This document shows, in pieces, positions 1-64,000 of a stretch of 64,000 nucleotides of DNA. The stretch covers positions 1,798,001 to 1,862,000 of the forward strand of contig NZ_JACBZT010000001.1 in the NCBI RefSeq assembly GCF_013408985.1, written 5' to 3'. This DNA comes from Petropleomorpha daqingensis. GTDB taxonomy: Bacteria > Actinomycetota > Actinomycetes > Mycobacteriales > Geodermatophilaceae. The position numbers and the translations under genes were made by a program. The notes under the pieces were generated by a model. It saw only the letters and a list, made by a program, of their open reading frames with translations. It had not been told where the DNA came from and made no database searches. Each line of letters starts with the position of its first letter. The stretch's first letter is position 1.

Positions 1-724
1 CCTCTACGGCCCGCAGCACGAGCTGTTCGACGCGATCACCTCGACGATCGCCGTCGCCCTGGTCACCTGGATGATCTTCTGGATGCGCCGCACCGCGCGC
101 CGCCTGTCCGGCGAGCTGCGCGGCCGCCTCGACGGCGCGATCGGGATGGGCGTCGGCGCCGTCGTCGGCATCGCCTTCCTCGCCATCGTGCGCGAGGGCC
201 TGGAGACGACGCTGCTGTTCTTCGCCTCGGCGCAGGGCGCGACCACCGCCGCCCCGCTGGTCGGCATCGGCGCCGGGCTGCTCACCGCCGTCGGCATCGG
301 CGTGCTGCTGTACGTCGGCGCGATCAAGATCAACCTGTCGAAGTTCTTCACCGTCAGCGGCGTCCTGCTCATCTTCGTCGCCGCCGGGATCTTCAAGTAC
401 GCGATCCACGACTTCCAGGAGGCCGGCGTCCTGCCCGGCCTGAACCACCTCGCCTACGACGCCAGCGGCTGGCTGGACCCGGCCAGCTGGTACGGCGCGG
501 TCGTCTCCGGCCTGTTCAACATCACCCCGCAGCCGTCGGTGCTCGAGTCGATCGCCTACGTCGTCTACCTGGTGCCCGTGCTGACCATCTTCCTGTGGCC
601 GTCCCGGAAGAAGACCGCCACGGCCGCCCCCGCGGCGCCCGCGACCGCGGCCCCCAACGTCGTCGCCGACGTGGCGCCGGCCGTCCCCGCTCCCACGGAG
701 AAGCCCTCGCATGCGCGTGCGTGA
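1..724 (+). CDS. efeU: EfeU-type ferrous iron permease (FTR1 family), 5'-truncated by window
   Basis: The reading frame is open from base 2, so only the C-terminal 240 residues are present and the start lies outside the window. It is an integral membrane iron permease of the EfeU/Ftr1 family. The visible sequence has several hydrophobic segments and the second copy of the family's REGLE iron-binding motif (IVREGLETTLLFF, near base 185-220). The first REGLE motif would be upstream. An Ala/Pro-rich cytoplasmic tail follows the last membrane segment. The next gene, an EfeO-like lipoprotein, starts 14 bp before this stop, and EfeB follows, so this is the first visible gene of an EfeUOB operon. 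EfeUOB systems are known to import Fe(II), typically under acidic or iron-poor conditions. Confidence 0.95.
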   Translation, partial: LYGPQHELFDAITSTIAVALVTWMIFWMRRTARRLSGELRGRLDGAIGMGVGAVVGIAFLAIVREGLETTLLFFASAQGATTAAPLVGIGAGLLTAVGIGVLLYVGAIKINLSKFFTVSGVLLIFVAAGIFKYAIHDFQEAGVLPGLNHLAYDASGWLDPASWYGAVVSGLFNITPQPSVLESIAYVVYLVPVLTIFLWPSRKKTATAAPAAPATAAPNVVADVAPAVPAPTEKPSHARA

Positions 725-1850
725 CCGCCGGATCCTCCTGCTCACCGCCGGCACCGTCGCCGCCCTGAGCACCGCCGCCTGCAGCAGCTCCGGCGGATCA
801 GGAGGGTCGCAGAAGGCGCAGGACACGATCGCCGTCTCCGCGACCGACACCACCTGCGACGTCAAGGCCGACACCCTGAAGGCCGGCACCCACGAGTTCA
901 CGATCACGAACAACGGCTCCAAGGTGACCGAGTTCTACGTCTACGCCGAGGGCGACCGGATCATGGGCGAGGTCGAGAACATCGCCCCGGGCGTCGCCCG
1001 CCGGCTGCTCGTCGAACTGCCGGCCGGCGACTACCAGGCCGCCTGCAAGCCGGGCATGGTCGGCGACGGCATCCGGCACGACCTGACGGTCACCGGCAGG
1101 AGCACCCAGCTCTCGGACGACGAGGAGCTCTCCGCCGCCGTCGACAGCTACGCGCAGTACGTGCAGACGCAGGTGAGCGCGCTGCAGGAGAAGGCCCAGG
1201 AGTTCGCCGACGCGATCAAGGCCGGCGACATCCCGAAGGCCCAGGCGCTCTACCCGGTCGCCCGCTCCTACTACGAGCGCATCGAGCCGGTGGCCGAGAG
1301 CTTCGGCGACCTCGACCCGAAGATCGACGCCCGCGAGAACGACGTCGAGCCCGGGGACACGTGGACCGGCTTCCACGTGCTCGAGCGCGACCTGTGGCAG
1401 ACCGGCGACGTCTCGCAGTCCGGCCCCGTCGCCGACCAGCTGGTCAGCGACATCGACGACCTCGCCACCCGGGCCGAGGACCTCGAGCTCCAGCCGCTGG
1501 ACCTGGCCAACGGAGCGCTCGGCCTGCTCGACGAGATCGCCACCGGGAAGATCACCGGCGAGGAGGACCGCTACTCGCACACGGACCTGTACGACTTCGC
1601 GGCGAACCTCGAGGGGTCGCAGCAGGCGGTGCAGTCGCTGCGGCCGGTCATCGCCGACCGGGACCCGGAGCTGGCGACCGCTCTCGACGAGCAGTTCAAG
1701 GCCACCGCGGCCGAGCTGGAGAAGTACCACACCGGCGACACCTGGACGACGTACACGGACCTCACGCAGGACCAGCTGCGCGCGCTGTCCGACGCGCTCA
1801 ACGCCCTGGCCGCGCAGGTCAGCCAGGTGCCCGCGGTGATCGCGCAGTAG
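711..1850 (+). CDS. efeO: EfeO-type periplasmic/lipoprotein component of iron uptake (cupredoxin + M75 domain)
   Basis: 379 aa. The N-terminus is a lipoprotein signal (LSTAACSS lipobox near residue 23). A cupredoxin-like domain (about residues 40-130) follows, containing conserved Cys residues (TTCDVK and YQAACKPG) and a predicted metal site. The C-terminal half is the helical M75/imelysin-like domain with the HxxE-type motif HVLERDLW (about residues 223-230), which binds metal in EfeO/EfeM. It overlaps efeU by 14 bp and is followed 7 bp later by EfeB, so translation is probably coupled. In the family model EfeO captures iron at the outer face of the membrane and hands it to EfeU. Full length for the two-domain form. 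Confidence 0.95.
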   Translation: MRVRDRRILLLTAGTVAALSTAACSSSGGSGGSQKAQDTIAVSATDTTCDVKADTLKAGTHEFTITNNGSKVTEFYVYAEGDRIMGEVENIAPGVARRLLVELPAGDYQAACKPGMVGDGIRHDLTVTGRSTQLSDDEELSAAVDSYAQYVQTQVSALQEKAQEFADAIKAGDIPKAQALYPVARSYYERIEPVAESFGDLDPKIDARENDVEPGDTWTGFHVLERDLWQTGDVSQSGPVADQLVSDIDDLATRAEDLELQPLDLANGALGLLDEIATGKITGEEDRYSHTDLYDFAANLEGSQQAVQSLRPVIADRDPELATALDEQFKATAAELEKYHTGDTWTTYTDLTQDQLRALSDALNALAAQVSQVPAVIAQ

Positions 1851-1857
1851 GAGCCCC

Positions 1858-3159
1858 ATGAGCGAGCAGGACACGGCGACCGACCGGCCGGCGCGGGGGA
1901 TCTCCCGGCGCCGGCTGTTCGGCCTGGCGGGGATCGGCGCGGCCGGGGTGGCCGTCGGCGGCGTGGCCGGCGGGGCCATCGCCCGGGCCACCGACGACCC
2001 GGCGACGGCGACCGCGTCGGCGGCGTCCGACGCCATCGCCTTCACCGGCGCCCACCAGGCGGGCATCACCACCCCGCAGCAGGACCGGCTGCACTTCGTC
2101 GCCTTCGACGTCATCACCGACGACCGCGACGTCCTGGTGGAGCTCCTGAAGAACTGGACGGCGGCCGCCCGCCGGATGACCGCCGGGCAGGACGCCGGCC
2201 CGACCGGTGCGCTCCCCGACAACGCCTACGTCCCGCCGGACGACACCGGTGAGGCGATCGGCCTGCCCGCCGCCGGGCTCACCCTGACCGTCGGCTTCGG
2301 CCCCACGCTGTTCACCGCCGCCGACGGCCGCGACCGCTTCGGCCTCGCCGACCGCCGGCCGGCGCCGCTGCAGGACCTCCCGCCGTTCCAGGGCGACGAG
2401 CTCGACCCCGCGATCAGCGGCGGTGACCTCTGCGTCCAGGCCTGCGCCAACGACCCGCAGGTGGCGGTGCACGCCGTCCGCAACCTGGCCCGCATCGGCC
2501 AGGGCGTGGTGAGCGTCCGCTGGTCGCAGCTCGGCTTCGGCCGGACGTCGTCGACGTCCACCGGCCAGGCCACCCCGCGCAACCTGTTCGGGATGAAGGA
2601 CGGCACGGACAACCTCAAGGCCGAGAACGCGAAGGCCCTGGACGACTTCGTCTGGGTCGCCGACGGCGACGGCCCCGACTGGCTGACCGGCGGCTCGTAC
2701 GTGGTCACCCGCCGGATCCGGATGGAGATCGAGGCCTGGGACCGCCAGCCGCTGCGCGAGCAGGAGCAGGTGATCGGCCGGACCAAGGGCACCGGCGCGC
2801 CGCTGGGCCAGAAGGCGGAGTTCGACCCGGTCGACTTCAGGAAGCAGCAGGGCGGCCGGTTCGCGATCCCCCAGGACTCGCACGTCTTCCTGGCCCACCC
2901 GACGAACTCCGGGACGGCGATCCTCCGCCGCGGCTACAGCTTCGTCGACGGCTCCGACGGGTTGGGGCGGCTGGACGCCGGGCTGTTCTTCATCGCCTAC
3001 CAGCGCAACCCGGAGACCGGGTTCGTCCAGGTGCAGAAGAAGCTGCGCGGCGACCGGATGAACGAGTACATCCAGCACACCTCGTCGGCCGTGTTCGCCT
3101 GCCCGCCCGGCGTCCGGGACGGCGAGGACTGGTGGGGGCGCGCGCTGTTCACCGCGTGA
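1858..3159 (+). CDS. efeB: EfeB-type Dyp peroxidase (deferrochelatase), Tat-exported
   Basis: 433 aa. The N-terminus carries a twin-arginine signal (GISRRRLFGLAGIGAAG, residues about 18-34), so it is exported folded with haem. The body is a Dyp-type peroxidase: the GxxDG distal motif is present as FGMKDGTDN, and the C-terminal FIAYQRNPETGFVQVQ block is typical. In EfeUOB systems this protein oxidises Fe(II) or releases iron from haem outside the membrane; which of these applies cannot be read from sequence. It starts 7 bp after efeO and ends the operon: the following about 200 bp hold no gene and lead into a kinase gene. Confidence 0.95.
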   Translation: MSEQDTATDRPARGISRRRLFGLAGIGAAGVAVGGVAGGAIARATDDPATATASAASDAIAFTGAHQAGITTPQQDRLHFVAFDVITDDRDVLVELLKNWTAAARRMTAGQDAGPTGALPDNAYVPPDDTGEAIGLPAAGLTLTVGFGPTLFTAADGRDRFGLADRRPAPLQDLPPFQGDELDPAISGGDLCVQACANDPQVAVHAVRNLARIGQGVVSVRWSQLGFGRTSSTSTGQATPRNLFGMKDGTDNLKAENAKALDDFVWVADGDGPDWLTGGSYVVTRRIRMEIEAWDRQPLREQEQVIGRTKGTGAPLGQKAEFDPVDFRKQQGGRFAIPQDSHVFLAHPTNSGTAILRRGYSFVDGSDGLGRLDAGLFFIAYQRNPETGFVQVQKKLRGDRMNEYIQHTSSAVFACPPGVRDGEDWWGRALFTA

Positions 3160-3281
3160 GCGGCATCGGTGTGGCAACAGTCGCGCTGGGGACCGGTCCT
3201 TCCCGGCGCGCACCCGGCTATCGTTTCGTGGGGCATGTGTGATCCGTGCGCTCTCCGGGAAACGTGTTACTCGGCAGAGGC

Positions 3282-3297
3282 GCCCGCGACGCGGGCC
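3282..3297 (+). other. Small GC hairpin in kinase leader
   Basis: GCCCGC-gac-GCGGGC forms a 6-bp stem with a 3-nt loop about 60 bases before the first kinase start. The 198-bp gap between efeB and this kinase otherwise shows no gene. It holds a possible -10-like TATCGT around 3221 and the ribosome binding site gaggag just before GTG 3358. Whether the hairpin ends efeUOB transcription or belongs to the kinase leader is not clear. Confidence 0.3.
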
Positions 3298-3357
3298 CTG
3301 GGCAGCAATGTGGCGGCCCGCAGACAGCTGGGCCGGACACGCGAGGAGTGACCCACG

Positions 3358-4968
3358 GTGGTCGAACCGGGACGTCGGTGCCTCGGTGACCGCTATGAGC
3401 TGCAGCAGCTGATCGCCGCCGGCGGCATGGGCCAGGTGTGGCGGGGGCACGACGTGCTGCTCGGTCGCCCGGTCGCGGTCAAGGTGCTGCGCAGCGAGTA
3501 CACCGGCGATCCGACCTTCCTCGCCCGGTTCCGTGCCGAGGCCCAGCACGCCGCGTCGCTCTCGCACCCCAACATCGCCGCCGTCTACGACTACGGCGAG
3601 ACCATCGCCGAGGACGGCAGCGGCGAGACCCTGGCCTACCTGGTCATGGAGCTGGTCGAGGGCGAGCCGCTGTCGGCGGTGCTGCGCCGCGAGGCGCCCC
3701 TCGACGTCGCCGCCACCCTGTCGGTGCTGCGGCAGACCGGCTACGCGCTGCGCGAGGCGCACCGGGTGGGCATGGTCCACCGCGACGTCAAGCCCGGGAA
3801 CATCCTCGTCCAGGCCGACGGCAGCGTGAAGATCACCGACTTCGGCATCGCGTGGTCGGCCGGCAGCGTGCCGCTCACCCGGACCGGCCAGGTCATCGGC
3901 ACCGCGCAGTACCTCTCGCCCGAGCAGGCCGAGGGCAAGCACGCCACCCCGGCCAGCGACGTCTACGCGCTGGGCCTGGTCGGCTACGAGTGCCTGACCG
4001 GGCACGCCGCCTTCGCGGGCGAGAACCCGGTGACGATCGCGCTCAAGCAGATCCGCGAGCAGCCCGAACCGCTCTCCGCCGAGCTCCCGCCCGGCGTGCG
4101 GACCCTGATCATGGTGGCGCTCGACAAGGACCCCGAGGGCCGCTATCCCGACGGCGGGGCGTTCGTCGACGCCGTGGAGGACACCATCGCCGGCCGCGCG
4201 CCGACGACGGTGGAGGTCGACCGGCCGGCCGCGGCGATCCCGGCCCGGCCCGAGCCCACCGACCCGCCGACGCAGGTGACCGCCGCCGCCCCGGCGGCCG
4301 GGCACTCCATCCGTCCGCCGGCGCGCCGCCGCCGCTCGCTGGCCCTGGTCGCGCTGGCCCTGCTCGTGCTCCTCGCCGGTGGGGGCGCCGCGTTCCTCTA
4401 CCTGCAGCGGGCGGGTGACGACGGCGGCACGGCCGCGGCCGCGGCCACCAAGAAGTTCGAGAACGGCCAGATCGTGCTGGTCGCCGCCGACTACGTGGGC
4501 CACCCGGTGGACGACGTCATCGACCAGCTCAGCGGCCGCGGCCTCCAGGTGCAGCTCAAGCCGGTCGAGGACCCGGCCGTCGCGCCCGGCACCGTCACCG
4601 ACGTCAGCCCGGCCGGGACGCCGCTGAAGTCCGGCGACACCGTCGTCGTCACCTACGTGCGCGCGCCGGGCGACACCTCGGTGCCGCGCGGGCACTCCCA
4701 GACCGCCGCCGTGGTCGGCACCCAGGCGACCTCCGAGCCGACGGCCACCGACTCCTCGTCGGTGCCCGCGCAGCAGACCGGGTCGAACGGCCCCACGGCC
4801 GGTGGCTCGACGCCGTCCGACGGGTCGTCGTCGTCCGACAGCACGAGCACCTCGACCTCCACCGAGACGACGACGAGCACGGAGACCAGCACCTCCACCT
4901 CCACCTCGACGTCCACCAGCACGAGCACCTCGCCGTCGACAGACACCGACGCCGGCGTCCAGGGCTGA
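3358..4968 (+). CDS. PASTA-type transmembrane Ser/Thr protein kinase (first of a tandem pair)
   Basis: 536 aa from GTG with gaggag 9-10 bases upstream. The Hanks-type kinase domain covers about residues 10-270: glycine loop (IAAGGMGQVW), VAVKVL lysine, catalytic HRDVKPGNIL (about 140) and DFG (ITDFGIAWS). A Pro/Arg linker leads to one membrane segment (about 326-347), then a single extracellular PASTA repeat (about 372-435) and a long Ser/Thr low-complexity tail of TSTSTST type. PASTA kinases sense peptidoglycan fragments and phosphorylate growth and division proteins; having only one PASTA repeat is fewer than in PknB. The next gene is a close paralogue, evidently a tandem duplication. Confidence 0.93.
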   Translation: MVEPGRRCLGDRYELQQLIAAGGMGQVWRGHDVLLGRPVAVKVLRSEYTGDPTFLARFRAEAQHAASLSHPNIAAVYDYGETIAEDGSGETLAYLVMELVEGEPLSAVLRREAPLDVAATLSVLRQTGYALREAHRVGMVHRDVKPGNILVQADGSVKITDFGIAWSAGSVPLTRTGQVIGTAQYLSPEQAEGKHATPASDVYALGLVGYECLTGHAAFAGENPVTIALKQIREQPEPLSAELPPGVRTLIMVALDKDPEGRYPDGGAFVDAVEDTIAGRAPTTVEVDRPAAAIPARPEPTDPPTQVTAAAPAAGHSIRPPARRRRSLALVALALLVLLAGGGAAFLYLQRAGDDGGTAAAAATKKFENGQIVLVAADYVGHPVDDVIDQLSGRGLQVQLKPVEDPAVAPGTVTDVSPAGTPLKSGDTVVVTYVRAPGDTSVPRGHSQTAAVVGTQATSEPTATDSSSVPAQQTGSNGPTAGGSTPSDGSSSSDSTSTSTSTETTTSTETSTSTSTSTSTSTSTSPSTDTDAGVQG

Positions 4969-5055
4969 CCTCCGGCTGTCGCCCGATCGTGGCGGCAGGT
5001 GTGCCGAGCGCCCCCGAGGGGCATGGGGAGCCGGGCGTCGTCAGGGGAGGTTGTG

Positions 5056-6522
5056 TTGGTCGCACCGGGCGGGCCGCCGATCGGCGGCCGCTACGAGCTC
5101 GGCCCGTTGCTGGCCACCGGCGGCATGGGGCAGGTGTGGAGCGGGCGCGACCTGCTGCTCGGCCGGCCGGTCGCGATCAAGGTGCAGCGCAGCGAGTACA
5201 CCGGCGACCCGACCTTCCTGGCGCGCTTCCGCGCCGAGGCCCAGCACGCGGCGCTGCTGGCGCACCGCAACATCGCCGCCGTCTTCGACTACGGCGAGGT
5301 CTCGGCCGAGGAGTGCGGCGAGCACCTCGCCTACCTCGTGATGGAACTGGTGGACGGCGAGCCGCTGTCCGCCGTCCTGGCCCGCGAGCAGCGCCTGGAC
5401 GTCGAGCGCACCCTCGACGTCCTGCACCAGATCGCGGCCGGGCTCGCCGCCGCGCACGCCGCGGGCGTGGTGCACCGCGACGTGAAGCCCGGCAACGTGC
5501 TGGTCGGCCGCGACGGCGTGCTGCGCGTGACCGACTTCGGCGTCGCCTGGTCGGCCTCCGACGTCCCGCTCACCCAGACCGGCCAGGTCGTCGGCACCGC
5601 CCAGTACCTCTCGCCGGAGCAGGCCGAGGGCGGCCGCGGGGGCCCGGCCAGCGACGTGTACGCGCTCGGCCTGATCGGCTACGAGTGCCTGGCCGGGCGC
5701 CGCGCCTACGACGGCGGGACGCCGGTGCAGATCGCGCTGCGGCGGCTCCAGGAGAATCCCGCGCCGCTGCCGCCCGGCCTCCCCGAGGACGTGCGGACGC
5801 TGATCGGCCGGGCGCTGTGCCGGGAGCCCGCCGAGCGCTTCCCCGACGGCGCGGCGTTCCGCGACGCGGTCGACGACGTCCGTGCCGGGCGGTCCCTGCC
5901 CCCGCTCGAGCCGACCACCCTGCCCCTGCCGCCGCGGCGTTCCGTGCGCCGGGTGCTCACCCCGGTCGCCGCGCTGGCCATCGGCGCCGTCCTGGGTGTC
6001 GGCGCGCTGCAGCTCGTCGCCGTCCCGACGACCACGCCTCCCGTCGCCGCGCAGGCGGCGCCGGCGACGGGGGTGACGCTGCGGTCGGCGGACTACGTGG
6101 GCCGTCCGGTCGACGAGGTCGAGGCCGCGCTGGTCGACCTGGGCCTGCAGGTGGTGCGCAGCGCGCAGACCACCGGGTCCGCGGCGCCGGGGACGGTGCT
6201 CGGCGTCGGCCCGGTCGGCCTGGTGTCGCCCGGCCAGCTGATCACCGTCACCTACGCGGTCGCCCCGGACCCGGCCCCGTCCTCGGAGGCGCCGTCGTCC
6301 TCGTCCGTCACGACGGTCGAGGCCGCGGTGGGGAGCGCGGCGGCCGCCCCCGCCCCGGCTCCCGCCTCTGCCGGCGGCGTGGTCGAGGCGGTCACCGGCC
6401 CCGGCAACCATCCCGCGGGGCCGGGCGGCGGGCCCGCGAACGGGCCCGGCAAGCCCGACGACAAGCCCAAACCGCCCAAACCGCCGGAGCCGGCGGGGCC
6501 CGGCAAGGGGAAGGGCAAGTAG
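5056..6522 (+). CDS. PASTA-type transmembrane Ser/Thr protein kinase (second of a tandem pair)
   Basis: 488 aa if started at TTG 5056. I chose this start because aggggagg ends 5 bases before it and the product (MVAPGG..GGRYEL) then lines up residue for residue with the first kinase (MVEPGR..GDRYEL). GTG 5053 is one codon earlier but too close to the Shine-Dalgarno sequence. The kinase motifs are intact: TGGMGQVW, VAIKVQ, HRDVKPGNVL (about 138) and VTDFGVAWS. A membrane segment lies near 298-318 and one PASTA repeat follows. The extracellular tail differs from its twin: Ala/Ser-rich, then a Lys/Pro stretch ending KPPEPAGPGKGKGK. The basic tail could bind anionic wall polymers; that is inference. 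Confidence 0.9.
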   Translation: MVAPGGPPIGGRYELGPLLATGGMGQVWSGRDLLLGRPVAIKVQRSEYTGDPTFLARFRAEAQHAALLAHRNIAAVFDYGEVSAEECGEHLAYLVMELVDGEPLSAVLAREQRLDVERTLDVLHQIAAGLAAAHAAGVVHRDVKPGNVLVGRDGVLRVTDFGVAWSASDVPLTQTGQVVGTAQYLSPEQAEGGRGGPASDVYALGLIGYECLAGRRAYDGGTPVQIALRRLQENPAPLPPGLPEDVRTLIGRALCREPAERFPDGAAFRDAVDDVRAGRSLPPLEPTTLPLPPRRSVRRVLTPVAALAIGAVLGVGALQLVAVPTTTPPVAAQAAPATGVTLRSADYVGRPVDEVEAALVDLGLQVVRSAQTTGSAAPGTVLGVGPVGLVSPGQLITVTYAVAPDPAPSSEAPSSSSVTTVEAAVGSAAAAPAPAPASAGGVVEAVTGPGNHPAGPGGGPANGPGKPDDKPKPPKPPEPAGPGKGKGK

Positions 6523-6528
6523 CGCAGC

Positions 6529-7050
6529 TCAGCCCTTGCGGCCGGGGGCCAGCCAGAGCGAGACGCCGAGGCAGCCCAGCGCGGCGGTGAGCAGGAAGCC
6601 GCGGTCGGTCCCGCCCACCGGCAGGACGACGAGCACCCAGAAGACGGCGAGGCCGCACAGCCCGGCGGCCGAGATCCGCCACGAGCGGTCGCTGCCCGCC
6701 CGTGCGCCGCGGGCCACCGAGGCGAGCACGCCGACCAGCGCGGCGACGGTCGCGAACGCCGACCACAGCGGCACCGTGTGCCAGAACGAGGCACCGTGGC
6801 CGGGGCCCCGCAGCAGGCCGACCTCGAGCAGCGCCACCGCGGCGACGCCGAGGCCCAGACCGATCAACCCGCCGGGTCGCCGCCGAGGGCGCCGGGTGGC
6901 CGAGACGACGGTGCGGTCGGCCGGTGGCGGCCCGGGCACGCGCTCGACGGGCTCGGTCTGGTGGGACTGCTGGGGCGCGGCCGGTGCCGGCGGCGGGGGG
7001 AGCGGCGCGGCGATCGGGGTGGCGTCGTCCTCGACGGTCGGTGTGGTCAC
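6529..7050 (-). CDS. Small multi-pass membrane protein with Pro-rich N-terminus, function unknown
   Basis: 173 aa. The first 60 residues are Pro/Ala-rich with a basic patch (RRPRRRPGG), followed by four hydrophobic segments (about 62-80, 92-112, 125-145, 150-168) separated by short polar loops. I recognise no family. It is convergent with the upstream kinase gene, with only 6 bp between stops, and divergent from cinA, so it is probably transcribed alone from the 7051-7210 gap. Proximity to two PASTA kinases is the only functional hint. Confidence 0.7.
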   Translation of the reverse strand: MTTPTVEDDATPIAAPLPPPPAPAAPQQSHQTEPVERVPGPPPADRTVVSATRRPRRRPGGLIGLGLGVAAVALLEVGLLRGPGHGASFWHTVPLWSAFATVAALVGVLASVARGARAGSDRSWRISAAGLCGLAVFWVLVVLPVGGTDRGFLLTAALGCLGVSLWLAPGRKG

Positions 7051-7198
7051 GGCGTGCTCCTCGGGGTCGACGGCGGGTTCACGGTGACGAACCCGTCCGT
7101 TCCCGGACGCTAGGGCGGCGCGTCGGCACCCTCCGGCAGCCCGGACGGGCGGGTCGAGTGCGTCGCTGCGGTCCGCAGCCGACCGGTCGCCGCCCGGT

Positions 7199-7204
7199 TA
7201 GGGT
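7199..7204 (+). promoter_or_regulatory. Putative -10 hexamer TAGGGT for leaderless cinA
   Basis: TAGGGT fits TAnnnT and is followed by exactly 6 nt (cgccgg) and the GTG start. No Shine-Dalgarno sequence precedes the gene. The same spacing recurs at many genes in this window. Confidence 0.55.
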
Positions 7205-7210
7205 CGCCGG

Positions 7211-8494
7211 GTGGCAATCCGCGCCGGCGTCGTCGTCACCGGGACCGAGGTCCTCACCGGCCGGGTAGCCGACCGCAACGGGCCGTGGTTGGCCGAGAAG
7301 CTGCGCGAGCTCGGGGTCGACATCGGCCACGTCGTCGTCGTGGGCGACCGGCCCGACGACCTGGAGAGCGCCCTCGACTTCCTGGCCGGCACCGGCGTGG
7401 CGCTGGTGATCACCTCCGGCGGGCTCGGGCCGACCGCCGACGACCTCACCGAGCAGATCGTCGGCGACTGGCAGGGCCGCCCGTCGGCCGTCGACCCGGC
7501 GCTGGAGCAGCGGATCGGCACGATCGTCGAGCGGCTGATGGCGCGCCGCGGCTGGCGTGCCGATCCCGAGGCCACTGCGGCGGGGGTGCGCAAGCAGGCG
7601 CTGGTCCCGGCGGGTGCGACGGTGCTGGAGCCGGTGGGGACGGCGCCGGGGCTCGTCGTCCCGCCGGCCGACGGGCGCACCGGGCCGACCGTGCTCGTGC
7701 TGCCCGGCCCGCCGGCGGAGCTGCAGGGGATGTGGGCGGCCGCCGTGGCCACCGAGCCGGTCCAGCGGGCGCTGGCCGGCCGGGCGGAGCTGCGCCAGGA
7801 GACGCTGCGGCTGTGGGGGACGCTGGAATCCCAGCTCGCCGCAACCCTCCGCGACCACGACGCGGAGCTCGGCGGGCTGGAGATCACCACGTGCCTGCGG
7901 GACGGCGAGCTGGAGATCGTCACCCGCTACGCCCCTCCTGAGCAGGCCGCCTACGAGCGCCTGACCGCGGCCGTCGAGGCCGACTTCGGCGACACCCTGT
8001 TCTCCCGCGGCCCCACGCTCGACGACCTGGTCGCGGACGCCTTCGCCGACCGCGGGCTGACCGTGGCGACGGCCGAGTCGTGCACCGGTGGCCTGCTCGC
8101 CGCGCGGCTCACCGAGCGTCCCGGCTCGTCGGCGTGGGTGCTCGGCGGCGTCACCGCCTACGCGAACTCGGCCAAGGAGGAGCTGCTCGACGTGCCGGCC
8201 GAGGTGCTGGCCGCGCACGGCGCGGTGAGCCCCGAGGTCGCCGCCGCCCTGGCCGAGGGCGCGCGGGCGCGGTTCGGCGCGGACGTCGGCGTGGGGATCA
8301 CCGGCATCGCCGGGCCCGACGGCGGGACGGCGGACAAGCCGGTCGGCACCGTGCACCTGTGCGTGGCCGGTCCGGACGGCCGGCAGGCGAAGTCGCTGCG
8401 GCTGCCGGGGTCGCGGTCCGCGGTCCGGGCACGGTCGGTCGTCATGGCGATGCACCTGCTGCGGGTGCTGCTGCTCGGCGGGCCGCCGGCCTAG
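7211..8494 (+). CDS. cinA: CinA-like protein: MoCF-fold domain + nicotinamide-nucleotide amidase
   Basis: 427 aa, GTG start. The N-terminal part (about 1-170) is the MoaB/MogA-like domain, with TGTEVLTG and the [12 protein letters not shown] loop. The C-terminal part (about 265-425) is the PncC-type amidase, with [15 protein letters not shown] and [11 protein letters not shown]. CinA proteins deamidate nicotinamide mononucleotide in the pyridine nucleotide salvage cycle, and some also hydrolyse ADP-ribose; the competence role of the name is lineage-specific. The gene has no ribosome binding site but an ideally spaced -10 hexamer, so it is probably leaderless. It stands alone, divergent from the small membrane protein. 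Confidence 0.93.
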
Positions 8495-8524
8495 TCGAAA
8501 GCCGACCCCCGAGCGGATGTCCCC

Positions 8525-8568
8525 GAACCCGACAAAACCGGCCGGTCCTGTTCTGGGTGAACCCGACA
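8525..8568 (+). repeat. Direct repeat pair GAACCCGACA upstream of first repeat-protein gene
   Basis: The 10-base sequence occurs at 8525-8534 and 8559-8568, 34 bp apart, about 50-90 bp upstream of the predicted -10 box of the gene at 8630. The spacing of roughly three helical turns suggests two binding sites for an activator or repressor; no factor is known. The rest of the 8495-8629 gap is A/T-richer than its surroundings. Confidence 0.4.
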
Positions 8569-8617
8569 GAGATCCACCAAATGGCTGCCGATCGGGTTGG
8601 GCACCATCATTCGTGCC

Positions 8618-8623
8618 TACCGT
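8618..8623 (+). promoter_or_regulatory. Putative -10 hexamer TACCGT for leaderless repeat-protein gene
   Basis: TACCGT is followed by 6 nt and ATG 8630, with no Shine-Dalgarno sequence. The paralogue at 11655 has the closely similar TGCCTACCGAGG at the same distance, so promoter and start context were duplicated with the gene. Confidence 0.55.
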
Positions 8624-8629
8624 CGGGCC

Positions 8630-9535
8630 ATGCCGGAGCCCGGAGCAGCGCTCGACCAGCGGGAACGCTCCCGCCGGTCGTGGGTGCGCCGCGGGCTCCT
8701 GGTGCTCGGCTTCCTGGCGGGTGGGTTCTTCCTGCTGCTGCTGACGAGCGGGACCGCTCAGGCCAGTGAGCACGCCCCGGACGGGAATCCGTTGGGCCGC
8801 GCGGTGTCGGCCGTCGCGGACACCGCAGCGCCGGCCGTGCACGCGGTCACGGCGCCGGTCCACGAGGCCGCCACCCCCGTCCTGGCCCCGGTGGCCGAGA
8901 CGGCCGCGCCCGTGGTGGCGCCGGTCGCTCCCGCCTTCGCTCCGGTGACCGAGGCCGTGGCTCCGGTGACCGAGGCCGTGGCTCCGGTGACGAAGGCCGT
9001 GGCTCCGGTGACCGAGGCCGTGGCTCCGGTGACGAAGGCCGTGGCTCCGGTGGCCGAGGCCGTGGCTCCGGTGACGGAGGCCGTGGCTCCGGTGACGGAG
9101 GCCGTGGCTCCGGTGACGGAGGCCGTGGCTCCGGTGGCCGAGGCCGTGGCTCCGGTGGCGGTCCCGATCGCCGACGCGATCGTCCCGGCCCCGGTGCCGG
9201 CTCTGGTCGCCGCCGAGCAGCCCGCTCCGAGCGCGCCGGTGGCCGCCCCGGCCCCGAGCGCCGTCGGAACCACCCCGGCCGCCGTCGGAACCACCCCGGA
9301 GGCCGCCGTGACCGAGAGCCCCGCCGTCCCCACCCCCGCGCCGGTCGCCCCGGTCGCCCCGGCCACGCCGGCCGCGCCGTGCTCGTCCTCCGCCGGCGGC
9401 CAGCCGACGTCCTCCCCGCTCGCCACCGTCGACGCGCTGCTGGAGCAGCCGTTGCTGGCGGGCGTCGCCTCGAGCGCGCCGATCGCGACGCTCGAGCACG
9501 GCTCGTTCCCCGAGCCGTCGTTCTCGCCCGACTGA
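8630..9535 (+). CDS. Secreted heptad-repeat protein (PVTEAVA type), novel
   Basis: 301 aa from ATG 8630; the frame is open farther up, but this start matches the paralogue at 11655. N-terminus: basic stretch, hydrophobic core (about 20-38) and a signal-peptidase-like site TAQA/S. The centre is repetitive with Pro-Val every seven residues; ten consecutive near-identical APV(T/A)(E/K)AV units lie at 8939-9148. The C-terminal third is Ala/Pro-rich, with one Cys, and ends EPSFSPD. The regular proline argues against an ordinary coiled coil. It has no sortase motif or second membrane segment, so release or non-covalent wall association is likely. I recognise no family. A cell-surface or matrix role is inference from the signal peptide and repeat content. 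Confidence 0.75.
   Translation: MPEPGAALDQRERSRRSWVRRGLLVLGFLAGGFFLLLLTSGTAQASEHAPDGNPLGRAVSAVADTAAPAVHAVTAPVHEAATPVLAPVAETAAPVVAPVAPAFAPVTEAVAPVTEAVAPVTKAVAPVTEAVAPVTKAVAPVAEAVAPVTEAVAPVTEAVAPVTEAVAPVAEAVAPVAVPIADAIVPAPVPALVAAEQPAPSAPVAAPAPSAVGTTPAAVGTTPEAAVTESPAVPTPAPVAPVAPATPAAPCSSSAGGQPTSSPLATVDALLEQPLLAGVASSAPIATLEHGSFPEPSFSPD
8939..9148 (+). repeat. Ten 21-bp tandem repeats coding APVTEAV
   Basis: Ten head-to-tail 21-bp units of the form gctccggtgaccgaggccgtg, with differences only at the T/A and E/K codons. The nucleotide identity between units is very high, which suggests recent slippage or unequal recombination and likely length variation between strains. Confidence 0.85.
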
Positions 9536-9543
9536 GGGGTCCC

Positions 9544-9569
9544 GAGCGGACGAGCCGTCGTCCGCGCTC
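9544..9569 (+). terminator. Hairpin after first repeat-protein gene
   Basis: GAGCGGACGA - gccg - TCGTCCGCGCTC pairs over 10 bp with a 2-nt bulge, 8 bases after the stop codon. It has no T-tract, as is usual in high-GC actinobacteria. Confidence 0.5.
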
Positions 9570-9627
9570 CCGCTCCACGACCGCGCCGAACCGCGCGGCC
9601 ACCTACTCGGGACAAGGACCCATCCAG

Positions 9628-11523
9628 ATGAACCGCACCATCCGCAACGGCCTCGCCGTGGCGACGATGTCCGGCGGCCTGTGGCTGCTCGGCCACGCCG
9701 TCGCCAGCGCCAGCGAGGTCCCGCAGAACCCCGTGTCGGACTCGATCAGCTCGCTGGCCTCGGCGGGCAGCGGCGACGCCACCCAGGACGTCGGATCGGA
9801 CCAGTCGGCCACCAGCGGCGACAGCACCACCACCGGTGGCGACGCGAACTCCAGCAGCACCAACACCGCCGGGGACGCGAGCCAGTCCAACACCGGCACG
9901 ACCGGGGACAACAACTCGACCACGGTCTGCGTGGCCCTGGAGTGCCGGACCGGCGACTCCACGACGGGGTCGAACTCCCAGTCCAACGGCTCGGCACAGG
10001 GCGGAGACGTCGAGGGCAGCGGCAACGCCACCTCCGGCGACACCTCCGGCGGGGACTCCACCGCCACCTCTTCCGGAAACGAGGCCGACCCGTGGAACGG
10101 TTCCGGCGCGGCGGGCTCCGGCTCGTCGTCCGACCGGAACGGCTCTGCGTCCAGTGAGGCCTCGTCCGGCGATCCCGACCAGAGCACGTCGTCGGACCAG
10201 TCGGCCACCAGTGGCGACAGCACCACCACCGGCGGCGACGCCGACTCCAGCAGCTCGAACACCGCTGGGGACGCCGACCAGTCGAACACCGGCACCACCG
10301 GCGACAACGGCTCCATGACGTACTGCGTGGCCCTGGAGTGCCGGACCGGGGACTCCTCGACCGGCTCCAACCACCAGTGGAACGGCTCTGCGGAGGGTGG
10401 CGACGTCGAGCACAGCGGCAACGCCTCCTCCGGGGACACCTGGGGCGGGGACTCCACCGCCACCTCGGCCGACAACGAGGCCGACCCGTGGAACGGCTCG
10501 GGTTGGGCTTGGTCGACGGCGCAGGAGAACTCCCGCGGCGACTGGTGGGGCCGCAACAGCGGCTGGTCCGAGAGCAGCGCGAACTCCGGTGACGCCACGC
10601 AGGACGCTACGTCCGACCAGTCGGCGACCAGCGGCGACAGCACCACCACCGGCGGGGACGCGACGTCCAGCAGCACCAACACCGCTGGCGACGCCGACCA
10701 GTCGAACACCGGCACGACGGGGAACAACGACTCCTCGACCCGGGCCGGCAACGGCGCCGGTGCGCAGGAGAAGGGCAACGGCTGGGAGCACGGTAGGGGC
10801 GGCGACGTCTGGACCGGGGACTCCTCGACCGGGTCGAACCACCAGTGGAACGGCTCCGCGGAGGGTGGCGACGTCGAGCACAGCGGCAACGCCACCTCCG
10901 GCGACACCTGGGGCGGGGACTCCACCGCCACCTCTGCCGGCAACGAGGCCAACCCCGTCAACGGCTCCGGCCCGGCCGGCGCCTGGTCCTCCTCCCGCAG
11001 CGGTCACCACTCCAGCCACGGCCACGGCCACGGCGACTGGGAGGGCCAGCCGTGGATGAGCCGCGGCTCGGACGACCGTTCGGGCAGCTCGGCGGACAGC
11101 ACCGCCGGCTCGGGCGACGCCGACCAGACGGCGACGTCGGACCAGTCGGCCACCAGCGGCGACAGCACCACGACCGGCGGCGACGCCGATTCGTCGAGCA
11201 CCAACACCGCCGGTGACGCCGACCAGTCCAACACCGGCACGACCGGCGACAACAACTCCTCCACCCGGGCCGGCAACGGACATGACCAGGAGAAGTCCTA
11301 CGGCCGGCACGGTGCGGACGGCGACGTCCGGACCGGCGACAGCACCACCGGCTCCAACCGCCAGTCCAACGGCTGGGCCGAGGGTGGCGACGTCGAGCAC
11401 AGCGGCAACGCCACCTCCGGCGACACCTGGGGCGGCGACTCCACCGCCACCTCTGCTGGCAACGAGGCCGACCCGGTGAACGGATCGGGTCCGGCGTTCG
11501 CCGGCGCGCACGCGTCGCACTGA
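9628..11523 (+). CDS. Secreted Ser/Thr/Gly/Asp/Asn-rich repeat protein, novel
   Basis: 631 aa from ATG 9628 with aagga upstream. The signal peptide (about 1-30) ends AVASASE. The mature protein consists of four large repeats. Each has one block of type GDSTTTGGDADSSSTNTAGD, continuing ADQSNTGTTGDN, and one of type GDSTTGSNxQSNG ... GGDVEHSGNATSGD ... GGDSTATSAGNEADP. Within these, GD recurs about every 11 residues (GDADSSSTNTA, GDADQSNTGTT, GDVEHSGNATS), which suggests a stacked beta or solenoid fold. Variable linkers rich in Trp/His separate the repeats. Composition is strongly acidic with few hydrophobics. There is no sortase motif. It lies between two paralogous repeat proteins with its own terminator. 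An extracellular matrix, adhesin or spore/hyphal-coat role is inference; I recognise no family. Confidence 0.75.
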   Translation: MNRTIRNGLAVATMSGGLWLLGHAVASASEVPQNPVSDSISSLASAGSGDATQDVGSDQSATSGDSTTTGGDANSSSTNTAGDASQSNTGTTGDNNSTTVCVALECRTGDSTTGSNSQSNGSAQGGDVEGSGNATSGDTSGGDSTATSSGNEADPWNGSGAAGSGSSSDRNGSASSEASSGDPDQSTSSDQSATSGDSTTTGGDADSSSSNTAGDADQSNTGTTGDNGSMTYCVALECRTGDSSTGSNHQWNGSAEGGDVEHSGNASSGDTWGGDSTATSADNEADPWNGSGWAWSTAQENSRGDWWGRNSGWSESSANSGDATQDATSDQSATSGDSTTTGGDATSSSTNTAGDADQSNTGTTGNNDSSTRAGNGAGAQEKGNGWEHGRGGDVWTGDSSTGSNHQWNGSAEGGDVEHSGNATSGDTWGGDSTATSAGNEANPVNGSGPAGAWSSSRSGHHSSHGHGHGDWEGQPWMSRGSDDRSGSSADSTAGSGDADQTATSDQSATSGDSTTTGGDADSSSTNTAGDADQSNTGTTGDNNSSTRAGNGHDQEKSYGRHGADGDVRTGDSTTGSNRQSNGWAEGGDVEHSGNATSGDTWGGDSTATSAGNEADPVNGSGPAFAGAHASH

Positions 11524-11538
11524 CGCACCCGCACCCAG

Positions 11539-11572
11539 ACCCGCCCGGGCGTCCTCGGACGTCCGGGCGGGT
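11539..11572 (+). terminator. Strong hairpin after Ser/Thr/Asp repeat-protein gene
   Basis: ACCCGCCCGG pairs perfectly with CCGGGCGGGT, and the inner GCGTCC/GGACGT extends it to about 16 bp (one G-T pair). It lies 16 bases after the stop. Confidence 0.75.
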
Positions 11573-11642
11573 ATGCGTGCGCCCGGCGGAAAATCGACCG
11601 GCAGAATCCGGTTCTCCGCGTTTCCCGAGGCGCTGTTCTGCC

Positions 11643-11648
11643 TACCGA
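11643..11648 (+). promoter_or_regulatory. Putative -10 hexamer TACCGA for second heptad-repeat gene
   Basis: TACCGA, 6 nt, ATG 11655. The context TGCCTACCG..GG..CATGCC is shared with the paralogue at 8630, so the two genes probably share their promoter class and are co-expressed. Confidence 0.45.
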
Positions 11649-11654
11649 GGTGGC

Positions 11655-12926
11655 ATGCCCCAGCCCGCGGGTGCCGGAGATCAGCGGGGATTCCACCGCT
11701 GGTTCGTCCTGCGCCGCGCGCTGCTCCTCCTGCTGTTCACGGCGGGTGGGCTGCTCGTCCTGGCCGCGATCGCGAGCGCCGCAAGGGCATCGGCCGACCC
11801 GGTGCCGGCCGTGCCCGGGCACGTGGTCGAGGCGGCGACCGACGTCGCGGCCGGTCACGCTGCTGCCGTGCTGCCTGCTCAGGCCGCGGCGCCCGCGCAC
11901 GCCGCGAACGCGGCCGCCCCACCGGTGGCTCAGGACGTCGCCGCGCCCGTCGCCCAGGTCACCGACGTGTCACCCGCGGTCACCGAAGCAGCGGCGGTCG
12001 CCGCTCCTGTCGCTGCCGCGCCCGTGCAGACCGCGGTCCAGGACGTCGTGGCTCCGGTGGTGCAGCCGGTGGCGCAGGCGGTGGCCCAGCCGGTGGCGCA
12101 GGCGGTGGTCCAGCCGGTGGCGCAGGCCGTGGTGGAGCCGGTGGCGCAGGCCGTGGTGGAGCCGGTGGCGCAGGCCGTCGCGCCGGTGGCGCAGGCCGTG
12201 GTGGAGCCGGTGGCGCAGGCCGTGGTCCAGCCGGTGGCGCAGGCCGTGGTCCAGCCGGTGGCTCAGGCCGTCGCGCCGGTGGCGGACGCCGTGGTCACGC
12301 CCGTGGCGCAGGCCGTGGTCCAGCCGGTGGCTCAGGTGGTCGCGCCGGTCACGCAGGCCGTGGTCCAGCCGGTGACGCAGGCCGTCGCGCCCGTCGTGGA
12401 CGCCGTGGTCACCCCGATCGCCGAACCCGTCGCCGAAGCCCTGCAGCCGATCACCGCCCCGGTAACGGCTGCCGTCGCACCCGTGGTCGACCCGGTGCAG
12501 ACCGCCGTCACCGCACCGCGGCTCGATCCGGTCGCCCTCCCCGCCCAGGCCGCGGCACCCACGACGAGCGCGCCGATCCCGGCGGCCGCTCCGCCGGTCA
12601 CCGGCGCCCTGGCCGCACCGCAGCCGTCGATCACCCCCCGGGCGTCCGTCTCCGGCCCGACCAGCACCGGCCCGACCAGCACCGTCGCGCCCGCCGCCGC
12701 CGTGCCTCCGGCGCCCGGCCCGCTTCCGCTGCCTGGCCCGGCGGACGACGTCCCGGGCTCGATGCCGCCACCTTCGTCCGCAGGAAGCGGCTCCGGTACG
12801 CCGCTGCTGCCCGCCACGCTGACCGCCACCGCGCGGTCCTCCTCCGCCGTGCCCGCCGTCTCGACGGCACCGGCACGTGCGCTCTCGGCCGGCTCGGAGA
12901 CCGAGCCCGCCGTCTCGCCCGACTGA
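11655..12926 (+). CDS. Secreted octad/heptad-repeat protein (PVAQAVVQ type), paralogue of the gene at 8630
   Basis: 423 aa from ATG 11655. It shares with the 8630 product a start MP(E/Q)P, an Arg-flanked hydrophobic signal (RRALLLLLFTAGGLLVL, cleavage near ARASA), a central Pro-Val repeat and a C-terminus ending EPAVSPD. Its repeat is longer and less regular: PVAQAVVQ and PVAQAVVE octads mixed with PVAQAVA heptads, about 15 in a row at 12058-12420. The Glu/Lys charge pattern of the other paralogue is replaced by Gln. An Ala/Pro/Ser/Thr-rich C-terminal third follows. Same inferred secretion, same lack of a wall-sorting motif. The two repeat proteins flanking the acidic Ser/Thr protein suggest a functional trio; this is inference from order and shared promoter context. 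Confidence 0.75.
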   Translation: MPQPAGAGDQRGFHRWFVLRRALLLLLFTAGGLLVLAAIASAARASADPVPAVPGHVVEAATDVAAGHAAAVLPAQAAAPAHAANAAAPPVAQDVAAPVAQVTDVSPAVTEAAAVAAPVAAAPVQTAVQDVVAPVVQPVAQAVAQPVAQAVVQPVAQAVVEPVAQAVVEPVAQAVAPVAQAVVEPVAQAVVQPVAQAVVQPVAQAVAPVADAVVTPVAQAVVQPVAQVVAPVTQAVVQPVTQAVAPVVDAVVTPIAEPVAEALQPITAPVTAAVAPVVDPVQTAVTAPRLDPVALPAQAAAPTTSAPIPAAAPPVTGALAAPQPSITPRASVSGPTSTGPTSTVAPAAAVPPAPGPLPLPGPADDVPGSMPPPSSAGSGSGTPLLPATLTATARSSSAVPAVSTAPARALSAGSETEPAVSPD

Positions 12927-12997
12927 GGTCCCTCCCCCGGCCGTGCCCTGCCCTGCGCCCGAACGGCGCCGGGCGGCGACGGCCGCATCCCCGCACT

Positions 12998-13025
12998 CCC
13001 ACCGCGCGCAGCCGCGCGCGGTGGG
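12998..13025 (+). terminator. Perfect 11-bp GC hairpin
   Basis: CCCACCGCGCG (12998-13008) pairs with CGCGCGGTGGG (13015-13025), loop cagccg. It sits 70 bp after the repeat-protein stop. The 305-bp gap 12927-13231 holds this terminator, GC-rich filler and, at its right end, the promoter/operator of the acyl-CoA dehydrogenase gene. Confidence 0.7.
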
Positions 13026-13210
13026 CCCCGGGGGAGGGGCCGCACCCGTTCGCGCCCTGATCACCCCCGGGACCGGCGGCGGCTGCCCGACCTGTCACGG
13101 GGCGGGTCGGGCAGCCCCCGCCGGGGCGGCCGCTCCGTGTCCGCCCGGGTTTCACGGGGCCGGACGGGCACGAGCGGCGGCCACATCGCACAGCACCCGC
13201 CGACCGGGCT

Positions 13211-13225
13211 ACCGGTCGGTAACCT
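13211..13225 (+). promoter_or_regulatory. -10 TAACCT overlapped by TACCG-GT-CGGTA operator-like palindrome
   Basis: TAACCT (13220-13225) is 6 nt from ATG 13232, indicating a leaderless transcript. Immediately left and overlapping is TACCG gt CGGTA, the form of many TetR-family operators in actinobacteria. Binding there would block the promoter. The cognate regulator is not in this window. Confidence 0.5.
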
Positions 13226-13231
13226 TCCTCC

Positions 13232-14851
13232 ATGAGCGCGACCCACGAGGTCACCAACCAGGTCCCGCCGCTGGTCGGCCACGACCCCATCGCCGGCGAC
13301 GCCGTGCTGGCCGAGGCCTGCCGCCGGCACGCGGACGACGCGGCGCTCGGCTCGCTCTCCGAGCTGGGCCGGCTGGCCGGCAGCGAGCAGGCCCAGGAGT
13401 GGGGCCGGCTGGCGAACGAGAACCCGCCGAGGCTGCGCACCCACGACCGCTACGGCCACCGCGTCGACGAGGTCGAGTTCCACCCCGCCTGGCACGAGCT
13501 CATGCGGACCGCGGTCGAGCACGGCCTGGCCGGCGCGCCGTGGGCCGATGGCGGCCCGTCGGCCCACGTGCGCCGCGCGGTCGGCTATCTCGGCTGGACC
13601 CAGGTCGAGATGGGGCACGGCTGCCCGGTCACCATGACCTACGCCGTCGTCCCGGCCCTGCGCCGCGACGCCGACCTCGCCGCCCGCTACGAGCCCGGGC
13701 TCACCGCGCGCGCCTACCGCTTCGGACTGACCGACCCCGCGGAAAAGCCCGGCCTGATCGCCGGCATGGGCATGACCGAGAAGCAGGGCGGCTCCGACGT
13801 CCGGGCCAACACGACGCGCGCGGTCCGGCAGCCCGACGGCAGCTATGCGCTCACCGGCCACAAGTGGTTCACCTCGGCGCCGATGAGCGACCTGTTCCTG
13901 GTCCTCGCCCAGCTCGACGAGGGGGTCTCCTGCTTCCTCGTCCCGCGGGTGCTGCCCGACGGCAGCCGCAACGTGTTCCACGTGCAACGTCTCAAGGACA
14001 AGCTGGGCGACAGGTCCAACGCCTCCAGCGAGGTGGAGTTCGACGGGACGACGGGCTGGCTGGTCGGCGAGCCCGGCCGGGGCGTGCCGACGATCATCGA
14101 GATGGTCAACATGACCCGGCTCGACTGCGTGCTGGGGTCGGCCTCCACGGTGCGGGCCGCGCTGACCCAGGCGATCCACCACGCCGACCACCGGCGTGCG
14201 TTCGGCGCGCGGCTGGTCGACCAGCCCCTCATGCAGAACGTGCTGGCCGACCTCGCGATCGAGAGCGAGGCGGCCACCGCGCTGGCGATCCGGCTCGCGG
14301 CAGCGGTCGACGGCGGCGAGCAGGCCTTCCTGCGCCTGGCCGGCGCCGCGGCCAAGTTCTGGGTCTGCAAGCGCACCCCCTCCGTCGTCGCCGAGGCCCT
14401 GGAGGTGCTCGGCGGCAACGGCTACGTCGAGGAGTCCGGCCTGCCGCGGCTGTACCGGCAGGCGCCGCTCAACTCGATCTGGGAGGGCTCGGGCAACGTG
14501 ATCGCCCTCGACGTCCTCCGGGCGATGGGACGGCAGTCGGACTCCCTCGCCGCCGTCGTCGCGGAGATCGACCTGGCCCGCGGCGCCGATGCCCGCTTCG
14601 ACGACGCGGTCAAGCGGCTCTCGGCGGAGCTCGGCGACCCCGACGACCTCCCGCTGCGGGCCCGCCGGGTGGCCGGCCTGCTGGCGCTGTGCCTGCAGGG
14701 GTCGCTGCTGCTGCGGTTCGCGCCGTCCGCCGTCGCGGATGCGTTCTGCGCCACACGCCTGGGCGGCGACTGGGGCGCTGTCCTGGGCACTCTCCCCGCG
14801 GGGACGCCGACACGCCAGATCGTCGACAGGGGACGGATCACACCGTTGTGA
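13232..14851 (+). CDS. AidB-like acyl-CoA dehydrogenase family protein
   Basis: 539 aa, at the 540-residue length of AidB-type proteins rather than the 380-400 of classic acyl-CoA dehydrogenases. The FAD/acyl-CoA dehydrogenase signatures are present: MGMTEKQGGSDVRANTT, KWFTSAPMSDLFLVLAQ, the RAFG(A/K) block (HRRAFGARLVDQPLM), and the C-terminal LGGNGYVEESGLPRLYR plus SIWEGSGNV. AidB in E. coli binds DNA and is part of the alkylation response; many actinobacterial relatives are simply annotated acyl-CoA dehydrogenases, so substrate is unknown. It is a single gene with a putative TetR-type operator over its -10. Confidence 0.88.
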   Translation: MSATHEVTNQVPPLVGHDPIAGDAVLAEACRRHADDAALGSLSELGRLAGSEQAQEWGRLANENPPRLRTHDRYGHRVDEVEFHPAWHELMRTAVEHGLAGAPWADGGPSAHVRRAVGYLGWTQVEMGHGCPVTMTYAVVPALRRDADLAARYEPGLTARAYRFGLTDPAEKPGLIAGMGMTEKQGGSDVRANTTRAVRQPDGSYALTGHKWFTSAPMSDLFLVLAQLDEGVSCFLVPRVLPDGSRNVFHVQRLKDKLGDRSNASSEVEFDGTTGWLVGEPGRGVPTIIEMVNMTRLDCVLGSASTVRAALTQAIHHADHRRAFGARLVDQPLMQNVLADLAIESEAATALAIRLAAAVDGGEQAFLRLAGAAAKFWVCKRTPSVVAEALEVLGGNGYVEESGLPRLYRQAPLNSIWEGSGNVIALDVLRAMGRQSDSLAAVVAEIDLARGADARFDDAVKRLSAELGDPDDLPLRARRVAGLLALCLQGSLLLRFAPSAVADAFCATRLGGDWGAVLGTLPAGTPTRQIVDRGRITPL

Positions 14852-14983
14852 TCTGCCCCCGTCGGGCCACTACTCTCGGGGGTGCGCCGGTTCCGTAGTG
14901 TCCGGTGACATCCAGGTCGGCCGGTGCCGCGGTGCTCCGCGGCAGTGGTGCGACGCGCCGCGGGGGACAGGGAAGCGGACAGC

Positions 14984-17080
14984 GTGGATTCTCAGGACGT
15001 CGACCGGACGACGGTCCCGCACGATCCGCTGCACGCCATCCCCGATGCGGTCTTCCAGCTCGACCGGCAGTGGCGGTTCACCTACGTCAACCCGGCCGGT
15101 GAGCGGCTGCTCGCCGCCACGGCCGACGAGCTGCTCGGCCACACCATCGACGACTGCCGGCCCGACATCAGCGGCACGCTGCTGGCCGATCAGCTGGTCA
15201 CCGTCGTGGGCGACGGCCAGCCGCGGGCCTTCGAGTACGTGCACGAGGCCTCCCAGCGCTGGTACGAGATCCGGGCCAACCCCGGCGAGTTCGGCGTCAC
15301 GGTGTTCGTCCGCGACATCGACGACCGCAGGCGCGACGACCAGCTGCGCCGGGCGCGGACCAGCCAGCTCACCGCGATCCTCGAGTCGCTGCCGGCCGCG
15401 ACCGTCCTGGTCGGGGAGGACGGCCGGATCCTCACCGCCAACGCGGCGTGGATCCGCAACGGGGAGCTGCTCCGCGAGGCCGGGATCGAGCCCGGAGGCG
15501 TCGGCGACGACTACCTGGACAGCATGGCCAAGGGCGTCGACCCCGAGGACCACGCGATCCTGGCGGCCGGCCTCGAGGAGCTGATCCACGGCCCGGAGGA
15601 CGTGCCGCCGTTCGACCACGAATACTGCGCCCCGCTCGGGCCGACGTCGGCCTGGTTCCGGATGCAGGCCTCCCGGGTGGTCGCCTCGCGCGACGTCGTC
15701 ATCAGCCACACCGACGTCACCGAGAAGGTGGTGGGGGAGCGGGCGCTGGCCTGGCAGGCCAGTCACGACGAGCTGACCGGCCTGGCCAACCGCTCCCGGA
15801 TGCTCGAGCTCATCGGCGAGGCGCTCACCGACCCCGAGACCAGGACGACGGCGCTGCTGCACCTCGACCTGGACGGCTTCAAGACCGTCAACGACTCCCT
15901 CGGCCACCAGGTCGGCGACGCGCTGCTGCGGCAGGTGGCCTACCGGCTGGTCGAGCAGGTCCGTCCCGGGGACGCCGTGGGGCGGCTGGCCGGCGACCAG
16001 TTCCTCGTGCTGGCCCGTGACGTCGACTCCAACGAGGCCGCCGCGCTGGCCTTCCGGCTGCAGACCTCCTTCGCCGCGCCGTTCCCCGCCGAGGGCCTGT
16101 CGGTGCCGCTGTCGGCGAGCATCGGGGTCGCCGTGGCCGCCCACGGCAGCGAGGACGCCCACGGCCTGCTCAGCGACGCCGACTCGGCGATGTACGCGGC
16201 CAAGGCAGCCGGCCGCGACCGCGTCCACCTGTTCTCCGCCGGGCTCCGGGACGCGGCGCGCTGGCGGCTGGAGGTGGCGACCCGGCTCCGCGACGGCGCT
16301 CTGGACGAGCTCGTCGTCCACTACCAGCCGATCGTCCGGCTGGACACCGGCGCCGTGGAGGGTGTGGAGGCGCTGGTCCGCTGGCAGCACCCGGAGCGCG
16401 GGCTGCTCCCGCCGGACAACTTCCTGTCCGTGGCGGAGGAGACCGGCCAGCTCATCCCCATGACCCGCTGGCTGCTGCGGGAGACCTGCCGCAACGCCGC
16501 GCAGTGGGCGCACATGGGGCTGCCGCTGCGGATCGCGGTGAACATCAGCGCGCGGCACTTCGCCACCGAGACCCTGGTCCGCGACGTGCGGACGGCGCTG
16601 CGGGAGTCCGAGCTGCAGCCCGAGCAGCTGACCCTGGAGCTCACCGAGACCAGCCTGGCCGAGGACCCGGCCCGCGCCGAGGAGCAGCTGTCGGTGCTGC
16701 GCTCGTTCGGCGTCCGGGTGGCCATCGACGACTTCGGCACCGGCTGGTCCTCCCTCGCCCAGCTGCTGGCGCTGCCCATCGGCACGCTGAAGATCGACCG
16801 CTCGCTGCTCACGGCCGCCGAGCGGGTCTCCGGCCCCGACGCCGGCGACGTCCTCGCCGCGATCGTGGCGCTCACCCGGACCCTCGGCATCCGCTCGGTC
16901 GCCGAGGGCGTGGAGACGGCGGAGCACCTGCGGCTGGTCCGGCAGGCCGGCTGCGACCTCGCGCAGGGCTGGCTGCTCGGCCAGCCGATGTCGGCCGACC
17001 AGCTCCCGTCGTGGGTGCGCGCGGTGCAGGAGGCCGGCGGGGACCGCTGCGCGCTGGCCCTGGAGGGCACCCGGCGTTGA
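14984..17080 (+). CDS. PAS-PAS-GGDEF-EAL cyclic-di-GMP signalling protein (degenerate GGDEF)
   Basis: 698 aa from GTG 14984; a GTG 20 codons upstream (14924) is possible. No membrane segments. Two PAS domains: about residues 12-110 (AIPDAVFQLDRQWRFTYVN) and 120-240. The GGDEF domain (about 255-415) has the DLDGFKTVND block, but the signature is AGDQF instead of GGDEF, so cyclase activity is doubtful. The EAL domain (about 440-690) keeps EALVRW, the TETSLAED Glu region and DDFGTGWSS, so it is probably an active phosphodiesterase with the GGDEF part acting as a GTP-binding regulator. First of several c-di-GMP genes here. The gap 14852-14983 shows no gene. Confidence 0.92.
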   Translation: MDSQDVDRTTVPHDPLHAIPDAVFQLDRQWRFTYVNPAGERLLAATADELLGHTIDDCRPDISGTLLADQLVTVVGDGQPRAFEYVHEASQRWYEIRANPGEFGVTVFVRDIDDRRRDDQLRRARTSQLTAILESLPAATVLVGEDGRILTANAAWIRNGELLREAGIEPGGVGDDYLDSMAKGVDPEDHAILAAGLEELIHGPEDVPPFDHEYCAPLGPTSAWFRMQASRVVASRDVVISHTDVTEKVVGERALAWQASHDELTGLANRSRMLELIGEALTDPETRTTALLHLDLDGFKTVNDSLGHQVGDALLRQVAYRLVEQVRPGDAVGRLAGDQFLVLARDVDSNEAAALAFRLQTSFAAPFPAEGLSVPLSASIGVAVAAHGSEDAHGLLSDADSAMYAAKAAGRDRVHLFSAGLRDAARWRLEVATRLRDGALDELVVHYQPIVRLDTGAVEGVEALVRWQHPERGLLPPDNFLSVAEETGQLIPMTRWLLRETCRNAAQWAHMGLPLRIAVNISARHFATETLVRDVRTALRESELQPEQLTLELTETSLAEDPARAEEQLSVLRSFGVRVAIDDFGTGWSSLAQLLALPIGTLKIDRSLLTAAERVSGPDAGDVLAAIVALTRTLGIRSVAEGVETAEHLRLVRQAGCDLAQGWLLGQPMSADQLPSWVRAVQEAGGDRCALALEGTRR

Positions 17081-17190
17081 CCGACCGGCTCCGCCGCCGA
17101 GTGCGCCGGGCCAGCGCGCCGGCCGGGCCGCCGCGGGCCGTCGACCTCGCGGCGGCCGACCTCCCGGACGCCGTCGTCCCCGCGGCCGGG

Positions 17191-17196
17191 CAGACT
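17191..17196 (+). promoter_or_regulatory. Putative -10 hexamer CAGACT before NYN-domain gene
   Basis: CAGACT, 6 nt, GTG 17203; matches the nAnnnT-N6-start pattern. A similar GGCAGACTG context precedes the GAF-ANTAR gene at 22959. Confidence 0.4.
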
Positions 17197-17202
17197 GCGG
17201 AG

Positions 17203-17832
17203 GTGACCGAGAGCCCCGCGCTGGACCTGCTGATCTGGGACGCGCCGAACATCGACATGACCCTGTCGACGGTGATCGGCGCCCGGCCGACCGCCGAGAC
17301 GCGGCCGCGGTTCGACGCGATCGCGGCGTGGTTCGTCGAGGGGGCAGGGGAGGCCGACGCCGCCGAGGTCGAGGCGTGCGTGTTCGCCAACATCCCGCCC
17401 GTGGTGGGCACGCTGCAGCGCTGGGTGGAGGCGCTGCGCAGCTTCGGCTTCGCCGTCTTCGCCCGGCCGAAGAACCAGCCGGACGACGACATCGACCAGG
17501 CGATGCTCGACCACATCGCGGTGCGGGCGCACAGCCACCGGCTGCGCCGGCTGGTCGTGTTCTCCGGCGACGGGCGCAACTTCGCCGAGCCGCTGGAGGA
17601 GCTCGCCCGCGCGGGCACCCACGTCACCGTGGTCGCCTTCAGCGAGGTGGCCGGCTACGCGATCAGCTCCGACCTGCTGGAGTTCATCGACATCGAGGAC
17701 GTGCCCGGCGCGTTCGCGGCACCGCTGGACCGGGTCCGGCTGGACAACCTGCCGCCCGACGGGGCGTGGCTGCGGCCGACCCGGAGCCTGCGGGAGTTCG
17801 TCAGCGGCTTCACCGCCCGCCGCAGCGGGTGA
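17203..17832 (+). CDS. NYN-domain (PIN-like) protein, putative RNase
   Basis: 209 aa from GTG 17203. I prefer this leaderless start because the conserved NYN fold begins at once (LLIWDAPNIDM); TTG 17077, overlapping the previous stop, would add 42 Ala/Pro/Arg-rich residues. Acidic positions expected of NYN/PIN nucleases are visible in WDAPNID, DDDIDQAML and VFSGDGRNF. NYN proteins act on RNA, but the substrate is unknown. It sits directly downstream of an EAL protein and convergently abuts a GGDEF gene with one base between the stop codons (tga-g-tca). A link between c-di-GMP and RNA turnover is speculative. Confidence 0.8.
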   Translation: MTESPALDLLIWDAPNIDMTLSTVIGARPTAETRPRFDAIAAWFVEGAGEADAAEVEACVFANIPPVVGTLQRWVEALRSFGFAVFARPKNQPDDDIDQAMLDHIAVRAHSHRLRRLVVFSGDGRNFAEPLEELARAGTHVTVVAFSEVAGYAISSDLLEFIDIEDVPGAFAAPLDRVRLDNLPPDGAWLRPTRSLREFVSGFTARRSG

Positions 17833-17833
17833 G

Positions 17834-19036
17834 TCAGCGGGCGGGCGTCGGTGTCGCCGGCGCACCGACGCTGTTGCGGGTGATCTTCGCGCGGTAGAGC
17901 TGGGCGTCGGCGCACGACACCAGCTCGAGCGGGTAGGCGCGCTCGCCCGAGGCCACGCAGACGCCGAGGGAGACGGTGAGCTCGCCGGACGCGAAGCCGG
18001 GCGGTTCCAGCTCGAGGACGCCGGTGCGCAGCGACTCGGCGAGCTCGACCGCGCGGGACAGGTCGGCCCTGGGCATGAGCACCGCCAGCTCGTCGCCGCC
18101 GAGGCGGGCGACCAGGTCGCCGTCCTGGACGCGGGCCTTCAGCAGCCGGGCGATCCGGCGCAGCGCCTCGTCGCCACCGGCGTGCCCGTGGCGGTCGTTG
18201 ACGGCCTTGAAGTGGTCCACGTCGAGCAGGACGAGGCCGACCGACGCGCCGCGTGCCCGGGCCTCCGCGCAGGCCCCGCCGAGCTCGGCGTCCCACCGGC
18301 GGCGGTTGGCCAGGCCGGTGAGCGTGTCCTCCTGGCTGAGCTTCTCCAGGCGGGAGAGCAGCGTGCGGGTGCGCTCCTGCTCGCGTTCCAGGCGGATCCG
18401 GGTGAGCAGCTCGCGCCGGTGCAGCGCGTCCCGGCGCACGTGGGCGACGGTCGCGATGAGCGAGGCGGTGGCGAGGAAGACGACCGTCGGCACCAGGTCG
18501 GACAGGGGCATCGGCTCGGCCGCGGTGAGCAGGCCGACGGCCAGGGCCAGCCAGCTGAAGGCGACGAGCGCGGCCGTCCAGCGCGGCCGCGCGACCAGGA
18601 CGCAGCCGCTGGCGTAGACGGCCAGGGTGCAGCCCTGCAGGTAGTAGGGGGTGCCCTCGGCGCGGGTCACCATCCAGGCGACCTGACCCTGGACGACGAC
18701 GAAGACCAGGCAGGTGAGCCATTCCGGCCGTTCGCGGCCGAGGCGCGTGCGCCACAGCAGCAGCGTGGCCAGGGCGATCGGGATGTCGCACAGCAGCCGG
18801 ACGGCGAGGGAGGAGCCGGCCTGCGCGGGCAGCACCAGCCGGTCGATCACGGCCCACGCCGGGACGACGAGCAGGGCGACCCAGCACATGAGCAGGCCGG
18901 AGGCGCGCGCCCGCTCCCGCAGCTCGGCCCGCAGCTCCGGGGCGGCGGCCATCAGCTCGGCCAGCGTGGCGCGGTCGGGCAGCTCGTCGTCGCAGCGCGA
19001 CCCCGCGGCGTCGCGGGCGATGACGTGATCGAGCAC
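17834..19036 (-). CDS. Membrane-bound diguanylate cyclase (GGDEF)
   Basis: 400 aa, GTG start with gatgagag upstream. The N-terminal half has about six hydrophobic segments (residues 45-215), a helical linker follows (RRELLTRIRLEREQERTRTL), then a GGDEF domain (about 235-390) with DTLTGLANRRRW, DVDHFKAVND and an intact GGDEL signature. The inhibitory RxxD site is not conserved (QDGD at that position), so product inhibition may be absent. Predicted to make c-di-GMP from GTP. Convergent with the NYN gene; the same-strand neighbours upstream are a YdeI-like protein and a GGDEF-EAL protein. Confidence 0.92.
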   Translation of the reverse strand: MLDHVIARDAAGSRCDDELPDRATLAELMAAAPELRAELRERARASGLLMCWVALLVVPAWAVIDRLVLPAQAGSSLAVRLLCDIPIALATLLLWRTRLGRERPEWLTCLVFVVVQGQVAWMVTRAEGTPYYLQGCTLAVYASGCVLVARPRWTAALVAFSWLALAVGLLTAAEPMPLSDLVPTVVFLATASLIATVAHVRRDALHRRELLTRIRLEREQERTRTLLSRLEKLSQEDTLTGLANRRRWDAELGGACAEARARGASVGLVLLDVDHFKAVNDRHGHAGGDEALRRIARLLKARVQDGDLVARLGGDELAVLMPRADLSRAVELAESLRTGVLELEPPGFASGELTVSLGVCVASGERAYPLELVSCADAQLYRAKITRNSVGAPATPTPAR

Positions 19037-19102
19037 ACACTCTCATCGGCAGCGCCGGATCCGGTCCTGAGCCGGGTCCCCGCGCCTACCCCCGGCGAGT
19101 GA

Positions 19103-19546
19103 TCAGCGGTCGGTGCGGAGCATCTCCAGGGCCTTGTCGATCCGCCGGGCGCGGGTCTCGGGGGTCTTGGCGTCCTCGACGGCGAGCACGTGCCGCTGCT
19201 TGTGGCTGTAGGGCAGCGCCTCGAACGCAGCACGGGCCGCGTCGTCGCCGGCCAGGGCGGCGCGCAGGTCGTCGGGGACGGCGACCTCGCGCGGGGCGTC
19301 GTCCAGCTCGACGTCGACGTCCACCTCGTCGCCTGCGGCCACCCCGGCCGCGGCGCGGTTCTCCGCGCTCAACGGCAGCAGGTACACCCCGCCCCGGGAG
19401 CCGATCGAGCTGCGGTAGGTGTGGCCGTCGACGGTCACCCGGACCGGCGGCTTCTTGCCGGCACCGAGGGCCTCGACGACCTCCGGCGGCACCGGCATGC
19501 CCGTCGCCGTGCGCCCGTGCAGCTCGACCGTCGTCCGGAACCTCAT
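19103..19546 (-). CDS. YdeI/OmpD-associated family protein (DUF1905 + C-terminal YdeI motif)
   Basis: 147 aa. The N-terminal about 90 residues form the DUF1905 beta domain (TTVELHGRTATGMPVPPEVV ... VTVDGHTYRSSIGSRGG). The C-terminus has the helical YdeI-type segment LPYSHKQRHVLAVEDAKTPE with R(A/R)RRIDKALEML. Function of the family is not established; YdeI in E. coli was linked to stress and peptide resistance. It lies between two minus-strand c-di-GMP genes and may share their transcript (25 bp to the upstream gene). Confidence 0.87.
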   Translation of the reverse strand: MRFRTTVELHGRTATGMPVPPEVVEALGAGKKPPVRVTVDGHTYRSSIGSRGGVYLLPLSAENRAAAGVAAGDEVDVDVELDDAPREVAVPDDLRAALAGDDAARAAFEALPYSHKQRHVLAVEDAKTPETRARRIDKALEMLRTDR

Positions 19547-19571
19547 GGGCCGGATTCAACAGGTTCGCAGG

Positions 19572-21443
19572 TCAGGCGGGAAGAGCCGCCTCCGCGGCGG
19601 ACCGCGGCGCGGGCACCGCGACCGCGGTGTCCAGCTGTCCGGGCAGCTGTGCCTCGGCCGGCTGCGGTCGGGCGAACAGGAACCCCTGGGCGTGCGAGCA
19701 CTGCAGGGACTGCAGCACGCTGCGCTGGGCGGCGTCCTCCACGCCCTCGGCCACGACGTCGAGCTGCAGGCTGCGCGCCAGCTCGATGATCGAGGAGACC
19801 AGGGTGCGGGAGGCGCCGTCCTGGGCCAGGTCGATGACGAAACTGCGGTCGATCTTGATGGTGTCGGCGGGCAGCCGGCGCAGGTAGGACAGGCTCGAGT
19901 AGCCGGTGCCGAAGTCGTCGATGGCGATCCGGACGCCGAGCGTGCGCAGCGTGCGCAGCCGGTCGACGACCCGGTCGACGTCCTGCACCATGACGCTCTC
20001 GGTCACCTCGAGCGTGAGCTGCACGGGCGGCAGACCGGTCTCGTCGAGAACGGCGGCGACGGTGGCGACGACGTCGTCGTCGGCGAGCTGACGCGGCGAG
20101 AGGTTGACCGCCATGCCGATGGGCCGGCCGGCGGCGGCGCTCCAGGCCACGGCCTGGCGGGCGGCCTCGCGCAGCACCCACGCGCCGATCGGCACGATCA
20201 GACCGGTGTCCTCGGCGAGCGGGATGAACTCGACCGGCGGCACGAGCCCGCGCTCCGGGTGGCGCCAGCGCAGCAGTGCCTCGTAGCTGGTCACCTCGCC
20301 GGTGCTCATGGAGATCACCGGCTGGTAGTGGACCACCAGCTGCTGCTCGGCCAGCGCGGCCGACAGCCCCTCGAGCAGGTCGGCCTTGCCGCGCGCCTCC
20401 TGGGCCATGCCGTCGGCGTAGACGGCCAGCCGCTGCTTGCCCTGGGCCTTGGCCAGGTACATCGCGAGGTCGGCGTTGCGCAGCAGGGTCTCGGCGGAGC
20501 GCTCGGCGGTGGTCGTGTCGGCGATGCCGATGCTGGCCGAGACGACCAGCGTGCGGCCGTCGACGCTCACCGGGTCGGCGAGGGAGGCCAGCACCCGGGT
20601 GGCCACCGTGCGTGCCGTCCGCGGGCCGCCGGCGACGACGACGGCGAACTCGTCGCCGCCCAGCCGCGCCACGGTGTCCTCCGGACGCACGCAGCCGGCG
20701 ATCCGGCCGGCGACGGCGACCAGCAGCCGGTCGCCGGTGGAGTGCCCGCGGGTGTCGTTGATGTCCTTGAAGTCGTCGACGTCGAGCACGAGCACGCTCA
20801 CGACGCCGCGCCGGTGCTGCAGCAGCCGGGAGGTCTCCTCGACCAGCAGCGTGCGGTTGGCCAGCCCGGTCAGCGCGTCGCGCAGCCCCTGCTGCTCGTT
20901 GAGCCGCCAGGCGGCGAGGTTGGCCAGGCTGGCGGCGAGCACGAAACCGCCGTGGATGCCGGCCCAGACCCACGGCGCGGACTGCGCCGCCGCGGTGCCG
21001 AACACCTCGTGCGGATGCAGCGTGCCCATGATCCCGTGGTGGGCGATGGTCAGCAGGAGCGCGACGCCGAAGGGCACCCAGTCCTGGTAGAGCGAGACCA
21101 GCCCGACGACGACGAAGAACGAGAAGTGCGCCTCGGTGACGCCGGCCATGAGGTGGACCAGCAGGACGCAGCCGCCCAGCAGGCTCACCGTGGTCGCGCC
21201 CGCCCGCACCGACCGGCGGAACTCGGCGGGCAGCGCGAACGGCAGGGGCAGCAGGATCGCGAGCGTGCTGGTGAGCGAGCCGAGCAGGGCGTGACCGGTC
21301 AGCACCGAGAGGATCCCCAGCCCGACCGCCTGGATCGCGGCGATGCGCACGAGGACGGTGTGCCGCCGGCGCCACACGGGCTCGGGCAGCAGTCGTCCCT
21401 CGGGCAGCAGCGCGGCGATCCGCGAGGGCAGGAGGGCGAGCAC
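19572..21443 (-). CDS. Membrane GGDEF-EAL protein, both domains intact
   Basis: 623 aa from GTG 21443; an upstream GTG at 21611 would add 56 Pro/Arg-rich residues of unlikely sequence. N-terminal membrane sensor (about 20-190) contains the recurring HFSFFVVVGLVSLYQDW-type helix followed by AHHGIMG. GGDEF domain (about 200-360): LTGLANRTLL, DVDDFKDIND, RLGGDEF intact. EAL domain (about 375-610): YEALLRWRHP, DDFGTGYSSL, KIDRSFV, EGVED. Either activity could dominate. It is divergent from the PilZ gene at 21642, with about 200 bp of shared control region. Confidence 0.92.
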   Translation of the reverse strand: MLALLPSRIAALLPEGRLLPEPVWRRRHTVLVRIAAIQAVGLGILSVLTGHALLGSLTSTLAILLPLPFALPAEFRRSVRAGATTVSLLGGCVLLVHLMAGVTEAHFSFFVVVGLVSLYQDWVPFGVALLLTIAHHGIMGTLHPHEVFGTAAAQSAPWVWAGIHGGFVLAASLANLAAWRLNEQQGLRDALTGLANRTLLVEETSRLLQHRRGVVSVLVLDVDDFKDINDTRGHSTGDRLLVAVAGRIAGCVRPEDTVARLGGDEFAVVVAGGPRTARTVATRVLASLADPVSVDGRTLVVSASIGIADTTTAERSAETLLRNADLAMYLAKAQGKQRLAVYADGMAQEARGKADLLEGLSAALAEQQLVVHYQPVISMSTGEVTSYEALLRWRHPERGLVPPVEFIPLAEDTGLIVPIGAWVLREAARQAVAWSAAAGRPIGMAVNLSPRQLADDDVVATVAAVLDETGLPPVQLTLEVTESVMVQDVDRVVDRLRTLRTLGVRIAIDDFGTGYSSLSYLRRLPADTIKIDRSFVIDLAQDGASRTLVSSIIELARSLQLDVVAEGVEDAAQRSVLQSLQCSHAQGFLFARPQPAEAQLPGQLDTAVAVPAPRSAAEAALPA

Positions 21444-21641
21444 GACGGTCCTATCGACCGCTCCGGAGAGTTCCTTGACCGTTCCAGGACAAGTCCCCCA
21501 CCCGGGTGAGACGGGTCCGTGGCGGCGCGCCGGGGAGGGGACGGCGGACGGGACGGGGCAACGACGACTACGGTTCGTCACCGCGGGGTCCGGTGCGGGC
21601 GTGCCCGTCACCCCTCAGGAGTGCAGATCGGAGAGAAACCC

Positions 21642-22280
21642 ATGACCGGCGAACCTGGCGTCGACCACCCGGAGGAGCAGAGCGAGGCTGAGGTCACGCT
21701 CACCGCCCGCGGGATCTCCGTCAGCACCCGCGTGGAATTCGTCGGTGACGGCGTGATCTCCGTCCGTCCCTCCGTGGGGGAGTACGTGGAGCAGGTCGTG
21801 GCGAGCGCCGGCGACAAGGTCGAGGTGTTCTGGAAGTCCGGGGACGAGACCCGGGCGGTGCCGGCCGAGGTGCTGACAGCCGACGCCGGGGCGGTGCCCC
21901 GCTGGCGGCTGCAGATCACCGGACCGTCGGAGATCAGCCAGCGCCGCCAGGCGGTCCGCGGCCGCGTGTCCGTGCCGCTGGAGATCGGCTACGGCAGCAC
22001 CGAGCTGATCGGCGAGACCGTCGACCTCAGCGAGAACGGCATGCGCGCCGCGGCGGACGGGCTCGGCATCCCGCCCGAGCCCGGCTCGGCGCTCGACCTG
22101 CTGGTCCAGCTGGAGGACGGCCCGCTCAAGGTGAAGGGCGAGGTCGTGCGGTTCGCCGCGCGCGGCTCCCGCTGGCTGCTCTCGATCCGGTTCCGCGACG
22201 TGCAGGAGAAGGACGGCGACCGGATCCGCCGGCGCGTGTTCCAGGCCCTGCGCGAGGAGCGCGCGCGGCAGGCCGACTGA
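21642..22280 (+). CDS. PilZ-domain cyclic-di-GMP receptor (YcgR-like)
   Basis: 212 aa, ATG with ggagaga upstream. The N-terminal half (about 15-95) is a YcgR-N-like beta domain. The PilZ domain (about 98-210) has the two c-di-GMP-binding elements: QRRQAVRGRV (RxxxR) and DLSENGMR ((D/N)xSxxG). YcgR-type proteins brake flagella or control polysaccharide synthesis on binding c-di-GMP. Being divergent from the GGDEF-EAL gene, it is a natural effector for the enzymes of this neighbourhood; the chemoreceptor at 54057 supports motility in this organism. The stop codon lies inside a 20-bp palindrome. Confidence 0.92.
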   Translation: MTGEPGVDHPEEQSEAEVTLTARGISVSTRVEFVGDGVISVRPSVGEYVEQVVASAGDKVEVFWKSGDETRAVPAEVLTADAGAVPRWRLQITGPSEISQRRQAVRGRVSVPLEIGYGSTELIGETVDLSENGMRAAADGLGIPPEPGSALDLLVQLEDGPLKVKGEVVRFAARGSRWLLSIRFRDVQEKDGDRIRRRVFQALREERARQAD

Positions 22281-22294
22281 CCGATCGGTCAGTC
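22275..22294. terminator. Perfect 20-bp palindrome joining two convergent stops
   Basis: GACTGACCGA is followed by its exact reverse complement. Both flanking genes end in the codons GAC TGA within this palindrome, one on each strand. Probably a bidirectional terminator; a regulator-binding site is the alternative. Confidence 0.6.
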
Positions 22295-22828
22295 GCCCCA
22301 GCGGATCTCCGGGGAGCGCGGTTCGGGCAGCTGCTCGTGCAGCGCCTCCAGCTCCTCGCGTCCCGACGGCAGCCGCGCCCACACGTGCTTGCGACCGGGC
22401 CGGCCCTCCCAGCCGTACTGCAGCGACAGCTGCGCCACCAGGTGCAGCCCCATGCCGCCGAGCGCGGGATCGCGGTCGACGGCCGGGATCGGCGGGCGGT
22501 CCGGGGCCTCGTCGCTGAGGTCGAGCAGCCAGCCACCGGTGCCGGCCACCACCAGCGCGCGCACGTCGCCGCCGCCGTGCCGCAGGGCGTTGGACGCCAG
22601 CTCCTCGAACACCAGCAGCAGCCCGTCGCGGGCGTCCTCGGTCGACGACGAGCTCACCGACGGGTGCGCGATGCGGGCGCGCAGGTCCGACCGCACGCGC
22701 GAGACCAGCGACATCGAGGACAGCTGCCAGTGCCACACGTCGCCGGGCACCGACGGCACCGGCGCGCACGGCCACGTGACCACGCCCGCTGACGGGTTGT
22801 CGGGGTCGCGACCGGGCTCCTGGGCCAT
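22289..22828 (-). CDS. RsbW/anti-sigma-type ATP-binding protein
   Basis: 179 aa from ATG 22828 with aggggagg upstream. It is a small GHKL ATPase of the anti-sigma-factor kinase kind: N-box ELASNALRHGGG (about 88-99), G1 DxAPDRPP region and G2 box GGMGLHLVAQL. Such proteins control sigma factors or anti-anti-sigma proteins by binding or phosphorylation. No sigma factor or STAS protein is adjacent. It is divergent from a GAF-ANTAR gene, which often shares the stress-sensing theme. Paralogous ATPases lie at 36574 and 61930. Confidence 0.85.
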   Translation of the reverse strand: MAQEPGRDPDNPSAGVVTWPCAPVPSVPGDVWHWQLSSMSLVSRVRSDLRARIAHPSVSSSSTEDARDGLLLVFEELASNALRHGGGDVRALVVAGTGGWLLDLSDEAPDRPPIPAVDRDPALGGMGLHLVAQLSLQYGWEGRPGRKHVWARLPSGREELEALHEQLPEPRSPEIRWGD

Positions 22829-22946
22829 CGCCTCCCCTTCGCGTCTGCTCCGCAGGCGAGCCGGCGCAGTCCGGCCGGCCGACACCATCCTGACCGAAAG
22901 GATCCCACCGTGCAGAGGTGGCCCGGATTCTCCCGGCCGGTTGGCA

Positions 22947-22952
22947 GACTGT
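22947..22952 (+). promoter_or_regulatory. Putative -10 hexamer GACTGT for leaderless GAF-ANTAR gene
   Basis: GACTGT, 6 nt, GTG 22959; no Shine-Dalgarno sequence. Confidence 0.35.
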
Positions 22953-22958
22953 TCGTTC

Positions 22959-23651
22959 GTGGACGACCTCCTGCGCGCTCTCAGCCGCATCGTGTTCGCC
23001 GACCGGACGCTGGAAGAGGTGCTCGGGGAGATCACCGACATCGCCCGCCGCAACATCCCCGGGACCGAGGCCACGTCGATCACGCTGATCCGCGCCGACA
23101 GGTCGTTCACCGCGGCGTACTCGGGCGAGATGGCGCTGGCCGCCGACGAGCTGCAGTACGAGGAGGGCTACGGGCCGTGCATGGACGCGGCCCGCGGCGG
23201 CGTCGTCCTGCGCGTCGACGACATGCGCACCGAGCAGCGCTGGCCGCAGTACGTCCCCCGGGTCGTGGAGCAGGGCGTGCGCAGCTCGCTCTCGATCCCG
23301 CTCCCCTACCAGGGGGAGAGCATCGGCGCGCTGAACAACTACGCCACCGTGCCCGAGGCCTTCTCGTCGCCGGAGTCCCTGGAAGCGGCCTCGGAGGTGG
23401 CCGAGGTCGTGGCCGTCGCCGTCGTCAACCTGGCCGCGCACGCCCAACTGGGGGAGCAGGCCCGCAACATGCGCCTGGCGATGGACTCGCGGGCGATCAT
23501 CGAGCAGGCCAAGGGCGTGCTCATGGCGCAGCGGCACATCGATGCCGACGCCGCCTTCGACGTCCTGCGCGAGGCCTCGCAGCGCTACAACCGCAAGCTG
23601 CGCGACATCGCCGCCGGCATCGTGGAATCCACGCAGGACCGCCAGCGCTAG
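22959..23651 (+). CDS. GAF-ANTAR transcription antitermination regulator
   Basis: 230 aa from GTG 22959. The frame is open farther upstream, but the GAF domain begins here (MDDLLRALSRIVFADRTLEEVL). GAF domain about 5-150; C-terminal ANTAR domain about 165-225 with the three-helix RNA-binding pattern (SRAIIEQAKGVLMAQRHIDA, then AFDVLREASQRYN). ANTAR proteins bind paired hairpins in nascent RNA and prevent termination; the GAF domain would supply the signal. The target RNA is not evident in the window. Convergent with the SRPBCC gene. Confidence 0.9.
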   Translation: MDDLLRALSRIVFADRTLEEVLGEITDIARRNIPGTEATSITLIRADRSFTAAYSGEMALAADELQYEEGYGPCMDAARGGVVLRVDDMRTEQRWPQYVPRVVEQGVRSSLSIPLPYQGESIGALNNYATVPEAFSSPESLEAASEVAEVVAVAVVNLAAHAQLGEQARNMRLAMDSRAIIEQAKGVLMAQRHIDADAAFDVLREASQRYNRKLRDIAAGIVESTQDRQR

Positions 23652-23670
23652 CCGGCCGCGCTAGCCGGCC
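23645..23670. repeat. Tandem 13-bp repeat carrying both convergent stops
   Basis: GCGCTAGCCGGCC occurs twice head to tail (23645-23657, 23658-23670). The TAG of the first copy ends the GAF-ANTAR gene and the CTA of the second ends the opposing gene. The GCTAGC pairs could form a terminator hairpin. Confidence 0.5.
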
Positions 23671-24047
23671 GCCAGGTCGGCCAGCTGCCGCAGCGAGCGG
23701 CCGATCGCGTCGCGCTGGGCGTCCAGCCGGTGCGATTCGCTCTCGGGCAGCTCCACCCGGACGTCGATGTCGGTGCCGCCGGTCCGCTCCGCCAGCTGCC
23801 AGCAGACGTCGATGTCGGAGACCAGGCAGGAGATGGTGACCCGCCCGGCCTCGCGGTCGGTGCGCAGCAGCTGCGGCATCGGGAAGTCGGGATAGCCGGT
23901 CGGCCACAGGACGTAGGAGCCGGGGGAGTCGGTCCGCACCGTCTCCACGCCCACCCACCACTCGGGGAAGCGGGTGGGGTCGAACAGCAGCTTCCAGACC
24001 TCCTCGACAGCGGCGTCGGCGTGGCCGGTCAGTGCGAAGGCGGGCAC
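23661..24047 (-). CDS. SRPBCC/polyketide-cyclase-like lipid-binding protein
   Basis: 128 aa from GTG 24047 with gaggagg upstream. START/Bet v1-like features: N-terminal beta strand and helix (ALTGHADAAVEEVWKLLFDPTRFPEWWVGV), then beta strands and a long C-terminal helix (LDAQRDAIGRSLRQLADL). Binds or transforms an unknown hydrophobic ligand. It starts 19 bp inside the end of the SARP-AAA regulator gene, so the two are almost certainly co-translated; it may modulate or report the regulator's signal. Confidence 0.82.
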   Translation of the reverse strand: MPAFALTGHADAAVEEVWKLLFDPTRFPEWWVGVETVRTDSPGSYVLWPTGYPDFPMPQLLRTDREAGRVTISCLVSDIDVCWQLAERTGGTDIDVRVELPESESHRLDAQRDAIGRSLRQLADLAAG

Positions 24048-27000
24048 GGTTCCTCCTCGGGGACGGCGGCCAGCTCGGCCTCCACCCGGGCGAGCTCCCA
24101 GGCAGGGTCGACCAGCCCGACCACGGGCAGCCGGCCCAGGTCGACGAGGCTGGCCATCAGCTCCCGGCCGGGCTCGGGGCGGCCCAGCCGGCGCCACGCC
24201 GCGACCGACTCGGCGAGCCGGCGTCGCGCCTCGCGGAGATCCCCGGCGGCGAGCGCGACCAGGCCCTGCGCCCGCGCCATCCGGGGGACCAGCGCCCAGG
24301 GCTGGTCGCCGGGCCCGATCGGTTCCAGCGCGGCCGCACGGATCTCCGCCGCGGCCTCACCGGGCCGGCCGTCGCGGGCCAGGGCCTCGGCGCGGGCCAG
24401 CCGGCTGGCCGGCCGGCTGAACCGGGCCTGCCCGGCGAGCGCCGCGTCGAGCAGCTCGGCGGCCTCGGTCCACGCGCCGGTCGCCAGGGCGACCAGGCCG
24501 GCGTCGTAGCGGGCCAGGCCCAGGACCTCGTCGGAGTCGAGGCGTTCGGCGAGGGCCAGCTGCGCCCGGGCGCAGGCCAGCGCCTCGGCCGGCCGGCCGG
24601 TGCGCGAGAGCAGGTGGGCGCGGCCGGCCAGGCAGGGGACCGCGAGCACCGGGACGTCGCGGGTGAGCGCGACGGCGTGGTCGGCTACCCGCAGCGCGGC
24701 GGCCAGGTCGCCGGCGGCGGCGAGCGCGCAGGCGGCGGTCAGCAGGCCGGCGTACGCCTGGTCGGGGCGGGCGGCGCCCTCGAGGGCTGCGGCGCCGAGC
24801 TCCGCCTGGGCCTCCACCTCGGCGTAGCGGCCGGTGCGGATGAGCCACAGCAGCCGGGCGCTGTGCCGGTCGATGTCGAGGGTGGCGTCGCCCCCTGCGG
24901 CTCTCAGCAGCCCGGGCACCAGATCGGGGTCGCCGGCGGCGGCCGTGAGCTGCGCCAGTCCGGCGAGCGCCTCGGCCCGCAGCGCGGGCGCGTTCCCCGG
25001 GCCGAGCAGCTCCAGGGCACGGGTGTAGGCGGCCAGCCCGGCCGAGGGGTGGCAGAGCACCGACCGCATGACGGCACCGCGCCGGCACCACGCCGCCGCT
25101 CGTCCCGCGGGCGGCACGAGCGCGATCGCCGCCTCCCACTCGTGCTCGTAGTCCTCGCGCCGGCCGCGCCAGGCCTGCACCTCGGCCAGCTCCAGCCGCG
25201 GATCCGGGTCCTCAGGGGCGCAGTGGGCCGCCTCCGCCCAGAAGTCGGCCGCCTCGTCCAGCGTGCCGAGCTCGCGGGCGTGCCGGGCGGCGTCCCGCCA
25301 CCGGGGGCCGGCCAGGTCGTCGCGTCCGGCGCGCTGCAGGTGCCCGGCCACCTCCGCCGCCACGCGGGCGCGGGCGTCGCCGGCCGCGGCCTCGACCGCC
25401 ACCGCCAGCTGCACCGACCGGCGGCCCGGCTCGCGCACCAGGTCGCAGCGGGCCGCCTCGGCCAGCAGCGCGTGCCGGTAGCGCAGGCCGTCGTCCCCGG
25501 CGGACAGCAGCCCGGTGTCCTCGGCCGCCGCGAGGTCGTCCGGTCCGGCGACCGCGAGCGCGTCGACCTCCGCGGGGGACAGGGCCCGGCCGGCGACGGC
25601 GAGCAGCTCCAGCAGGTCGCGGGCCGGACGCGGGACCGGTCCGGCGGCGGCCCGGACGGCGGCGCGCAGCGTGAGCGGGAGCCCGCGGTCCCCGCCGGCC
25701 AGCAGGCGGGCCCGCTCGACCGCGAGCAGCGGACTGCCCTCGGCGCTGGCGACGACGCGGTCGACGTCGTCCTGCCCCAGCGGAGCGACGCTGCGCACCA
25801 CGGCGGCGATCTCCTCGGGCGCCAGCGCGTCGAGCACCAGCTCGGCGACCGGGACACCGCGGCGGGCGACGTCCGCGACCAGCGCGTCGGCGTCGGACCG
25901 GGCCGGGCGGTCGCGCCGCGTGAGCAGCAGCAGGACCGGCAGCGTGGCCACCCGGCGGGCGACGTGGGCGCACAGCGCGAGGCTGGCGCGGTCGGCGCCG
26001 TGCAGGTCCTCGGCGATCAGCAGCACCGGGGCGCCTCCGGCCGCCCACTCCACCAGCCGCAGGACGGCGTCGAAGACCCGCAGCCGTTCGAGCTCGGGCG
26101 AGGCGACCGGTGGTGGCAGGCCCGGGCCCCGCCCGAGCAGCACGGCCAGGTCGGACGCCAGCCGGCCGAGTTCGGGCGGCCACCCGGCGGAGGGCGGCGG
26201 GGCCGGCACCTGCCGGGCGAGGGCGAGCGCGATCTCCGCCCACAGCCCCAGCGGCGCGGGCTCGCCGACGTCGACGGCCGCGCCGCCCGCGACCCGGCCG
26301 CCGGCGCCGCTCACCCGGTCGGCGAGCTCGGCGGTCAGCCGGGTCTTGCCGATCCCGGCCTCACCGGTGAGGACGACGACCCCGCCGCGGCCGTCGCGTG
26401 CCCGCGACCACGCCGCCGTGAGCGCGCTCAGCTCGGCCGACCGGCCGAACAGCGGTGCCCGTCGGGCGGCCGTGGCCGGGGCGCTGCGTCCCGGACCGCG
26501 CAGCTCGGCCAGCGCGGCGCGCAGCGCGGGTCCCGGTGCCACGCCGAACTCCTCGCGGAGCCGCGTGGCGAACTCCCGGCCGGCCGCCAGCGCGCCGGCA
26601 CGGTCCCCCGCCGCAGCCAGCCGGCGGACCAGCGCCGCGTGCGCCGGCTCCTCGAAGGGGGTCAGCCGGCAGCGGGTGCGCGACCAGCGGGCGGCGTCCT
26701 CCTCGCGTCCCGCCGACTCGGCGGCCGCCGCGGCCCGGTCCAGCACCGCGACCTGCCAGCGGCGGTGCTCGGCGCGCTCCTCGGCCGCCCAGTCGTCGCC
26801 GAACGACGGCAGCAGCTCGCCGCTGCAGCCGGCCGCCGCGCCGGCCGGGTCGTCCGCCGCGGTGTCGCGCAGCTCCGCCAGGTCCACCCGGACTCCGTCC
26901 GGGGCCAGGCCCACCCGAGACCGGGAGGCGGACAGCGCGTCCGGCCCCAGTGCCTGGCGCAGCGCCCAGACCGCCGTCCGCAGGTTCGCCCGGGCCGCGG

Positions 27001-27163
27001 AGGTGGTGGCCTCCGGCCAGAACCGGGCGGCCACGGCGTCCCGGTCGTGCGGGCCGGGGTGCAGGGCGAGGAAGGCGAGCAGGCGCGCGGGCGTGACCGG
27101 CAGGACCACGGCCCCACCGTCGCGCTCGACGGCGAACGTGCCCAGCAGCTGCACCTGCAGCAC
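24029..27163 (-). CDS. SARP-family regulator with BTAD and AAA/TPR domains (AfsR-like)
   Basis: 1044 aa. N-terminal winged-helix DNA-binding domain (about 1-90, LLGTFAVERDGGAVVLPVTP ...), bacterial transcriptional activator domain (about 95-235), AAA/NACHT-like ATPase with Walker A GEAGIGKTR (about 266), and a long Ala-rich helical repeat C-terminus of TPR type (about 560-1040). AfsR/large SARP proteins activate secondary metabolism or morphological genes as ATP-dependent switches. No biosynthetic cluster lies within this window; its closest partners are the overlapping SRPBCC gene and the divergent desaturase. The 27164-27349 gap is the shared promoter region. Confidence 0.9.
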   Translation of the reverse strand: MLQVQLLGTFAVERDGGAVVLPVTPARLLAFLALHPGPHDRDAVAARFWPEATTSAARANLRTAVWALRQALGPDALSASRSRVGLAPDGVRVDLAELRDTAADDPAGAAAGCSGELLPSFGDDWAAEERAEHRRWQVAVLDRAAAAAESAGREEDAARWSRTRCRLTPFEEPAHAALVRRLAAAGDRAGALAAGREFATRLREEFGVAPGPALRAALAELRGPGRSAPATAARRAPLFGRSAELSALTAAWSRARDGRGGVVVLTGEAGIGKTRLTAELADRVSGAGGRVAGGAAVDVGEPAPLGLWAEIALALARQVPAPPPSAGWPPELGRLASDLAVLLGRGPGLPPPVASPELERLRVFDAVLRLVEWAAGGAPVLLIAEDLHGADRASLALCAHVARRVATLPVLLLLTRRDRPARSDADALVADVARRGVPVAELVLDALAPEEIAAVVRSVAPLGQDDVDRVVASAEGSPLLAVERARLLAGGDRGLPLTLRAAVRAAAGPVPRPARDLLELLAVAGRALSPAEVDALAVAGPDDLAAAEDTGLLSAGDDGLRYRHALLAEAARCDLVREPGRRSVQLAVAVEAAAGDARARVAAEVAGHLQRAGRDDLAGPRWRDAARHARELGTLDEAADFWAEAAHCAPEDPDPRLELAEVQAWRGRREDYEHEWEAAIALVPPAGRAAAWCRRGAVMRSVLCHPSAGLAAYTRALELLGPGNAPALRAEALAGLAQLTAAAGDPDLVPGLLRAAGGDATLDIDRHSARLLWLIRTGRYAEVEAQAELGAAALEGAARPDQAYAGLLTAACALAAAGDLAAALRVADHAVALTRDVPVLAVPCLAGRAHLLSRTGRPAEALACARAQLALAERLDSDEVLGLARYDAGLVALATGAWTEAAELLDAALAGQARFSRPASRLARAEALARDGRPGEAAAEIRAAALEPIGPGDQPWALVPRMARAQGLVALAAGDLREARRRLAESVAAWRRLGRPEPGRELMASLVDLGRLPVVGLVDPAWELARVEAELAAVPEEEPCPPSH

Positions 27164-27349
27164 GGGCGCATCGTAGGGCCGTTCCGGCGTCAGGGCGGTC
27201 GCAAGATCGTCGGGCGGAACCTTCTGGGACCCCCTAGCGTCTGACTCCTAGGTGGCCGGGTCTTCCCGGTGCGTTCCCCGGTCGCCCGTGGGCCCGAGCG
27301 GGCCCCCACGCTGAGTTCCCCGGCGTGCTGCTGCGCGCCGAGGAGCCCC

Positions 27350-28369
27350 GTGACCGAGACCCTTCCCCGCCGGACCCGCAGCGACTACGCGGACCTCTCC
27401 GCCCGCATCAAGGCCGCGGGCCTGATGGAGCGGCGGACGCCCTACTACGTGCTCAAGTTCGCCCTCACGCTCGGCCTGTTCGCCGGCGGGTGGGTGGGCT
27501 TCGTGTTCCTCGGCGCCAGCTGGTGGCAGCTGCTCGTCGCGGCCTTCCTCGGGGTGATGAGCACCCAGGTGGCCATGCTCGGCCACGATGCCGGGCACAA
27601 GCAGGTGACCCGCACGCGCGCCAGCAGCTACCTGATCGGGATCACGCTGGGCAACCTGCTGACCGGGCTGAGCTTCGGGTGGTGGATCGACAAGCACAAC
27701 CGGCACCACGCGCACCCGAACCACGAGGAGCTCGACCCGGACGTCGCGCCCGCCGGGCCGCTGGTGTTCATGCCGGGGCAGGCCGACGACGGGCGGCGGG
27801 GCCTGCTGCGCTGGCTGACCCGGCACCAGGCGGTCGTGTTCTTCCCGATCCTGCTGCTCGAGGGCCTGAACCTGCACGTCGGCAGCTTCGAGGCGCTGCG
27901 CAACGGCACGGTCAAGACGAAGTGGCGCGAGGGCCTGCTGCTCGCCGTCCACGTGGTCGCCTTCGTCGGAGCACCGTTCCTCGTCCTCACGTGGGGCCAG
28001 GCGCTGCTGTTCCTCGCCGTCCACCAGGCGGTCTTCGGCTTCTACATGGGCTGCTCGTTCGCGCCCAACCACAAGGGCATGCCGCCGCTCACCGACGAGG
28101 AGGAGAAGGACTACCTCCGCCGCCAGGTGCTCACCTCGCGCAACGTGCGGGGCGGTTTCGTGACCGACTGGACGCTCGGCGGCCTCAACTACCAGATCGA
28201 GCACCACCTGTTCCCGAGCATGCCGCGGCCCAACCTGCGCCTGGCCAAGCCGGTCGTGGAGCGGTTCTGCGCCGAGCGCGGCGTCCGGTACGCCGAGACG
28301 AGCCTGGTCGACTCCTACCGCCAGGTCCTCCGCCACCTGGACGTGATCGGTCAGCCCACCCCGGCCTAG
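27350..28369 (+). CDS. Membrane fatty acid desaturase
   Basis: 339 aa from GTG 27350 with gaggag 4 bases upstream. All three histidine boxes of the acyl-lipid/acyl-CoA desaturase family are present: HDAGHKQ, HNRHH (in WWIDKHNRHHAHPNHEE) and QIEHHLFPSMPR. Two pairs of membrane segments surround them. It uses O2 and an electron donor to introduce a double bond into fatty acyl chains, usually for membrane fluidity at low temperature. No dedicated ferredoxin or reductase is adjacent. Its stop codon lies inside a 21-bp sequence repeated 132 bp downstream. Confidence 0.92.
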   Translation: MTETLPRRTRSDYADLSARIKAAGLMERRTPYYVLKFALTLGLFAGGWVGFVFLGASWWQLLVAAFLGVMSTQVAMLGHDAGHKQVTRTRASSYLIGITLGNLLTGLSFGWWIDKHNRHHAHPNHEELDPDVAPAGPLVFMPGQADDGRRGLLRWLTRHQAVVFFPILLLEGLNLHVGSFEALRNGTVKTKWREGLLLAVHVVAFVGAPFLVLTWGQALLFLAVHQAVFGFYMGCSFAPNHKGMPPLTDEEEKDYLRRQVLTSRNVRGGFVTDWTLGGLNYQIEHHLFPSMPRPNLRLAKPVVERFCAERGVRYAETSLVDSYRQVLRHLDVIGQPTPA

Positions 28370-28502
28370 AGGGCACGCACCGAGGTGGTCGACTGCGGTC
28401 TTGCGGTGTTGTGGAGGCTTTCGCGGTCGTACAGCACCGCAAGACCACGCGGAACACCGCAAGAGCGGAGTCGGCGGGGCCGTCAGCCCACCCCGGCCTA
28501 GA
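28350..28502. repeat. 21-bp direct repeats flanking a palindromic element
   Basis: An identical 21-bp sequence beginning GTCAGCCCACC and ending GGCCTAGA occurs at 28350-28370 and 28482-28502. The left copy contains the desaturase stop TAG; the right copy contains, on the other strand, the stop of the nucleoside hydrolase. The palindromic repeat at 28395-28468 lies between them, so this looks like an insertion or duplication unit. Confidence 0.8.
28395..28468 (-). repeat. Dispersed palindromic (REP-like) repeat, copy 1
   Basis: Arms built on CTTGCGGTGTT (28400-28410 and, inverted, 28453-28463). Read on the minus strand, the whole unit is closely similar over about 68 bp to the copy at 31093-31160. 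It lies between two convergent stops, where it could act as a terminator. Confidence 0.75.
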
Positions 28503-29448
28503 CGAGCGAGCGGGAGAGCCACTCCAGCCGCTCGACCAGGAACTCCACGGCGGCCGCGCTGTCGACGCTCTCGGCGACCTCGACCGCGTTCGGCGCGGTC
28601 GACACGGCCCGCCGGTCGACCACCGTCTGTCCCCGCGCCGCGCCGAGCGTCGTGTCGACGACGACGGACCGGCGCACGGTGCCCAGCGTCCCGGGCACGA
28701 TCGCCTCGGTGAGCGCGAGCGCGTCGTGCACGACCACCCCGGGCGTGCCGTAGGAGCTGCGCGCGTGGTCGAGGTACTGCTGCAGGATCGACGCCGCGGT
28801 CGCGCCGACCGGGCCGGACGCGGCGAACCGCGCGATGCCCGCCTCGGTGAGCACCGTGGGCACGGTGACGTCGAGGCCCACGAGGGTCGTCGGCAGCCCG
28901 GCGGTGAGCACCGCCTGCGCGGCCTCGGGGTCGGCCCAGACGTTGAACTCCGCCGCCGCGGTGACGTTGCCGCCCAGCGCCGCCGAGCCGCCCATGACCA
29001 CGAGCCGGCCGATCCGCTCGGCGGCCTCGGGGAAGACGCCGAGCAGCAGGGCCAGGTTGGTCAGCGGTCCGATGCTGGCCACGGTGACCGGCTCGGACGA
29101 GGAGAGCAGCAGGTCGGCCAGGGCCACCACCGCCGGTCGCGGGTCCAGCGCGGCCGGGGACGGCGGCAGCTGCACCCCGCCCAGGCCCGCGGCCCCGTGC
29201 ACGTGCCCGGCGCGCTCGGCCTGCGGGTGCACCAGCGAGGATCGGGCGCCGGCCGCGACCGGGATGTCCGCCCGCCCGCCGAGGTGCAGCACGCGCAGCG
29301 CGTTCTCCGTCGTCTGCGCCAGCTCCACGTTGCCGTGCACGGTGGTGACCAGCTTCAGGTCCACCTCCGGGCTGGCGATCGCCAACAGCAGCGCGAGGGC
29401 GTCGTCGATGCCCGGGTCGGTGTCGATCACGAGCGGGATGCGGGCCAC
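28498..29448 (-). CDS. Inosine-uridine-type nucleoside hydrolase
   Basis: 316 aa from GTG 29448 (MARIPLVIDTDPGIDDAL). The N-terminal DTDPGIDDALALLLA calcium/ribose-binding signature is diagnostic of the family. Other conserved parts are SIGPLTNLA, GRLVVMGG and AEFNVWADPEAA, and a C-terminal HDALAL. It hydrolyses ribonucleosides to base and ribose in purine/pyrimidine salvage; base preference cannot be read. It is convergent with the desaturase and followed upstream on the same strand by a DUF2807 lipoprotein (23 bp apart). Confidence 0.92.
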   Translation of the reverse strand: MARIPLVIDTDPGIDDALALLLAIASPEVDLKLVTTVHGNVELAQTTENALRVLHLGGRADIPVAAGARSSLVHPQAERAGHVHGAAGLGGVQLPPSPAALDPRPAVVALADLLLSSSEPVTVASIGPLTNLALLLGVFPEAAERIGRLVVMGGSAALGGNVTAAAEFNVWADPEAAQAVLTAGLPTTLVGLDVTVPTVLTEAGIARFAASGPVGATAASILQQYLDHARSSYGTPGVVVHDALALTEAIVPGTLGTVRRSVVVDTTLGAARGQTVVDRRAVSTAPNAVEVAESVDSAAAVEFLVERLEWLSRSLV

Positions 29449-29471
29449 CCGCCCATCCCAGCAGACGACGC

Positions 29472-30167
29472 TCAGCGCTCCTCGACCGTGCCGCTGCCCT
29501 CGATGTCGGTCTCCACGCTGGCCCCGCCGCCGTGGGTGATCGTGCCGCTGCCCTCGATGACCGCCTTGAGCGTGCCGGTGACCTGCACGTCGGCGGTGCC
29601 GCTGCCCGAGAGGGTCACCTCGGCGTCGGTGGAGTCGAGGTCCTTGGCCGCGTAGTCGCCGGAGCCGTCGATCTCCACGGTCTGCCGGTCGGCCCGGCCG
29701 GCGAGGGTGATCGCGCCCGACCCGGACAGGTCGACGGTGAGCGTGTCGACGTCGAGCCCCTCGGCGCGCACCTCCCCGGAGCCGGACAGGTCGATCCCGC
29801 TGAGCGCGCTCGGCGACGCGGCGCTGATGCTGCCGGAGCCGGACAGCTCCACGGCGTGCGCGGCGGGGAGGACCAGGTCGTAGCGGACCTCGCCGAGGTT
29901 GCCGACGGTGCCCGTCGTCCCGAGCACCAGCCGGTCGCCGTGCACCTCGCTGGTGAGGTGCCGCAGGACGTCGCGCCCGGCGGTGACCCGCAGCGACGGC
30001 GTCGAGCCGGTGGTCAGCGCGAGGTCTCCGCTGGTGGACAGCTCCACCTCCGACACGGCCGGGATGTCGCGGTCCTGCGAGCGCGTGGGACCCGGGTCGC
30101 CGGCGAAGGAGGACAGACCACACCCGGCGAGGAGGACGGCGAGAAGGGGCAGCAGCGTCCTGCGCAT
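29472..30167 (-). CDS. DUF2807 (head-GIN) beta-helical lipoprotein
   Basis: 231 aa from ATG 30167. Lipoprotein signal MRRTLLPLLAVLLAGCG with Cys at 16. The body repeats LSGSG, DLSGSGEV, DGSGDY and EGSGT at intervals of about 20 residues, the pattern of the DUF2807/GIN right-handed beta-helix domain. These are exported surface proteins of unknown function, sometimes called adhesin-like. Probably anchored outside the membrane. Divergent from the ATP-grasp gene at 30213 across 45 bp. Confidence 0.87.
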   Translation of the reverse strand: MRRTLLPLLAVLLAGCGLSSFAGDPGPTRSQDRDIPAVSEVELSTSGDLALTTGSTPSLRVTAGRDVLRHLTSEVHGDRLVLGTTGTVGNLGEVRYDLVLPAAHAVELSGSGSISAASPSALSGIDLSGSGEVRAEGLDVDTLTVDLSGSGAITLAGRADRQTVEIDGSGDYAAKDLDSTDAEVTLSGSGTADVQVTGTLKAVIEGSGTITHGGGASVETDIEGSGTVEER

Positions 30168-30212
30168 GGGGGGATGGTCCTCCGCTTCGGGCCGCCGGAG
30201 AGGATCTGAGGC

Positions 30213-31085
30213 ATGCCGCACGTCCTCCTCGCCAGCTGCGACCAGGCCCGCGGGCTCGACGACGACGAGCCGCTGCTGCTCGCCGCGCTCGCCGATGCCG
30301 GCGTGACGGCAGCAGCAGCGGACTGGGCCGATCCGAACGTGGACTGGGCCGCCGCGCAGGCCGTCGTCGTCCGCTCGACCTGGGACTACGCGCCGCGACG
30401 GGACGAGTTCCTCGCCTGGGCGCGACGGGTGGAGGCGGTCACGTCGCTGCACAACCCGGCCGCGGTGCTCGCGTGGAACACCGACAAGCGCTATCTCGCC
30501 GAGCTCGCGGCGGCGGGTCTGCAGGTCGTCCCGACCGCGTGGGCGGCCGAGCAGGCCGAGCTCCCGGCCGCGCTCGGGGCGTGGGACGGCGACGTCGTCG
30601 TCAAGCCGGCGGTCTCGGCCGGCGCCCGCGACACCGCCCGGTTCGCCCCGGCCGAGCGGGTGGCGGCCGGCGCGCTCGCGGCGCGGATCCTCGACAGCGG
30701 CCGCGCGGTCATGGTCCAGCCCTACCTGACCCTGCTCGACGGCGAGGGCGAGACCGGCCTGGTCTACCTCGACGGCGCGTACAGCCACGCCTTCGGCAAG
30801 GGCGCGCTGCTCGCGGGGGAGCCCCTGGGCCCGGGGCTGTTCGCCACGGAGACGATCACAGCCCGGACGGCGACGCCGGCCCAGCGGGAGGTCGGCGACG
30901 CCGTGCTGGCCGGCGTCTGCGAGCGGGCGGGCGCCGTGCCGCTCTACGCCCGCGTCGACCTCGTGCCGGGCGAGGACGGCGCGCCACGCGTGCTCGAGGT
31001 GGAGCTGACCGAGCCGAGCCTGAACCTGCCGGTCGCGCCCGGCGCGGCGCAGCGGCTGGCCGCCGCGATCACCGCCCGCCTCTAG
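30213..31085 (+). CDS. ATP-grasp superfamily protein
   Basis: 290 aa, ATG with gagagga upstream. The conserved STWDYAPRRDEFLAWARRV block, the ATP-binding lysine strand VVVKPAVSAGARDT and the acidic VLEVELTEPSLNL metal site mark an ATP-grasp ligase of the RimK/GshB-like superfamily. Such enzymes join a carboxylate to an amine through an acyl phosphate; the substrates are not evident. A peptide or small-molecule ligase is possible given the gamma-glutamyltransferase-like gene downstream, but they are separated by a repeat and a long gap. Confidence 0.85.
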   Translation: MPHVLLASCDQARGLDDDEPLLLAALADAGVTAAAADWADPNVDWAAAQAVVVRSTWDYAPRRDEFLAWARRVEAVTSLHNPAAVLAWNTDKRYLAELAAAGLQVVPTAWAAEQAELPAALGAWDGDVVVKPAVSAGARDTARFAPAERVAAGALAARILDSGRAVMVQPYLTLLDGEGETGLVYLDGAYSHAFGKGALLAGEPLGPGLFATETITARTATPAQREVGDAVLAGVCERAGAVPLYARVDLVPGEDGAPRVLEVELTEPSLNLPVAPGAAQRLAAAITARL

Positions 31086-31092
31086 CTCGCGG

Positions 31093-31160
31093 CTCTTGCG
31101 GTGTTCCGCAAGCTTGTGCGGTGCTGCACGACCGCGGAAGCACGAGGAACCCCGCAAGAG
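31093..31160 (+). repeat. Dispersed palindromic (REP-like) repeat, copy 2
   Basis: CTCTTGCGGTGTTCC (31093-31107) faces GGAACCCCGCAAGAG (31146-31160), 14 of 15 bases complementary. The interior GTGCGGTGCTGCACGACCGCG matches the inverse of copy 1 at most positions. It lies just after the ATP-grasp stop and could terminate it. Confidence 0.75.
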
Positions 31161-31455
31161 TGGGCAATCCGCCGTGAGCCGGGACGGCCGACACGCCGCG
31201 CGTGTCGGCGTCCCATTTCGGTGACAGCGGTTCCGGAATGGTCTTTTCGAGCGTGGCGAACGGCCTCTTGTCGACAAAGCTCTCGTCCGGAGAACGGGTC
31301 ACCACCAGGCATTCCGGGCCGGGGCAACGGTTCGGTCACGGGGATTCCAGGAGTGTCGGGAATGTGCCGAGAAAGCGCGCCCCGCCGCCTACTTTTCTCC
31401 TTGTCCGCAGCACCTTCCCCCCTGGCAGCGGACAGGACGTCGAAAGGAGGACGGC
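31161..31455 (+). promoter_or_regulatory. Long A/T-richer leader with three CCGGAATG-like motifs
   Basis: No gene is visible. CCGGAATG occurs at 31233-31240, inverted at 31310-31317, and as CGGGAATG at 31357-31364; this looks like a set of binding sites. A possible -10 TACTTT lies at 31390-31395, and a strong Shine-Dalgarno sequence aaaggagg precedes ATG 31456. Confidence 0.4.
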
Positions 31456-32418
31456 ATGAGCAGCGCAGCGATCTCTCCGGCCGCGTCGCCGCTCCTGCCG
31501 TCCTCCTCAGGCGATACGGACCGTTCCCTGGCCGAGCTGCTCGACGTCCTCGACCGCGCCGACGCGATGCTGCCCCGGCAGCCGCGCCGCCCGGTCGCCT
31601 CTCGCTCCCGGCGCGGGGTCGCGCTGCGGCCCGTCCCGCCGCTGCGCTCGTCCTCCGTCCCGGTGCCCGCAGCGGCGCCGGCCGAGGTCGTCCTCCCCCT
31701 CGTCTCCCCGGCGCCCAGCGGGCTGCGCGGCCTGGTTCGCCGCGCCGCGCTCTGGGGTGCCGGCCCGGACGGCGAGAACCTGGCCTGGCGCACCGCCGTC
31801 CCCGTTCCCCCCAGCCGGCCGGGGCGCCTGCGCGCGCTGACCCGCCGGCTGGCCCTCTGGGGTGCCGGTCCGGACGGTGCCCACCTCGCCTCGTGGTCGC
31901 CCACCCGCCCGCACACCGCTCGCGTCATCTCGCTCGTCCCCGAGGTGATCTCCACCGAGCGGGTCGACGGTCCCGTCGTCCTCAAGGCGATGCCCAGCAC
32001 CCCCGTGACGCCGGCTTCGTATCCCGGCGCGCCCCCGCAGGAGACCGCACCTACCGTGGCTGGGTGTTCACCACCCGACCGGAGCTCGCCGGAACGTTCG
32101 GCATGGTTGCCTCGACCCACTGGCTGGCCACCGCCGCCGGCATGGCCACGCTCGAGGCCGGCGGCAACGCGTTCGATGCCGCCGTCGCCACCGGGCTGGC
32201 CCTCCAGGTCGTCGAGCCCCACCTCAACGGACCCGGTGGCGAGGTTCCCGTCCTCTTCGCCAGAGGGGATACGGGGCAGCCCGTCACCGTCCTGGCCGGC
32301 CAGGGGGTCGCCCCCGCCGACGCGACGATCGCCGCCTTCCGGGACCTCGCCCTCGACCTGGTTCCCGGGACCGGCCTCCTCGCCGCGACGGTCCCCGGCG
32401 CCCTCGGCGCCTGGCTGA
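31456..32418 (+). CDS. Uncharacterised Arg/Pro/Ala-rich protein with duplicated RRxALWGAGPDG motif
   Basis: 320 aa frame; ATG with aaaggagg 5 bases upstream, so the start is convincing. About residues 20-38 form an amphipathic helix (DRSLAELLDVLDRADAML). Two copies of LRxLxRRxALWGAGPDGxxLAxW follow (about 91-115 and 126-150), separated by a Pro-rich linker. The frame runs 355 bp into the next gene, where the sequence becomes a Ser/Pro shadow; the true end, or a frameshift, probably lies near 32060. No membrane segment or signal peptide. I recognise no family. The duplicated motif suggests a short ligand- or protein-binding unit. Confidence 0.55.
   Translation: MSSAAISPAASPLLPSSSGDTDRSLAELLDVLDRADAMLPRQPRRPVASRSRRGVALRPVPPLRSSSVPVPAAAPAEVVLPLVSPAPSGLRGLVRRAALWGAGPDGENLAWRTAVPVPPSRPGRLRALTRRLALWGAGPDGAHLASWSPTRPHTARVISLVPEVISTERVDGPVVLKAMPSTPVTPASYPGAPPQETAPTVAGCSPPDRSSPERSAWLPRPTGWPPPPAWPRSRPAATRSMPPSPPGWPSRSSSPTSTDPVARFPSSSPEGIRGSPSPSWPARGSPPPTRRSPPSGTSPSTWFPGPASSPRRSPAPSAPG
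32052..32057 (+). promoter_or_regulatory. Putative -10 hexamer TACCGT for leaderless GGT-like gene
   Basis: TACCGT, 6 nt (ggctgg), GTG 32064. It lies inside the 3' part of the preceding open frame. Confidence 0.45.
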
Positions 32419-33881
32419 CCCTGCTGCGCGACCACGGCACCCTGCCGCTGGACGCCGTCCTCCGCTTCGCCATCGAGTACGCCGAGACCGGCCACCCCCT
32501 GCACCCGCGGGTGGTCGCGACCGTCGGCTCGGTCTCCGAGCACTTCCGCACCCATTGGCCGACCTCGGCCGCCACCTGGCTCACCTCCGACGGAGCACCA
32601 CCCGTCGCCGGCAGTCTGTTCCGCAATCCGGTTCTGGCCTCGACCTACCGCCGGCTGCTCGACGCAGCGCGCGGTCCCACACGGGAGGCCCAGATCGATG
32701 CGGCGCTGGCCGCCTGGTACACGGGATTCGTCGCCGAGGCGATCGACAGGTTCTGCCGGTACCCGGTGATGGACGACTCCGGTCGTCAGCACCCCGGGTT
32801 TCTGACCGGGCACGACCTGGCGACGTGGACACCGAGGTACGAGCAGCCGGTCACTCTGGACTGGCGGGGGTGGACGCTCGCGAAGGCCGGGCCGTGGTCC
32901 CAGGGACCGGCTCTGCTCCAGGCGCTGGCGATGCTGGACGGTGTGCTGCCGGCGGGCCCCGCGGGAAGCAACGCCTCCGTCTCCGAAGACGCGGACACCG
33001 CCGAGGTGGTGCATGCGAGCGTCGAGGCGACGAAGCTGGCGATGGCCGACCGCGAGGCCTGGTACGGGGACGTGGAGAACGTGCCGGTGGGCGAGCTGCT
33101 CTCGCCCACCTACGCCGCCGAGAGGCGGGCGCTCATCGGTAGGACCGCGAGCCGCGACCTGCGGCCCGGCTCACCGGGGGAGCGCCCGCCCCGGCTGCCC
33201 GAGTTCGTCACCAGCCTCTCCGCCGCTGAGCGGCCCGCCACCCGTGAACTCGCCGGGATCGGCGAACCCACCGTCGACACCCGGGGCACGACCCGGGGCG
33301 ACACCTGCCACGTCGACGTCGTCGACCGCTGGGGCAACCTCGTCTCCGCCACCCCGTCCGGCGGCTGGCTGCAGAGCTCCCCGGTCATCCCCGAGCTCGG
33401 CTTCGCCCTCGGCACCCGGGCGCAGATGTTCTGGCTCGAGCCCGGGCTGCCCAACTCCCTCGCCCCGGGCAAGCGGCCCCGCACCACTCTCACGCCCTCG
33501 CTCGCCCTGCGCGGCGGCGTCCCGACCCTGGCCTTCGGCTCGCCGGGAGGCGACCAGCAGGAGCAGTGGCAGCTGTGCTTCTGGCTCCGGCACGTCCACC
33601 AGGGCCTCGACCTGCAGGCCGCGATCGATGCTCCCGCCTGGCACACCACCGGCTTCCCGTCGTCGTTCTACCCGCGGGAGACCGTCCCCGGCGAGATGGT
33701 GGTCGAGTCCCGCCTGGGGGACGACGTGATCGCGGAGCTGCGCCGCCGTGGGCACGACGTCACCGTCGCCGGGCCATGGACCCTGGGCCGGCTCTCGGCG
33801 GTCAGCCGTGATCCGGACACCGGGATCCTCCGGGCTGCGGCCAATCCACGGGGCATGCAGGGGTACGCCGCCGGCCGGTGA
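32064..33881 (+). CDS. Gamma-glutamyltransferase family protein (YwrD-like)
   Basis: 605 aa from GTG 32064; the frame is open upstream but the family N-terminus (GMVASTHWLATAAGMATLEAGGNAFDAAVATG) begins here. The nucleophile region GDTCHVDVVDRWGNLVSATPSGG keeps the Thr that would be freed by autoprocessing, although TTH of classical GGT is TCH. KRPRTTLTPSL and FGSPGGDQQEQW follow as in the family. No signal peptide, so it is probably cytoplasmic, as in YwrD-type members. Predicted to hydrolyse or transfer gamma-glutamyl or similar amide groups; the actual substrate is unknown. Confidence 0.88.
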   Translation: MFTTRPELAGTFGMVASTHWLATAAGMATLEAGGNAFDAAVATGLALQVVEPHLNGPGGEVPVLFARGDTGQPVTVLAGQGVAPADATIAAFRDLALDLVPGTGLLAATVPGALGAWLTLLRDHGTLPLDAVLRFAIEYAETGHPLHPRVVATVGSVSEHFRTHWPTSAATWLTSDGAPPVAGSLFRNPVLASTYRRLLDAARGPTREAQIDAALAAWYTGFVAEAIDRFCRYPVMDDSGRQHPGFLTGHDLATWTPRYEQPVTLDWRGWTLAKAGPWSQGPALLQALAMLDGVLPAGPAGSNASVSEDADTAEVVHASVEATKLAMADREAWYGDVENVPVGELLSPTYAAERRALIGRTASRDLRPGSPGERPPRLPEFVTSLSAAERPATRELAGIGEPTVDTRGTTRGDTCHVDVVDRWGNLVSATPSGGWLQSSPVIPELGFALGTRAQMFWLEPGLPNSLAPGKRPRTTLTPSLALRGGVPTLAFGSPGGDQQEQWQLCFWLRHVHQGLDLQAAIDAPAWHTTGFPSSFYPRETVPGEMVVESRLGDDVIAELRRRGHDVTVAGPWTLGRLSAVSRDPDTGILRAAANPRGMQGYAAGR

Positions 33882-33938
33882 CCATTCGTGTTCGTTCGGA
33901 CACAACCGTTGTGCACGACCGGACGTCCGTGAGACAAA

Positions 33939-34001
33939 GGAGGGCGACGTCGGCGATCCCCGCGTCCGTGCTGATGGTCGAAGAAGCGGCCGTCGCCCTC
34001 C
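33939..34001 (+). other. Long-range 11-bp stem in leader of SpoIIE-phosphatase gene
   Basis: GGAGGGCGACG (33939-33949) is perfectly complementary to CGTCGCCCTCC (33991-34001), with a 41-nt loop, just before the ribosome binding site of the gene at 34023. A CACAA-ccg-TTGTG palindrome lies upstream at 33900-33912. Confidence 0.35.
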
Positions 34002-34022
34002 GTGGTGGAAGAAGGAACCGGC

Positions 34023-36572
34023 GTGAGCTCGCCAGACGGCCGTGCGGCCGCCGTGCGCCGACTGGAGGAAACCGCCGTCGGCTCCCCGGCGCTGCGGCGG
34101 CTGGCCGAGCTCGTCGTCCGGCTGCTCGGTGCCTCGGCCGCGCGCATCTCCCTGCTCGGTGACGCCGAGACCGTGGTGAGCGGCGCGGGGCTGGCACCGG
34201 GGCTGGTCGGCGCCCAGACCCCGGCCGGGGCGTCCCTGGCCGCGCTCGCCGCCACCGGCGACGGCCCCCTCGTCGTCGGTGACGCCGCGCAGGATCCCCG
34301 GACGGCGGCGCTGCCGCTGGTCGTCGAGGGTCGGGTCGGTGCGTGCCTCGGGCTGCCGCTCGCCGGGTTCGACGGCAGCGCGGTCGGGGCTCTGGTGGTG
34401 ACCGACCGCCACGCCCGCACGTGGACGGACGGCGACGTCGCCCTCGCCCGCCAGATGGCCGACTCGGTGGCGACGGAGCTGGAGCTGTCCGCCCTGGCGC
34501 GGGAGTTCGAGGCGCACCGGCTGCGGTTCGAGCTGGCCATCGACGCCGCCGAGATCGGCAGCTTCGACTGGGACCTGGTCTCGGGTCGGCTGATCTGGGA
34601 CGACCGGCTCGTCGAGCTGTTCGGCTACGACCGGGAGACCTTCGCCGAGACGATCGAGGCGTTCAACGCCCGCCTGCACCCCGACGACCTGCCGCGGGTC
34701 AGCGAGGCGCTGCGCACGGCCATCGACGTCTGCGGTGCCTACGACGCCGAGTACCGCATCGTGCTGCCGAGCGGCGAGAACCGCTGGATCCGTGCGCGCG
34801 GCAAGGCGGTCGCCGACGACAGGGGGACGGCGATCCGGCTGCTCGGTGCGGCCTACGACACCACCGAGCAGCGGGACGCCGACGCCCGCGTCGCCCGCGT
34901 GCTCGAGACGATGACCGCGGCGTTCTTCTCCCTCGACCGCGACTTCCGCTTCTCCTACGTCAACGCCGAGGCCGAGCGGCTGCTGGCCGCGACCCGCGAG
35001 GAGCTGATCGGCGGCTCGATCTGGGAGCTGTTCCCCGACGCCGTCGACAGCGACTTCGAGCTGCACTACCGCGGGGCGATGACCGACGGCCGCACCCGCG
35101 TGTTCGAGGCGTACTACCCGGCGCCGCTCGACGCCTGGTACGAGGTCCGGGCGTGGCCCGGCCCCGACGGCCTGTCGGTCTACTTCCACGACATCACCGA
35201 GCGGCGGCTGGCCGAGGAGCGCGCCCAGCGCAGCGCGGCCCGGCTGGCGCTGATCGCCGACGTCACCTCCATCCTGTCCCGCACGATGGGGCCGGGAGAG
35301 GCCGAGGACGCCGCGCTGCAGCAGGTCGCGCAGGCCGTCGTCCCGCTCCTGGGCGACTGGGTGGTGGCCAGCCTGGTCGACGAGGAGGGGCGCATCCGGG
35401 ACGTCGGGAGCTGGCACGTCGACCCCGCGCTGCGCGAGCCGGCCGAGCGGTACGCCGCCCTCCGGCTGTCCTCCCTGGACTCGTCGGCCCCTTTCCCCAC
35501 CGCGCTGCGGACCGGGCGGGCCCTCGAGGTCGACGACCTGCGCCCGGCCGTCGCGCATGTGCTGCACGGCCCGGTCGGCGAGCTGTTCGAGCTGCTCGCG
35601 CCCCGGTCGGCCGTCGTCTTCCCGCTGCGCGCGCGGGGCCGCACCCTCGGCGCACTGAGCGTCTACCGCGGGCACGACCGGCCGCCGATGGACGGCCAGG
35701 AGGTCTCCACCGCGCGGGAGGTCGCCGACCGCACGGCCCTCGCCCTGGACAACTCGCGGCTGTACGAGCAGCACCGGCGGCTGTCGGAGACGCTGCAGCG
35801 CAGCATGCTCACCGCGCCGCCGGAGCCCGACCACGCCGAGATCGTGGTGCGCTACCACCCCGCGATCCAGGCCGCCGAGATCGGCGGTGACTGGTACGAC
35901 GCCTTCCTGCAGCCCAGCGGCGCCGCGGTGCTGGTGATCGGCGACGTCGTCGGCCACGACACCGAGGCCGCCGCCGTCATGGGCCAGTTGCGGGGGCTGC
36001 TGCGCGGCATCGCCTACCGGGACGGCGTCGGGCCGGCCGCCGTCCTCACCGAGCTCGACCGCGCCATCCACGGCCTGCAGATGCACGCCCTGGCCACCGC
36101 GGCGATCGCGCGGGTCGAGCAGACCCCGGAGGAACGGGCGGCAGGGCTCACCCGGCTGCGGTGGTCGAACGCCGGGCACCCGCCGCCCTTGCTGCTGCAC
36201 CCCGACGGCAGCATCGACGTGCTCGACCGGGATCGGCCGGAGCTGATGCTCGGGGTGGACCCGACCGCCGAGCGCACCGAAACGGTCGTCACCGTGCGGC
36301 GTGGGAGCACCCTGCTGCTCTACACCGACGGGCTGGTCGAGGGTCGCGGGCTGCTGCTCGACGAGGGCATCGCCCGCCTGCGGGACGCGGTGGCCGAGCT
36401 GGCCGACCGCCCGCTCGCCGAGCTCTGCGACGCGGTCATCGAGCGGCTGCGCCCCGACGTCCTCCAGGACGACGTCGCCCTCGTCGCGATCCGGCTGCAC
36501 CCGCAGGACCGTCCCCGGCCGCCCGAGGCGGGGCCGCGGATCGTCCCGCCGGACGTCCCAGCGGAGCCCTGA
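34023..36572 (+). CDS. GAF-PAS-PAS-GAF-SpoIIE protein phosphatase (RsbU-like)
   Basis: 849 aa from GTG 34023 with agaagga upstream. Domains in order: GAF (about 15-155), PAS with PAC (about 165-285; YRIVLPSGENRWIRARG), PAS (about 290-400; FFSLDRDFRFSYVNAEAERLLA), GAF (about 410-570), SpoIIE/PP2C phosphatase (about 600-820; EIGGDWYDAF, VIGDVVGHD, YTDGLVEGR, QDDVALVAIRL). These metal-binding aspartates are all present. Such proteins dephosphorylate anti-anti-sigma proteins to release stress sigma factors. It faces an anti-sigma-type ATPase gene with one base between stops, a likely partner. No STAS protein is in the window. Confidence 0.93.
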   Translation: MSSPDGRAAAVRRLEETAVGSPALRRLAELVVRLLGASAARISLLGDAETVVSGAGLAPGLVGAQTPAGASLAALAATGDGPLVVGDAAQDPRTAALPLVVEGRVGACLGLPLAGFDGSAVGALVVTDRHARTWTDGDVALARQMADSVATELELSALAREFEAHRLRFELAIDAAEIGSFDWDLVSGRLIWDDRLVELFGYDRETFAETIEAFNARLHPDDLPRVSEALRTAIDVCGAYDAEYRIVLPSGENRWIRARGKAVADDRGTAIRLLGAAYDTTEQRDADARVARVLETMTAAFFSLDRDFRFSYVNAEAERLLAATREELIGGSIWELFPDAVDSDFELHYRGAMTDGRTRVFEAYYPAPLDAWYEVRAWPGPDGLSVYFHDITERRLAEERAQRSAARLALIADVTSILSRTMGPGEAEDAALQQVAQAVVPLLGDWVVASLVDEEGRIRDVGSWHVDPALREPAERYAALRLSSLDSSAPFPTALRTGRALEVDDLRPAVAHVLHGPVGELFELLAPRSAVVFPLRARGRTLGALSVYRGHDRPPMDGQEVSTAREVADRTALALDNSRLYEQHRRLSETLQRSMLTAPPEPDHAEIVVRYHPAIQAAEIGGDWYDAFLQPSGAAVLVIGDVVGHDTEAAAVMGQLRGLLRGIAYRDGVGPAAVLTELDRAIHGLQMHALATAAIARVEQTPEERAAGLTRLRWSNAGHPPPLLLHPDGSIDVLDRDRPELMLGVDPTAERTETVVTVRRGSTLLLYTDGLVEGRGLLLDEGIARLRDAVAELADRPLAELCDAVIERLRPDVLQDDVALVAIRLHPQDRPRPPEAGPRIVPPDVPAEP

Positions 36573-36573
36573 G

Positions 36574-37017
36574 TCAGCCGCGCGGCAGGAGCGCCCAGAC
36601 GACCTTGACGTCGGAGCGCCGGTACCAGCCGTGCGCGGTGGCCAGCTCGGCGATCAGGTAGAGCCCGAGGCCACCCTCGCTGGGGTCGCGGCCCACAGCC
36701 GGGGTGGGAGGGGACGACGTCGCGGCATCGGTGACCTCGATGAGGTAGGACTCGGGGGTCAGCCGCACCCCCGCGCGCACGGCCCCGCCGCCGTGCCGCA
36801 GCGCGTTGCTGGCCATCTCGTCCAGGGCCAGCACCAGCTGGTCGCGCAGGTCTTCGCCCGTGGGGTCGGCGCGCAGCGCGGTCGAGGCGGCGTGCCGGCG
36901 GACCTCGGCGCGCACGTGCGGCAGCTGGGCGACGTCGCTGAGCTCCCACGACTGCCCGTCCCCGGCGGCGGGAGGGGTCGCCGAAGGCCAGACCGACCCC
37001 GTCCCCCTGCCCGTCAC
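36574..37017 (-). CDS. Anti-sigma-type GHKL ATPase
   Basis: 147 aa. N-box LDEMASNALRHGGG (about 68-81), G1 EVTDAATSSPP, G2 GGLGLYLIAELATAHGW, and a C-terminal WALLPRG like that of the paralogue at 22289 (VWARLPSG). Predicted anti-sigma/serine kinase domain. Convergent with the SpoIIE phosphatase gene (tga-g-tca). The start at ATG 37017 is supported by the length of family members; sequence before the ATPase fold is variable. Confidence 0.85.
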   Translation of the reverse strand: MTGRGTGSVWPSATPPAAGDGQSWELSDVAQLPHVRAEVRRHAASTALRADPTGEDLRDQLVLALDEMASNALRHGGGAVRAGVRLTPESYLIEVTDAATSSPPTPAVGRDPSEGGLGLYLIAELATAHGWYRRSDVKVVWALLPRG

Positions 37018-37143
37018 GCGTCGCCCCTTGCACCCGAGGCCGCCCTGGGAGTTGAGCGACCGAACACCTCCGTATGGGTTCTGCGAGCCCTCGCCAAACC
37101 TGCTGGGATGCGTGTCACCCCGGTCGGGTGAGCGAGGGCGGCC

Positions 37144-37668
37144 TCACCGGGCCATCTCGGCGAGCTTGCCCACGGTGTTCCAGTTGCGGTTGGTGCCGGC
37201 CACGCCGAGGAGCCGGTCCCACGACCACTTCCCCATGGGGCTCTTCGACATCCCGTCGGGCATCCAGAGGTAGAGCTCCCGGCCGCGGACCGAGTACTGC
37301 CCGCCCTCGGCCGGTGGCAGCTCGCGGATCCTCGCCTTCGCCGGTGGCTCGGGCAGGAACGTGACCGAGTAGCGGGAGGGATCGGTGGCGACCTTCCCGA
37401 ACGGGTCGGCCGCCAGCACCGCGGCCAGTTCCTCGCCGGTGCGGACGACGACCGGCACGTCGAGGCCGAACTCCTCCTCGATGGCCTTGGCCAGGTCGAG
37501 GGCCAGCTCCTCCTCCGGGAGATCGCTGTCGAGGACCAGGTTGCCGCTGGCGATCAACGTGCGGACCTCGCCGTAGCCGCGGTCGGCGAGCGCCTTGCGC
37601 AGCTCGGGCATGGGGATGCGCCGATTCGGCCCCAGGTTGATGCCGCGCAGCAGCCCGACGTAGCGCAC
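37144..37668 (-). CDS. DUF1697 family protein
   Basis: 174 aa from GTG 37668, chosen because TAGCGT lies 7 nt upstream; GTG 37677 would add three residues. Family signatures: YVGLLRGINLGPNRRIPMPELRKAL at the N-terminus (quoted in part), then LIASGNLVLDS and a C-terminal KWSWDRLLGVAGTNRNWNTVGKL. DUF1697 proteins are small cytoplasmic alpha/beta proteins of unknown function, common in actinobacteria. It lies just downstream of the T component of the ECF transporter on the same strand but appears to have its own promoter. Confidence 0.88.
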   Translation of the reverse strand: MRYVGLLRGINLGPNRRIPMPELRKALADRGYGEVRTLIASGNLVLDSDLPEEELALDLAKAIEEEFGLDVPVVVRTGEELAAVLAADPFGKVATDPSRYSVTFLPEPPAKARIRELPPAEGGQYSVRGRELYLWMPDGMSKSPMGKWSWDRLLGVAGTNRNWNTVGKLAEMAR

Positions 37669-37678
37669 GACCGGCACG

Positions 37679-38440
37679 CTATCCGCCGACGAACACCGGG
37701 TTCCACTCGCCGGTCGCCATGCTCAGTGTCACCGCGACGGCGCAGACGACGACCGTGACGGCCACGAAGACGGCGTCGCGGCGGTGCAGCGCGGACCCGC
37801 GCGCGTTGCTTCGGGGGATGCCCGCGTCGAATCCGCGGGCGTCCATCGCCGTGGCCAGTCGCGACCCGCGGCGCACCGCCCCCACCAGCAGGGTGAAGCC
37901 GGCGCCGGCGAGCAGCCGGGCGGCGGCGAGCGGGTTGCGCCCCGCCTCCACCCCGCGGGTCCGGCGGGCGAGGCGGATCGCCTCGAACTCGGTGACCAGC
38001 AGCGGCGCCAGGCGGAGGGCGGCCAGGGCGCCGTAGGCGAACCGGGTGGACACCCGCCAGTGGATGGTGAGGGCGTCGGCCATCCGGACCGGGTCGGTCG
38101 CGGAGACGAGCAGCACTCCGGGGAGGGCCAGGCCGACCACACGCAGGGCCAGGCCGATGCCGGTCACCGGCGAGGGGTCGGTCGACAGGAGCACGTTGAC
38201 CGCCGCGACCGCGCCGGCGCCGAGCAGCAGCGGCCAGGTGCGGCGCAGCAGCACGCCGGGCGCGGTGAGCCCGGCGGCGGGGAGCAGGCAGAGCTCGGCG
38301 GCGACGACCACGGCGGGCGTCACCACGTCGAGGCTGGTGACCAGGACGACGGTCACCACCGCCATCGCCGTCAGCAGGGCCACCGGGTTGATCCGGGAGA
38401 GCGGCACGTCCGGGGCCGGGCCCAGCGCCAGGGAGGTCAC
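37679..38440 (-). CDS. ykoC: ECF transporter transmembrane (T) component, YkoC-like
   Basis: 253 aa from GTG 38440, overlapping the ATPase stop by 4 bp (GTGA). Five to six membrane segments. The cytoplasmic helix has the coupling motif RRTRGVEAGRN and a second ATAMDARGFDAG, the two Ala-Arg-Gly signatures of EcfT/CbiQ proteins. With the adjacent double ATPase and YkoE-like S component it forms a dedicated thiamine-precursor transporter. Operon order S-A-A-T behind a TPP riboswitch supports this substrate. Confidence 0.9.
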   Translation of the reverse strand: MTSLALGPAPDVPLSRINPVALLTAMAVVTVVLVTSLDVVTPAVVVAAELCLLPAAGLTAPGVLLRRTWPLLLGAGAVAAVNVLLSTDPSPVTGIGLALRVVGLALPGVLLVSATDPVRMADALTIHWRVSTRFAYGALAALRLAPLLVTEFEAIRLARRTRGVEAGRNPLAAARLLAGAGFTLLVGAVRRGSRLATAMDARGFDAGIPRSNARGSALHRRDAVFVAVTVVVCAVAVTLSMATGEWNPVFVGG

Positions 38441-39840
38441 AGCCGGATCCGGTCGTCGGCCAGGACGTCGACCAGGTCGGCGTCGTGCGTGACGACGGCG
38501 ACCGCGCAGCCGGCCGCCCGCTGCTCGGCGAGCAGGGTGACCAGCTCCCGCCAGGTGGCGGCGTCCTGGCCGAACGTCGGCTCGTCGAGCACCAGCACCC
38601 GCGGTGAGGTGGCCAGGGCCGTCGCCACCGACAGCCGGCGCTGCTGGCCGCCGGAGAGCGTGTACGGGTTGGCCTCGGCGAACACGGTCAGCCCCAGCCG
38701 TTCGAGCAGGGCGTCGGCGGTGGCCCGGGCGGCGGCCGCGTGCTCGCCGGAGCGCAACGGACCCAGGGCGAGCTCGTCGCGCAGCCGGCCGGTGAGGAAC
38801 TGCTGCTCCGGCTGCTGGAAGACCGTGCCGATCCGGGAGACCAGCTCGCCGGCCTGCCAGCGGTGCGGCTCCCGTCGTCCGCGCCGGACCCCCTCTGCCA
38901 GCTCCTCGGCGGCGAGCACGCGGCCCGACGTCGGCGCGCGCAGCCCCGCGAGCAGCAGTGCGAGGGTGGACTTGCCGGTGCCGTTCGGGCCGGTGATCGC
39001 CAGCGCCCGCCCGCTCCGGAGCTCCGCGTCGGTCGGTCGCAGGGCGGGGGTCGCCGCGCCGCGGTAGGTGAACCCGACGCCGTCCGCGGTGAGCAGGACC
39101 GGTCCGTCCGGCGCTGCGGGCAGGCGGAGACCCGCGGTCCGGGGGACCGGCCGCCAGCCGGGTCCGTGCTCGACCAGGCCCCCGTCGACGAGTTCGACGA
39201 CGCGGTCGACCAGCGGCAGCCACGGGCCGGCGTCGTGGTCGACGACGAGCACCGTGGTCGCGCGGTCGGCCGTGGCCCGGGCGACCGCGTCGCGCACGAG
39301 GGCGGCGCCGGGGCCGTCGAGCTGCGCGGTCGGCTCGTCGAGCAGCAGCAGGCCGGGGCGGCGGGCCAGCGCGCCGGCGAGCACCAGCCGCTGCTTCTCG
39401 CCGCCGGAGAGCGCCGCGGTCGGCCGGTCCCGTCCGTAGCGGAAGCCGACGGCGGTCAGGGCCTCGTCCACCCGCGGCCAGATCTGCTCGCGCGGCAGGC
39501 CGGCGTTCTCCAGCCCGAAGGCGACGTCGTCCCCGGCCCGGGTCATGACCAGCTGGCTGTCCGGGTCCTGCATCAGCAGGCCGAGCCGGTCGCGGGCGGC
39601 GCGCGGCGGTGCGCCGTCGACGGTGAGCTCGCCGGCGATCTCGGTGCCCTCGGCCTCGAGGATCCCGGCGACCGCGGCGAGCAGCGTCGACTTCCCCGAC
39701 CCGGAGGCGCCGGTGAGCAGCACCCGCTCACCGGGCTCGACGACGAGGTCGACGCCGGTCAGCGCCCACGCGCGCCGCGACGGGTGCCGGACGCCGAGCC
39801 CCTGCGCTACCAACCTGGCCGGTGCTGGTGCTCTGCCCAT
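38437..39840 (-). CDS. ykoD: ECF transporter double ATPase, YkoD-like
   Basis: 467 aa from ATG 39840. Two fused ABC domains: first Walker A GASGSGKST (about 40) with signature SGGEKQRL; second Walker A GPNGTGKST with signature SGGQQRRL. Both have Walker B aspartate regions (LLLDEPTAQ, LVLDEPTFG) and H-loops (VVDHDAG, VVTHDAD). Fused A1-A2 subunits are typical of YkoD. The start codon sits in the loop and stem of a perfect 16-bp hairpin, and no Shine-Dalgarno sequence precedes it, so expression relative to ykoE may be limited. An alternative TTG 12 codons downstream is possible. Confidence 0.92.
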   Translation of the reverse strand: MGRAPAPARLVAQGLGVRHPSRRAWALTGVDLVVEPGERVLLTGASGSGKSTLLAAVAGILEAEGTEIAGELTVDGAPPRAARDRLGLLMQDPDSQLVMTRAGDDVAFGLENAGLPREQIWPRVDEALTAVGFRYGRDRPTAALSGGEKQRLVLAGALARRPGLLLLDEPTAQLDGPGAALVRDAVARATADRATTVLVVDHDAGPWLPLVDRVVELVDGGLVEHGPGWRPVPRTAGLRLPAAPDGPVLLTADGVGFTYRGAATPALRPTDAELRSGRALAITGPNGTGKSTLALLLAGLRAPTSGRVLAAEELAEGVRRGRREPHRWQAGELVSRIGTVFQQPEQQFLTGRLRDELALGPLRSGEHAAAARATADALLERLGLTVFAEANPYTLSGGQQRRLSVATALATSPRVLVLDEPTFGQDAATWRELVTLLAEQRAAGCAVAVVTHDADLVDVLADDRIRL

Positions 39841-39861
39841 CACCGTGGGCAGAGCACCAGC
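39824..39861 (-). terminator. Perfect 16-bp hairpin at the ykoE-ykoD junction, enclosing the ykoD start
   Basis: Arms 39824-39839 and 39846-39861 (GCTGGTGCTCTGCCCA and its complement), 6-nt loop. On the minus-strand transcript the ykoD ATG begins in the loop and continues in the stem. It could be a partial terminator or a translational block that keeps ATPase levels below S component. Confidence 0.6.
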
Positions 39862-39891
39862 AGTCCGGGAACCCCTCACCGGAACCGCGGC

Positions 39892-40503
39892 TCAGACGCG
39901 GCGGCGGCCCGCGGCGAACGCGCTCAGCGCTCCGGTGCGGGCCAGCGCGCGGACCAGCAGCAGCCCGACGATCCCGGCCAGCACCACGCTGGAGAGCACC
40001 GTGAACAGCGTGTACGGCGCGGTGAACGACCAGAACGGGTAGTCCGCCGACACCGGGTAGTAGAGCGAGAGGTCCATGATCGACGTGGAGAGGCCGGCCG
40101 TGATCCCGGCCAGCACCGCCGTCCCCCAGCCGAACGAGCGGTAGCGGGTCAGCAGGAAGCCGACCTCGCCGCCCAAGCCCTGGACCAGGCCGTAGATGAC
40201 GATGATCCCGCCGTACGGCGAGCCCAGGACGATGCTCACGGTCGCGGCGAGCGTGGAGGCGAAGGTGGCGGCGCCGGGCTTGCGCACCAGCAGGCCGGCC
40301 ACCACGCCGGGCATCAGGTAGACGCCGTTCAGCAGGCCGGAGACCGGTGGCACGGCGAGTGCCGCCAGCAGGTTCCAGGCCCAGAAGACGACACCGAAGG
40401 CGACGCCCAGGACGGCGGTGACGACGATGTCGACGGTGCGCCAGCGCAACCGGTGCGCGGGCTCGGTCTCGGCTGCGGACGGACGGACGGCCTGCTCGGC
40501 CAT
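39892..40503 (-). CDS. ykoE: YkoE-like substrate-binding (S) component of a thiamine-precursor ECF transporter
   Basis: 203 aa, ATG with ggagga 4 bases upstream. Six hydrophobic segments. Family features: WRTVDIVVTAVLGVAFGVVFW at the N-terminus (partial quote), a conserved GGEVGFLLTRYR and the aromatic SADYPFWSFTAPYT stretch. YkoE binds the hydroxymethylpyrimidine part of thiamine. The TPP riboswitch immediately upstream is direct evidence for thiamine-related control. Confidence 0.92.
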   Translation of the reverse strand: MAEQAVRPSAAETEPAHRLRWRTVDIVVTAVLGVAFGVVFWAWNLLAALAVPPVSGLLNGVYLMPGVVAGLLVRKPGAATFASTLAATVSIVLGSPYGGIIVIYGLVQGLGGEVGFLLTRYRSFGWGTAVLAGITAGLSTSIMDLSLYYPVSADYPFWSFTAPYTLFTVLSSVVLAGIVGLLLVRALARTGALSAFAAGRRRV

Positions 40504-40515
40504 GGATTCCTCCAG

Positions 40516-40594
40516 ACTCCCTGCGCCGGCATGACCCGGATCAGGTTCGAGGGTCTGCGGTGTCCCGCACTCTCAGCGCCGAAGCGCTCCCCTG
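40516..40594 (-). ncRNA. TPP riboswitch (THI element)
   Basis: On the minus strand the conserved elements appear in order: GGGGAGCGC, GCTGAGAG, a variable P3 hairpin (GCGGGACACCGC), ACCCTCGAACCTGATC, CGGGTCATGCCGGCG and CAGGGAG. This is the THI-box consensus. The 3' end overlaps the approach to the ykoE ribosome binding site (ggagga at 40508-40513), so TPP binding most likely blocks translation initiation, as usual in actinobacteria. Confidence 0.95.
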
Positions 40595-40630
40595 TCGGAT
40601 GTGTTCTGTTGTGCGGCCGAGCGTAGACCC

Positions 40631-42148
40631 CTATCCGCGCAATCTCGCCAGCAGTGCCTCGCCGTCCGGGACCCCCAGCCCCGTGCAGGCGTCCCAGCCG
40701 GGCCGCGCGGTGTAGGCGCCGTTGCTCCCGCTGGTGATGTCCCGGAACCCAGGCGCCGGCCGGCCGGCGGTCACGCCGCCGTACAGCACGGGCGGCAGGA
40801 AGCCGGGGGAGCGGCCCAGCGCCTCGGCGAGCCGGCAGACCAGCGCCGACCACAGCGGCGCGACCGCGCTGGTGCCGCCGTAGACCACGTCGGTGCCGTC
40901 GACCCGCACCTGGTAGCCGGTGGACGGATCGGCGTCACCGGCCACGTCGGGCACCCCGCGTCCGGGCCGGCCGGTGTCCGCGTCGCCGGGCACCCCCGCC
41001 GCGGCCTGCCAGGAGGGGACGGCGAACACGTCGCTCACCCCGCCGCCGGTGCCGCCCTGGCCGACCCCGTGGAACCAGACGACCTCGCTGTGCACCGTGC
41101 CGCTGGTCGCGTCGGCCTGCAGGGTGGTGCCGCCGCAGGCCAGCGCGTGGGGGCTGGCGGCGGGGAAGTCGACGTGCGCGCCGGCGTCGGTGGCGTTGTC
41201 CCGACTGCCGTCGTCGCCGGCGGCCACGCAGACGGTGACGCCCAGCGCCGCGGCGTCGGCGAGCGCCTCGTCCATCGCCGTCCGGGCCTGACCGGTCCAC
41301 TCGTCCTCGGACTGGCCCCAGCTGATGCTGACCACCGTCGGGGTCGGGCGGGCGTGCACCGCGTCGCTGAGCGCGTCGAGGAACCCGCGGTCGGTGTTCG
41401 GCGCGAAGTAGACGACCAGATCGGCACCGGGGGCGAGCCCGCCGGCGACCTCGATGTCCAGGAGGACCTCGCCGTCGGCACCGTTCGGATCGCCCTCCGG
41501 GGCGTTGGCGCCGCCGTCGACCCCGACGGCGGTGACCGTGGGCGGGTCGGCCAGCCCGATCTGCGCCCAGTAGGCGTCGAGGTCGGCCTGCCGGTAGCCG
41601 CCACCGAGCTCGAGGATCGCGAGCATCTGCCCGCTGCCGTCGGTGCCGGCCGGGAACCGGTAGACCCGGCCGAGGTCGAGCGGGGTGAACGACGTGGTCG
41701 GTCCGGCGGCTGGCCGGAAGCGGACCCGCGCCTGCGGCCGGTCGTCGAGGCCCAGCACCGCGATCACGACGCCGGCCAGGGACGGCGGCAGCACCAGCTC
41801 ACCCGTGCGCTGCCGGTGCGGCACCGGCCGGCCGGTGACCGGGTCGGGGGACTGGACCTGGCTCAGCGACGTCCCGAAGACGCGCTCCAGCATGGCGACG
41901 TCGCCGCGGGCCTGGATCCGCCGCGAGGGGACGTCGACGGCGAGGACCTCCAGCCCCTCGGACTCCAGCGCCTGCACGGCCGTGGCCACGTCGTCCGGAG
42001 CGGCGCCGAGGGCCGGCAGCGGCTGCCCCCGGCGCAGCACGACGGTGATGTCGACCGGGGCCGCGGGATCGGGGACGCCGGTCGCCCGGACGCCGCGTGC
42101 CGCGTACCGGTCGCTGCCGGGGAGGGGAGGCCGCTCGCTGCTGGTCAT
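40631..42148 (-). CDS. S53 (sedolisin/kumamolisin-like) serine-carboxyl peptidase
   Basis: 505 aa from ATG 42148. The N-terminal about 150 residues are the Pro-kumamolisin activation domain (PVDITVVLRRGQPLPAL ... RRIQARGDVAMLERVFG). The catalytic domain has the Glu/Asp motif GEVLLDIEVAGG (about 226), the oxyanion-Asp region VAAGDDGSRDN and nucleophile GGTSAVAPLW (about 425), with a C-terminal calcium-binding region (FRDITSGSNGAYTARPGWDACTG in part). Family members act at acid pH after self-cleavage. No classical signal peptide is present, so the export route is unclear. Its start overlaps the stop of the Mut7-C gene by 4 bp. Confidence 0.9.
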   Translation of the reverse strand: MTSSERPPLPGSDRYAARGVRATGVPDPAAPVDITVVLRRGQPLPALGAAPDDVATAVQALESEGLEVLAVDVPSRRIQARGDVAMLERVFGTSLSQVQSPDPVTGRPVPHRQRTGELVLPPSLAGVVIAVLGLDDRPQARVRFRPAAGPTTSFTPLDLGRVYRFPAGTDGSGQMLAILELGGGYRQADLDAYWAQIGLADPPTVTAVGVDGGANAPEGDPNGADGEVLLDIEVAGGLAPGADLVVYFAPNTDRGFLDALSDAVHARPTPTVVSISWGQSEDEWTGQARTAMDEALADAAALGVTVCVAAGDDGSRDNATDAGAHVDFPAASPHALACGGTTLQADATSGTVHSEVVWFHGVGQGGTGGGVSDVFAVPSWQAAAGVPGDADTGRPGRGVPDVAGDADPSTGYQVRVDGTDVVYGGTSAVAPLWSALVCRLAEALGRSPGFLPPVLYGGVTAGRPAPGFRDITSGSNGAYTARPGWDACTGLGVPDGEALLARLRG

Positions 42149-42888
42149 GGCCCCAGCCTGCGCCCGCCCACCGACATTCCGGAACCGGGCGGGTCCGCGG
42201 CCCGCGCCACCATCTCCTCGATCGGCCGGGCGTGCGCGCCGCGCCAGTAGACCCGCGCGCAGGCGGCGCAGCGGGAGAACTCGTCGTAGCTGCGCCGCGT
42301 CCCCGGCTCGAGCAGGTCGGCGACGGACGCCTTGGGGACGGCGACCAGCTCGCCACCGCACGCCGTGCAGCGGGTCAGCGGCGAGAGCGCGGGGGCGAAC
42401 CGGTCGAGGACGTCGGCCAGCTGCTGCTCCGCCCCGGCCCCGCGCACCAGCGCCCCCGCCTTCAGCGCGCGGCGCATGAGCAGGCCGCGGTCCTGGGTGA
42501 GCAGCACCCGGTCCTCCGCCGCGGCCTGCGCGACCGCCGCGGCGTCGTCCGCGGCCGGGTCGTAGGCGGCGTCGAGGCCGAGCAGCCGCAGCCGGCGGGC
42601 CAGCGAGCCCAGGCCGACATCCACGAGGAAGCCGCCGTCCGGGACGGGCTGCGGCCGGGCGACGGGGGAGACGTCGAGGACCGCGCCGGGCGCCGTCCTG
42701 GCCGTCAGCGACGTCGGCGCGCCGTCCAGCGTCAGCACGCCCACCTCGGTCGGCGGGACGCCGGCCGCCCGGACGACGTGGCCGACCGTCGCGTCCGGGT
42801 CGAACCGCAGCCGCCGCTCCCGCACCGCCCGGTCGCGCAGCGGCAGCAGGAACGCCAGCGACGGGTCGACCCGGACGACGACATCCAC
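42145..42888 (-). CDS. Mut7-C RNase-domain protein with N-terminal ubiquitin-like domain
   Basis: 247 aa, GTG start. N-terminal about 85 residues are a beta-grasp (Mut7-C ubiquitin) domain (LRFDPDATVGHVVRAAGVPPTEVG). The C-terminal Mut7-C/PIN-like RNase domain (about 88-235) has FLVDVGLGSLARRLRLLG, LLTQDRGLL and a zinc ribbon of four Cys (CTACGG and CAACARVYWRG). Likely a metal-dependent nuclease; targets unknown. It overlaps the downstream peptidase gene (ATGA), implying co-transcription, although the peptidase also has its own leaderless-type promoter hexamer. Confidence 0.87.
   Translation of the reverse strand: MDVVVRVDPSLAFLLPLRDRAVRERRLRFDPDATVGHVVRAAGVPPTEVGVLTLDGAPTSLTARTAPGAVLDVSPVARPQPVPDGGFLVDVGLGSLARRLRLLGLDAAYDPAADDAAAVAQAAAEDRVLLTQDRGLLMRRALKAGALVRGAGAEQQLADVLDRFAPALSPLTRCTACGGELVAVPKASVADLLEPGTRRSYDEFSRCAACARVYWRGAHARPIEEMVARAADPPGSGMSVGGRRLGP
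42155..42160 (-). promoter_or_regulatory. Putative -10 hexamer CAGGCT before the S53 peptidase start
   Basis: On the minus strand CAGGCT, 6 nt (ggggcc), ATG 42148. It is identical to the element before the gene at 56128. Confidence 0.4.
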
Positions 42889-42912
42889 GTGCCGCCGGTA
42901 CCCAGAAAGATA

Positions 42913-42926
42913 CTTGAGCTCTCAAG
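42913..42926 (+). promoter_or_regulatory. MarR-type operator-like inverted repeat CTTGAG-ct-CTCAAG
   Basis: Inverted repeat with 6-bp arms in an A/T-rich island 47 bp before the VOC gene start. This architecture is common for MarR-family control of dioxygenase-like VOC genes. No MarR gene is adjacent. Confidence 0.5.
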
Positions 42927-42972
42927 CAAACAGGCGCACACTGGGAGCGAGAAATCCGATCGGAGGACCGTC

Positions 42973-43491
42973 ATGCCCGTCCAGCGCCTCAACCACGCCG
43001 TGCTCTACGTCCGCGACGTGGAGAAGAGCCTCGCCTTCTACCGCGACGTGCTCGGCTTCCGCGTGAAGGTGGAGATCCCCGGCCGGGCCGTGTTCCTGCA
43101 GGCGGAGGGCTCGACCAACGACCACGACCTCGGCCTGTTCGCCATCGGTGCGCAGGCCGCCCCGTCGGAGGCCGGTCGCCGCACCGTCGGCCTGTACCAC
43201 CTGGCCTGGGAGGTCGACACGCTCGCCGAGCTGGCCCGCGTGCGCGACGCGCTCCTGCAGGCCGGTGCCCTGGTCGGCGCCTCCGACCACGCCACGACCA
43301 AGGCGCTCTACGCCCAGGACCCCGACGGCCTCGAGTTCGAGGTCTCGTGGCTGCTGCCGGCCGACCTGATCACCGACGAGGTGCGGGCGCAGGCCATGGC
43401 GATCAAGCCCCTGGACCTCGACCGCGAGATCGAGCGCTACGGCGCGCAGACCCGCGGCGGCATCGGCGTCTCCTTCCCCGCCCTGGCCTGA
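42973..43491 (+). CDS. VOC-family (glyoxalase/extradiol dioxygenase-like) protein
   Basis: 172 aa, ATG with cggagga upstream. Beta-alpha-beta-beta-beta modules with the metal ligands of the vicinal oxygen chelate fold: LNHAVLYVRDVEKSLAFYRD (His), GLYHLAWEV (His) and DPDGLEFEVSW (Glu). Resembles CatE-like catechol 2,3-dioxygenase paralogues by length and sequence style. Substrate unknown. Single gene with a MarR-type operator, suggesting induction by an aromatic or electrophilic compound (inference). Confidence 0.87.
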   Translation: MPVQRLNHAVLYVRDVEKSLAFYRDVLGFRVKVEIPGRAVFLQAEGSTNDHDLGLFAIGAQAAPSEAGRRTVGLYHLAWEVDTLAELARVRDALLQAGALVGASDHATTKALYAQDPDGLEFEVSWLLPADLITDEVRAQAMAIKPLDLDREIERYGAQTRGGIGVSFPALA

Positions 43492-43495
43492 CCCG

Positions 43496-43517
43496 GGCAG
43501 AAGTCGCGACTTCTGCC
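43496..43517. terminator. Perfect 22-bp palindrome between convergent genes
   Basis: GGCAGAAGTCG followed by its exact complement, between the VOC stop (43491) and the stop of the four-helix protein (43520). Bidirectional terminator candidate. Confidence 0.7.
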
Positions 43518-43519
43518 GC

Positions 43520-44002
43520 TCAGCCGGCCAGCACCTGGGGCGAGGTCTCCTTGAGCTTGGCCTCGGCCCACTTCGAGATCCGCAGCGTCTGCGGGTGGCA
43601 GCGCTCGGCGAGGTCCAGCAGCTGCTCGTTCTTGGCCCCCTGCGCGCCCTGGGCGAGCAGCTCCCAGTCCAGTGCCGTGCCCCCGGCCTCGCGGTAGAGG
43701 TGCCGGAGGTCGGCGAGCAGCAGCAGCCCGAGGGCGGACATCCGGCCGGTCAGCTCCGAGGTCTTCTGCTGCAGCTTCTCGAGAAGGCCTGTGGTCTGCC
43801 GCGCCTCGGCGTCCAGCTCGAGCCCGAACTCCCGGCCGGTCCCGGCCAGCCGGGCCACGTGCTGCCGGCACCACGTCGCCATGTCGCGGGTGACGTGGAA
43901 GACCTCGTGGTCGGTCGTGTGCCGGTCGGACATCGAGAGCAGGACCGCGTAGAGCTCGTTCTCCGAGCGGTGCAGCTCCTCGATCGCCATGTCGAGCTTC
44001 AC
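43520..44002 (-). CDS. Four-helix (hemerythrin/ferritin-like) partner of the molybdopterin oxidoreductase
   Basis: 160 aa from GTG 44002, overlapping the oxidoreductase stop by 4 bp. Almost entirely helical, with several Glu/His residues spaced for metal binding or helix packing: EELHRSENELYAV, HTTDHEVFHVTRDMATWCRQHV, LLADLRHLYREAG and DLAERCHPQTLR. I cannot place it in a named family with certainty; a hemerythrin- or ferritin-like bundle is the best structural guess. The overlap strongly suggests it works with the molybdoenzyme. Confidence 0.7.
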   Translation of the reverse strand: MKLDMAIEELHRSENELYAVLLSMSDRHTTDHEVFHVTRDMATWCRQHVARLAGTGREFGLELDAEARQTTGLLEKLQQKTSELTGRMSALGLLLLADLRHLYREAGGTALDWELLAQGAQGAKNEQLLDLAERCHPQTLRISKWAEAKLKETSPQVLAG

Positions 44003-46443
44003 GCCTGACCTCCCGCGCGGAGCAGTTCGCCGGCCCGGGCGTCCGGGCCACCGGTCGTGGGCGGCGGCGAGCCGACCGCGGGAGCGGACGCCGTGGTGGT
44101 GGGCGCCGGTGCCGGGACGCCGTCGGCGGCGGCGATCCGGCGCACCGCCGCGGCCGCGGTCTTGAAGATGGGCTGCTTGGACACCGCGTCCCAGTCGGTG
44201 CGCGTTAGCTCGTTGGCGGCCCGGTCGCACCCGTCGTCGGTGTCCCAGTAGCCGTAGTGGAACGGCAGGAACAGCACCCCGGGCCGGATGCCGCTGATCC
44301 GCACCCGTGCCTCGACCCGGCCGCGCGGGGTGGTGACCTCCAGCAGGTCTCCCTCGCCGAGGTCGCGGTCGGCGGCGTCGCCGGCCGACATCTCCACCCA
44401 GACCTCGGGCGCCGCCGCGTCGAGCTGGGGCGCCCGGCGGGTCTTCGTGCGGGTGTGGAAGTGGTAGAGCGTGCGGCCGGTGATGAGCTGGAACGGGTAC
44501 TCCTCGCTCGGCAGCTCGTGCGGCGGGAGGTACTCCGCGGCCCGGAGGATCGCCCTGCCCTCGGGGTTGAGCGCCCGGTACTCGACCTCGGTCACGGGCG
44601 CGCCGGTGACCATGTCCCGGCCGTACTCCTCGCAGTAGTCCGGCTGCGCCCAGAACCGCCCGTCGGCGTAGAGCCGCTCGGTGCCGTCGGGGTGCTCGTC
44701 GTCGCACGGCCACTGGATCCCGCTGCCGCCGCGCAGCCTGTCGTAGGTGATCCCGGTGTAGTCACACGGCCGTCCCCGGCTGCACTCCTTCCAGCCCTCG
44801 AAGGCGCCCTCCGGGTCGGACCACCTCACCAGCGGGTCGCCGTCCTTGTCCTGCAGCCCGAGCCGGCGCGCGAAGTCGAGGAATATGTCGAGGTCCGGCC
44901 GCGCCTGGCCGGGCGGGTCGACCGCCTTCTCCGACAGGTGCACGGTGCGGTCGGCGTTGGTGAAGGTCCCCGTCTTCTCGCCCCAGGTCGCCGCGGGCAG
45001 GACGACGTCGGCGAACCGCGTGGTCTCCGTCGGGAAGATGTCCTGGACGACGACGAAGAGCCGCTCCTGGGCCAGGATCGACCGGATCCGGTGCAGCTCG
45101 GGCAGCGACACCGCGGGGTTGGTCCCGATGATCCACAGGAAGCGGATCGAGCCCTCCTCGGCGTAGCGGAGGATCTGCATCGCGTGGGTCGGCGGCGCGT
45201 AGTGCGGGATCTGGATCTGCTCGAGGTTCCAGATCCGGGCCAGCTCGGCGACGTGCTCCGGGTTGTCCCAGTTGCGGAAGCCCGGCAGGTCGCCGTCCGC
45301 CCCGCACTCGCGGGTGTTCTCGGCGCTCGGCTGGCCGTTCATCTGCAGCACGCCGCACCCGGGCCTGCCGAGCATGCCGCGCAGGATGTGGATGTTGTTC
45401 ACCTGGACGGCGGCCGCCGTGGCCTGGTGCGACTGGTAGAAGCCCTGCAGCACCGTGGACAGCAGCCGCTCCGCGGTGCCGATCAGCCGGGCCGCCTCGC
45501 GGATCTGCCCGACCGGGACGTCGCAGACCTCGGCCGCGACCTCCGGCGGGTACTGCTCCACCTGCCCCTTCAGCTCCTCGAACCCGACCGCGTGCGCCGA
45601 CACGTAGGCCTCGTCGTGCCAGCCGTTGCGCAGGATCTCGTGCAGCAGGGCGTTCATCAGCACGACGTTGGTGCCCGGCCGCGGCGCCAGGTGGACCGTC
45701 GCGTGGCGGGCCACCGGCGTCTCGCGGGGGTCGACGCAGATCAGCGTCGGCGGGTTCGGGCCGGCCAGCCGGTCGAGCATCCGGGTCCACAGCACGGCCT
45801 GGGTCTCGGCCACGTTGTGCCCGTAGAGCGCGATGACGTCGGCGACGTCCACGTCGGCATAGGAGCCCGGCTGCCCGTCGGAGGCGAACGACTCCTTGAG
45901 CGCCGCGGCCGCGGTCGCCGTGCACAGCCGCGTGTTGCCGTCGACGTGATTGGTGCCGATGCCGCCGTGGGCGATCAGCCCCAGCGTGTAGTAGTCCTCG
46001 ATGAACAGCTGGCCGGTCGTGTAGAAGCCGATCGCGCTGGCGCCCTGCTCGTCGAGCAGTTCGCGGACCGTGCCGACGACGGCGTCCATCGCGGTGTCCC
46101 AGTCGGTCTCGACGAGCTCGCCGTCCCGCCGGATCAGCGGACGGGTGAGCCGGTCGGCGGAGTTGTTCGCCTGCCAGCCGAAGAGGTCCTTGGGATCGAG
46201 CCGGCCGCGGTTGACCCGGTCGACCTCGCGGCCCCGCACGCCGACGATCCGGCCGTCCTTGACGGCGATGTCCAGGGCGTCGCCGTTGGAGTGCAGGATC
46301 GACGCCGACTGGGCCCACCTGTCGACGTCGTCCTCGGTCAGGCCGTCGGCCAGGAAGCTGTCCACCCGGGCCGGCCACTCCTCGCCGCTGCCGTAGGGCG
46401 TCCGGCTGCCCCAGGGATCGGCGATCCGGTCGACTTTGCGCAC
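43999..46443 (-). CDS. Molybdopterin-dependent oxidoreductase (nitrate-reductase/formate-dehydrogenase-like) lacking [4Fe-4S] cysteines
   Basis: 814 aa from GTG 46443 with gaggaggg 5 bases upstream; the frame extends 12 codons further. The molybdopterin guanine dinucleotide-binding regions are intact: GLIAHGGIGTNHVDGNTRLC, ALYGHNVAETQAVLW, VDPRETPVARHATVHLAPRPGT, IIGTNPAVSLP, LPAATWGEKTGTFTN, and the C-terminal RTLYHFHTRTKTRRAPQL domain. At the N-terminus, where relatives have CILCSNGCG, this protein has SILHSNGDA: Ser48, His51 and Asp55 replace three cluster cysteines, and Asp83 (RLDPKDLF) sits where the fourth would be. So the cluster is probably absent or altered. The substrate is unknown. 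Confidence 0.88.
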   Translation of the reverse strand: MRKVDRIADPWGSRTPYGSGEEWPARVDSFLADGLTEDDVDRWAQSASILHSNGDALDIAVKDGRIVGVRGREVDRVNRGRLDPKDLFGWQANNSADRLTRPLIRRDGELVETDWDTAMDAVVGTVRELLDEQGASAIGFYTTGQLFIEDYYTLGLIAHGGIGTNHVDGNTRLCTATAAAALKESFASDGQPGSYADVDVADVIALYGHNVAETQAVLWTRMLDRLAGPNPPTLICVDPRETPVARHATVHLAPRPGTNVVLMNALLHEILRNGWHDEAYVSAHAVGFEELKGQVEQYPPEVAAEVCDVPVGQIREAARLIGTAERLLSTVLQGFYQSHQATAAAVQVNNIHILRGMLGRPGCGVLQMNGQPSAENTRECGADGDLPGFRNWDNPEHVAELARIWNLEQIQIPHYAPPTHAMQILRYAEEGSIRFLWIIGTNPAVSLPELHRIRSILAQERLFVVVQDIFPTETTRFADVVLPAATWGEKTGTFTNADRTVHLSEKAVDPPGQARPDLDIFLDFARRLGLQDKDGDPLVRWSDPEGAFEGWKECSRGRPCDYTGITYDRLRGGSGIQWPCDDEHPDGTERLYADGRFWAQPDYCEEYGRDMVTGAPVTEVEYRALNPEGRAILRAAEYLPPHELPSEEYPFQLITGRTLYHFHTRTKTRRAPQLDAAAPEVWVEMSAGDAADRDLGEGDLLEVTTPRGRVEARVRISGIRPGVLFLPFHYGYWDTDDGCDRAANELTRTDWDAVSKQPIFKTAAAAVRRIAAADGVPAPAPTTTASAPAVGSPPPTTGGPDARAGELLRAGGQA

Positions 46444-46512
46444 GGAAGCCCTCCTCGGCCAACTGTTGGCGTCCACCAAGAAGTGTCGCTCCGTGCTGAC
46501 CGGCCCGCACGG

Positions 46513-46518
46513 CAGGAT
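46513..46518 (+). promoter_or_regulatory. Putative -10 hexamer CAGGAT for leaderless GNAT gene
   Basis: CAGGAT, 6 nt (gccggc), ATG 46525; no Shine-Dalgarno sequence. The 81-bp gap between the divergent genes leaves little room for a leader. Confidence 0.5.
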
Positions 46519-46524
46519 GCCGGC

Positions 46525-47079
46525 ATGGAGCCCTTCGAGCTGACGGTCGGAGCCGTGCTGCTGCGGCCGTGGCGGGAGGAGGACGCCGACGCCACCTGGG
46601 CGGCTCTGCGCGATCCGGAGATCCTGCTGTGGAACAGCTCGGGCTCGGCGTCGAGGGAAGCGGTCGTCCGGTTCCTACGCACGCGGGCCGACTGGAGCGG
46701 CGGCGACCACGCCTCGTGGGCCGTCGTGGACCGGGCGACTGGCGAGCTGCTGGGGTCGGTGTCGCTGCACTCGATCGACCCCGACCAGGAGGACGCCGAG
46801 ATCGGCTACTGGACCGTGCCGGCCGCCCGGGGCCGGGGTGTGGCGCCGACCGTGGTCGACGCCGTCTGCCGCTGGGCGTTCGACACCCTGCCCATCGACC
46901 GGATCGAGCTCTGCCACGCCGTCGAGAACCCCGCGTCGGGCCGGGTCGCGGAGAAGGCCGGGTTCACCCTGGAGGGCCGGCTGCGGCGCTCCTACCGGTA
47001 CGGCGACGGGGTCAAGCACGACGAGCTGCTGTGGGCGCGCCTCTCCGACGACCCACCTCCGGTGGTTTCGCGCGCTTAA
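46525..47079 (+). CDS. GNAT-family N-acetyltransferase (RimJ/RimL-like)
   Basis: 184 aa. The acetyltransferase fold is clear: LRPWREEDADATWAALRDPEI at the N-terminus, then AEIGYWTVPAARGRGVAPTVVDA with the acetyl-CoA-binding RGRGVA loop, then RIELCHAVENPASGRVAEKAGF and a C-terminal HDELLWARL. This pattern is typical of RimJ/RimL-type N-terminal or small-molecule acetyltransferases. The substrate is unknown. Divergent from the molybdoenzyme, convergent with the rhodanese. Its stop codon TAA lies inside a large palindrome. Confidence 0.87.
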   Translation: MEPFELTVGAVLLRPWREEDADATWAALRDPEILLWNSSGSASREAVVRFLRTRADWSGGDHASWAVVDRATGELLGSVSLHSIDPDQEDAEIGYWTVPAARGRGVAPTVVDAVCRWAFDTLPIDRIELCHAVENPASGRVAEKAGFTLEGRLRRSYRYGDGVKHDELLWARLSDDPPPVVSRA

Positions 47080-47105
47080 CCGCCCGCGGTTAAGCGCGCG
47101 AAACC
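47064..47105. terminator. Perfect 20-bp-arm palindrome between GNAT and rhodanese genes
   Basis: Arms 47064-47083 (GGTTTCGCGCGCTTAACCGC) and 47086-47105, 2-nt centre. Contains the GNAT stop codon. Bidirectional terminator candidate. Confidence 0.75.
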
Positions 47106-47115
47106 CCTCCGGAGC

Positions 47116-47553
47116 TCAGCACCCGCAGCTGACCGCGACCGGGGAGGTCAGCGGGTCGGCGTCGGCCCGCCGGACGCCCTGCGCGGTCTCGACGGGCAGC
47201 CCCTCGCGCGCCCAGTACTCGAAGCCGCCGATCATCTCCCGCACCCGGTAACCGAGCTGCGCCAGCGCCAGCGCCGCGCGGGTGGCGCCGTTGCAGCCCG
47301 GTCCCCAGCAGTAGGTCACCACCGGGACGGCGGGGTCGAGCTCCGCGGCCGCCCGCGCCGGGATCTCCCGGCCCGGCAGGTGCACCGCGCCCGGCACGTG
47401 GCCCTGCGCCCAGGACTCGGCGCTGCGGCTGTCGAGCAGCACGAACGTGCCGCTGTCGAGCGCCGCGGCGACGTCGCTGACGTCGGTCTCCACCGCCAGG
47501 CGGTGCGCGAAGTGGGCGGCGGCGTCGGCCGGGGCGGCCCAGGTGTCGAACAT
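47116..47553 (-). CDS. Single-domain rhodanese with CxxxxC active loop
   Basis: 145 aa from ATG 47553. Rhodanese fold: FVLLDSRSAESWAQGHVPGAVHLPG, the catalytic loop VVTYCWGPGCNGATRAALAL, then LGYRVREMIGGFEYWAREGLPV. The active-site loop holds two cysteines (CWGPGC) and the protein ends VSCGC, so there are four cysteines in all near the ends. Likely sulfur transfer or thiol/selenium chemistry; the sulfur donor and acceptor are unknown. The hexamer CACAGT is 6 nt before the ATG (47560-47565), so it is probably leaderless. Convergent with GNAT, divergent from the GntR gene. Confidence 0.88.
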   Translation of the reverse strand: MFDTWAAPADAAAHFAHRLAVETDVSDVAAALDSGTFVLLDSRSAESWAQGHVPGAVHLPGREIPARAAAELDPAVPVVTYCWGPGCNGATRAALALAQLGYRVREMIGGFEYWAREGLPVETAQGVRRADADPLTSPVAVSCGC

Positions 47554-47650
47554 GCCGCCACTGTGCGGCCGCGGTCGCCGTCCCACGAGGCCGCACGCTG
47601 CCAACGACCGCACCGAACCGGCCGCTTTCGGCGCCGAGAGCGGAAAGGGG

Positions 47651-47684
47651 TTGACGGGAGCGGCTCTGACATCTGAAATGTCAG
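47651..47684 (+). promoter_or_regulatory. Promoter TTGACG-N17-TGAAAT with CTGACAT-N5-ATGTCAG operator
   Basis: The -35-like TTGACG (47651-47656) and -10-like TGAAAT (47674-47679) are spaced 17 bp. The inverted repeat 47666-47684 covers the -10 box, an ideal place for autorepression by the GntR product. The start GTG 47687 is 7 nt after the -10. Confidence 0.55.
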
Positions 47685-47686
47685 TC

Positions 47687-48340
47687 GTGACCGCACTCGA
47701 GCCCGTCGGCCGGGTGCTGCTGCGCGACCAGGCCACCGACCGGATCCGCGAGGCGATCGTCGCCGGCGAGCTCGCCCCGGGCTCGGTGATCAAGGACGCC
47801 GCGCTCGCCGATCAGCTCGGCCTGTCGGTCGCCCCGGTCCGCGTGGCGCTGGCCCGGCTCGCCGACGAGGGCCTGGTCGAGGCCAAGCCGCAGAGCCACA
47901 CGCGGGTGACCCCGCTCGTCGTCCGCCAGGTGCGCGACGCCGCCGTCGTCGTGCGGGCCATGCACGAGCTGGCCGCCCGCGAGGCGGCCGGGCGGGTGAC
48001 CGACGACGACGTCGCCGCGATGCGCGCGGCCAACGACCGGTTCGCCGCGGCGGTCGCGGCCGGGGACGTCGACGCCGCCCTCCGCGCGGACGACGACCTG
48101 CACGGCGTGCTGCTCGCGCGGTGCGGCAACGCCGCGGTCACCGCCACCGTCGACCGCTTCACGCCGACCATCCGCCGCCTCGAGCGGCTGCACTTCGGGG
48201 CCGCCGACGCGCACCCGTCGGTCGAGCTGCACGAGCGCCTGATCGCCGCCTGCGCGCACCGCCACGTCGACGCCGCCGTGGCCACCACCACCGAGATCTG
48301 GACGGCGCTGCTGTCCGAACTGGAGGACGACCCCCGATGA
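47687..48340 (+). CDS. GntR-family (FCD) regulator of ACC deaminase
   Basis: 217 aa from GTG 47687; ATG 47678, inside the operator, would add three residues. Winged helix-turn-helix about 8-75 ([22 protein letters not shown] ... [21 protein letters not shown] in part). FCD effector domain about 85-210 with metal-ligand-like residues ([31 protein letters not shown]). The 4-bp overlap with the ACC deaminase gene (ATGA) makes it the obvious local regulator. Effector unknown; ACC or a related amino acid is the natural guess. Confidence 0.9.
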
Positions 48341-49356
48341 GCCTCGCCGACTTCCCCCGCTATCCCCTGCTGTTCGGCCCCTCCCCGGTGCACCGGCTCG
48401 ACCGGCTGACCGGGCACCTCGGCGGCGCGGCCGTCTGGGCCAAGCGCGAGGACGTGAACTCCGGCATCGCGTTCGGCGGCAACAAGACCCGCAAGCTGGA
48501 GTACCTGGTCGCCGACGCCCTCGCCCAGGGCTGCGACACCCTCGTCTCGATCGGCGGTGTGCAGAGCAACCACACCCGCCAGGTCGCCGCCGTCGCCGCC
48601 CGGGTCGGCATGCAGTGCGTGCTCGTGCAGGAGAGCTGGGTCGACTGGCCCGACGCCGTCTACGACAAGGTCGGCAACATCCTGATCAGCCGGCTGGCCG
48701 GTGCCGACGTGCGGCTGGTCAAGGCCGGGTTCGGCATCGGGTTCAAGGAGAGCTGGGAGGCCGCGCTCGCCGAGATCGAGGCGCGTGGGGGCAAGCCCTA
48801 CGCCATCCCGGCCGGGGCGTCGGACCACCCGCTGGGCGGCCTGGGCTTCGCCGGCTGGGCGCACGAGGTCGCCGCGCAGGAGGCCGAGCTCGGCGTCTTC
48901 TTCGACACCGTCGTCGTCTGCTCGGTGACCGGCTCGACCCAGGCCGGGATGATCGCCGGGTTCGCGCAGCTGGAGGAGGACGGCGTCCGTCCCCGGCGGG
49001 TGCTCGGCATCGACGCCTCCGCCAAGCCGGCCGAGACCCGCGACCAGGTGCTGCGGATCGCCCAGCGCACCGCCAAGGCCATCGGCGTGCAGCGGGAGAT
49101 CACCGCCGACGACGTGGAGCTCGACGAGCGTTTCCACGCCGGCGTCTACGGCATCCCCGACCGGACGACGATCCGGGCGATGGAGACCGCCGCGCGCACC
49201 GAGGGCATGGTCACCGACCCGGTCTACGAGGGGAAGTCGATGGCCGCGGTGATCGACCTGGTCGGCCGCGGGGAGATCGCCCCGTCGTCCACCGTGCTGT
49301 ACGCCCACCTCGGCGGCCAGCCCGCGCTCAACGGCTACAGCGCCCTCTTCAGCTGA
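48337..49356 (+). CDS. acdS: 1-Aminocyclopropane-1-carboxylate deaminase
   Basis: 339 aa. PLP-dependent fold type II enzyme of ACC deaminase/D-cysteine desulfhydrase type. The PLP lysine lies in [27 protein letters not shown] and [10 protein letters not shown] bind the cofactor. The DPVYEGKSM motif with Tyr-Glu and the C-terminal [14 protein letters not shown] favour true ACC deaminase over D-cysteine desulfhydrase. Converts ACC to ammonia and 2-oxobutyrate, lowering ethylene in plant partners and supplying nitrogen. Translationally coupled to the GntR regulator. Confidence 0.92.
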
Positions 49357-49360
49357 GCCT

Positions 49361-49405
49361 TTCGGAGGCTGACGAGCGAGGAAACCTCGCTCGTCAGCCT
49401 CCGAA
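49361..49405. terminator. 21-bp perfect stem, 3-nt loop, between convergent acdS and methyltransferase genes
   Basis: Arms 49361-49381 and 49385-49405 with loop aaa, extendable by three more pairs. It contains the stop of the minus-strand gene. Strong bidirectional terminator. Confidence 0.85.
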
Positions 49406-50671
49406 GGGGTGGCGGGCCAGGCCGAGCTGGCTGACCCCGATCGCCCCGGCGCGGAAGCCGGCCTCGCAGTAGGCCAGGTAGAACTCCCACATCCGGCGGA
49501 ACGTCTCGTCGAACGCGCCCTCGAGCCGGCTCCAGTTGGCCACGAACCGCTCCCGCCACAGCCCGAGCGTGCGCGCGTAGTGCGGGCCGAGATCGCGGCT
49601 CTCCACGATCGAGAGCTTGGTGCGCGCCAGGTTCTCCTCGATCGCCCGCACCGACGGGATGATCCCGCCCGGGAACACGTACTTGTGGATCCAGGTGTAG
49701 GCCTGCCGGCTGGCCATCATCCGGTCGTGGGGCATGGTGATCGACTGCAGCCCCACCCGGCCACCGGGCGTGAGGTGGGTGTCCAGCGCGGAGAAGTACG
49801 TGGGCCAGTACTTCTCGCCGACCGCCTCGATCATCTCCACCGAGACGATCGCGTCGAACTGGCCGGTGACATCGCGGTAGTCCTGCAGCCGGACGTCGAC
49901 GAGGTCGGCCACGCCGGCCGCGGCGGCCCGTTCCTGCGCCAGCGTCCGCTGCTCCGACGAGAGCGTCAGGGTCGTCACGTGCGCGCCGCGCTCGGCGGCC
50001 GCGCGGATCGACAGCGCGCCCCAGCCGGAGCCGATCTCCAGCACCCGCATCCCGGAGCGCACCCGGGCCAGGTCGAGGATCCCGTCGATCTTGCGCAGCT
50101 GGGCGGACTTCAGGTCGTCGCCGGGCTCGAACCAGGCCGACGAGTAGGTCATCGTCTCGTCGAGGAACTCCTCGAACAGCTCGTTCGACAGGTCGTAGTG
50201 CCGGGAGATGTTGCTCCGGCTGTTCTGCTTGGAGTTCTCCTCGTGCGCCGGCTGGGTCCGCTCGACGAGGTAGCGGAACTTCTGCAGCGCCGGGTGCACG
50301 AGCTTGGTCAGCCGCGCGGCGAACGCCGAGAGCAGGTCGGCGAGGTCTGTGCCGGCGCCCGTCGTCCAGTCGCCGGTCATGTACGCCTCGCCGAAGCCGA
50401 TCTTGACGTCGGCCCCGAGGCGGGCGAAGAAGGCCGACGGCCGGACCAGGTGCATCACCGGTGCGTCCTTGCCGCCCGCGCCGAGCACCCGCCCGTCGGG
50501 CAGGACGACGCGGATCGGCAGCGACGCGACGGCGGAGCGGAACACGGTCTCGGCGACCCGGGCGCGCAGGGGTGCGCGCGGCGGCGTGGCCAGCCCCGGC
50601 CAGTGCGCCTCGTCGGGGCGCGGCACGGGGTATCCGGGACGGTCGGTCCGGTCGGCCTGCACGGTGGTCAT
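49394..50671 (-). CDS. Cyclopropane-fatty-acid-synthase-like SAM methyltransferase
   Basis: 425 aa. N-terminal CFA helical domain (about 30-130; VMHLVRPSAFFARLGADVKIGF, GEAYMTGDW). SAM-binding core with LEIGSGWGALSIRAA (about 207), SVEMIEAVGEKYW and the bicarbonate/active-site region ITMPHDRM, YTWIHKYVFPGG, and C-terminal NLARTKLSIVESRDLGPHYARTL (partial). Methylates double bonds of phospholipid acyl chains to cyclopropane or 10-methyl branches. Together with the desaturase at 27350 it would shape membrane lipids, though the genes are unlinked. Confidence 0.92.
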   Translation of the reverse strand: MTTVQADRTDRPGYPVPRPDEAHWPGLATPPRAPLRARVAETVFRSAVASLPIRVVLPDGRVLGAGGKDAPVMHLVRPSAFFARLGADVKIGFGEAYMTGDWTTGAGTDLADLLSAFAARLTKLVHPALQKFRYLVERTQPAHEENSKQNSRSNISRHYDLSNELFEEFLDETMTYSSAWFEPGDDLKSAQLRKIDGILDLARVRSGMRVLEIGSGWGALSIRAAAERGAHVTTLTLSSEQRTLAQERAAAAGVADLVDVRLQDYRDVTGQFDAIVSVEMIEAVGEKYWPTYFSALDTHLTPGGRVGLQSITMPHDRMMASRQAYTWIHKYVFPGGIIPSVRAIEENLARTKLSIVESRDLGPHYARTLGLWRERFVANWSRLEGAFDETFRRMWEFYLAYCEAGFRAGAIGVSQLGLARHPFGG

Positions 50672-50840
50672 GGCTTCTCCTCCCGCACGAACCGACGGCG
50701 CTGTCGATCAAGCTGTCGATCACGACTGTTGCGGATCGTGCGCGGGAACGCGGCACCGAGCAACAGACTCGCCGGTGCACCGCTGCTCTCGCACCCGATC
50801 GGGTGTGGATCTGCCCCGGATCGCGGTCGTCCGAAACCGT

Positions 50841-51869
50841 TCACTCGTCGGCCAGCCGGACGATCATCTTCCCGGTGTTGCCGCCACGCAGGAGGTCGAG
50901 GAAGGCCGGCACCGCCTGATCCAGCCCCTCGCGCACGGTCTCGCGGACGACGAGCTCCCCCGAGCGCAGCCAACCGGCGACGGTCTCGGCGAACTGCGGC
51001 CGCAGATCGGTGTGGTCGCCGACCAGGAAACCCTCCACCTTCAGCCGCTTGGACACCATCAGCCCACCGAAGTTGCGCGGCCCCGGCGGCGGCTCGATGG
51101 CGTTGTACTGCGAGATCGCCCCGCAGATCGCCACCCGGCCGTGCACGTGCAGCGCGCCCATCGCGGCCTCCAGGTGCTCGCCGCCGACGTTGTCGAAGAA
51201 GACGTCGAGGCCCCCGGGTGCCGCCGTCGCCAGCAGGTCGGCGACCCGGCCGTCGTGGTAGTCGAACGCGGCGTCGAAGCCCAGCTCGCCGGTCAGCCAC
51301 TGCACCTTCGCCGGGCTGCCGGCGCTGCCGACCACCCGCGAGGCGCCGCGCAGCCGGGCGAACTGCCCGACCAGGCTGCCCACCGCGCCGGCGGCGCCGG
51401 AGACGAAGACCGCGTCGCCCTCGCGGAATCCGGCGACGCGGAACAGCCCGGCCCAGGCGGTCAGCCCGGGCATGCCCAGCACACCGAGGTGGTAGCTCGG
51501 GGGCACGCCGGCGTCGGGCAGCACGAAGACGTGCGCGGCATCGAGGACGGCGACGTCCCGCCAGCCGGCGTTGGTGAGCACCAGCGCGCCCTCGGGGACC
51601 TCGGCCGAGCGCGACGCGACCACCCGGCCGACCGTTCCACCCTGCATGGTCTCGCCGATCTCCCATGGCGCGGCGTACGAGGGACCCAGCCGCATCCGCC
51701 CGCGCATGTAGGGGTCGACCGACATGGCCAGCATGCGGACGACGACCTGCCCCTCGGCGGGTTCGGGCCGCTCGAGCTCCACCAGCCGGAAGTCGCCAGG
51801 GGTGGGCTCGCCGTGCGGCCGGGCGGCGAGCTGCCACTCACGCGTGGTGATCACGCCCTGATCCTGCAC
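50841..51869 (-). CDS. NADPH-dependent oxidoreductase of the MDR/leukotriene B4 dehydrogenase type (YncB/CurA-like)
   Basis: 342 aa, GTG start. Zinc-independent medium-chain reductase: RPHGEPTPGDFRLVE at the N-terminus, YMRGRMRLGPSYA near 55, Rossmann motif GAAGAVGSLVGQ (about 158) and a C-terminal region ending GKMIVRLADE. Such enzymes reduce alpha,beta-unsaturated carbonyls or quinones with NADPH. Divergent from the dehalogenase across 55 bp with no operon partner. Confidence 0.9.
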   Translation of the reverse strand: MQDQGVITTREWQLAARPHGEPTPGDFRLVELERPEPAEGQVVVRMLAMSVDPYMRGRMRLGPSYAAPWEIGETMQGGTVGRVVASRSAEVPEGALVLTNAGWRDVAVLDAAHVFVLPDAGVPPSYHLGVLGMPGLTAWAGLFRVAGFREGDAVFVSGAAGAVGSLVGQFARLRGASRVVGSAGSPAKVQWLTGELGFDAAFDYHDGRVADLLATAAPGGLDVFFDNVGGEHLEAAMGALHVHGRVAICGAISQYNAIEPPPGPRNFGGLMVSKRLKVEGFLVGDHTDLRPQFAETVAGWLRSGELVVRETVREGLDQAVPAFLDLLRGGNTGKMIVRLADE

Positions 51870-51924
51870 CTCGGCCTCCCCGGGGGCGCATAGCCTCGTG
51901 TGCCGAGAGGGGTGGTGGGGGCAC

Positions 51925-52833
51925 GTGGAGATCCTGAGGACGCCGGACGAGCGGTTCGCCGCGCTGCCGGACTTCCCTTACGAGCCGGGCTACGTCACCT
52001 TCGACGACGACGAGGGCGCCACCCTGCGGGTCGCGTTCGTCGACGTCGGGCCCGGGGACGGCGACGTCGTCCTGCTGCTGCACGGTGAGCCGTCCTGGTC
52101 GTTCCTGTACCGCCGGATGATCCCGGTGCTGGTCGACGCCGGCCTGCGCGTGGTCGCGCCGGACCTGGTCGGCTTCGGCCGCTCCGACAAGCCGGTCGAC
52201 CCGGCCGCGTACTCCTACGCCCGGCACGTCGAGTGGATGCGCCGGGCGCTGTTCGACGGGCTCGGGCTGCGCGACGTCACCCTCGTCGGTCAGGACTGGG
52301 GCGGGCTGATCGGGCTGCGGCTGGTGTCCGAGCACCCGGACCGGTTCGCCCGGGTGGTCGCGGCCAACACCGGGCTGCCGACCGGCGACACCCCGATGAG
52401 CGATGCCTTCCTCGCCTGGCAGCGGTTCGCGACGACCGCGCCCGAGTTCGACGTGGGCCGCGTCGTGCAGAACGGGACGACGAGCCAACTCCCGCCCGAG
52501 GTGGTCGCGGCCTACGACGCCCCGTTCCCCGACGACCGTTACAAGGCCGGCGCCCGGTCCTTCCCGGCGCTCGTGCCCACCGCGCCCGACGACCCCGCCG
52601 CGGCGGCCAACCGTGCCGCCTGGGAGGTGCTGGCCCGGTTCGACCGGCCCTTCCTGACCGCGTTCTCCGACGGCGACCCGATCACCGCCGGCGGCGACCG
52701 GGTCTTCCAGAAGGTGGTCCCGGGCGCACAGGGCCGGCCGCACACCACGCTGCCCGGCGGTGGGCACTTCCTCCAGGAGGACGTCGGTCCGGAGCTGGCC
52801 CGCGTGGTCGCGGCGTTCATCGCGAGCACGTGA
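51925..52833 (+). CDS. Haloalkane dehalogenase (HLD-I/DhmA-like alpha/beta hydrolase)
   Basis: 302 aa from GTG 51925 preceded by a ggtgggg ribosome site; the frame is open upstream to 51898. The HLD pattern is complete: HGEPSWSFLYR oxyanion loop, nucleophile Asp124 in VGQDWGG with Trp125 as halide-stabilising residue, a second Trp in the cap, acidic FSDGDPIT (about 247-252), and His281 in GGGHFLQED. Position 124 equals that of the DhlA nucleophile. Predicted to hydrolyse haloalkanes to alcohol and halide; natural substrate unknown. Overlaps the next gene by 4 bp (GTGA). Confidence 0.9.
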   Translation: MEILRTPDERFAALPDFPYEPGYVTFDDDEGATLRVAFVDVGPGDGDVVLLLHGEPSWSFLYRRMIPVLVDAGLRVVAPDLVGFGRSDKPVDPAAYSYARHVEWMRRALFDGLGLRDVTLVGQDWGGLIGLRLVSEHPDRFARVVAANTGLPTGDTPMSDAFLAWQRFATTAPEFDVGRVVQNGTTSQLPPEVVAAYDAPFPDDRYKAGARSFPALVPTAPDDPAAAANRAAWEVLARFDRPFLTAFSDGDPITAGGDRVFQKVVPGAQGRPHTTLPGGGHFLQEDVGPELARVVAAFIAST

Positions 52834-53951
52834 GCGATCTGTTCGCCCGGCTCGAGCGCGTCCCGGACGTCGAGGCGCCCGACCTCGTCGCCGTCGACGC
52901 CACCGACCGGCTGCTGCTCGACCAGGCCGCACCGCTGCTCGCCGGGGCGGGGCCGGGGGAGGTCGCGGTCGTCGACGACTCGTACGGGGCGCTCACCCTC
53001 GGCGCGGTCGCGCTGCACGGCGTTCCCGACGTCCGGGTCAGCCAGGACCTCCTCGTCGCCGAGCGAGCGCTCGCCCGCAACGCCGAGCGCACGGGACTGG
53101 TCGGCAGCTACCGGTCGCTCCCGCTCGCCCCGGAGCTCGCCGACGGGGCCCGCGTCGTCCTGGTCAAGGCGCCGAAGGGCCTGGAGGCCCTGCGCGAGAT
53201 CGCCGAGGTGGTCGCGGCGGCCGCGGTTCCCGACGTCACCGTCCTGGTCGGCGGCCGGGTCAAGCACATGATCCACGCGATGAACGACGTGCTGCGCGAC
53301 TCGTTCGCCGAGGTGTCGGCGACGCTGGCCCGGCAGAAGTCCCGGGTGCTCGTCGCGAGGGGGCCGCGGGCGGCGTCGTCGTCCTTCCCCCGCTGCCAGG
53401 AGCACCCCGACCTCGGCCTGACCGTGTGCGCGCACGGCGCCGCGTTCGCCGGCCCGAAGATCGACCTCGGAACCCGGGCGCTGCTGCGCTCGCTTCCGCG
53501 GATGAACCCGCAGGCGGTCACCGCGCTCGACCTCGGCTGCGGCACCGGCGTGCTCGCCGCCGTCCTCGCCACCGCCCGGCCCGAGCTGCACGTCCTCGCG
53601 ACCGACCAGTCCGCGGCCGCGGTCGCCTCGGCGCGGGCGACGGCGGAGCGGAGCGGCCTCGCCGAGCGCATCACGGTTCGCCGGGACGACGCCGCGGCGC
53701 AGGTCCCCGACGGCAGCGTCGACCTCGTCGTCTGCAACCCGCCGTTCCACGTGGGAGCCGCTGTCGTCAGCGGAGCCGCCGACCGGCTGTTCGCCGCCGC
53801 CGGCCGGGTGCTGCGACCCGGCGGTGAGCTGTGGACGGTGTTCAACTCGCCGTTGCCGCACCCGGCGGCGCTGCGCCGGCTGGTCGGCCCGACCCGCGTG
53901 GTCGACCGGGACCGGAGGTTCAGCGTTGCCGTGTCGACCTGCAGGGATTGA
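52830..53951 (+). CDS. RlmG/RsmC-like class I SAM methyltransferase
   Basis: 373 aa from GTG 52830, overlapping the dehalogenase stop. The two-lobe layout (N-terminal degenerate methyltransferase lobe about 1-190, catalytic lobe about 200-370) is that of RsmC/RlmG rRNA guanine-N2 methyltransferases. Catalytic motifs: ALDLGCGTGVLAAVL, VLATDQSAAAV and VVCNPPFHVG (NPPF). Likely modifies 16S or 23S rRNA. Being translationally coupled to a dehalogenase is odd and probably only reflects chromosomal packing. Ends just before the chemoreceptor leader. Confidence 0.88.
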   Translation: MSDLFARLERVPDVEAPDLVAVDATDRLLLDQAAPLLAGAGPGEVAVVDDSYGALTLGAVALHGVPDVRVSQDLLVAERALARNAERTGLVGSYRSLPLAPELADGARVVLVKAPKGLEALREIAEVVAAAAVPDVTVLVGGRVKHMIHAMNDVLRDSFAEVSATLARQKSRVLVARGPRAASSSFPRCQEHPDLGLTVCAHGAAFAGPKIDLGTRALLRSLPRMNPQAVTALDLGCGTGVLAAVLATARPELHVLATDQSAAAVASARATAERSGLAERITVRRDDAAAQVPDGSVDLVVCNPPFHVGAAVVSGAADRLFAAAGRVLRPGGELWTVFNSPLPHPAALRRLVGPTRVVDRDRRFSVAVSTCRD

Positions 53952-54056
53952 AGGACTTAAGTCCTACAACTTTCGAGTGTAGTGGTTCCAAAGTCGTGCC
54001 GAATATCGCGGCACGGTGGATTTCCCACCGGTGCATCCGGCTCAGTGGAGACCCTC
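53952..54056 (+). promoter_or_regulatory. Structured leader of the chemoreceptor gene
   Basis: A/T-rich relative to its surroundings. It starts with a perfect palindrome AGGACTTAAGTCCT (53952-53965). Two hairpins compete for the same bases: 53995-54001 with 54009-54015 (CGTGCCG/CGGCACG), and 54011-54019 with 54025-54034 (GCACGGTGG/CCACCGGTGC, one bulge). The ribosome site ggag (54047-54050) lies just downstream. No c-di-GMP riboswitch consensus is visible. Confidence 0.5.
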
Positions 54057-55640
54057 GTGTCGCGCTTCTGGAACGACCGCCCTCTCGGCGTCAAGCTCGC
54101 GGCTCTCGTCGCAGCAGGGGCGATCGCCCTCGCCGTCTTCGCCCTCATCACCGTGCAGGCGCTGCGGGCCACCGGGGAGCGGGCCGACAGCCTGCTGGAG
54201 GCCAACAACGCGACCGGGCTGGCGCTCGAGGCCGACATGATGCACGACGCCGTCCGGGCCGACGTGCTCCAGGCGCTGCTGTCCGGCGGCGTGGGCAGCC
54301 AGTACGACAGCGCCGTCACCGATCTGCAGGACCACAGCGACAACTTCCAGAACATCCTCGACGAGATCTCCGCCGCCCACGTGAGCGACGACGTCGACGG
54401 CGCCGTCGCGGCGGTGCGCCCCGACGTGGAGGCCTACCTCAGCGCGGCCAAGCAGGAGATCGCGCTCGTCGCGACCAACCCGGTGGGGGCGAACGCGTCC
54501 TACCCGCAGTTCGGCAAGCAGTTCTCCGCTCTGGAGGAGTCGCTGCCCTCCGTGGGCAAGGCGATCGAGGCCCACGCGAAGGAAGCCGTCGCGCAGACGA
54601 CCGACGAGCGCGGGACCGCGATCACCGAGGCGGTGCTCGTCGCCGCCGGCGGTGTCCTGCTGCTCGCCGTCCTCGGCTGGATCATCACGCGCTCGGTCGT
54701 GGGCCCGCTGCGCCGCGTCGGCGCCGTCGTCACCGCCCTGGCCGAGGGCGACCTGCGCGGCACCACCGGCATCACGAGCAAGGACGAGGTCGGCCGCATG
54801 GCCACCGCCCTCGAGGAGTCGATGGCGAACATGCGCACCGTGGTCGCCGCGATCGGCGACAGCTCCACCACGCTGGCCTCGGCCACCGAGGAGCTCTCGG
54901 CCAGCGCTCAGAACATGGCCCGGCTGGCCGACGAGTCCTCCACGCAGAGCGGGGTCGTCGCCGACGCCGCCGTCCAGGTCTCGAGCAACGTGCAGACCGT
55001 CGCGGCGGGCTCCGAGCAGATGGGCGCCTCGATCCGCGAGATCGCGCAGAACGCCTCCGAGGTCGCCCGGGTCGCCGGCCAGGCCGTCACCGTCGCCGAC
55101 ACCACCACCGCCACCGTCGCCAAGCTCGGGGAGTCCTCCCTGGAGATCGCCAGCGTGGTCAAGGTGATCACGAGCATCGCCGAGCAGACCAACCTCCTCG
55201 CGCTCAACGCCACCATCGAGGCCGCCCGCGCCGGCGAGGCCGGCAAGGGCTTCGCGGTCGTGGCCAACGAGGTCAAGGAGCTGGCCCAGGAGACGGCCAA
55301 GGCCACCGAGGACATCGCGAAGCGGGTGGAGGCCATCCAGGCCGACACCGAGGGCGCCGTCCGGGCGATCAGCGAGATCTCCTCGATCATCAGCGTGATC
55401 AACGACTCGCAGAGCACCATCGCCGCCGCGGTCGAGGAGCAGACGGCGACGACGACGGAGATGAACCGCAACGTCGCCGAGGCCGCTCAGTCGGCCGACC
55501 AGATCGCCGAGAACATCGGCGCCGTGGCCGCCGCCACCGGCCAGACCACCTCGGCGATGGCCGACGCGCAGACAGCGATCGAGGAGGTGGCGCAGATGGC
55601 CACCACGCTGCACTCCTCGGTCTCCCGCTTCCGGTATTGA
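54057..55640 (+). CDS. Methyl-accepting chemotaxis protein
   Basis: 527 aa from GTG 54057 with ggag 6 bases upstream. Membrane segments at about 14-34 and 200-220 enclose a helical extracellular sensor of about 165 residues (four-helix-bundle type). HAMP about 222-275 ([18 protein letters not shown]). Cytoplasmic signalling domain with the hairpin tip [26 protein letters not shown] (partial), where it contacts CheA/CheW. No C-terminal CheR pentapeptide. No other chemotaxis or flagellar gene is in the window. The transcription unit appears monocistronic; the about 55 bp after it end at a phosphoribosyltransferase remnant. Confidence 0.95.
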
Positions 55641-55695
55641 GGGCTACCGGAAGAACGGCGCCGGCGGCGGAGGGTCTCCCGCCGCCGGCGCCTCT

Positions 55696-55929
55696 CTACG
55701 TCGCGCGCGACACCACGGGCGCTTGCGCGGACCACGGGAAGTCGATCCACCGGTCGGTCCGCCGCCACACGTAGTCGCAGCGCACCAGCGACCGCGGCTT
55801 CTCGTAGATGACCGCCGTCCGCACCTCGGCCACGTAGCCGGCGCAGAAGTCGCGGACCAGCTCGAGGGTCTTGCCGGTGTCGGCGACGTCGTCGGCGACC
55901 AGGACGTTCGCCCCGGTCAGTGTAAGGAC
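55696..55929 (-). pseudogene. 5'-truncated phosphoribosyltransferase (XGPRT-like) remnant
   Basis: 77 codons encode the C-terminal half of a purine-type phosphoribosyltransferase: NVLVADDVADTGKTLELV (PRPP-binding loop), then AVIYEKPRSL and YVWRRTDRWIDFPWS to a normal stop. The N-terminal half, including the conserved IARGG start of such proteins, is missing. Upstream the frame continues only into Pro/Arg-rich repeat-like sequence with no homology. It lies next to purine degradation genes. I judge it a decayed gene; a sequencing or assembly deletion is the alternative. Confidence 0.75.
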
Positions 55930-56070
55930 CCCGTCCTCCCCGACCTTCGCAAGCTCAGGCCGGGACCCGGGACGGGGCCACCAGAGGTCGCACGAAGGAA
56001 AGGGCCCCGCTGCCCCCCACCGCTCGCAAGCTCGCGGCGGGCTCTCCCGGGGCTCGCTCACGTCCGGATC
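55930..56070. repeat. Probable small interspersed element at the phosphoribosyltransferase break
   Basis: About 140 bp of non-coding sequence with internal repeats: CGCAAGCTC twice (about 55948 and 56026) and related blocks aaggacccc / aaggaaagggcccc. It abuts the exact point where the phosphoribosyltransferase homology stops. A short repetitive element is likely, but no second full copy is in the window. Confidence 0.4.
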
Positions 56071-56115
56071 GTGGCAGGGCCGCCGAACCCCCTGGGCAGG
56101 CGGGCCGGGGACCGG

Positions 56116-56121
56116 CAGGCT
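56116..56121 (+). promoter_or_regulatory. Putative -10 hexamer CAGGCT
   Basis: CAGGCT, 6 nt (ggcggc), ATG 56128; leaderless pattern. Confidence 0.45.
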
Positions 56122-56127
56122 GGCGGC

Positions 56128-56592
56128 ATGGCTGTGCGGATCCTGAGGACGGCGAGGCGGCTGCTGCCGTGGCTGGCCGGGTGGCTGGCCTTCCAGGGGG
56201 TCGTGGCCGTGGCCGGTCGCGTGCTGGCCGCGCGGTTCGACGAGGGTGACGACAGCTCGACGGAGATCCGCCGCGTGTTCACGATGGGCGGCCTGCAGCT
56301 CACGCCCACGAACCCGGAGGTCTCCCGGATCGAGATGGACCTCGGCATGGCCGGCGGCGAGATCGACCTGACCGGGCTCAAGGAGACCAACGGCATCGAC
56401 CTCACCGTGCGCGCGGTCATGGGCGGGGTGGCCGTGAAGGTGCCCCCGGACTGGCGGGTGTGGTCGCAGTTCCGCGGCGTGGGCGGCATCGGCACCGACG
56501 GCGGGCTGACCCGCTGCCACGACGAGCACAACGCCGACCTGCGGGTGCGCGCCCTCGCCGTGTTCGGCGGGATCGGCGTCGAGGCCGGCTAG
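56128..56592 (+). CDS. Membrane-anchored LiaF-like beta protein, function unknown
   Basis: 154 aa. One N-terminal membrane segment (about 10-32), then a short polar linker and a beta-rich domain with the repeating pattern FTMGGLQLTPTNPEV, EMDLGMAGGEIDLTG, AVMGGVAVKVPPDWRV, AVFGGIGVEAG. This GG-spaced pattern resembles the C-terminal domain of LiaF/YvqF and DUF1707 proteins that take part in cell-envelope stress sensing. Its own role is unknown. The stop TAG shares a CTAG with the stop of the convergent uricase gene (4-bp overlap). Confidence 0.75.
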   Translation: MAVRILRTARRLLPWLAGWLAFQGVVAVAGRVLAARFDEGDDSSTEIRRVFTMGGLQLTPTNPEVSRIEMDLGMAGGEIDLTGLKETNGIDLTVRAVMGGVAVKVPPDWRVWSQFRGVGGIGTDGGLTRCHDEHNADLRVRALAVFGGIGVEAG

Positions 56593-57479
56593 CAGAACCC
56601 CGGGTTGCCGAGCCAGGCGACCTCGGCCGGCGGGACGTCGTCGCGCTCGACCACGGCCTCGATCAGGCCGTAGGGGCGGTCGTCGGCGTGGTAGACGACG
56701 TCGGGGTTGTCCAGGCCGTACGCCGAGAGGTCCTGCAGGAAGTGGTGCTTGTTCGGCATCGACAGCCGCACCTCGGCGACCTCGGTGAACCGCTCCAGCA
56801 CCGCCTCGCCCATGGCGTAGAGGGTCTGCTGCAGTGCGAGGGAGTGGGTGGCGGCGAACGCCTCCAGCAGGGCGCCGCGGACGCCGGCGAAGCAGTCGGC
56901 GAAGTCCAGGTCGGTGCGGGGGTACCGCCAGCGCGCGGTCACCGCCGTGGCGAGGATGCGGTCGCGGGTCTCGGCCAGGGTCGTGTACCGGTCGCGGGGG
57001 AAGCCCCAGAACTCCGACCCGGTGGTCTTGAGGACGACGAGGTCGGTCAGCCCGGCCAGCACGTGCTCGGAGTCGCCGTCCACGGTGACCACCGCCGTCC
57101 GGACCTCGCCCCCGCTGCGCCGGAAGGCGTGGTCGTGCGGCGTCCCGCCGACGGAGATGCGGTCCCAGCCGAAGGACTCCACGGCGACCCGCGCGCCGGT
57201 GATCCACGGGTAGGAGCCGGCGAAGTGCCGGGCCAGCCGCAGCCCGAACTCCTCGGGCTGGCCGACGCCGTCGCGGGCGAAGGCGAACACGGTGTTCTTC
57301 TGCGCGTCGGTGGTGAGCACGTGCGCGTTGTCGCCGGCCGTGTGCGCGGCCGCGAAGTCGCCGCGCAGGCTGCTGCTCACGTTCAGGTCGACGAGGGTGT
57401 GCCGCGGGCTGCTGCGGTCGACCGCGACCACCCGCACCTCGGCCTTGCCGTACTGGTTGCGTCCGAGACGGATGCCCAT
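56589..57479 (-). CDS. Urate oxidase (uricase)
   Basis: 296 aa, ATG start. Cofactor-free uricase: NQYGKAEVRVV with the catalytic Lys, TDAQKNTVFAFARDG with active-site Thr, DLVVLKTTGSEFWGFPRD and the C-terminal MPNKHHFLQDL with conserved His. Oxidises urate to 5-hydroxyisourate and H2O2. Last gene of a three-gene operon: OHCU decarboxylase, HIU hydrolase, uricase, with gaps of -4 and 2 bp. Confidence 0.95.
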   Translation of the reverse strand: MGIRLGRNQYGKAEVRVVAVDRSSPRHTLVDLNVSSSLRGDFAAAHTAGDNAHVLTTDAQKNTVFAFARDGVGQPEEFGLRLARHFAGSYPWITGARVAVESFGWDRISVGGTPHDHAFRRSGGEVRTAVVTVDGDSEHVLAGLTDLVVLKTTGSEFWGFPRDRYTTLAETRDRILATAVTARWRYPRTDLDFADCFAGVRGALLEAFAATHSLALQQTLYAMGEAVLERFTEVAEVRLSMPNKHHFLQDLSAYGLDNPDVVYHADDRPYGLIEAVVERDDVPPAEVAWLGNPGFC

Positions 57480-57481
57480 GC

Positions 57482-57799
57482 TCAGCTCCCGCGGTAGGTG
57501 GAGTAGGCGAACGGGGACAGCAGCAGCGGCACGTGGTGGTGCTCGTCCGGGTCGAGGACGGCGAAGGTGATGCTCACGACCGGGAAGAACGTCTCGCGGT
57601 GCTGCGTGGCGAACCAGGGGCCGGTCGCGAACACCAGCCGGTGCTGCCCGGTGCCGGTCGCGCCCTCCGCCAGCCGGCAGCGGCCGTCGGCGTCGGTGCG
57701 CCCCTCGGCGAGCACGTCCTCGCCCTCGTAGAGCCGGACGACCATGCCTGCGGCGGGCCGGCCCGTGCCGTTGTCCAGCACGTGCGTGGAGATGCTCAC
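57482..57799 (-). CDS. 5-Hydroxyisourate hydrolase (transthyretin-like)
   Basis: 105 aa from GTG 57799, overlapping the OHCU decarboxylase stop by 4 bp. The family's hallmarks are present: N-terminal STHVLD, the RLY segment and the C-terminal tetrapeptide YRGS. Hydrolyses 5-hydroxyisourate to OHCU, the second step after uricase. Confidence 0.95.
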   Translation of the reverse strand: MSISTHVLDNGTGRPAAGMVVRLYEGEDVLAEGRTDADGRCRLAEGATGTGQHRLVFATGPWFATQHRETFFPVVSITFAVLDPDEHHHVPLLLSPFAYSTYRGS

Positions 57800-58293
57800 G
57801 ACACCAGTCCCCTCACCCGCAGGCCCGTGATCTGGGCCAGCTGCTCGATCACCTCGGCCCGCTCGGCCGCCTCGTCGTTGCCCAGCCGCCGGCGCAGATC
57901 GGCCAGCATCTCCTCGGGCGAGCGGCCGGCGGCCCGGATCAGGAACACGTGGTCGAACCGCTGCTCGTAGGCGCGGTTGCCCTCGAGCAGCGCGGTCCGC
58001 ACGTCGTCGTCCGCACCGCTCATCGAGCTCTGCTCGCGCCGCGACGCCTGCGCCTCCGCCGAGGTGCCCTCCACCCGGTCGCCGATCCGCGGGTGCGCGG
58101 CCAGCGCGGTGGCCACCTCGTCCCACGGCAGCGCCCGGGCCACCTCCTCGGCGCGGGCCACCAGGGCGTCGGCGGTCGGGTAGGGCCGGCCGGCGAGCAC
58201 GGCCGCGGCGAAGGACGGCGCCGCGTTGCACGCGCGCAGCGCCTCGGCCGCCTGCTCGGCGGGCTGCTCGTTGAGGTCGTCGAGGGCGGCCAC
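57796..58293 (-). CDS. OHCU decarboxylase
   Basis: 165 aa from GTG 58293; CATCCT lies 7 nt upstream, so it may be leaderless. Catalytic AHPRIGDR with the essential His (about 69) and the NRAYEQRFDHVFLIRAAGRS block are present. Converts OHCU to S-allantoin. First gene of the uric acid operon; divergent from malate synthase, whose substrate glyoxylate is the end product of allantoin breakdown. Allantoinase genes are not in this window. Confidence 0.95.
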   Translation of the reverse strand: MAALDDLNEQPAEQAAEALRACNAAPSFAAAVLAGRPYPTADALVARAEEVARALPWDEVATALAAHPRIGDRVEGTSAEAQASRREQSSMSGADDDVRTALLEGNRAYEQRFDHVFLIRAAGRSPEEMLADLRRRLGNDEAAERAEVIEQLAQITGLRVRGLVS

Positions 58294-58347
58294 GGTGAGA
58301 GGATGCCAGGCCAGACGGTCGGCAGCCCGAGACGAGGAGTGCCTGCG

Positions 58348-59919
58348 ATGGTGGACGTGCGCGTGGTCGGACCGGACGTCGAGCGCTCCGGTGAGGTGCT
58401 GACCCCGGAGGCGCTGGAGTTCGTCGCCGATCTGCAGACCCGCTTCGGCGCGCACCGCGACGCCCTGCTCGCCGCCCGCGCGACCCGGCGGGCGGAGATC
58501 GCCGCCGAGGGGCGGATCGGCTTCCGGCCGGAGACGGCGGAGATCCGGGACGGCGACTGGCGGGTTCCCCCGCCCCCGCCCGGCCTGGTGGACCGCCGGG
58601 TGGAGATCACCGGCCCGACCGAGCCGAAGATGGCCGTCAACGCGCTGAACTGCGGCGCGAACGTGTGGCTGGCCGACCTCGAGGACGCCAACACCCCGCA
58701 CTGGCGCAACGTGGTGGGCGGGCAGGTCGTGCTGCGCGACGCCGTCCGGCGGCAGCTCGAGTTCACCGCCCCCGACGGCCGCGAGTACCGCATCCGCGAG
58801 GACGCCGTCCTGCCCACGATCGTGCCCCGCCCCCGCGGCTGGCACCTGCCCGAGCGGCACCTGCTGGTCGACGGGGAGCCCGCGGTGGGCGCCCTGGTCG
58901 ACGCCGGGCTGTACCTGTTCCACAACGCCGCCGAGCAGCTCGCGCGCGGCAGCGGGCCGTACTTCTACCTGCCGAAGATGGAGGGCCACCTCGAGGCGGC
59001 GCTGTGGACGCTGGTGTTCGACCACGCCGAGCAGGTGCTGGACCTGCCCGAGGGCTCGATCCGGGCGACCATGCTCATCGAGACGATCCCGGCCGCCTTC
59101 GAGATGGAGGAGATGCTGCACGCGCTGGGCAGCCACGCCGCCGGACTCAACGCCGGCCGCTGGGACTACCTGTTCAGCGTGATCAAGGTCTTCCGCGCGG
59201 CGGGGCCGCAGTACGTGTTCCCCGACCGGGGCGCGGTCACCATGACCGCCCCGATGATGCGGGCCTACACCGACCAGCTGGTCGCCGTCTGCCACCGGCG
59301 CGGGGCGATGGCGATCGGCGGCATGGCGGCGTTCATCCCGAGCCGCCGCGACGCCGAGGTGAACGAGCGGGCGCTGGCCAAGGTCCGCGACGACAAGACC
59401 CGCGAGGCCGGCGACGGGTTCGACGGCTCCTGGGTCGCCCACCCCGACCTGGTCGGCGTGTGCAAGGAGGTCTTCGACGACGTCCTCGGCGAGCGCCCCA
59501 ACCAGCTCGACCGGCAGCGCCCGGAAGTCGCGGTGACCGCCGAGCAGCTGCTCGACGTCGCCGGGGTGCCGGGGGAGCGCACCATGGCCGGGCTGCGGGC
59601 CAACGTCGAGGTCGCGCTGCGATACCTCGCGGCCTGGCTGGGCGGCAACGGCGCGGTCGGCATCCACAACCTCATGGAGGACGCCGCCACCGCCGAGATC
59701 AGCCGCTCGCAGGTGTGGCAGTGGGTGCGCAACGAGGTCGTGCTCGAGGGCGGCGAGCTGGTCACCGAGGAGCTCGTGCGGTCCGTCGTCGCCGAGGAGG
59801 TCGCCGGGATCGGCGAGCTGCCGCACCTGGACGACGCCCGGCGGCTGTTCGAGCAGGTCGCGCTCGCCGACGACTTCCCGGACTTCCTGACCCTCCCGGC
59901 CTACGAGCTCATCAGCTAG
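58348..59919 (+). CDS. aceB: Malate synthase A
   Basis: 523 aa, ATG with gaggag upstream, a normal length for the A-type enzyme. Key motifs: WLADLEDANTPHWRN, TIVPRPRGWHLPERHLLVDG (catalytic Arg), YFYLPKMEGHLEA, MLIETIPAAFEMEEML, GRWDYLFSVIK and the C-terminal catalytic-Asp MEDAATAEISRSQVWQW. Condenses glyoxylate with acetyl-CoA. Placed divergently next to uric acid degradation rather than with isocitrate lyase, so it may serve glyoxylate from purines. The next gene starts at the very next base. Confidence 0.95.
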   Translation: MVDVRVVGPDVERSGEVLTPEALEFVADLQTRFGAHRDALLAARATRRAEIAAEGRIGFRPETAEIRDGDWRVPPPPPGLVDRRVEITGPTEPKMAVNALNCGANVWLADLEDANTPHWRNVVGGQVVLRDAVRRQLEFTAPDGREYRIREDAVLPTIVPRPRGWHLPERHLLVDGEPAVGALVDAGLYLFHNAAEQLARGSGPYFYLPKMEGHLEAALWTLVFDHAEQVLDLPEGSIRATMLIETIPAAFEMEEMLHALGSHAAGLNAGRWDYLFSVIKVFRAAGPQYVFPDRGAVTMTAPMMRAYTDQLVAVCHRRGAMAIGGMAAFIPSRRDAEVNERALAKVRDDKTREAGDGFDGSWVAHPDLVGVCKEVFDDVLGERPNQLDRQRPEVAVTAEQLLDVAGVPGERTMAGLRANVEVALRYLAAWLGGNGAVGIHNLMEDAATAEISRSQVWQWVRNEVVLEGGELVTEELVRSVVAEEVAGIGELPHLDDARRLFEQVALADDFPDFLTLPAYELIS

Positions 59920-61128
59920 ATGGGCCTCGACGAGAGCGTCTACGCCGAGCTCGACCGCCGGCTGGCGCCGGTGGATGCCGCCCGGCTGGCCGCCTACCCC
60001 GGCGATCGGCCCGGCCGGCAGCCGGTGCACACCTGCTACGTGCCCGCCGACGCCGTCGTCCCCGGGATCGCGGAGCAGTGGGGGCAGGCGGCGCTGGCCG
60101 CCCTCGACGAGCACGGCCTGCCCGACCTGGGCCTCGACCCGGCGCTGGTCGCCGAGGTGCTGCCGCGGGTGCGCGCCAAGCTCGCCACCGAGCCGGTGGA
60201 GGACCTGCGGGTCGACGCCGAGGACGGCTACCGCGGCACCCCGGACAGGGAGGACGACGACGTCGCGGCCGCCGCCCGGGCGCTGGTGACCGGGGCGCCG
60301 CCGTCCGTCGGCATCCGGGCGAAGTCCCTGGAGGGGCCGACCCGACGCCGCGGCGTCCGCACCCTCGACGTCTTCCTCTCCGCTTTCGGCGCCGAAATCG
60401 GGAGCCGGGCGACCGTCACGCTGCCCAAGGTGACCGACGTCGAGCAGGTGCGCGCCTTCCTGCCCGTCCTCGACGCCCTCGAGGACGACCACGGCGTGCC
60501 GCTGGACCTCGAGCTGCAGGTGGAGACGCCGCAGGCGGTCCTCGGCCCGGACGGCACGGCGACGCTGGCGCGGATGGTCCACGCCGCCGGCCCCCGGCTG
60601 ACCGGCCTGCACTACGGCACGTACGACTACAGCGCGGCCCTCGGCATCGCCGCGGCGCACCAGTCCTCCGACCACCCCGCCGCCGACTTCGCCAAGCAGG
60701 TGGTGCAGGTGGCGGTCGCGGGCACCGGCGCCCGGGCCGTCGACGGCTCGACGAACGTGCTGCCGGTCGGCGGCCGCGAGCAGGTGCACGCCGCGTGGCG
60801 GCTGCACGCCGGGCTCGTCCGGCGGGCGCTGGAGCGCGGCTTCTACCAGGGCTGGGACCTGCACCCGGCCCAGCTGGTCACCCGGTACGTCGCCACGTAC
60901 GCCTTCTTCCGCGCGGCGCTGCCGGCGGCCGCGGCCCGGCTCGCGGCCTACCTCGACCGGGCCGACGCGGGGGTCCTCGACGAGCCCGCGACCGCCCGCG
61001 CCCTGGCCGGGGTGGTGCTGCGCGGGCTGGACTGCGGAGCCCTGGACGAGACCCAGGTCACCACCTCGACGGGCGTCCCCGTCGTCGAGGTCGTTAAGCT
61101 GTCCGGCCGGTGGCCCCGGGGGAGCTGA
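59920..61128 (+). CDS. DUF6986-type HpcH/HpaI aldolase/citrate-lyase-like protein
   Basis: 402 aa; ATG immediately follows the malate synthase stop, so translation is coupled. A TIM-barrel lyase of the CitE/HpcH family: VEDLRVDAEDGYRG with acidic metal ligands, GIRAKSLEGPTRRRGVRTLD, VTLPKVTDVEQV, LDLELQVETPQAV with the metal-binding Glu, GLHYGTYDYSAAL, and GFYQGWDLHPAQLVTRY. Reaction unknown; in CitE-like malate synthase/malyl-CoA enzymes the same fold handles glyoxylate-derived esters, which fits the position. Confidence 0.85.
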   Translation: MGLDESVYAELDRRLAPVDAARLAAYPGDRPGRQPVHTCYVPADAVVPGIAEQWGQAALAALDEHGLPDLGLDPALVAEVLPRVRAKLATEPVEDLRVDAEDGYRGTPDREDDDVAAAARALVTGAPPSVGIRAKSLEGPTRRRGVRTLDVFLSAFGAEIGSRATVTLPKVTDVEQVRAFLPVLDALEDDHGVPLDLELQVETPQAVLGPDGTATLARMVHAAGPRLTGLHYGTYDYSAALGIAAAHQSSDHPAADFAKQVVQVAVAGTGARAVDGSTNVLPVGGREQVHAAWRLHAGLVRRALERGFYQGWDLHPAQLVTRYVATYAFFRAALPAAAARLAAYLDRADAGVLDEPATARALAGVVLRGLDCGALDETQVTTSTGVPVVEVVKLSGRWPRGS

Positions 61129-61193
61129 CAGACGCCGCCGATCGTTCGGTCGTGCCGCTCGAGGCGGCGCCGGCCCGTGACGAGAGGGACCCG

Positions 61194-61850
61194 ATGAGCA
61201 CAGCACCGCACGCGGCCGGGACGACGCTGCGGACGGAGGCCGATCTCGAGTTCGACCGCCAGGTCGACGCCCTCGTCCAGGCCGGGCTGCCCGCCTGGCG
61301 GGACCTGGCGGACGAGTGCTTCCGGGCCTGGCTCGAGCCGCTGCGCGACCTGCTGCCGACCCTGCCGGACAGCCCCGGCATCCCGTTCGTCGTCGTGGTG
61401 CCCGACGCGCCGGTGCACGACCTCCTCGGCACGGCGCAGATGGTCGGCGGCTCCGGGTTCACCACGATGGCCGACGACGACCTGGACCGGTTCCGGCCGC
61501 TGCCGGAGCTCGACGTCCCGGCGACCCCGTACCTGCTGCTCGACGTCGACACCGGCCCCGACACCCTCGGTCTGCCGCCGACGCAGGCCGCCGAGAAGAT
61601 CGCCGCCTCCGGCCGCACTCCGCTGACGGTCGCGGAGGGGCTCGCCGTCCTGGTCGGCGACCCGGGCGTGCTGCGCTCCCGCAACTGCTTCTCGCTGCTC
61701 GGGTCGCGCGCGGGCGACAAGCGGGTGCCCGCGCTCTGGGTCAGCGCGCGGCGGCCCCGGTTGGGCTGGTGCTACCAGGGCGCGCCGCACTCGTGGCTCG
61801 GCAGCGCCTCGTGCGCCGGCCGGTTGGCCGCTCCGAGCCCGGTGGGGTGA
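61194..61850 (+). CDS. DUF5701 family protein
   Basis: 218 aa from ATG 61194 with gagaggga upstream; an in-frame start at 61110 lies within the preceding gene. Conserved features: EFDRQVDALVQAGLPA, PFVVVVPDAPVHDLLGTAQMVGG, YLLLDVDTGPDTLGLPP, and C-terminal KRVPALWVSARRPRLGWCYQG ... HSWLGSASCAGR. No enzyme family can be assigned; DUF5701 proteins are conserved in actinobacteria without known function. Downstream of the glyoxylate genes by 65 bp, possibly in the same transcript. Confidence 0.85.
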   Translation: MSTAPHAAGTTLRTEADLEFDRQVDALVQAGLPAWRDLADECFRAWLEPLRDLLPTLPDSPGIPFVVVVPDAPVHDLLGTAQMVGGSGFTTMADDDLDRFRPLPELDVPATPYLLLDVDTGPDTLGLPPTQAAEKIAASGRTPLTVAEGLAVLVGDPGVLRSRNCFSLLGSRAGDKRVPALWVSARRPRLGWCYQGAPHSWLGSASCAGRLAAPSPVG

Positions 61851-61929
61851 CAGCGGACACCCGGCCCGCGTTCAAGATTGCGCGCCGAGTGTCCGACAAT
61901 GACAGTGAACGCGGCGCAGCGGCGGCCCG

Positions 61930-62976
61930 ATGGCCGCCCAGGAACCCTCGAGGGGCCAGTTGAACGGTACGACCGGGGAGCATCCCCCTGTGCCCGTTCC
62001 CGCGTCCGGGTCCGCTCTCGATCCTGTTCTGGAGGGTGCGGGCGGCTTCCGCCACGGCGCTGCCGTGTTCGGTTCCGACGCCGAGCTGGTGGACGTGGCG
62101 CTGAGCTACCTCGAGGAGGGGCTGCGCACCGGTGATCTGACCGTGCTCAGCTGCACGCAGGAGACCGAGGAGCTGCTCCGTCGCGAACTCGGGGCGGGCG
62201 CCCGCGGGCTCGAGTCCGACCCCGGTCTCATCCCGCAGGACACCCGGCCGCCGGACGTGTTCACGCACCTGCGGCAGTACGCCCACCGGGCCACGCAGGG
62301 CGGGACCAGCCGGCTGCGCGTGCTCGCCGAGGTGCCCGCTGCCCGGGACCCGCTCCAGGTGCGCGAGGTGATCCGCGTCGAGGCGGCGGTCAACTCCGTC
62401 ATGGCCGACCTGCCCGTGACCAACCTCTGCGTCTACGACAGCCGCCGCCTGTCTCCCGACCTCGTCGCCAGCGCACGCGACACCCACCCGGTGCTCGCCA
62501 CCGGCGCGACCTGGGCCGCCAACGAGGCGTACAGCGACCCGGCGAGCTACATCCGCGCGCTCCCGTCGCCCCGCCCGTCGGAGGAGAGCCTGGCCCCGAT
62601 CGTCGTGGTCGACGACGCGCCGTCCCTGCCCGACCTGCGGCACCGACTCATCGGCGCGCTGCCCGCCCTCGTCCGGGACGAGGTGCAGCTCGAGGACCTC
62701 CGTCTCGGCATCAGCGAGGTGGCGGCCAACGCCTTCCGGCACGGAAAGCGACCGGTCTCCGGCCGGCTGTGGAGCGTCGGGCGCGAGGTGATCTGCACGA
62801 TCACCGACAGCGGGACGACCTTCGACAACCCGCTCGCCGGCTTCATCCCCGCGCACGGCTTCGACCTCGGCCGCGGCGGCATGGGCCTCTGGCTGGCCCG
62901 CAAGCTCTTCGACCACGTCGACCTGTTCCCGGGGCCGACCGGGTTCACGGTGCGCCTGTCCACCACGCTGCGCTGA
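61930..62976 (+). CDS. MEDS-domain sensor with GHKL anti-sigma-type ATPase
   Basis: 348 aa from ATG 61930; TTG 61963 or GTG 61990 are possible later starts. N-terminal MEDS sensory domain (about 40-200): FGSDAELVDVALSYLEEGLRTGD, partial, with DPLQVREVIRVEAAVN. C-terminal ATPase (about 215-345) with N-box ISEVAANAFRHG, G1 TITDSGTTFDNP and G2 GRGGMGLWLARKLFDHV. Such proteins are anti-sigma regulators fused to a sensor that may bind hydrocarbon or DcmR-type ligands. Third anti-sigma-type ATPase in the window. Confidence 0.88.
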   Translation: MAAQEPSRGQLNGTTGEHPPVPVPASGSALDPVLEGAGGFRHGAAVFGSDAELVDVALSYLEEGLRTGDLTVLSCTQETEELLRRELGAGARGLESDPGLIPQDTRPPDVFTHLRQYAHRATQGGTSRLRVLAEVPAARDPLQVREVIRVEAAVNSVMADLPVTNLCVYDSRRLSPDLVASARDTHPVLATGATWAANEAYSDPASYIRALPSPRPSEESLAPIVVVDDAPSLPDLRHRLIGALPALVRDEVQLEDLRLGISEVAANAFRHGKRPVSGRLWSVGREVICTITDSGTTFDNPLAGFIPAHGFDLGRGGMGLWLARKLFDHVDLFPGPTGFTVRLSTTLR

Positions 62977-63032
62977 CCCGTGCGGGCGCGTGTGCTTGAC
63001 GCGCCAGATCCCTCACTGCTGAGCTACTGAGT

Positions 63033-63866
63033 GTGATCGTGGTGACGGCGGCCGGTGGCCCTACGGGAACGGCCGTCGTCCGGGCCCTGCGCGAGCGCGG
63101 CGAGGCGGTGCGCGCCGTGGTGGCCGGCCGCAAGCCGCGCCCGGAGCTCGAGGAGCTCGGGGCGGAGGTGGTGCTGGGCGAGCTGACCCAGCCCCAGCCG
63201 TGGCGCGACCTGCTCGCCGGAATGGACGCGCTCTACCTGATCTGGCCGAACTTCCACCCCGACGAGGGCGACGGTGCGCGCGCGATCTTCGCCGAGGCGC
63301 GCCGGGCCGGCCTGCCGCGGCTGGTCTACCACTCGGTGCTGCGCCCGCAGGCCCGGGTCATGCCGCACCACGCCGCCAAGGACCGCGCGGAAGAGGCACT
63401 GGACGTCAGCGGCGTCCCCTGGCGCGTGCTGCAGCCGTGCGCCTACGCGGACAACTTCGACGACGCGCTCGCCGAGGCGCAGCGGACGGGGGTGCTGCAG
63501 AGCCGGTGGGGGCTGCGGCAGGGCCAGTCGCTGGTCGACCTGCGCGACGTCGCCGAGGCCGCGGCGGTGCTGCTCACGGAGGACGGTCTCGACCGCGGGA
63601 CGTTCGAGGCGGTGGGCCCCGAGCCCCTGACCGCTCCCCGGCTGGCCGAGCTGATGGCCGATCGGCTCGGGCGGGAGGTGCGCGCCGAGGACCTCGTCCC
63701 GCACGGCGACGCCCCGACCTCCTACGCCGGCCGGTGCCTGCGCTCGATGTTCGACCACTACCGCGCGCACGGCTTCGCAGGCAGCCCGCGCGTGCTCACC
63801 GACCTGCTGGGCCGCGCGCCCAGGACCTTCGCCGAGCGCCTGGCCGATGTGGAGGTAGCCGCGTGA
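63033..63866 (+). CDS. NmrA-like atypical SDR / NAD(P)H reductase
   Basis: 277 aa, GTG start. N-terminal Rossmann fold VTAAGGPTGTAVVRALRERG, then YLIWPNFHPDEGD, RLVYHSVLRP (Tyr/His rather than the YxxxK of classical SDRs), VPWRVLQPCAYADNF and a conserved QGQSLVDLRDVAEAAAVLL. NmrA-type proteins sense or use NAD(P)H. It overlaps the following MarR gene by 4 bp, so the regulator probably controls it. Confidence 0.87.
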   Translation: MIVVTAAGGPTGTAVVRALRERGEAVRAVVAGRKPRPELEELGAEVVLGELTQPQPWRDLLAGMDALYLIWPNFHPDEGDGARAIFAEARRAGLPRLVYHSVLRPQARVMPHHAAKDRAEEALDVSGVPWRVLQPCAYADNFDDALAEAQRTGVLQSRWGLRQGQSLVDLRDVAEAAAVLLTEDGLDRGTFEAVGPEPLTAPRLAELMADRLGREVRAEDLVPHGDAPTSYAGRCLRSMFDHYRAHGFAGSPRVLTDLLGRAPRTFAERLADVEVAA

Positions 63867-64000
63867 CGATCGCGAGCGAGGTGCGCGACGCCGTCGACCT
63901 GATCCTCGACCAGTGGGCGCGCGAGCGGCCCGACCTGGACTGCTCGCCGATGGGCATCATCGGCCGGATCACCCAGCTGCAGCGCGAGGTGCACCTGGCG
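63863..64000 (+). CDS. MarR-family regulator, N-terminal fragment cut by window end
   Basis: GTG 63863 overlaps the reductase stop (GTGA) and the frame is open to the window edge; 46 residues are visible. LILDQWARERPDLDCSPMGIIGRITQLQ matches the first helices of a common MarR subgroup. Likely local regulator of the NmrA-like reductase. Confidence 0.85.
   Translation, partial: MTIASEVRDAVDLILDQWARERPDLDCSPMGIIGRITQLQREVHLA

Follow-up and report, generated by a model that had tools for sequence, protein, structure and literature searches.

The stretch analysed here, referred to as the window, comprises 64,000 nucleotides (bases 1,798,001 to 1,862,000) of the complete 5.38 Mb genome of Petropleomorpha daqingensis. 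Three genes, hereinafter A, B, and C, lie in it on one strand and are bounded by cinA and by an acyl-CoA dehydrogenase gene. The features of the locus, in window positions, are the following:

7211..8494, forward strand: cinA, left flank and synteny anchor
8618..8623, forward strand: TACCGT, candidate -10 element of a leaderless gene A transcript, 6 nt from the ATG, no Shine-Dalgarno sequence
8630..9535, forward strand: gene A, 301 aa, hydrophobic VAPVTEA heptad repeats, member of the A-like family described below
9614..9618, forward strand: AAGGA, Shine-Dalgarno sequence of gene B, read from the sequence
9628..11523, forward strand: gene B, 631 aa, apparently secreted acidic repeat protein with the family signal peptide MNRTIRNGLAVATMSGG...
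11530..11581, forward strand: strong, terminator-like hairpin 3' of B (z -5.2), no U-tract
11643..11648, forward strand: TACCGA, candidate -10 element of a leaderless gene C transcript, as far from the ATG as its counterpart in A
11655..12926, forward strand: gene C, 423 aa, second A-type protein, PVAQAVV(Q/E) repeats
12927..13050, forward strand: strong hairpins 3' of C (z -5.7), no U-tract
13232..14851, forward strand: acyl-CoA dehydrogenase gene, bounding the synteny interval on the right

Upstream of this interval, genes named by eye as EfeO-like and Dyp-peroxidase-like (EfeB) occupy positions 711-3159, and two PASTA-type Ser/Thr kinase genes, likewise named by eye, come next (3358-6522).

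Each of the three products starts with what reads, by eye, as a Sec signal peptide. Gene A contains a 21-bp unit repeated in 10.4 copies (8939-9157) and gene C a 24-bp unit in 14.1 copies (12057-12385). Both mature proteins are hydrophobic (GRAVY +0.60 for A and +0.61 for C) and both proteins end in SPD; A possesses a single Cys, located near the C-terminus, and the mature part of C has none. The B protein comprises four long units, which begin at residues 58, 190, 330, and 505, is rich in Ser, Gly, Thr, and Asp, and has a pI of about 4.05, a net charge of -69, and a GRAVY of -1.11, a composition compatible with disorder. AlphaFold gave very low confidence for it (mean pLDDT 36, thin alignment, not converged); for a Blastococcus B protein (pLDDT 39, not converged) a threefold repeated strand pattern was returned at low confidence. 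An earlier note on this DNA had described three apparently secreted open reading frames with regular repeats, a C-terminal SPD common to A and C, and no recognised family, and all of this agrees with the measured repeats and with the searches in Pfam and NCBIfam, where none of the three proteins had a match above the cut-off. Searches of PDB sequences with A and B returned nothing usable, and weak matches in Pfam, NCBIfam, PHROGs, and PDB, to phage tape-measure proteins, DUF948, and the tail of RNA polymerase II, were discarded as reflecting low complexity only. A DNA search of the genome with gene A also disclosed a further Pro/Val-repeat gene (L004:1450-2451, minus strand; G000:C1:2774355-2775356), which was set aside since it lacks the PD terminus.

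The TGCCTACCG stretch reported in the same note ahead of ATGCC is indeed shared by A and C. TACCGT in A and TACCGA in C stand at position -12, with no Shine-Dalgarno sequence, one base nearer the ATG than in the relatives, where 20 of the 21 orthologous A-like genes have TANNNT at -13/-14 and likewise lack a Shine-Dalgarno sequence. It is known that TANNNT is the -10 motif of Mycobacterium tuberculosis, in which leaderless transcripts are frequent (PMC3898074). If this motif may be carried over to Geodermatophilaceae, the region preceding A and C likely represents a leaderless promoter layout, as at the orthologous gene of the relatives. Gene B has its own AAGGA, and a Shine-Dalgarno sequence of this type is usual at the B-like genes of the relatives; A and B are probably co-transcribed. 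The idea that each gene is followed by its own hairpin terminator did not hold, since folding of the A-B gap does not exceed what chance would give (z -1.45) and only the hairpins 3' of B and of C are strong, both devoid of U-tracts.

A search of 40 relatives with B alone yielded nothing at E 1e-6, and a first scan of named genomes with B found no relatives either, probably because the biased repeat composition depresses the scores. Relatives were reached through cinA synteny, by comparing the DNA downstream of cinA from 20 relatives with the window genes. The fetched cinA genes are 71-80% identical to that of the window in 18 of these genomes and 66-69% in the other two, and in 13 of the 20 the acyl-CoA dehydrogenase gene (79-87% identical) lies downstream of cinA. 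In two Blastococcus genomes, the gap between the two flanking genes holds an A-like gene, a B-like gene, and then a class E sortase gene (255.3 and 249.8 bits, cut-off 160), all on the strand opposite to cinA, so that the window pair is reversed relative to them. The A-like protein encoded there is secreted, Ser/Thr-rich, and ends in RPD; the B-like protein has a signal peptide near that of B and a C-terminal LAYTG followed by a hydrophobic stretch and RRR.

A family-wide search with the Blastococcus repeat protein disclosed more loci, and 20 regions were read. The module occurs in Blastococcus, in Klenkia, and in one Modestobacter; in the latter two genera, the pair adjoins a glyA-like gene and no sortase gene is adjacent. 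Among 399 genomes sampled from the order, B-like matches of full length are confined to Geodermatophilaceae, the few matches outside the family being limited to the sorting-signal end. The gene upstream of the B-like gene ends in PD in 21 of 21 readable cases (the PD and leaderless counts leave out locus L096, which is a contig edge), and nearly all the B-like relatives carry LAxTG, with LASTG in three and LAYTR in one. The LAYTR protein belongs to a Blastococcus (L105:5117-6439) and might represent an early step in the loss of a sorting signal. Other variations can be seen around the pair. Some Blastococcus harbor two or three B-like genes in tandem (L087:4301-8210; L088:4399-7828; L097:5042-9171), and the third copy of L097, as called, has no visible LAxTG at its end. 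A CopG-like and Doc-like toxin-antitoxin pair, named by eye, adjoins A-B in Klenkia, Modestobacter, and several Blastococcus (L039:5377-5969; L104:7827-8395; L127:4770-5332; L129:4783-5342), at two different chromosomal sites.

Gene C has no counterpart in any of the relative loci read. The locus had been proposed to be a three-gene system, whose co-occurrence in related genomes was to be the check; examined by synteny, co-occurrence applies to the A-B pair and not to C, which is specific to the window among these loci. A conserved trio including C was thus dropped, since no relative examined has it. Window A shows all the traits of the upstream member of the pair, being co-directional with B and directly upstream of it, apparently secreted, ending in SPD, and preceded by the putative leaderless layout.

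In order to evaluate homology, HMMs were built from the relatives, leaving the window sequences out, and scores were compared with those of shuffled sequences. The B signal peptide conforms to the family pattern M[NRK]R[ST]xRN[GT]LAxAxM, and the first 30 residues of B score 69.5 bits, against a maximum of 11.0 in 920 scored shuffles. At the N-terminus, A reaches 17.5 bits (shuffles -0.1 +/- 1.6) and C 13.8 bits (shuffles 1.9 +/- 2.2, 3 of 999 reaching the score); at the C-terminus, the values are 15.5 bits for A (5.8 +/- 2.3, 1 of 1000) and 18.8 bits for C (9.0 +/- 2.4, 0 of 1000), so that by these scores both termini of A and of C are similar to those of the A-like family. Between the ends, the bodies of A and C consist of Pro/Val repeats, whereas those of the relatives' A-like proteins are Thr/Ser/Ala-rich. 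The mature part of B scores 117.8 bits with the HMM of the L087 type (shuffles 69.4 +/- 6.5, 0 of 300 reaching it), 134.8 bits with that of a second sub-family (99.6 +/- 11.8, 5 of 300), and 179.9 bits with that of a third (148.6 +/- 13.9, 14 of 300). Judging from these values, B in its signal peptide and A in its N-terminus are firmly related to the relatives' proteins; the homology is strong for the former, good for the latter, and moderate for the repeats and the C-termini, the repeat bodies of the window pair appearing only partly related to those of the relatives. Since with two sub-families the scores of B's mature part do not stand out clearly from the shuffles, the repeats of B may have been largely replaced.

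This modest similarity, together with the orientation opposite to that of Blastococcus, might suggest that the window genes encode independent, non-homologous secreted low-complexity proteins that settled in the gap between cinA and the dehydrogenase gene. In eight relatives this gap measures about 230-505 bp and holds nothing recognised, and in three others it contains DUF222/HNH endonuclease-like genes, named by eye (L040:7617-9542; L043:7411-8829; L045:1728-3221), so that the site seems insertion-prone. An independent origin would nevertheless leave the near match of the B signal peptide to that of the family to coincidence, as well as the recurrence of the A-then-B order, the PD terminus, and the leaderless layout, and we regard it as rather improbable. 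The reading that we favor, and hold with fair confidence, is that A and B are the diverged window copy of a two-gene surface module of Geodermatophilaceae, unnamed and recognised here, and that in the window lineage this copy has lost its wall anchor.

As for the anchor, B ends in GPAFAGAHASH, without a hydrophobic segment, a basic tail, or a sorting pentapeptide, and no sorting signal is present on A or C. No LAxTG remnant is visible by eye in the DNA between B and C, the LAxTG profile gave no signal on the window genome, and no class E sortase was found in this complete genome, the one genome of its genus that was examined. The class E cut-off is passed by 102 of the 115 genomes of the family, and, of the genomes chosen for the test, all seven that have a class E sortase match the LAxTG profile and none of the five that lack it (the window genome being among the five), a comparison in which three of the seven positives were previously known carriers and whose statistics ignore kinship. 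The earlier note had remarked that no sortase accompanies the genes; this is true of the window locus, although it appears to be a derived state, given that the same site in Blastococcus has both a LAYTG-bearing B and a class E sortase gene. No paper on sortases of Geodermatophilaceae turned up in the literature collection searched.

In the cinA tree, the window lineage groups with Blastococcus and others, apart from Klenkia (92/94, the fork being not fully supported). LAxTG forms of B thus stand on both sides of the tree, which makes the loss of the anchor in the window lineage the simplest history; that this lineage once had a wall-anchored B and then lost the anchor is well supported, loss as against original absence being what we infer from it. 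A simple inversion of the Blastococcus arrangement puts the sortase gene exactly at the place of C, and C may have replaced it.

The window genome harbors two sortases whose best match is class F, one above and one below the class F cut-off, and these might anchor B after all, as might another C-terminal device, the module then working as in the relatives. The bare end of B and the lack of any remnant in the DNA before C speak against this, as does the fact that class F sortases differ in class from the LAxTG-reading one, and we consider this possibility improbable. One of the class F-type genes lies 3' of a gene whose secreted product bears a YAPTGG-like motif and a hydrophobic tail at its C-terminus (L108:459-1953) and is likely the substrate of this sortase.

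Loss of the sortase and of the anchor might also have left the module without a function, as a decaying remnant that drifts and whose repeats, prone to slippage, have grown. Three long frames free of stops and frameshifts and the presence of a second A-type gene are hardly what decay would leave, nor are the signal peptides, -10 elements, and PD termini, all apparently intact, and this explanation seems improbable too.

On the reading of a diverged module that lost its anchor, the following scheme can be proposed. In the relatives, a leaderless mRNA would begin at A, whose product would be exported by Sec; B would have a Shine-Dalgarno sequence to itself for translation, and after export a class E sortase would use its LAxTG to attach it to peptidoglycan. 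The window lineage would carry the segment inverted, would have lost the sorting signal along with every class E sortase, and would have C at the sortase position. B would then probably be a surface or matrix protein, acidic and largely disordered, that is either free or held by non-covalent contacts, and A and C would be its hydrophobic Pro/Val-repeat partners; export of the three proteins and the partnership of A and B are presumed in this scheme. By composition and by analogy, the module may thus form a surface or matrix layer that is acidic and mostly disordered, anchored to the wall in the relatives and free or held by assembly here, and the earlier view of a secreted, surface-associated system of no named family is supported. 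It is conceivable, though we consider it unlikely, that, once the class E sortase and the signal were lost, the duplicated A/C partner came to hold the B layer at the cell surface, assembly replacing covalent anchoring.

These data define a surface module, unnamed and restricted to one lineage, in actinobacteria that live in soil and on stone. Nature offers here a clean comparison of one protein pair, at a single chromosomal site, in a form anchored by sortase and in a form without an anchor. Should this be confirmed, it would show the fate of surface proteins once their anchoring enzyme has been lost.

The closest known arrangement is the pair of A-like and LAYTG-bearing B-like genes of Blastococcus, Klenkia, and Modestobacter, which has in common with the window the gene order, the B signal peptide, the PD terminus, the leaderless layout, the repeats, and the acidity, and, in Blastococcus, also the chromosomal site. 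It differs in the LAxTG of B and, in Blastococcus, in the adjacent class E sortase gene, both missing from the window, which for its part has the opposite orientation, Pro/Val-repeat A and C proteins, and the extra gene C. Outside the family, class E sortases of Streptomyces read LAXTG and anchor chaplins (PMC5148588); the long chaplins ChpA-C with SrtE1/SrtE2 follow the same LAXTG/class E logic as the window's relatives, whereas the window has neither a sorting signal nor a chaplin domain, no match to the latter being found in B with Pfam or NCBIfam. Surface proteins shaping colony growth and sporangia in Actinoplanes depend on a class E sortase for their anchoring (PMC13251363, PMC13293333). 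Among these, SspA of the sporulating actinomycete A. missouriensis is, by description, a secreted surface protein devoid of known domains, as B appears to be, and is predicted to be wholly disordered (PMC13293333), a state that the composition of B would fit; it is sortase-anchored, unlike window B. CwpA and CwpB of the same species are encoded by two adjacent surface-protein genes, apparently in one operon, depend on a class E sortase, and contain disordered regions (PMC13251363); both are anchored and hydrophobic, whereas in the window B is strongly hydrophilic and only A and C are hydrophobic.
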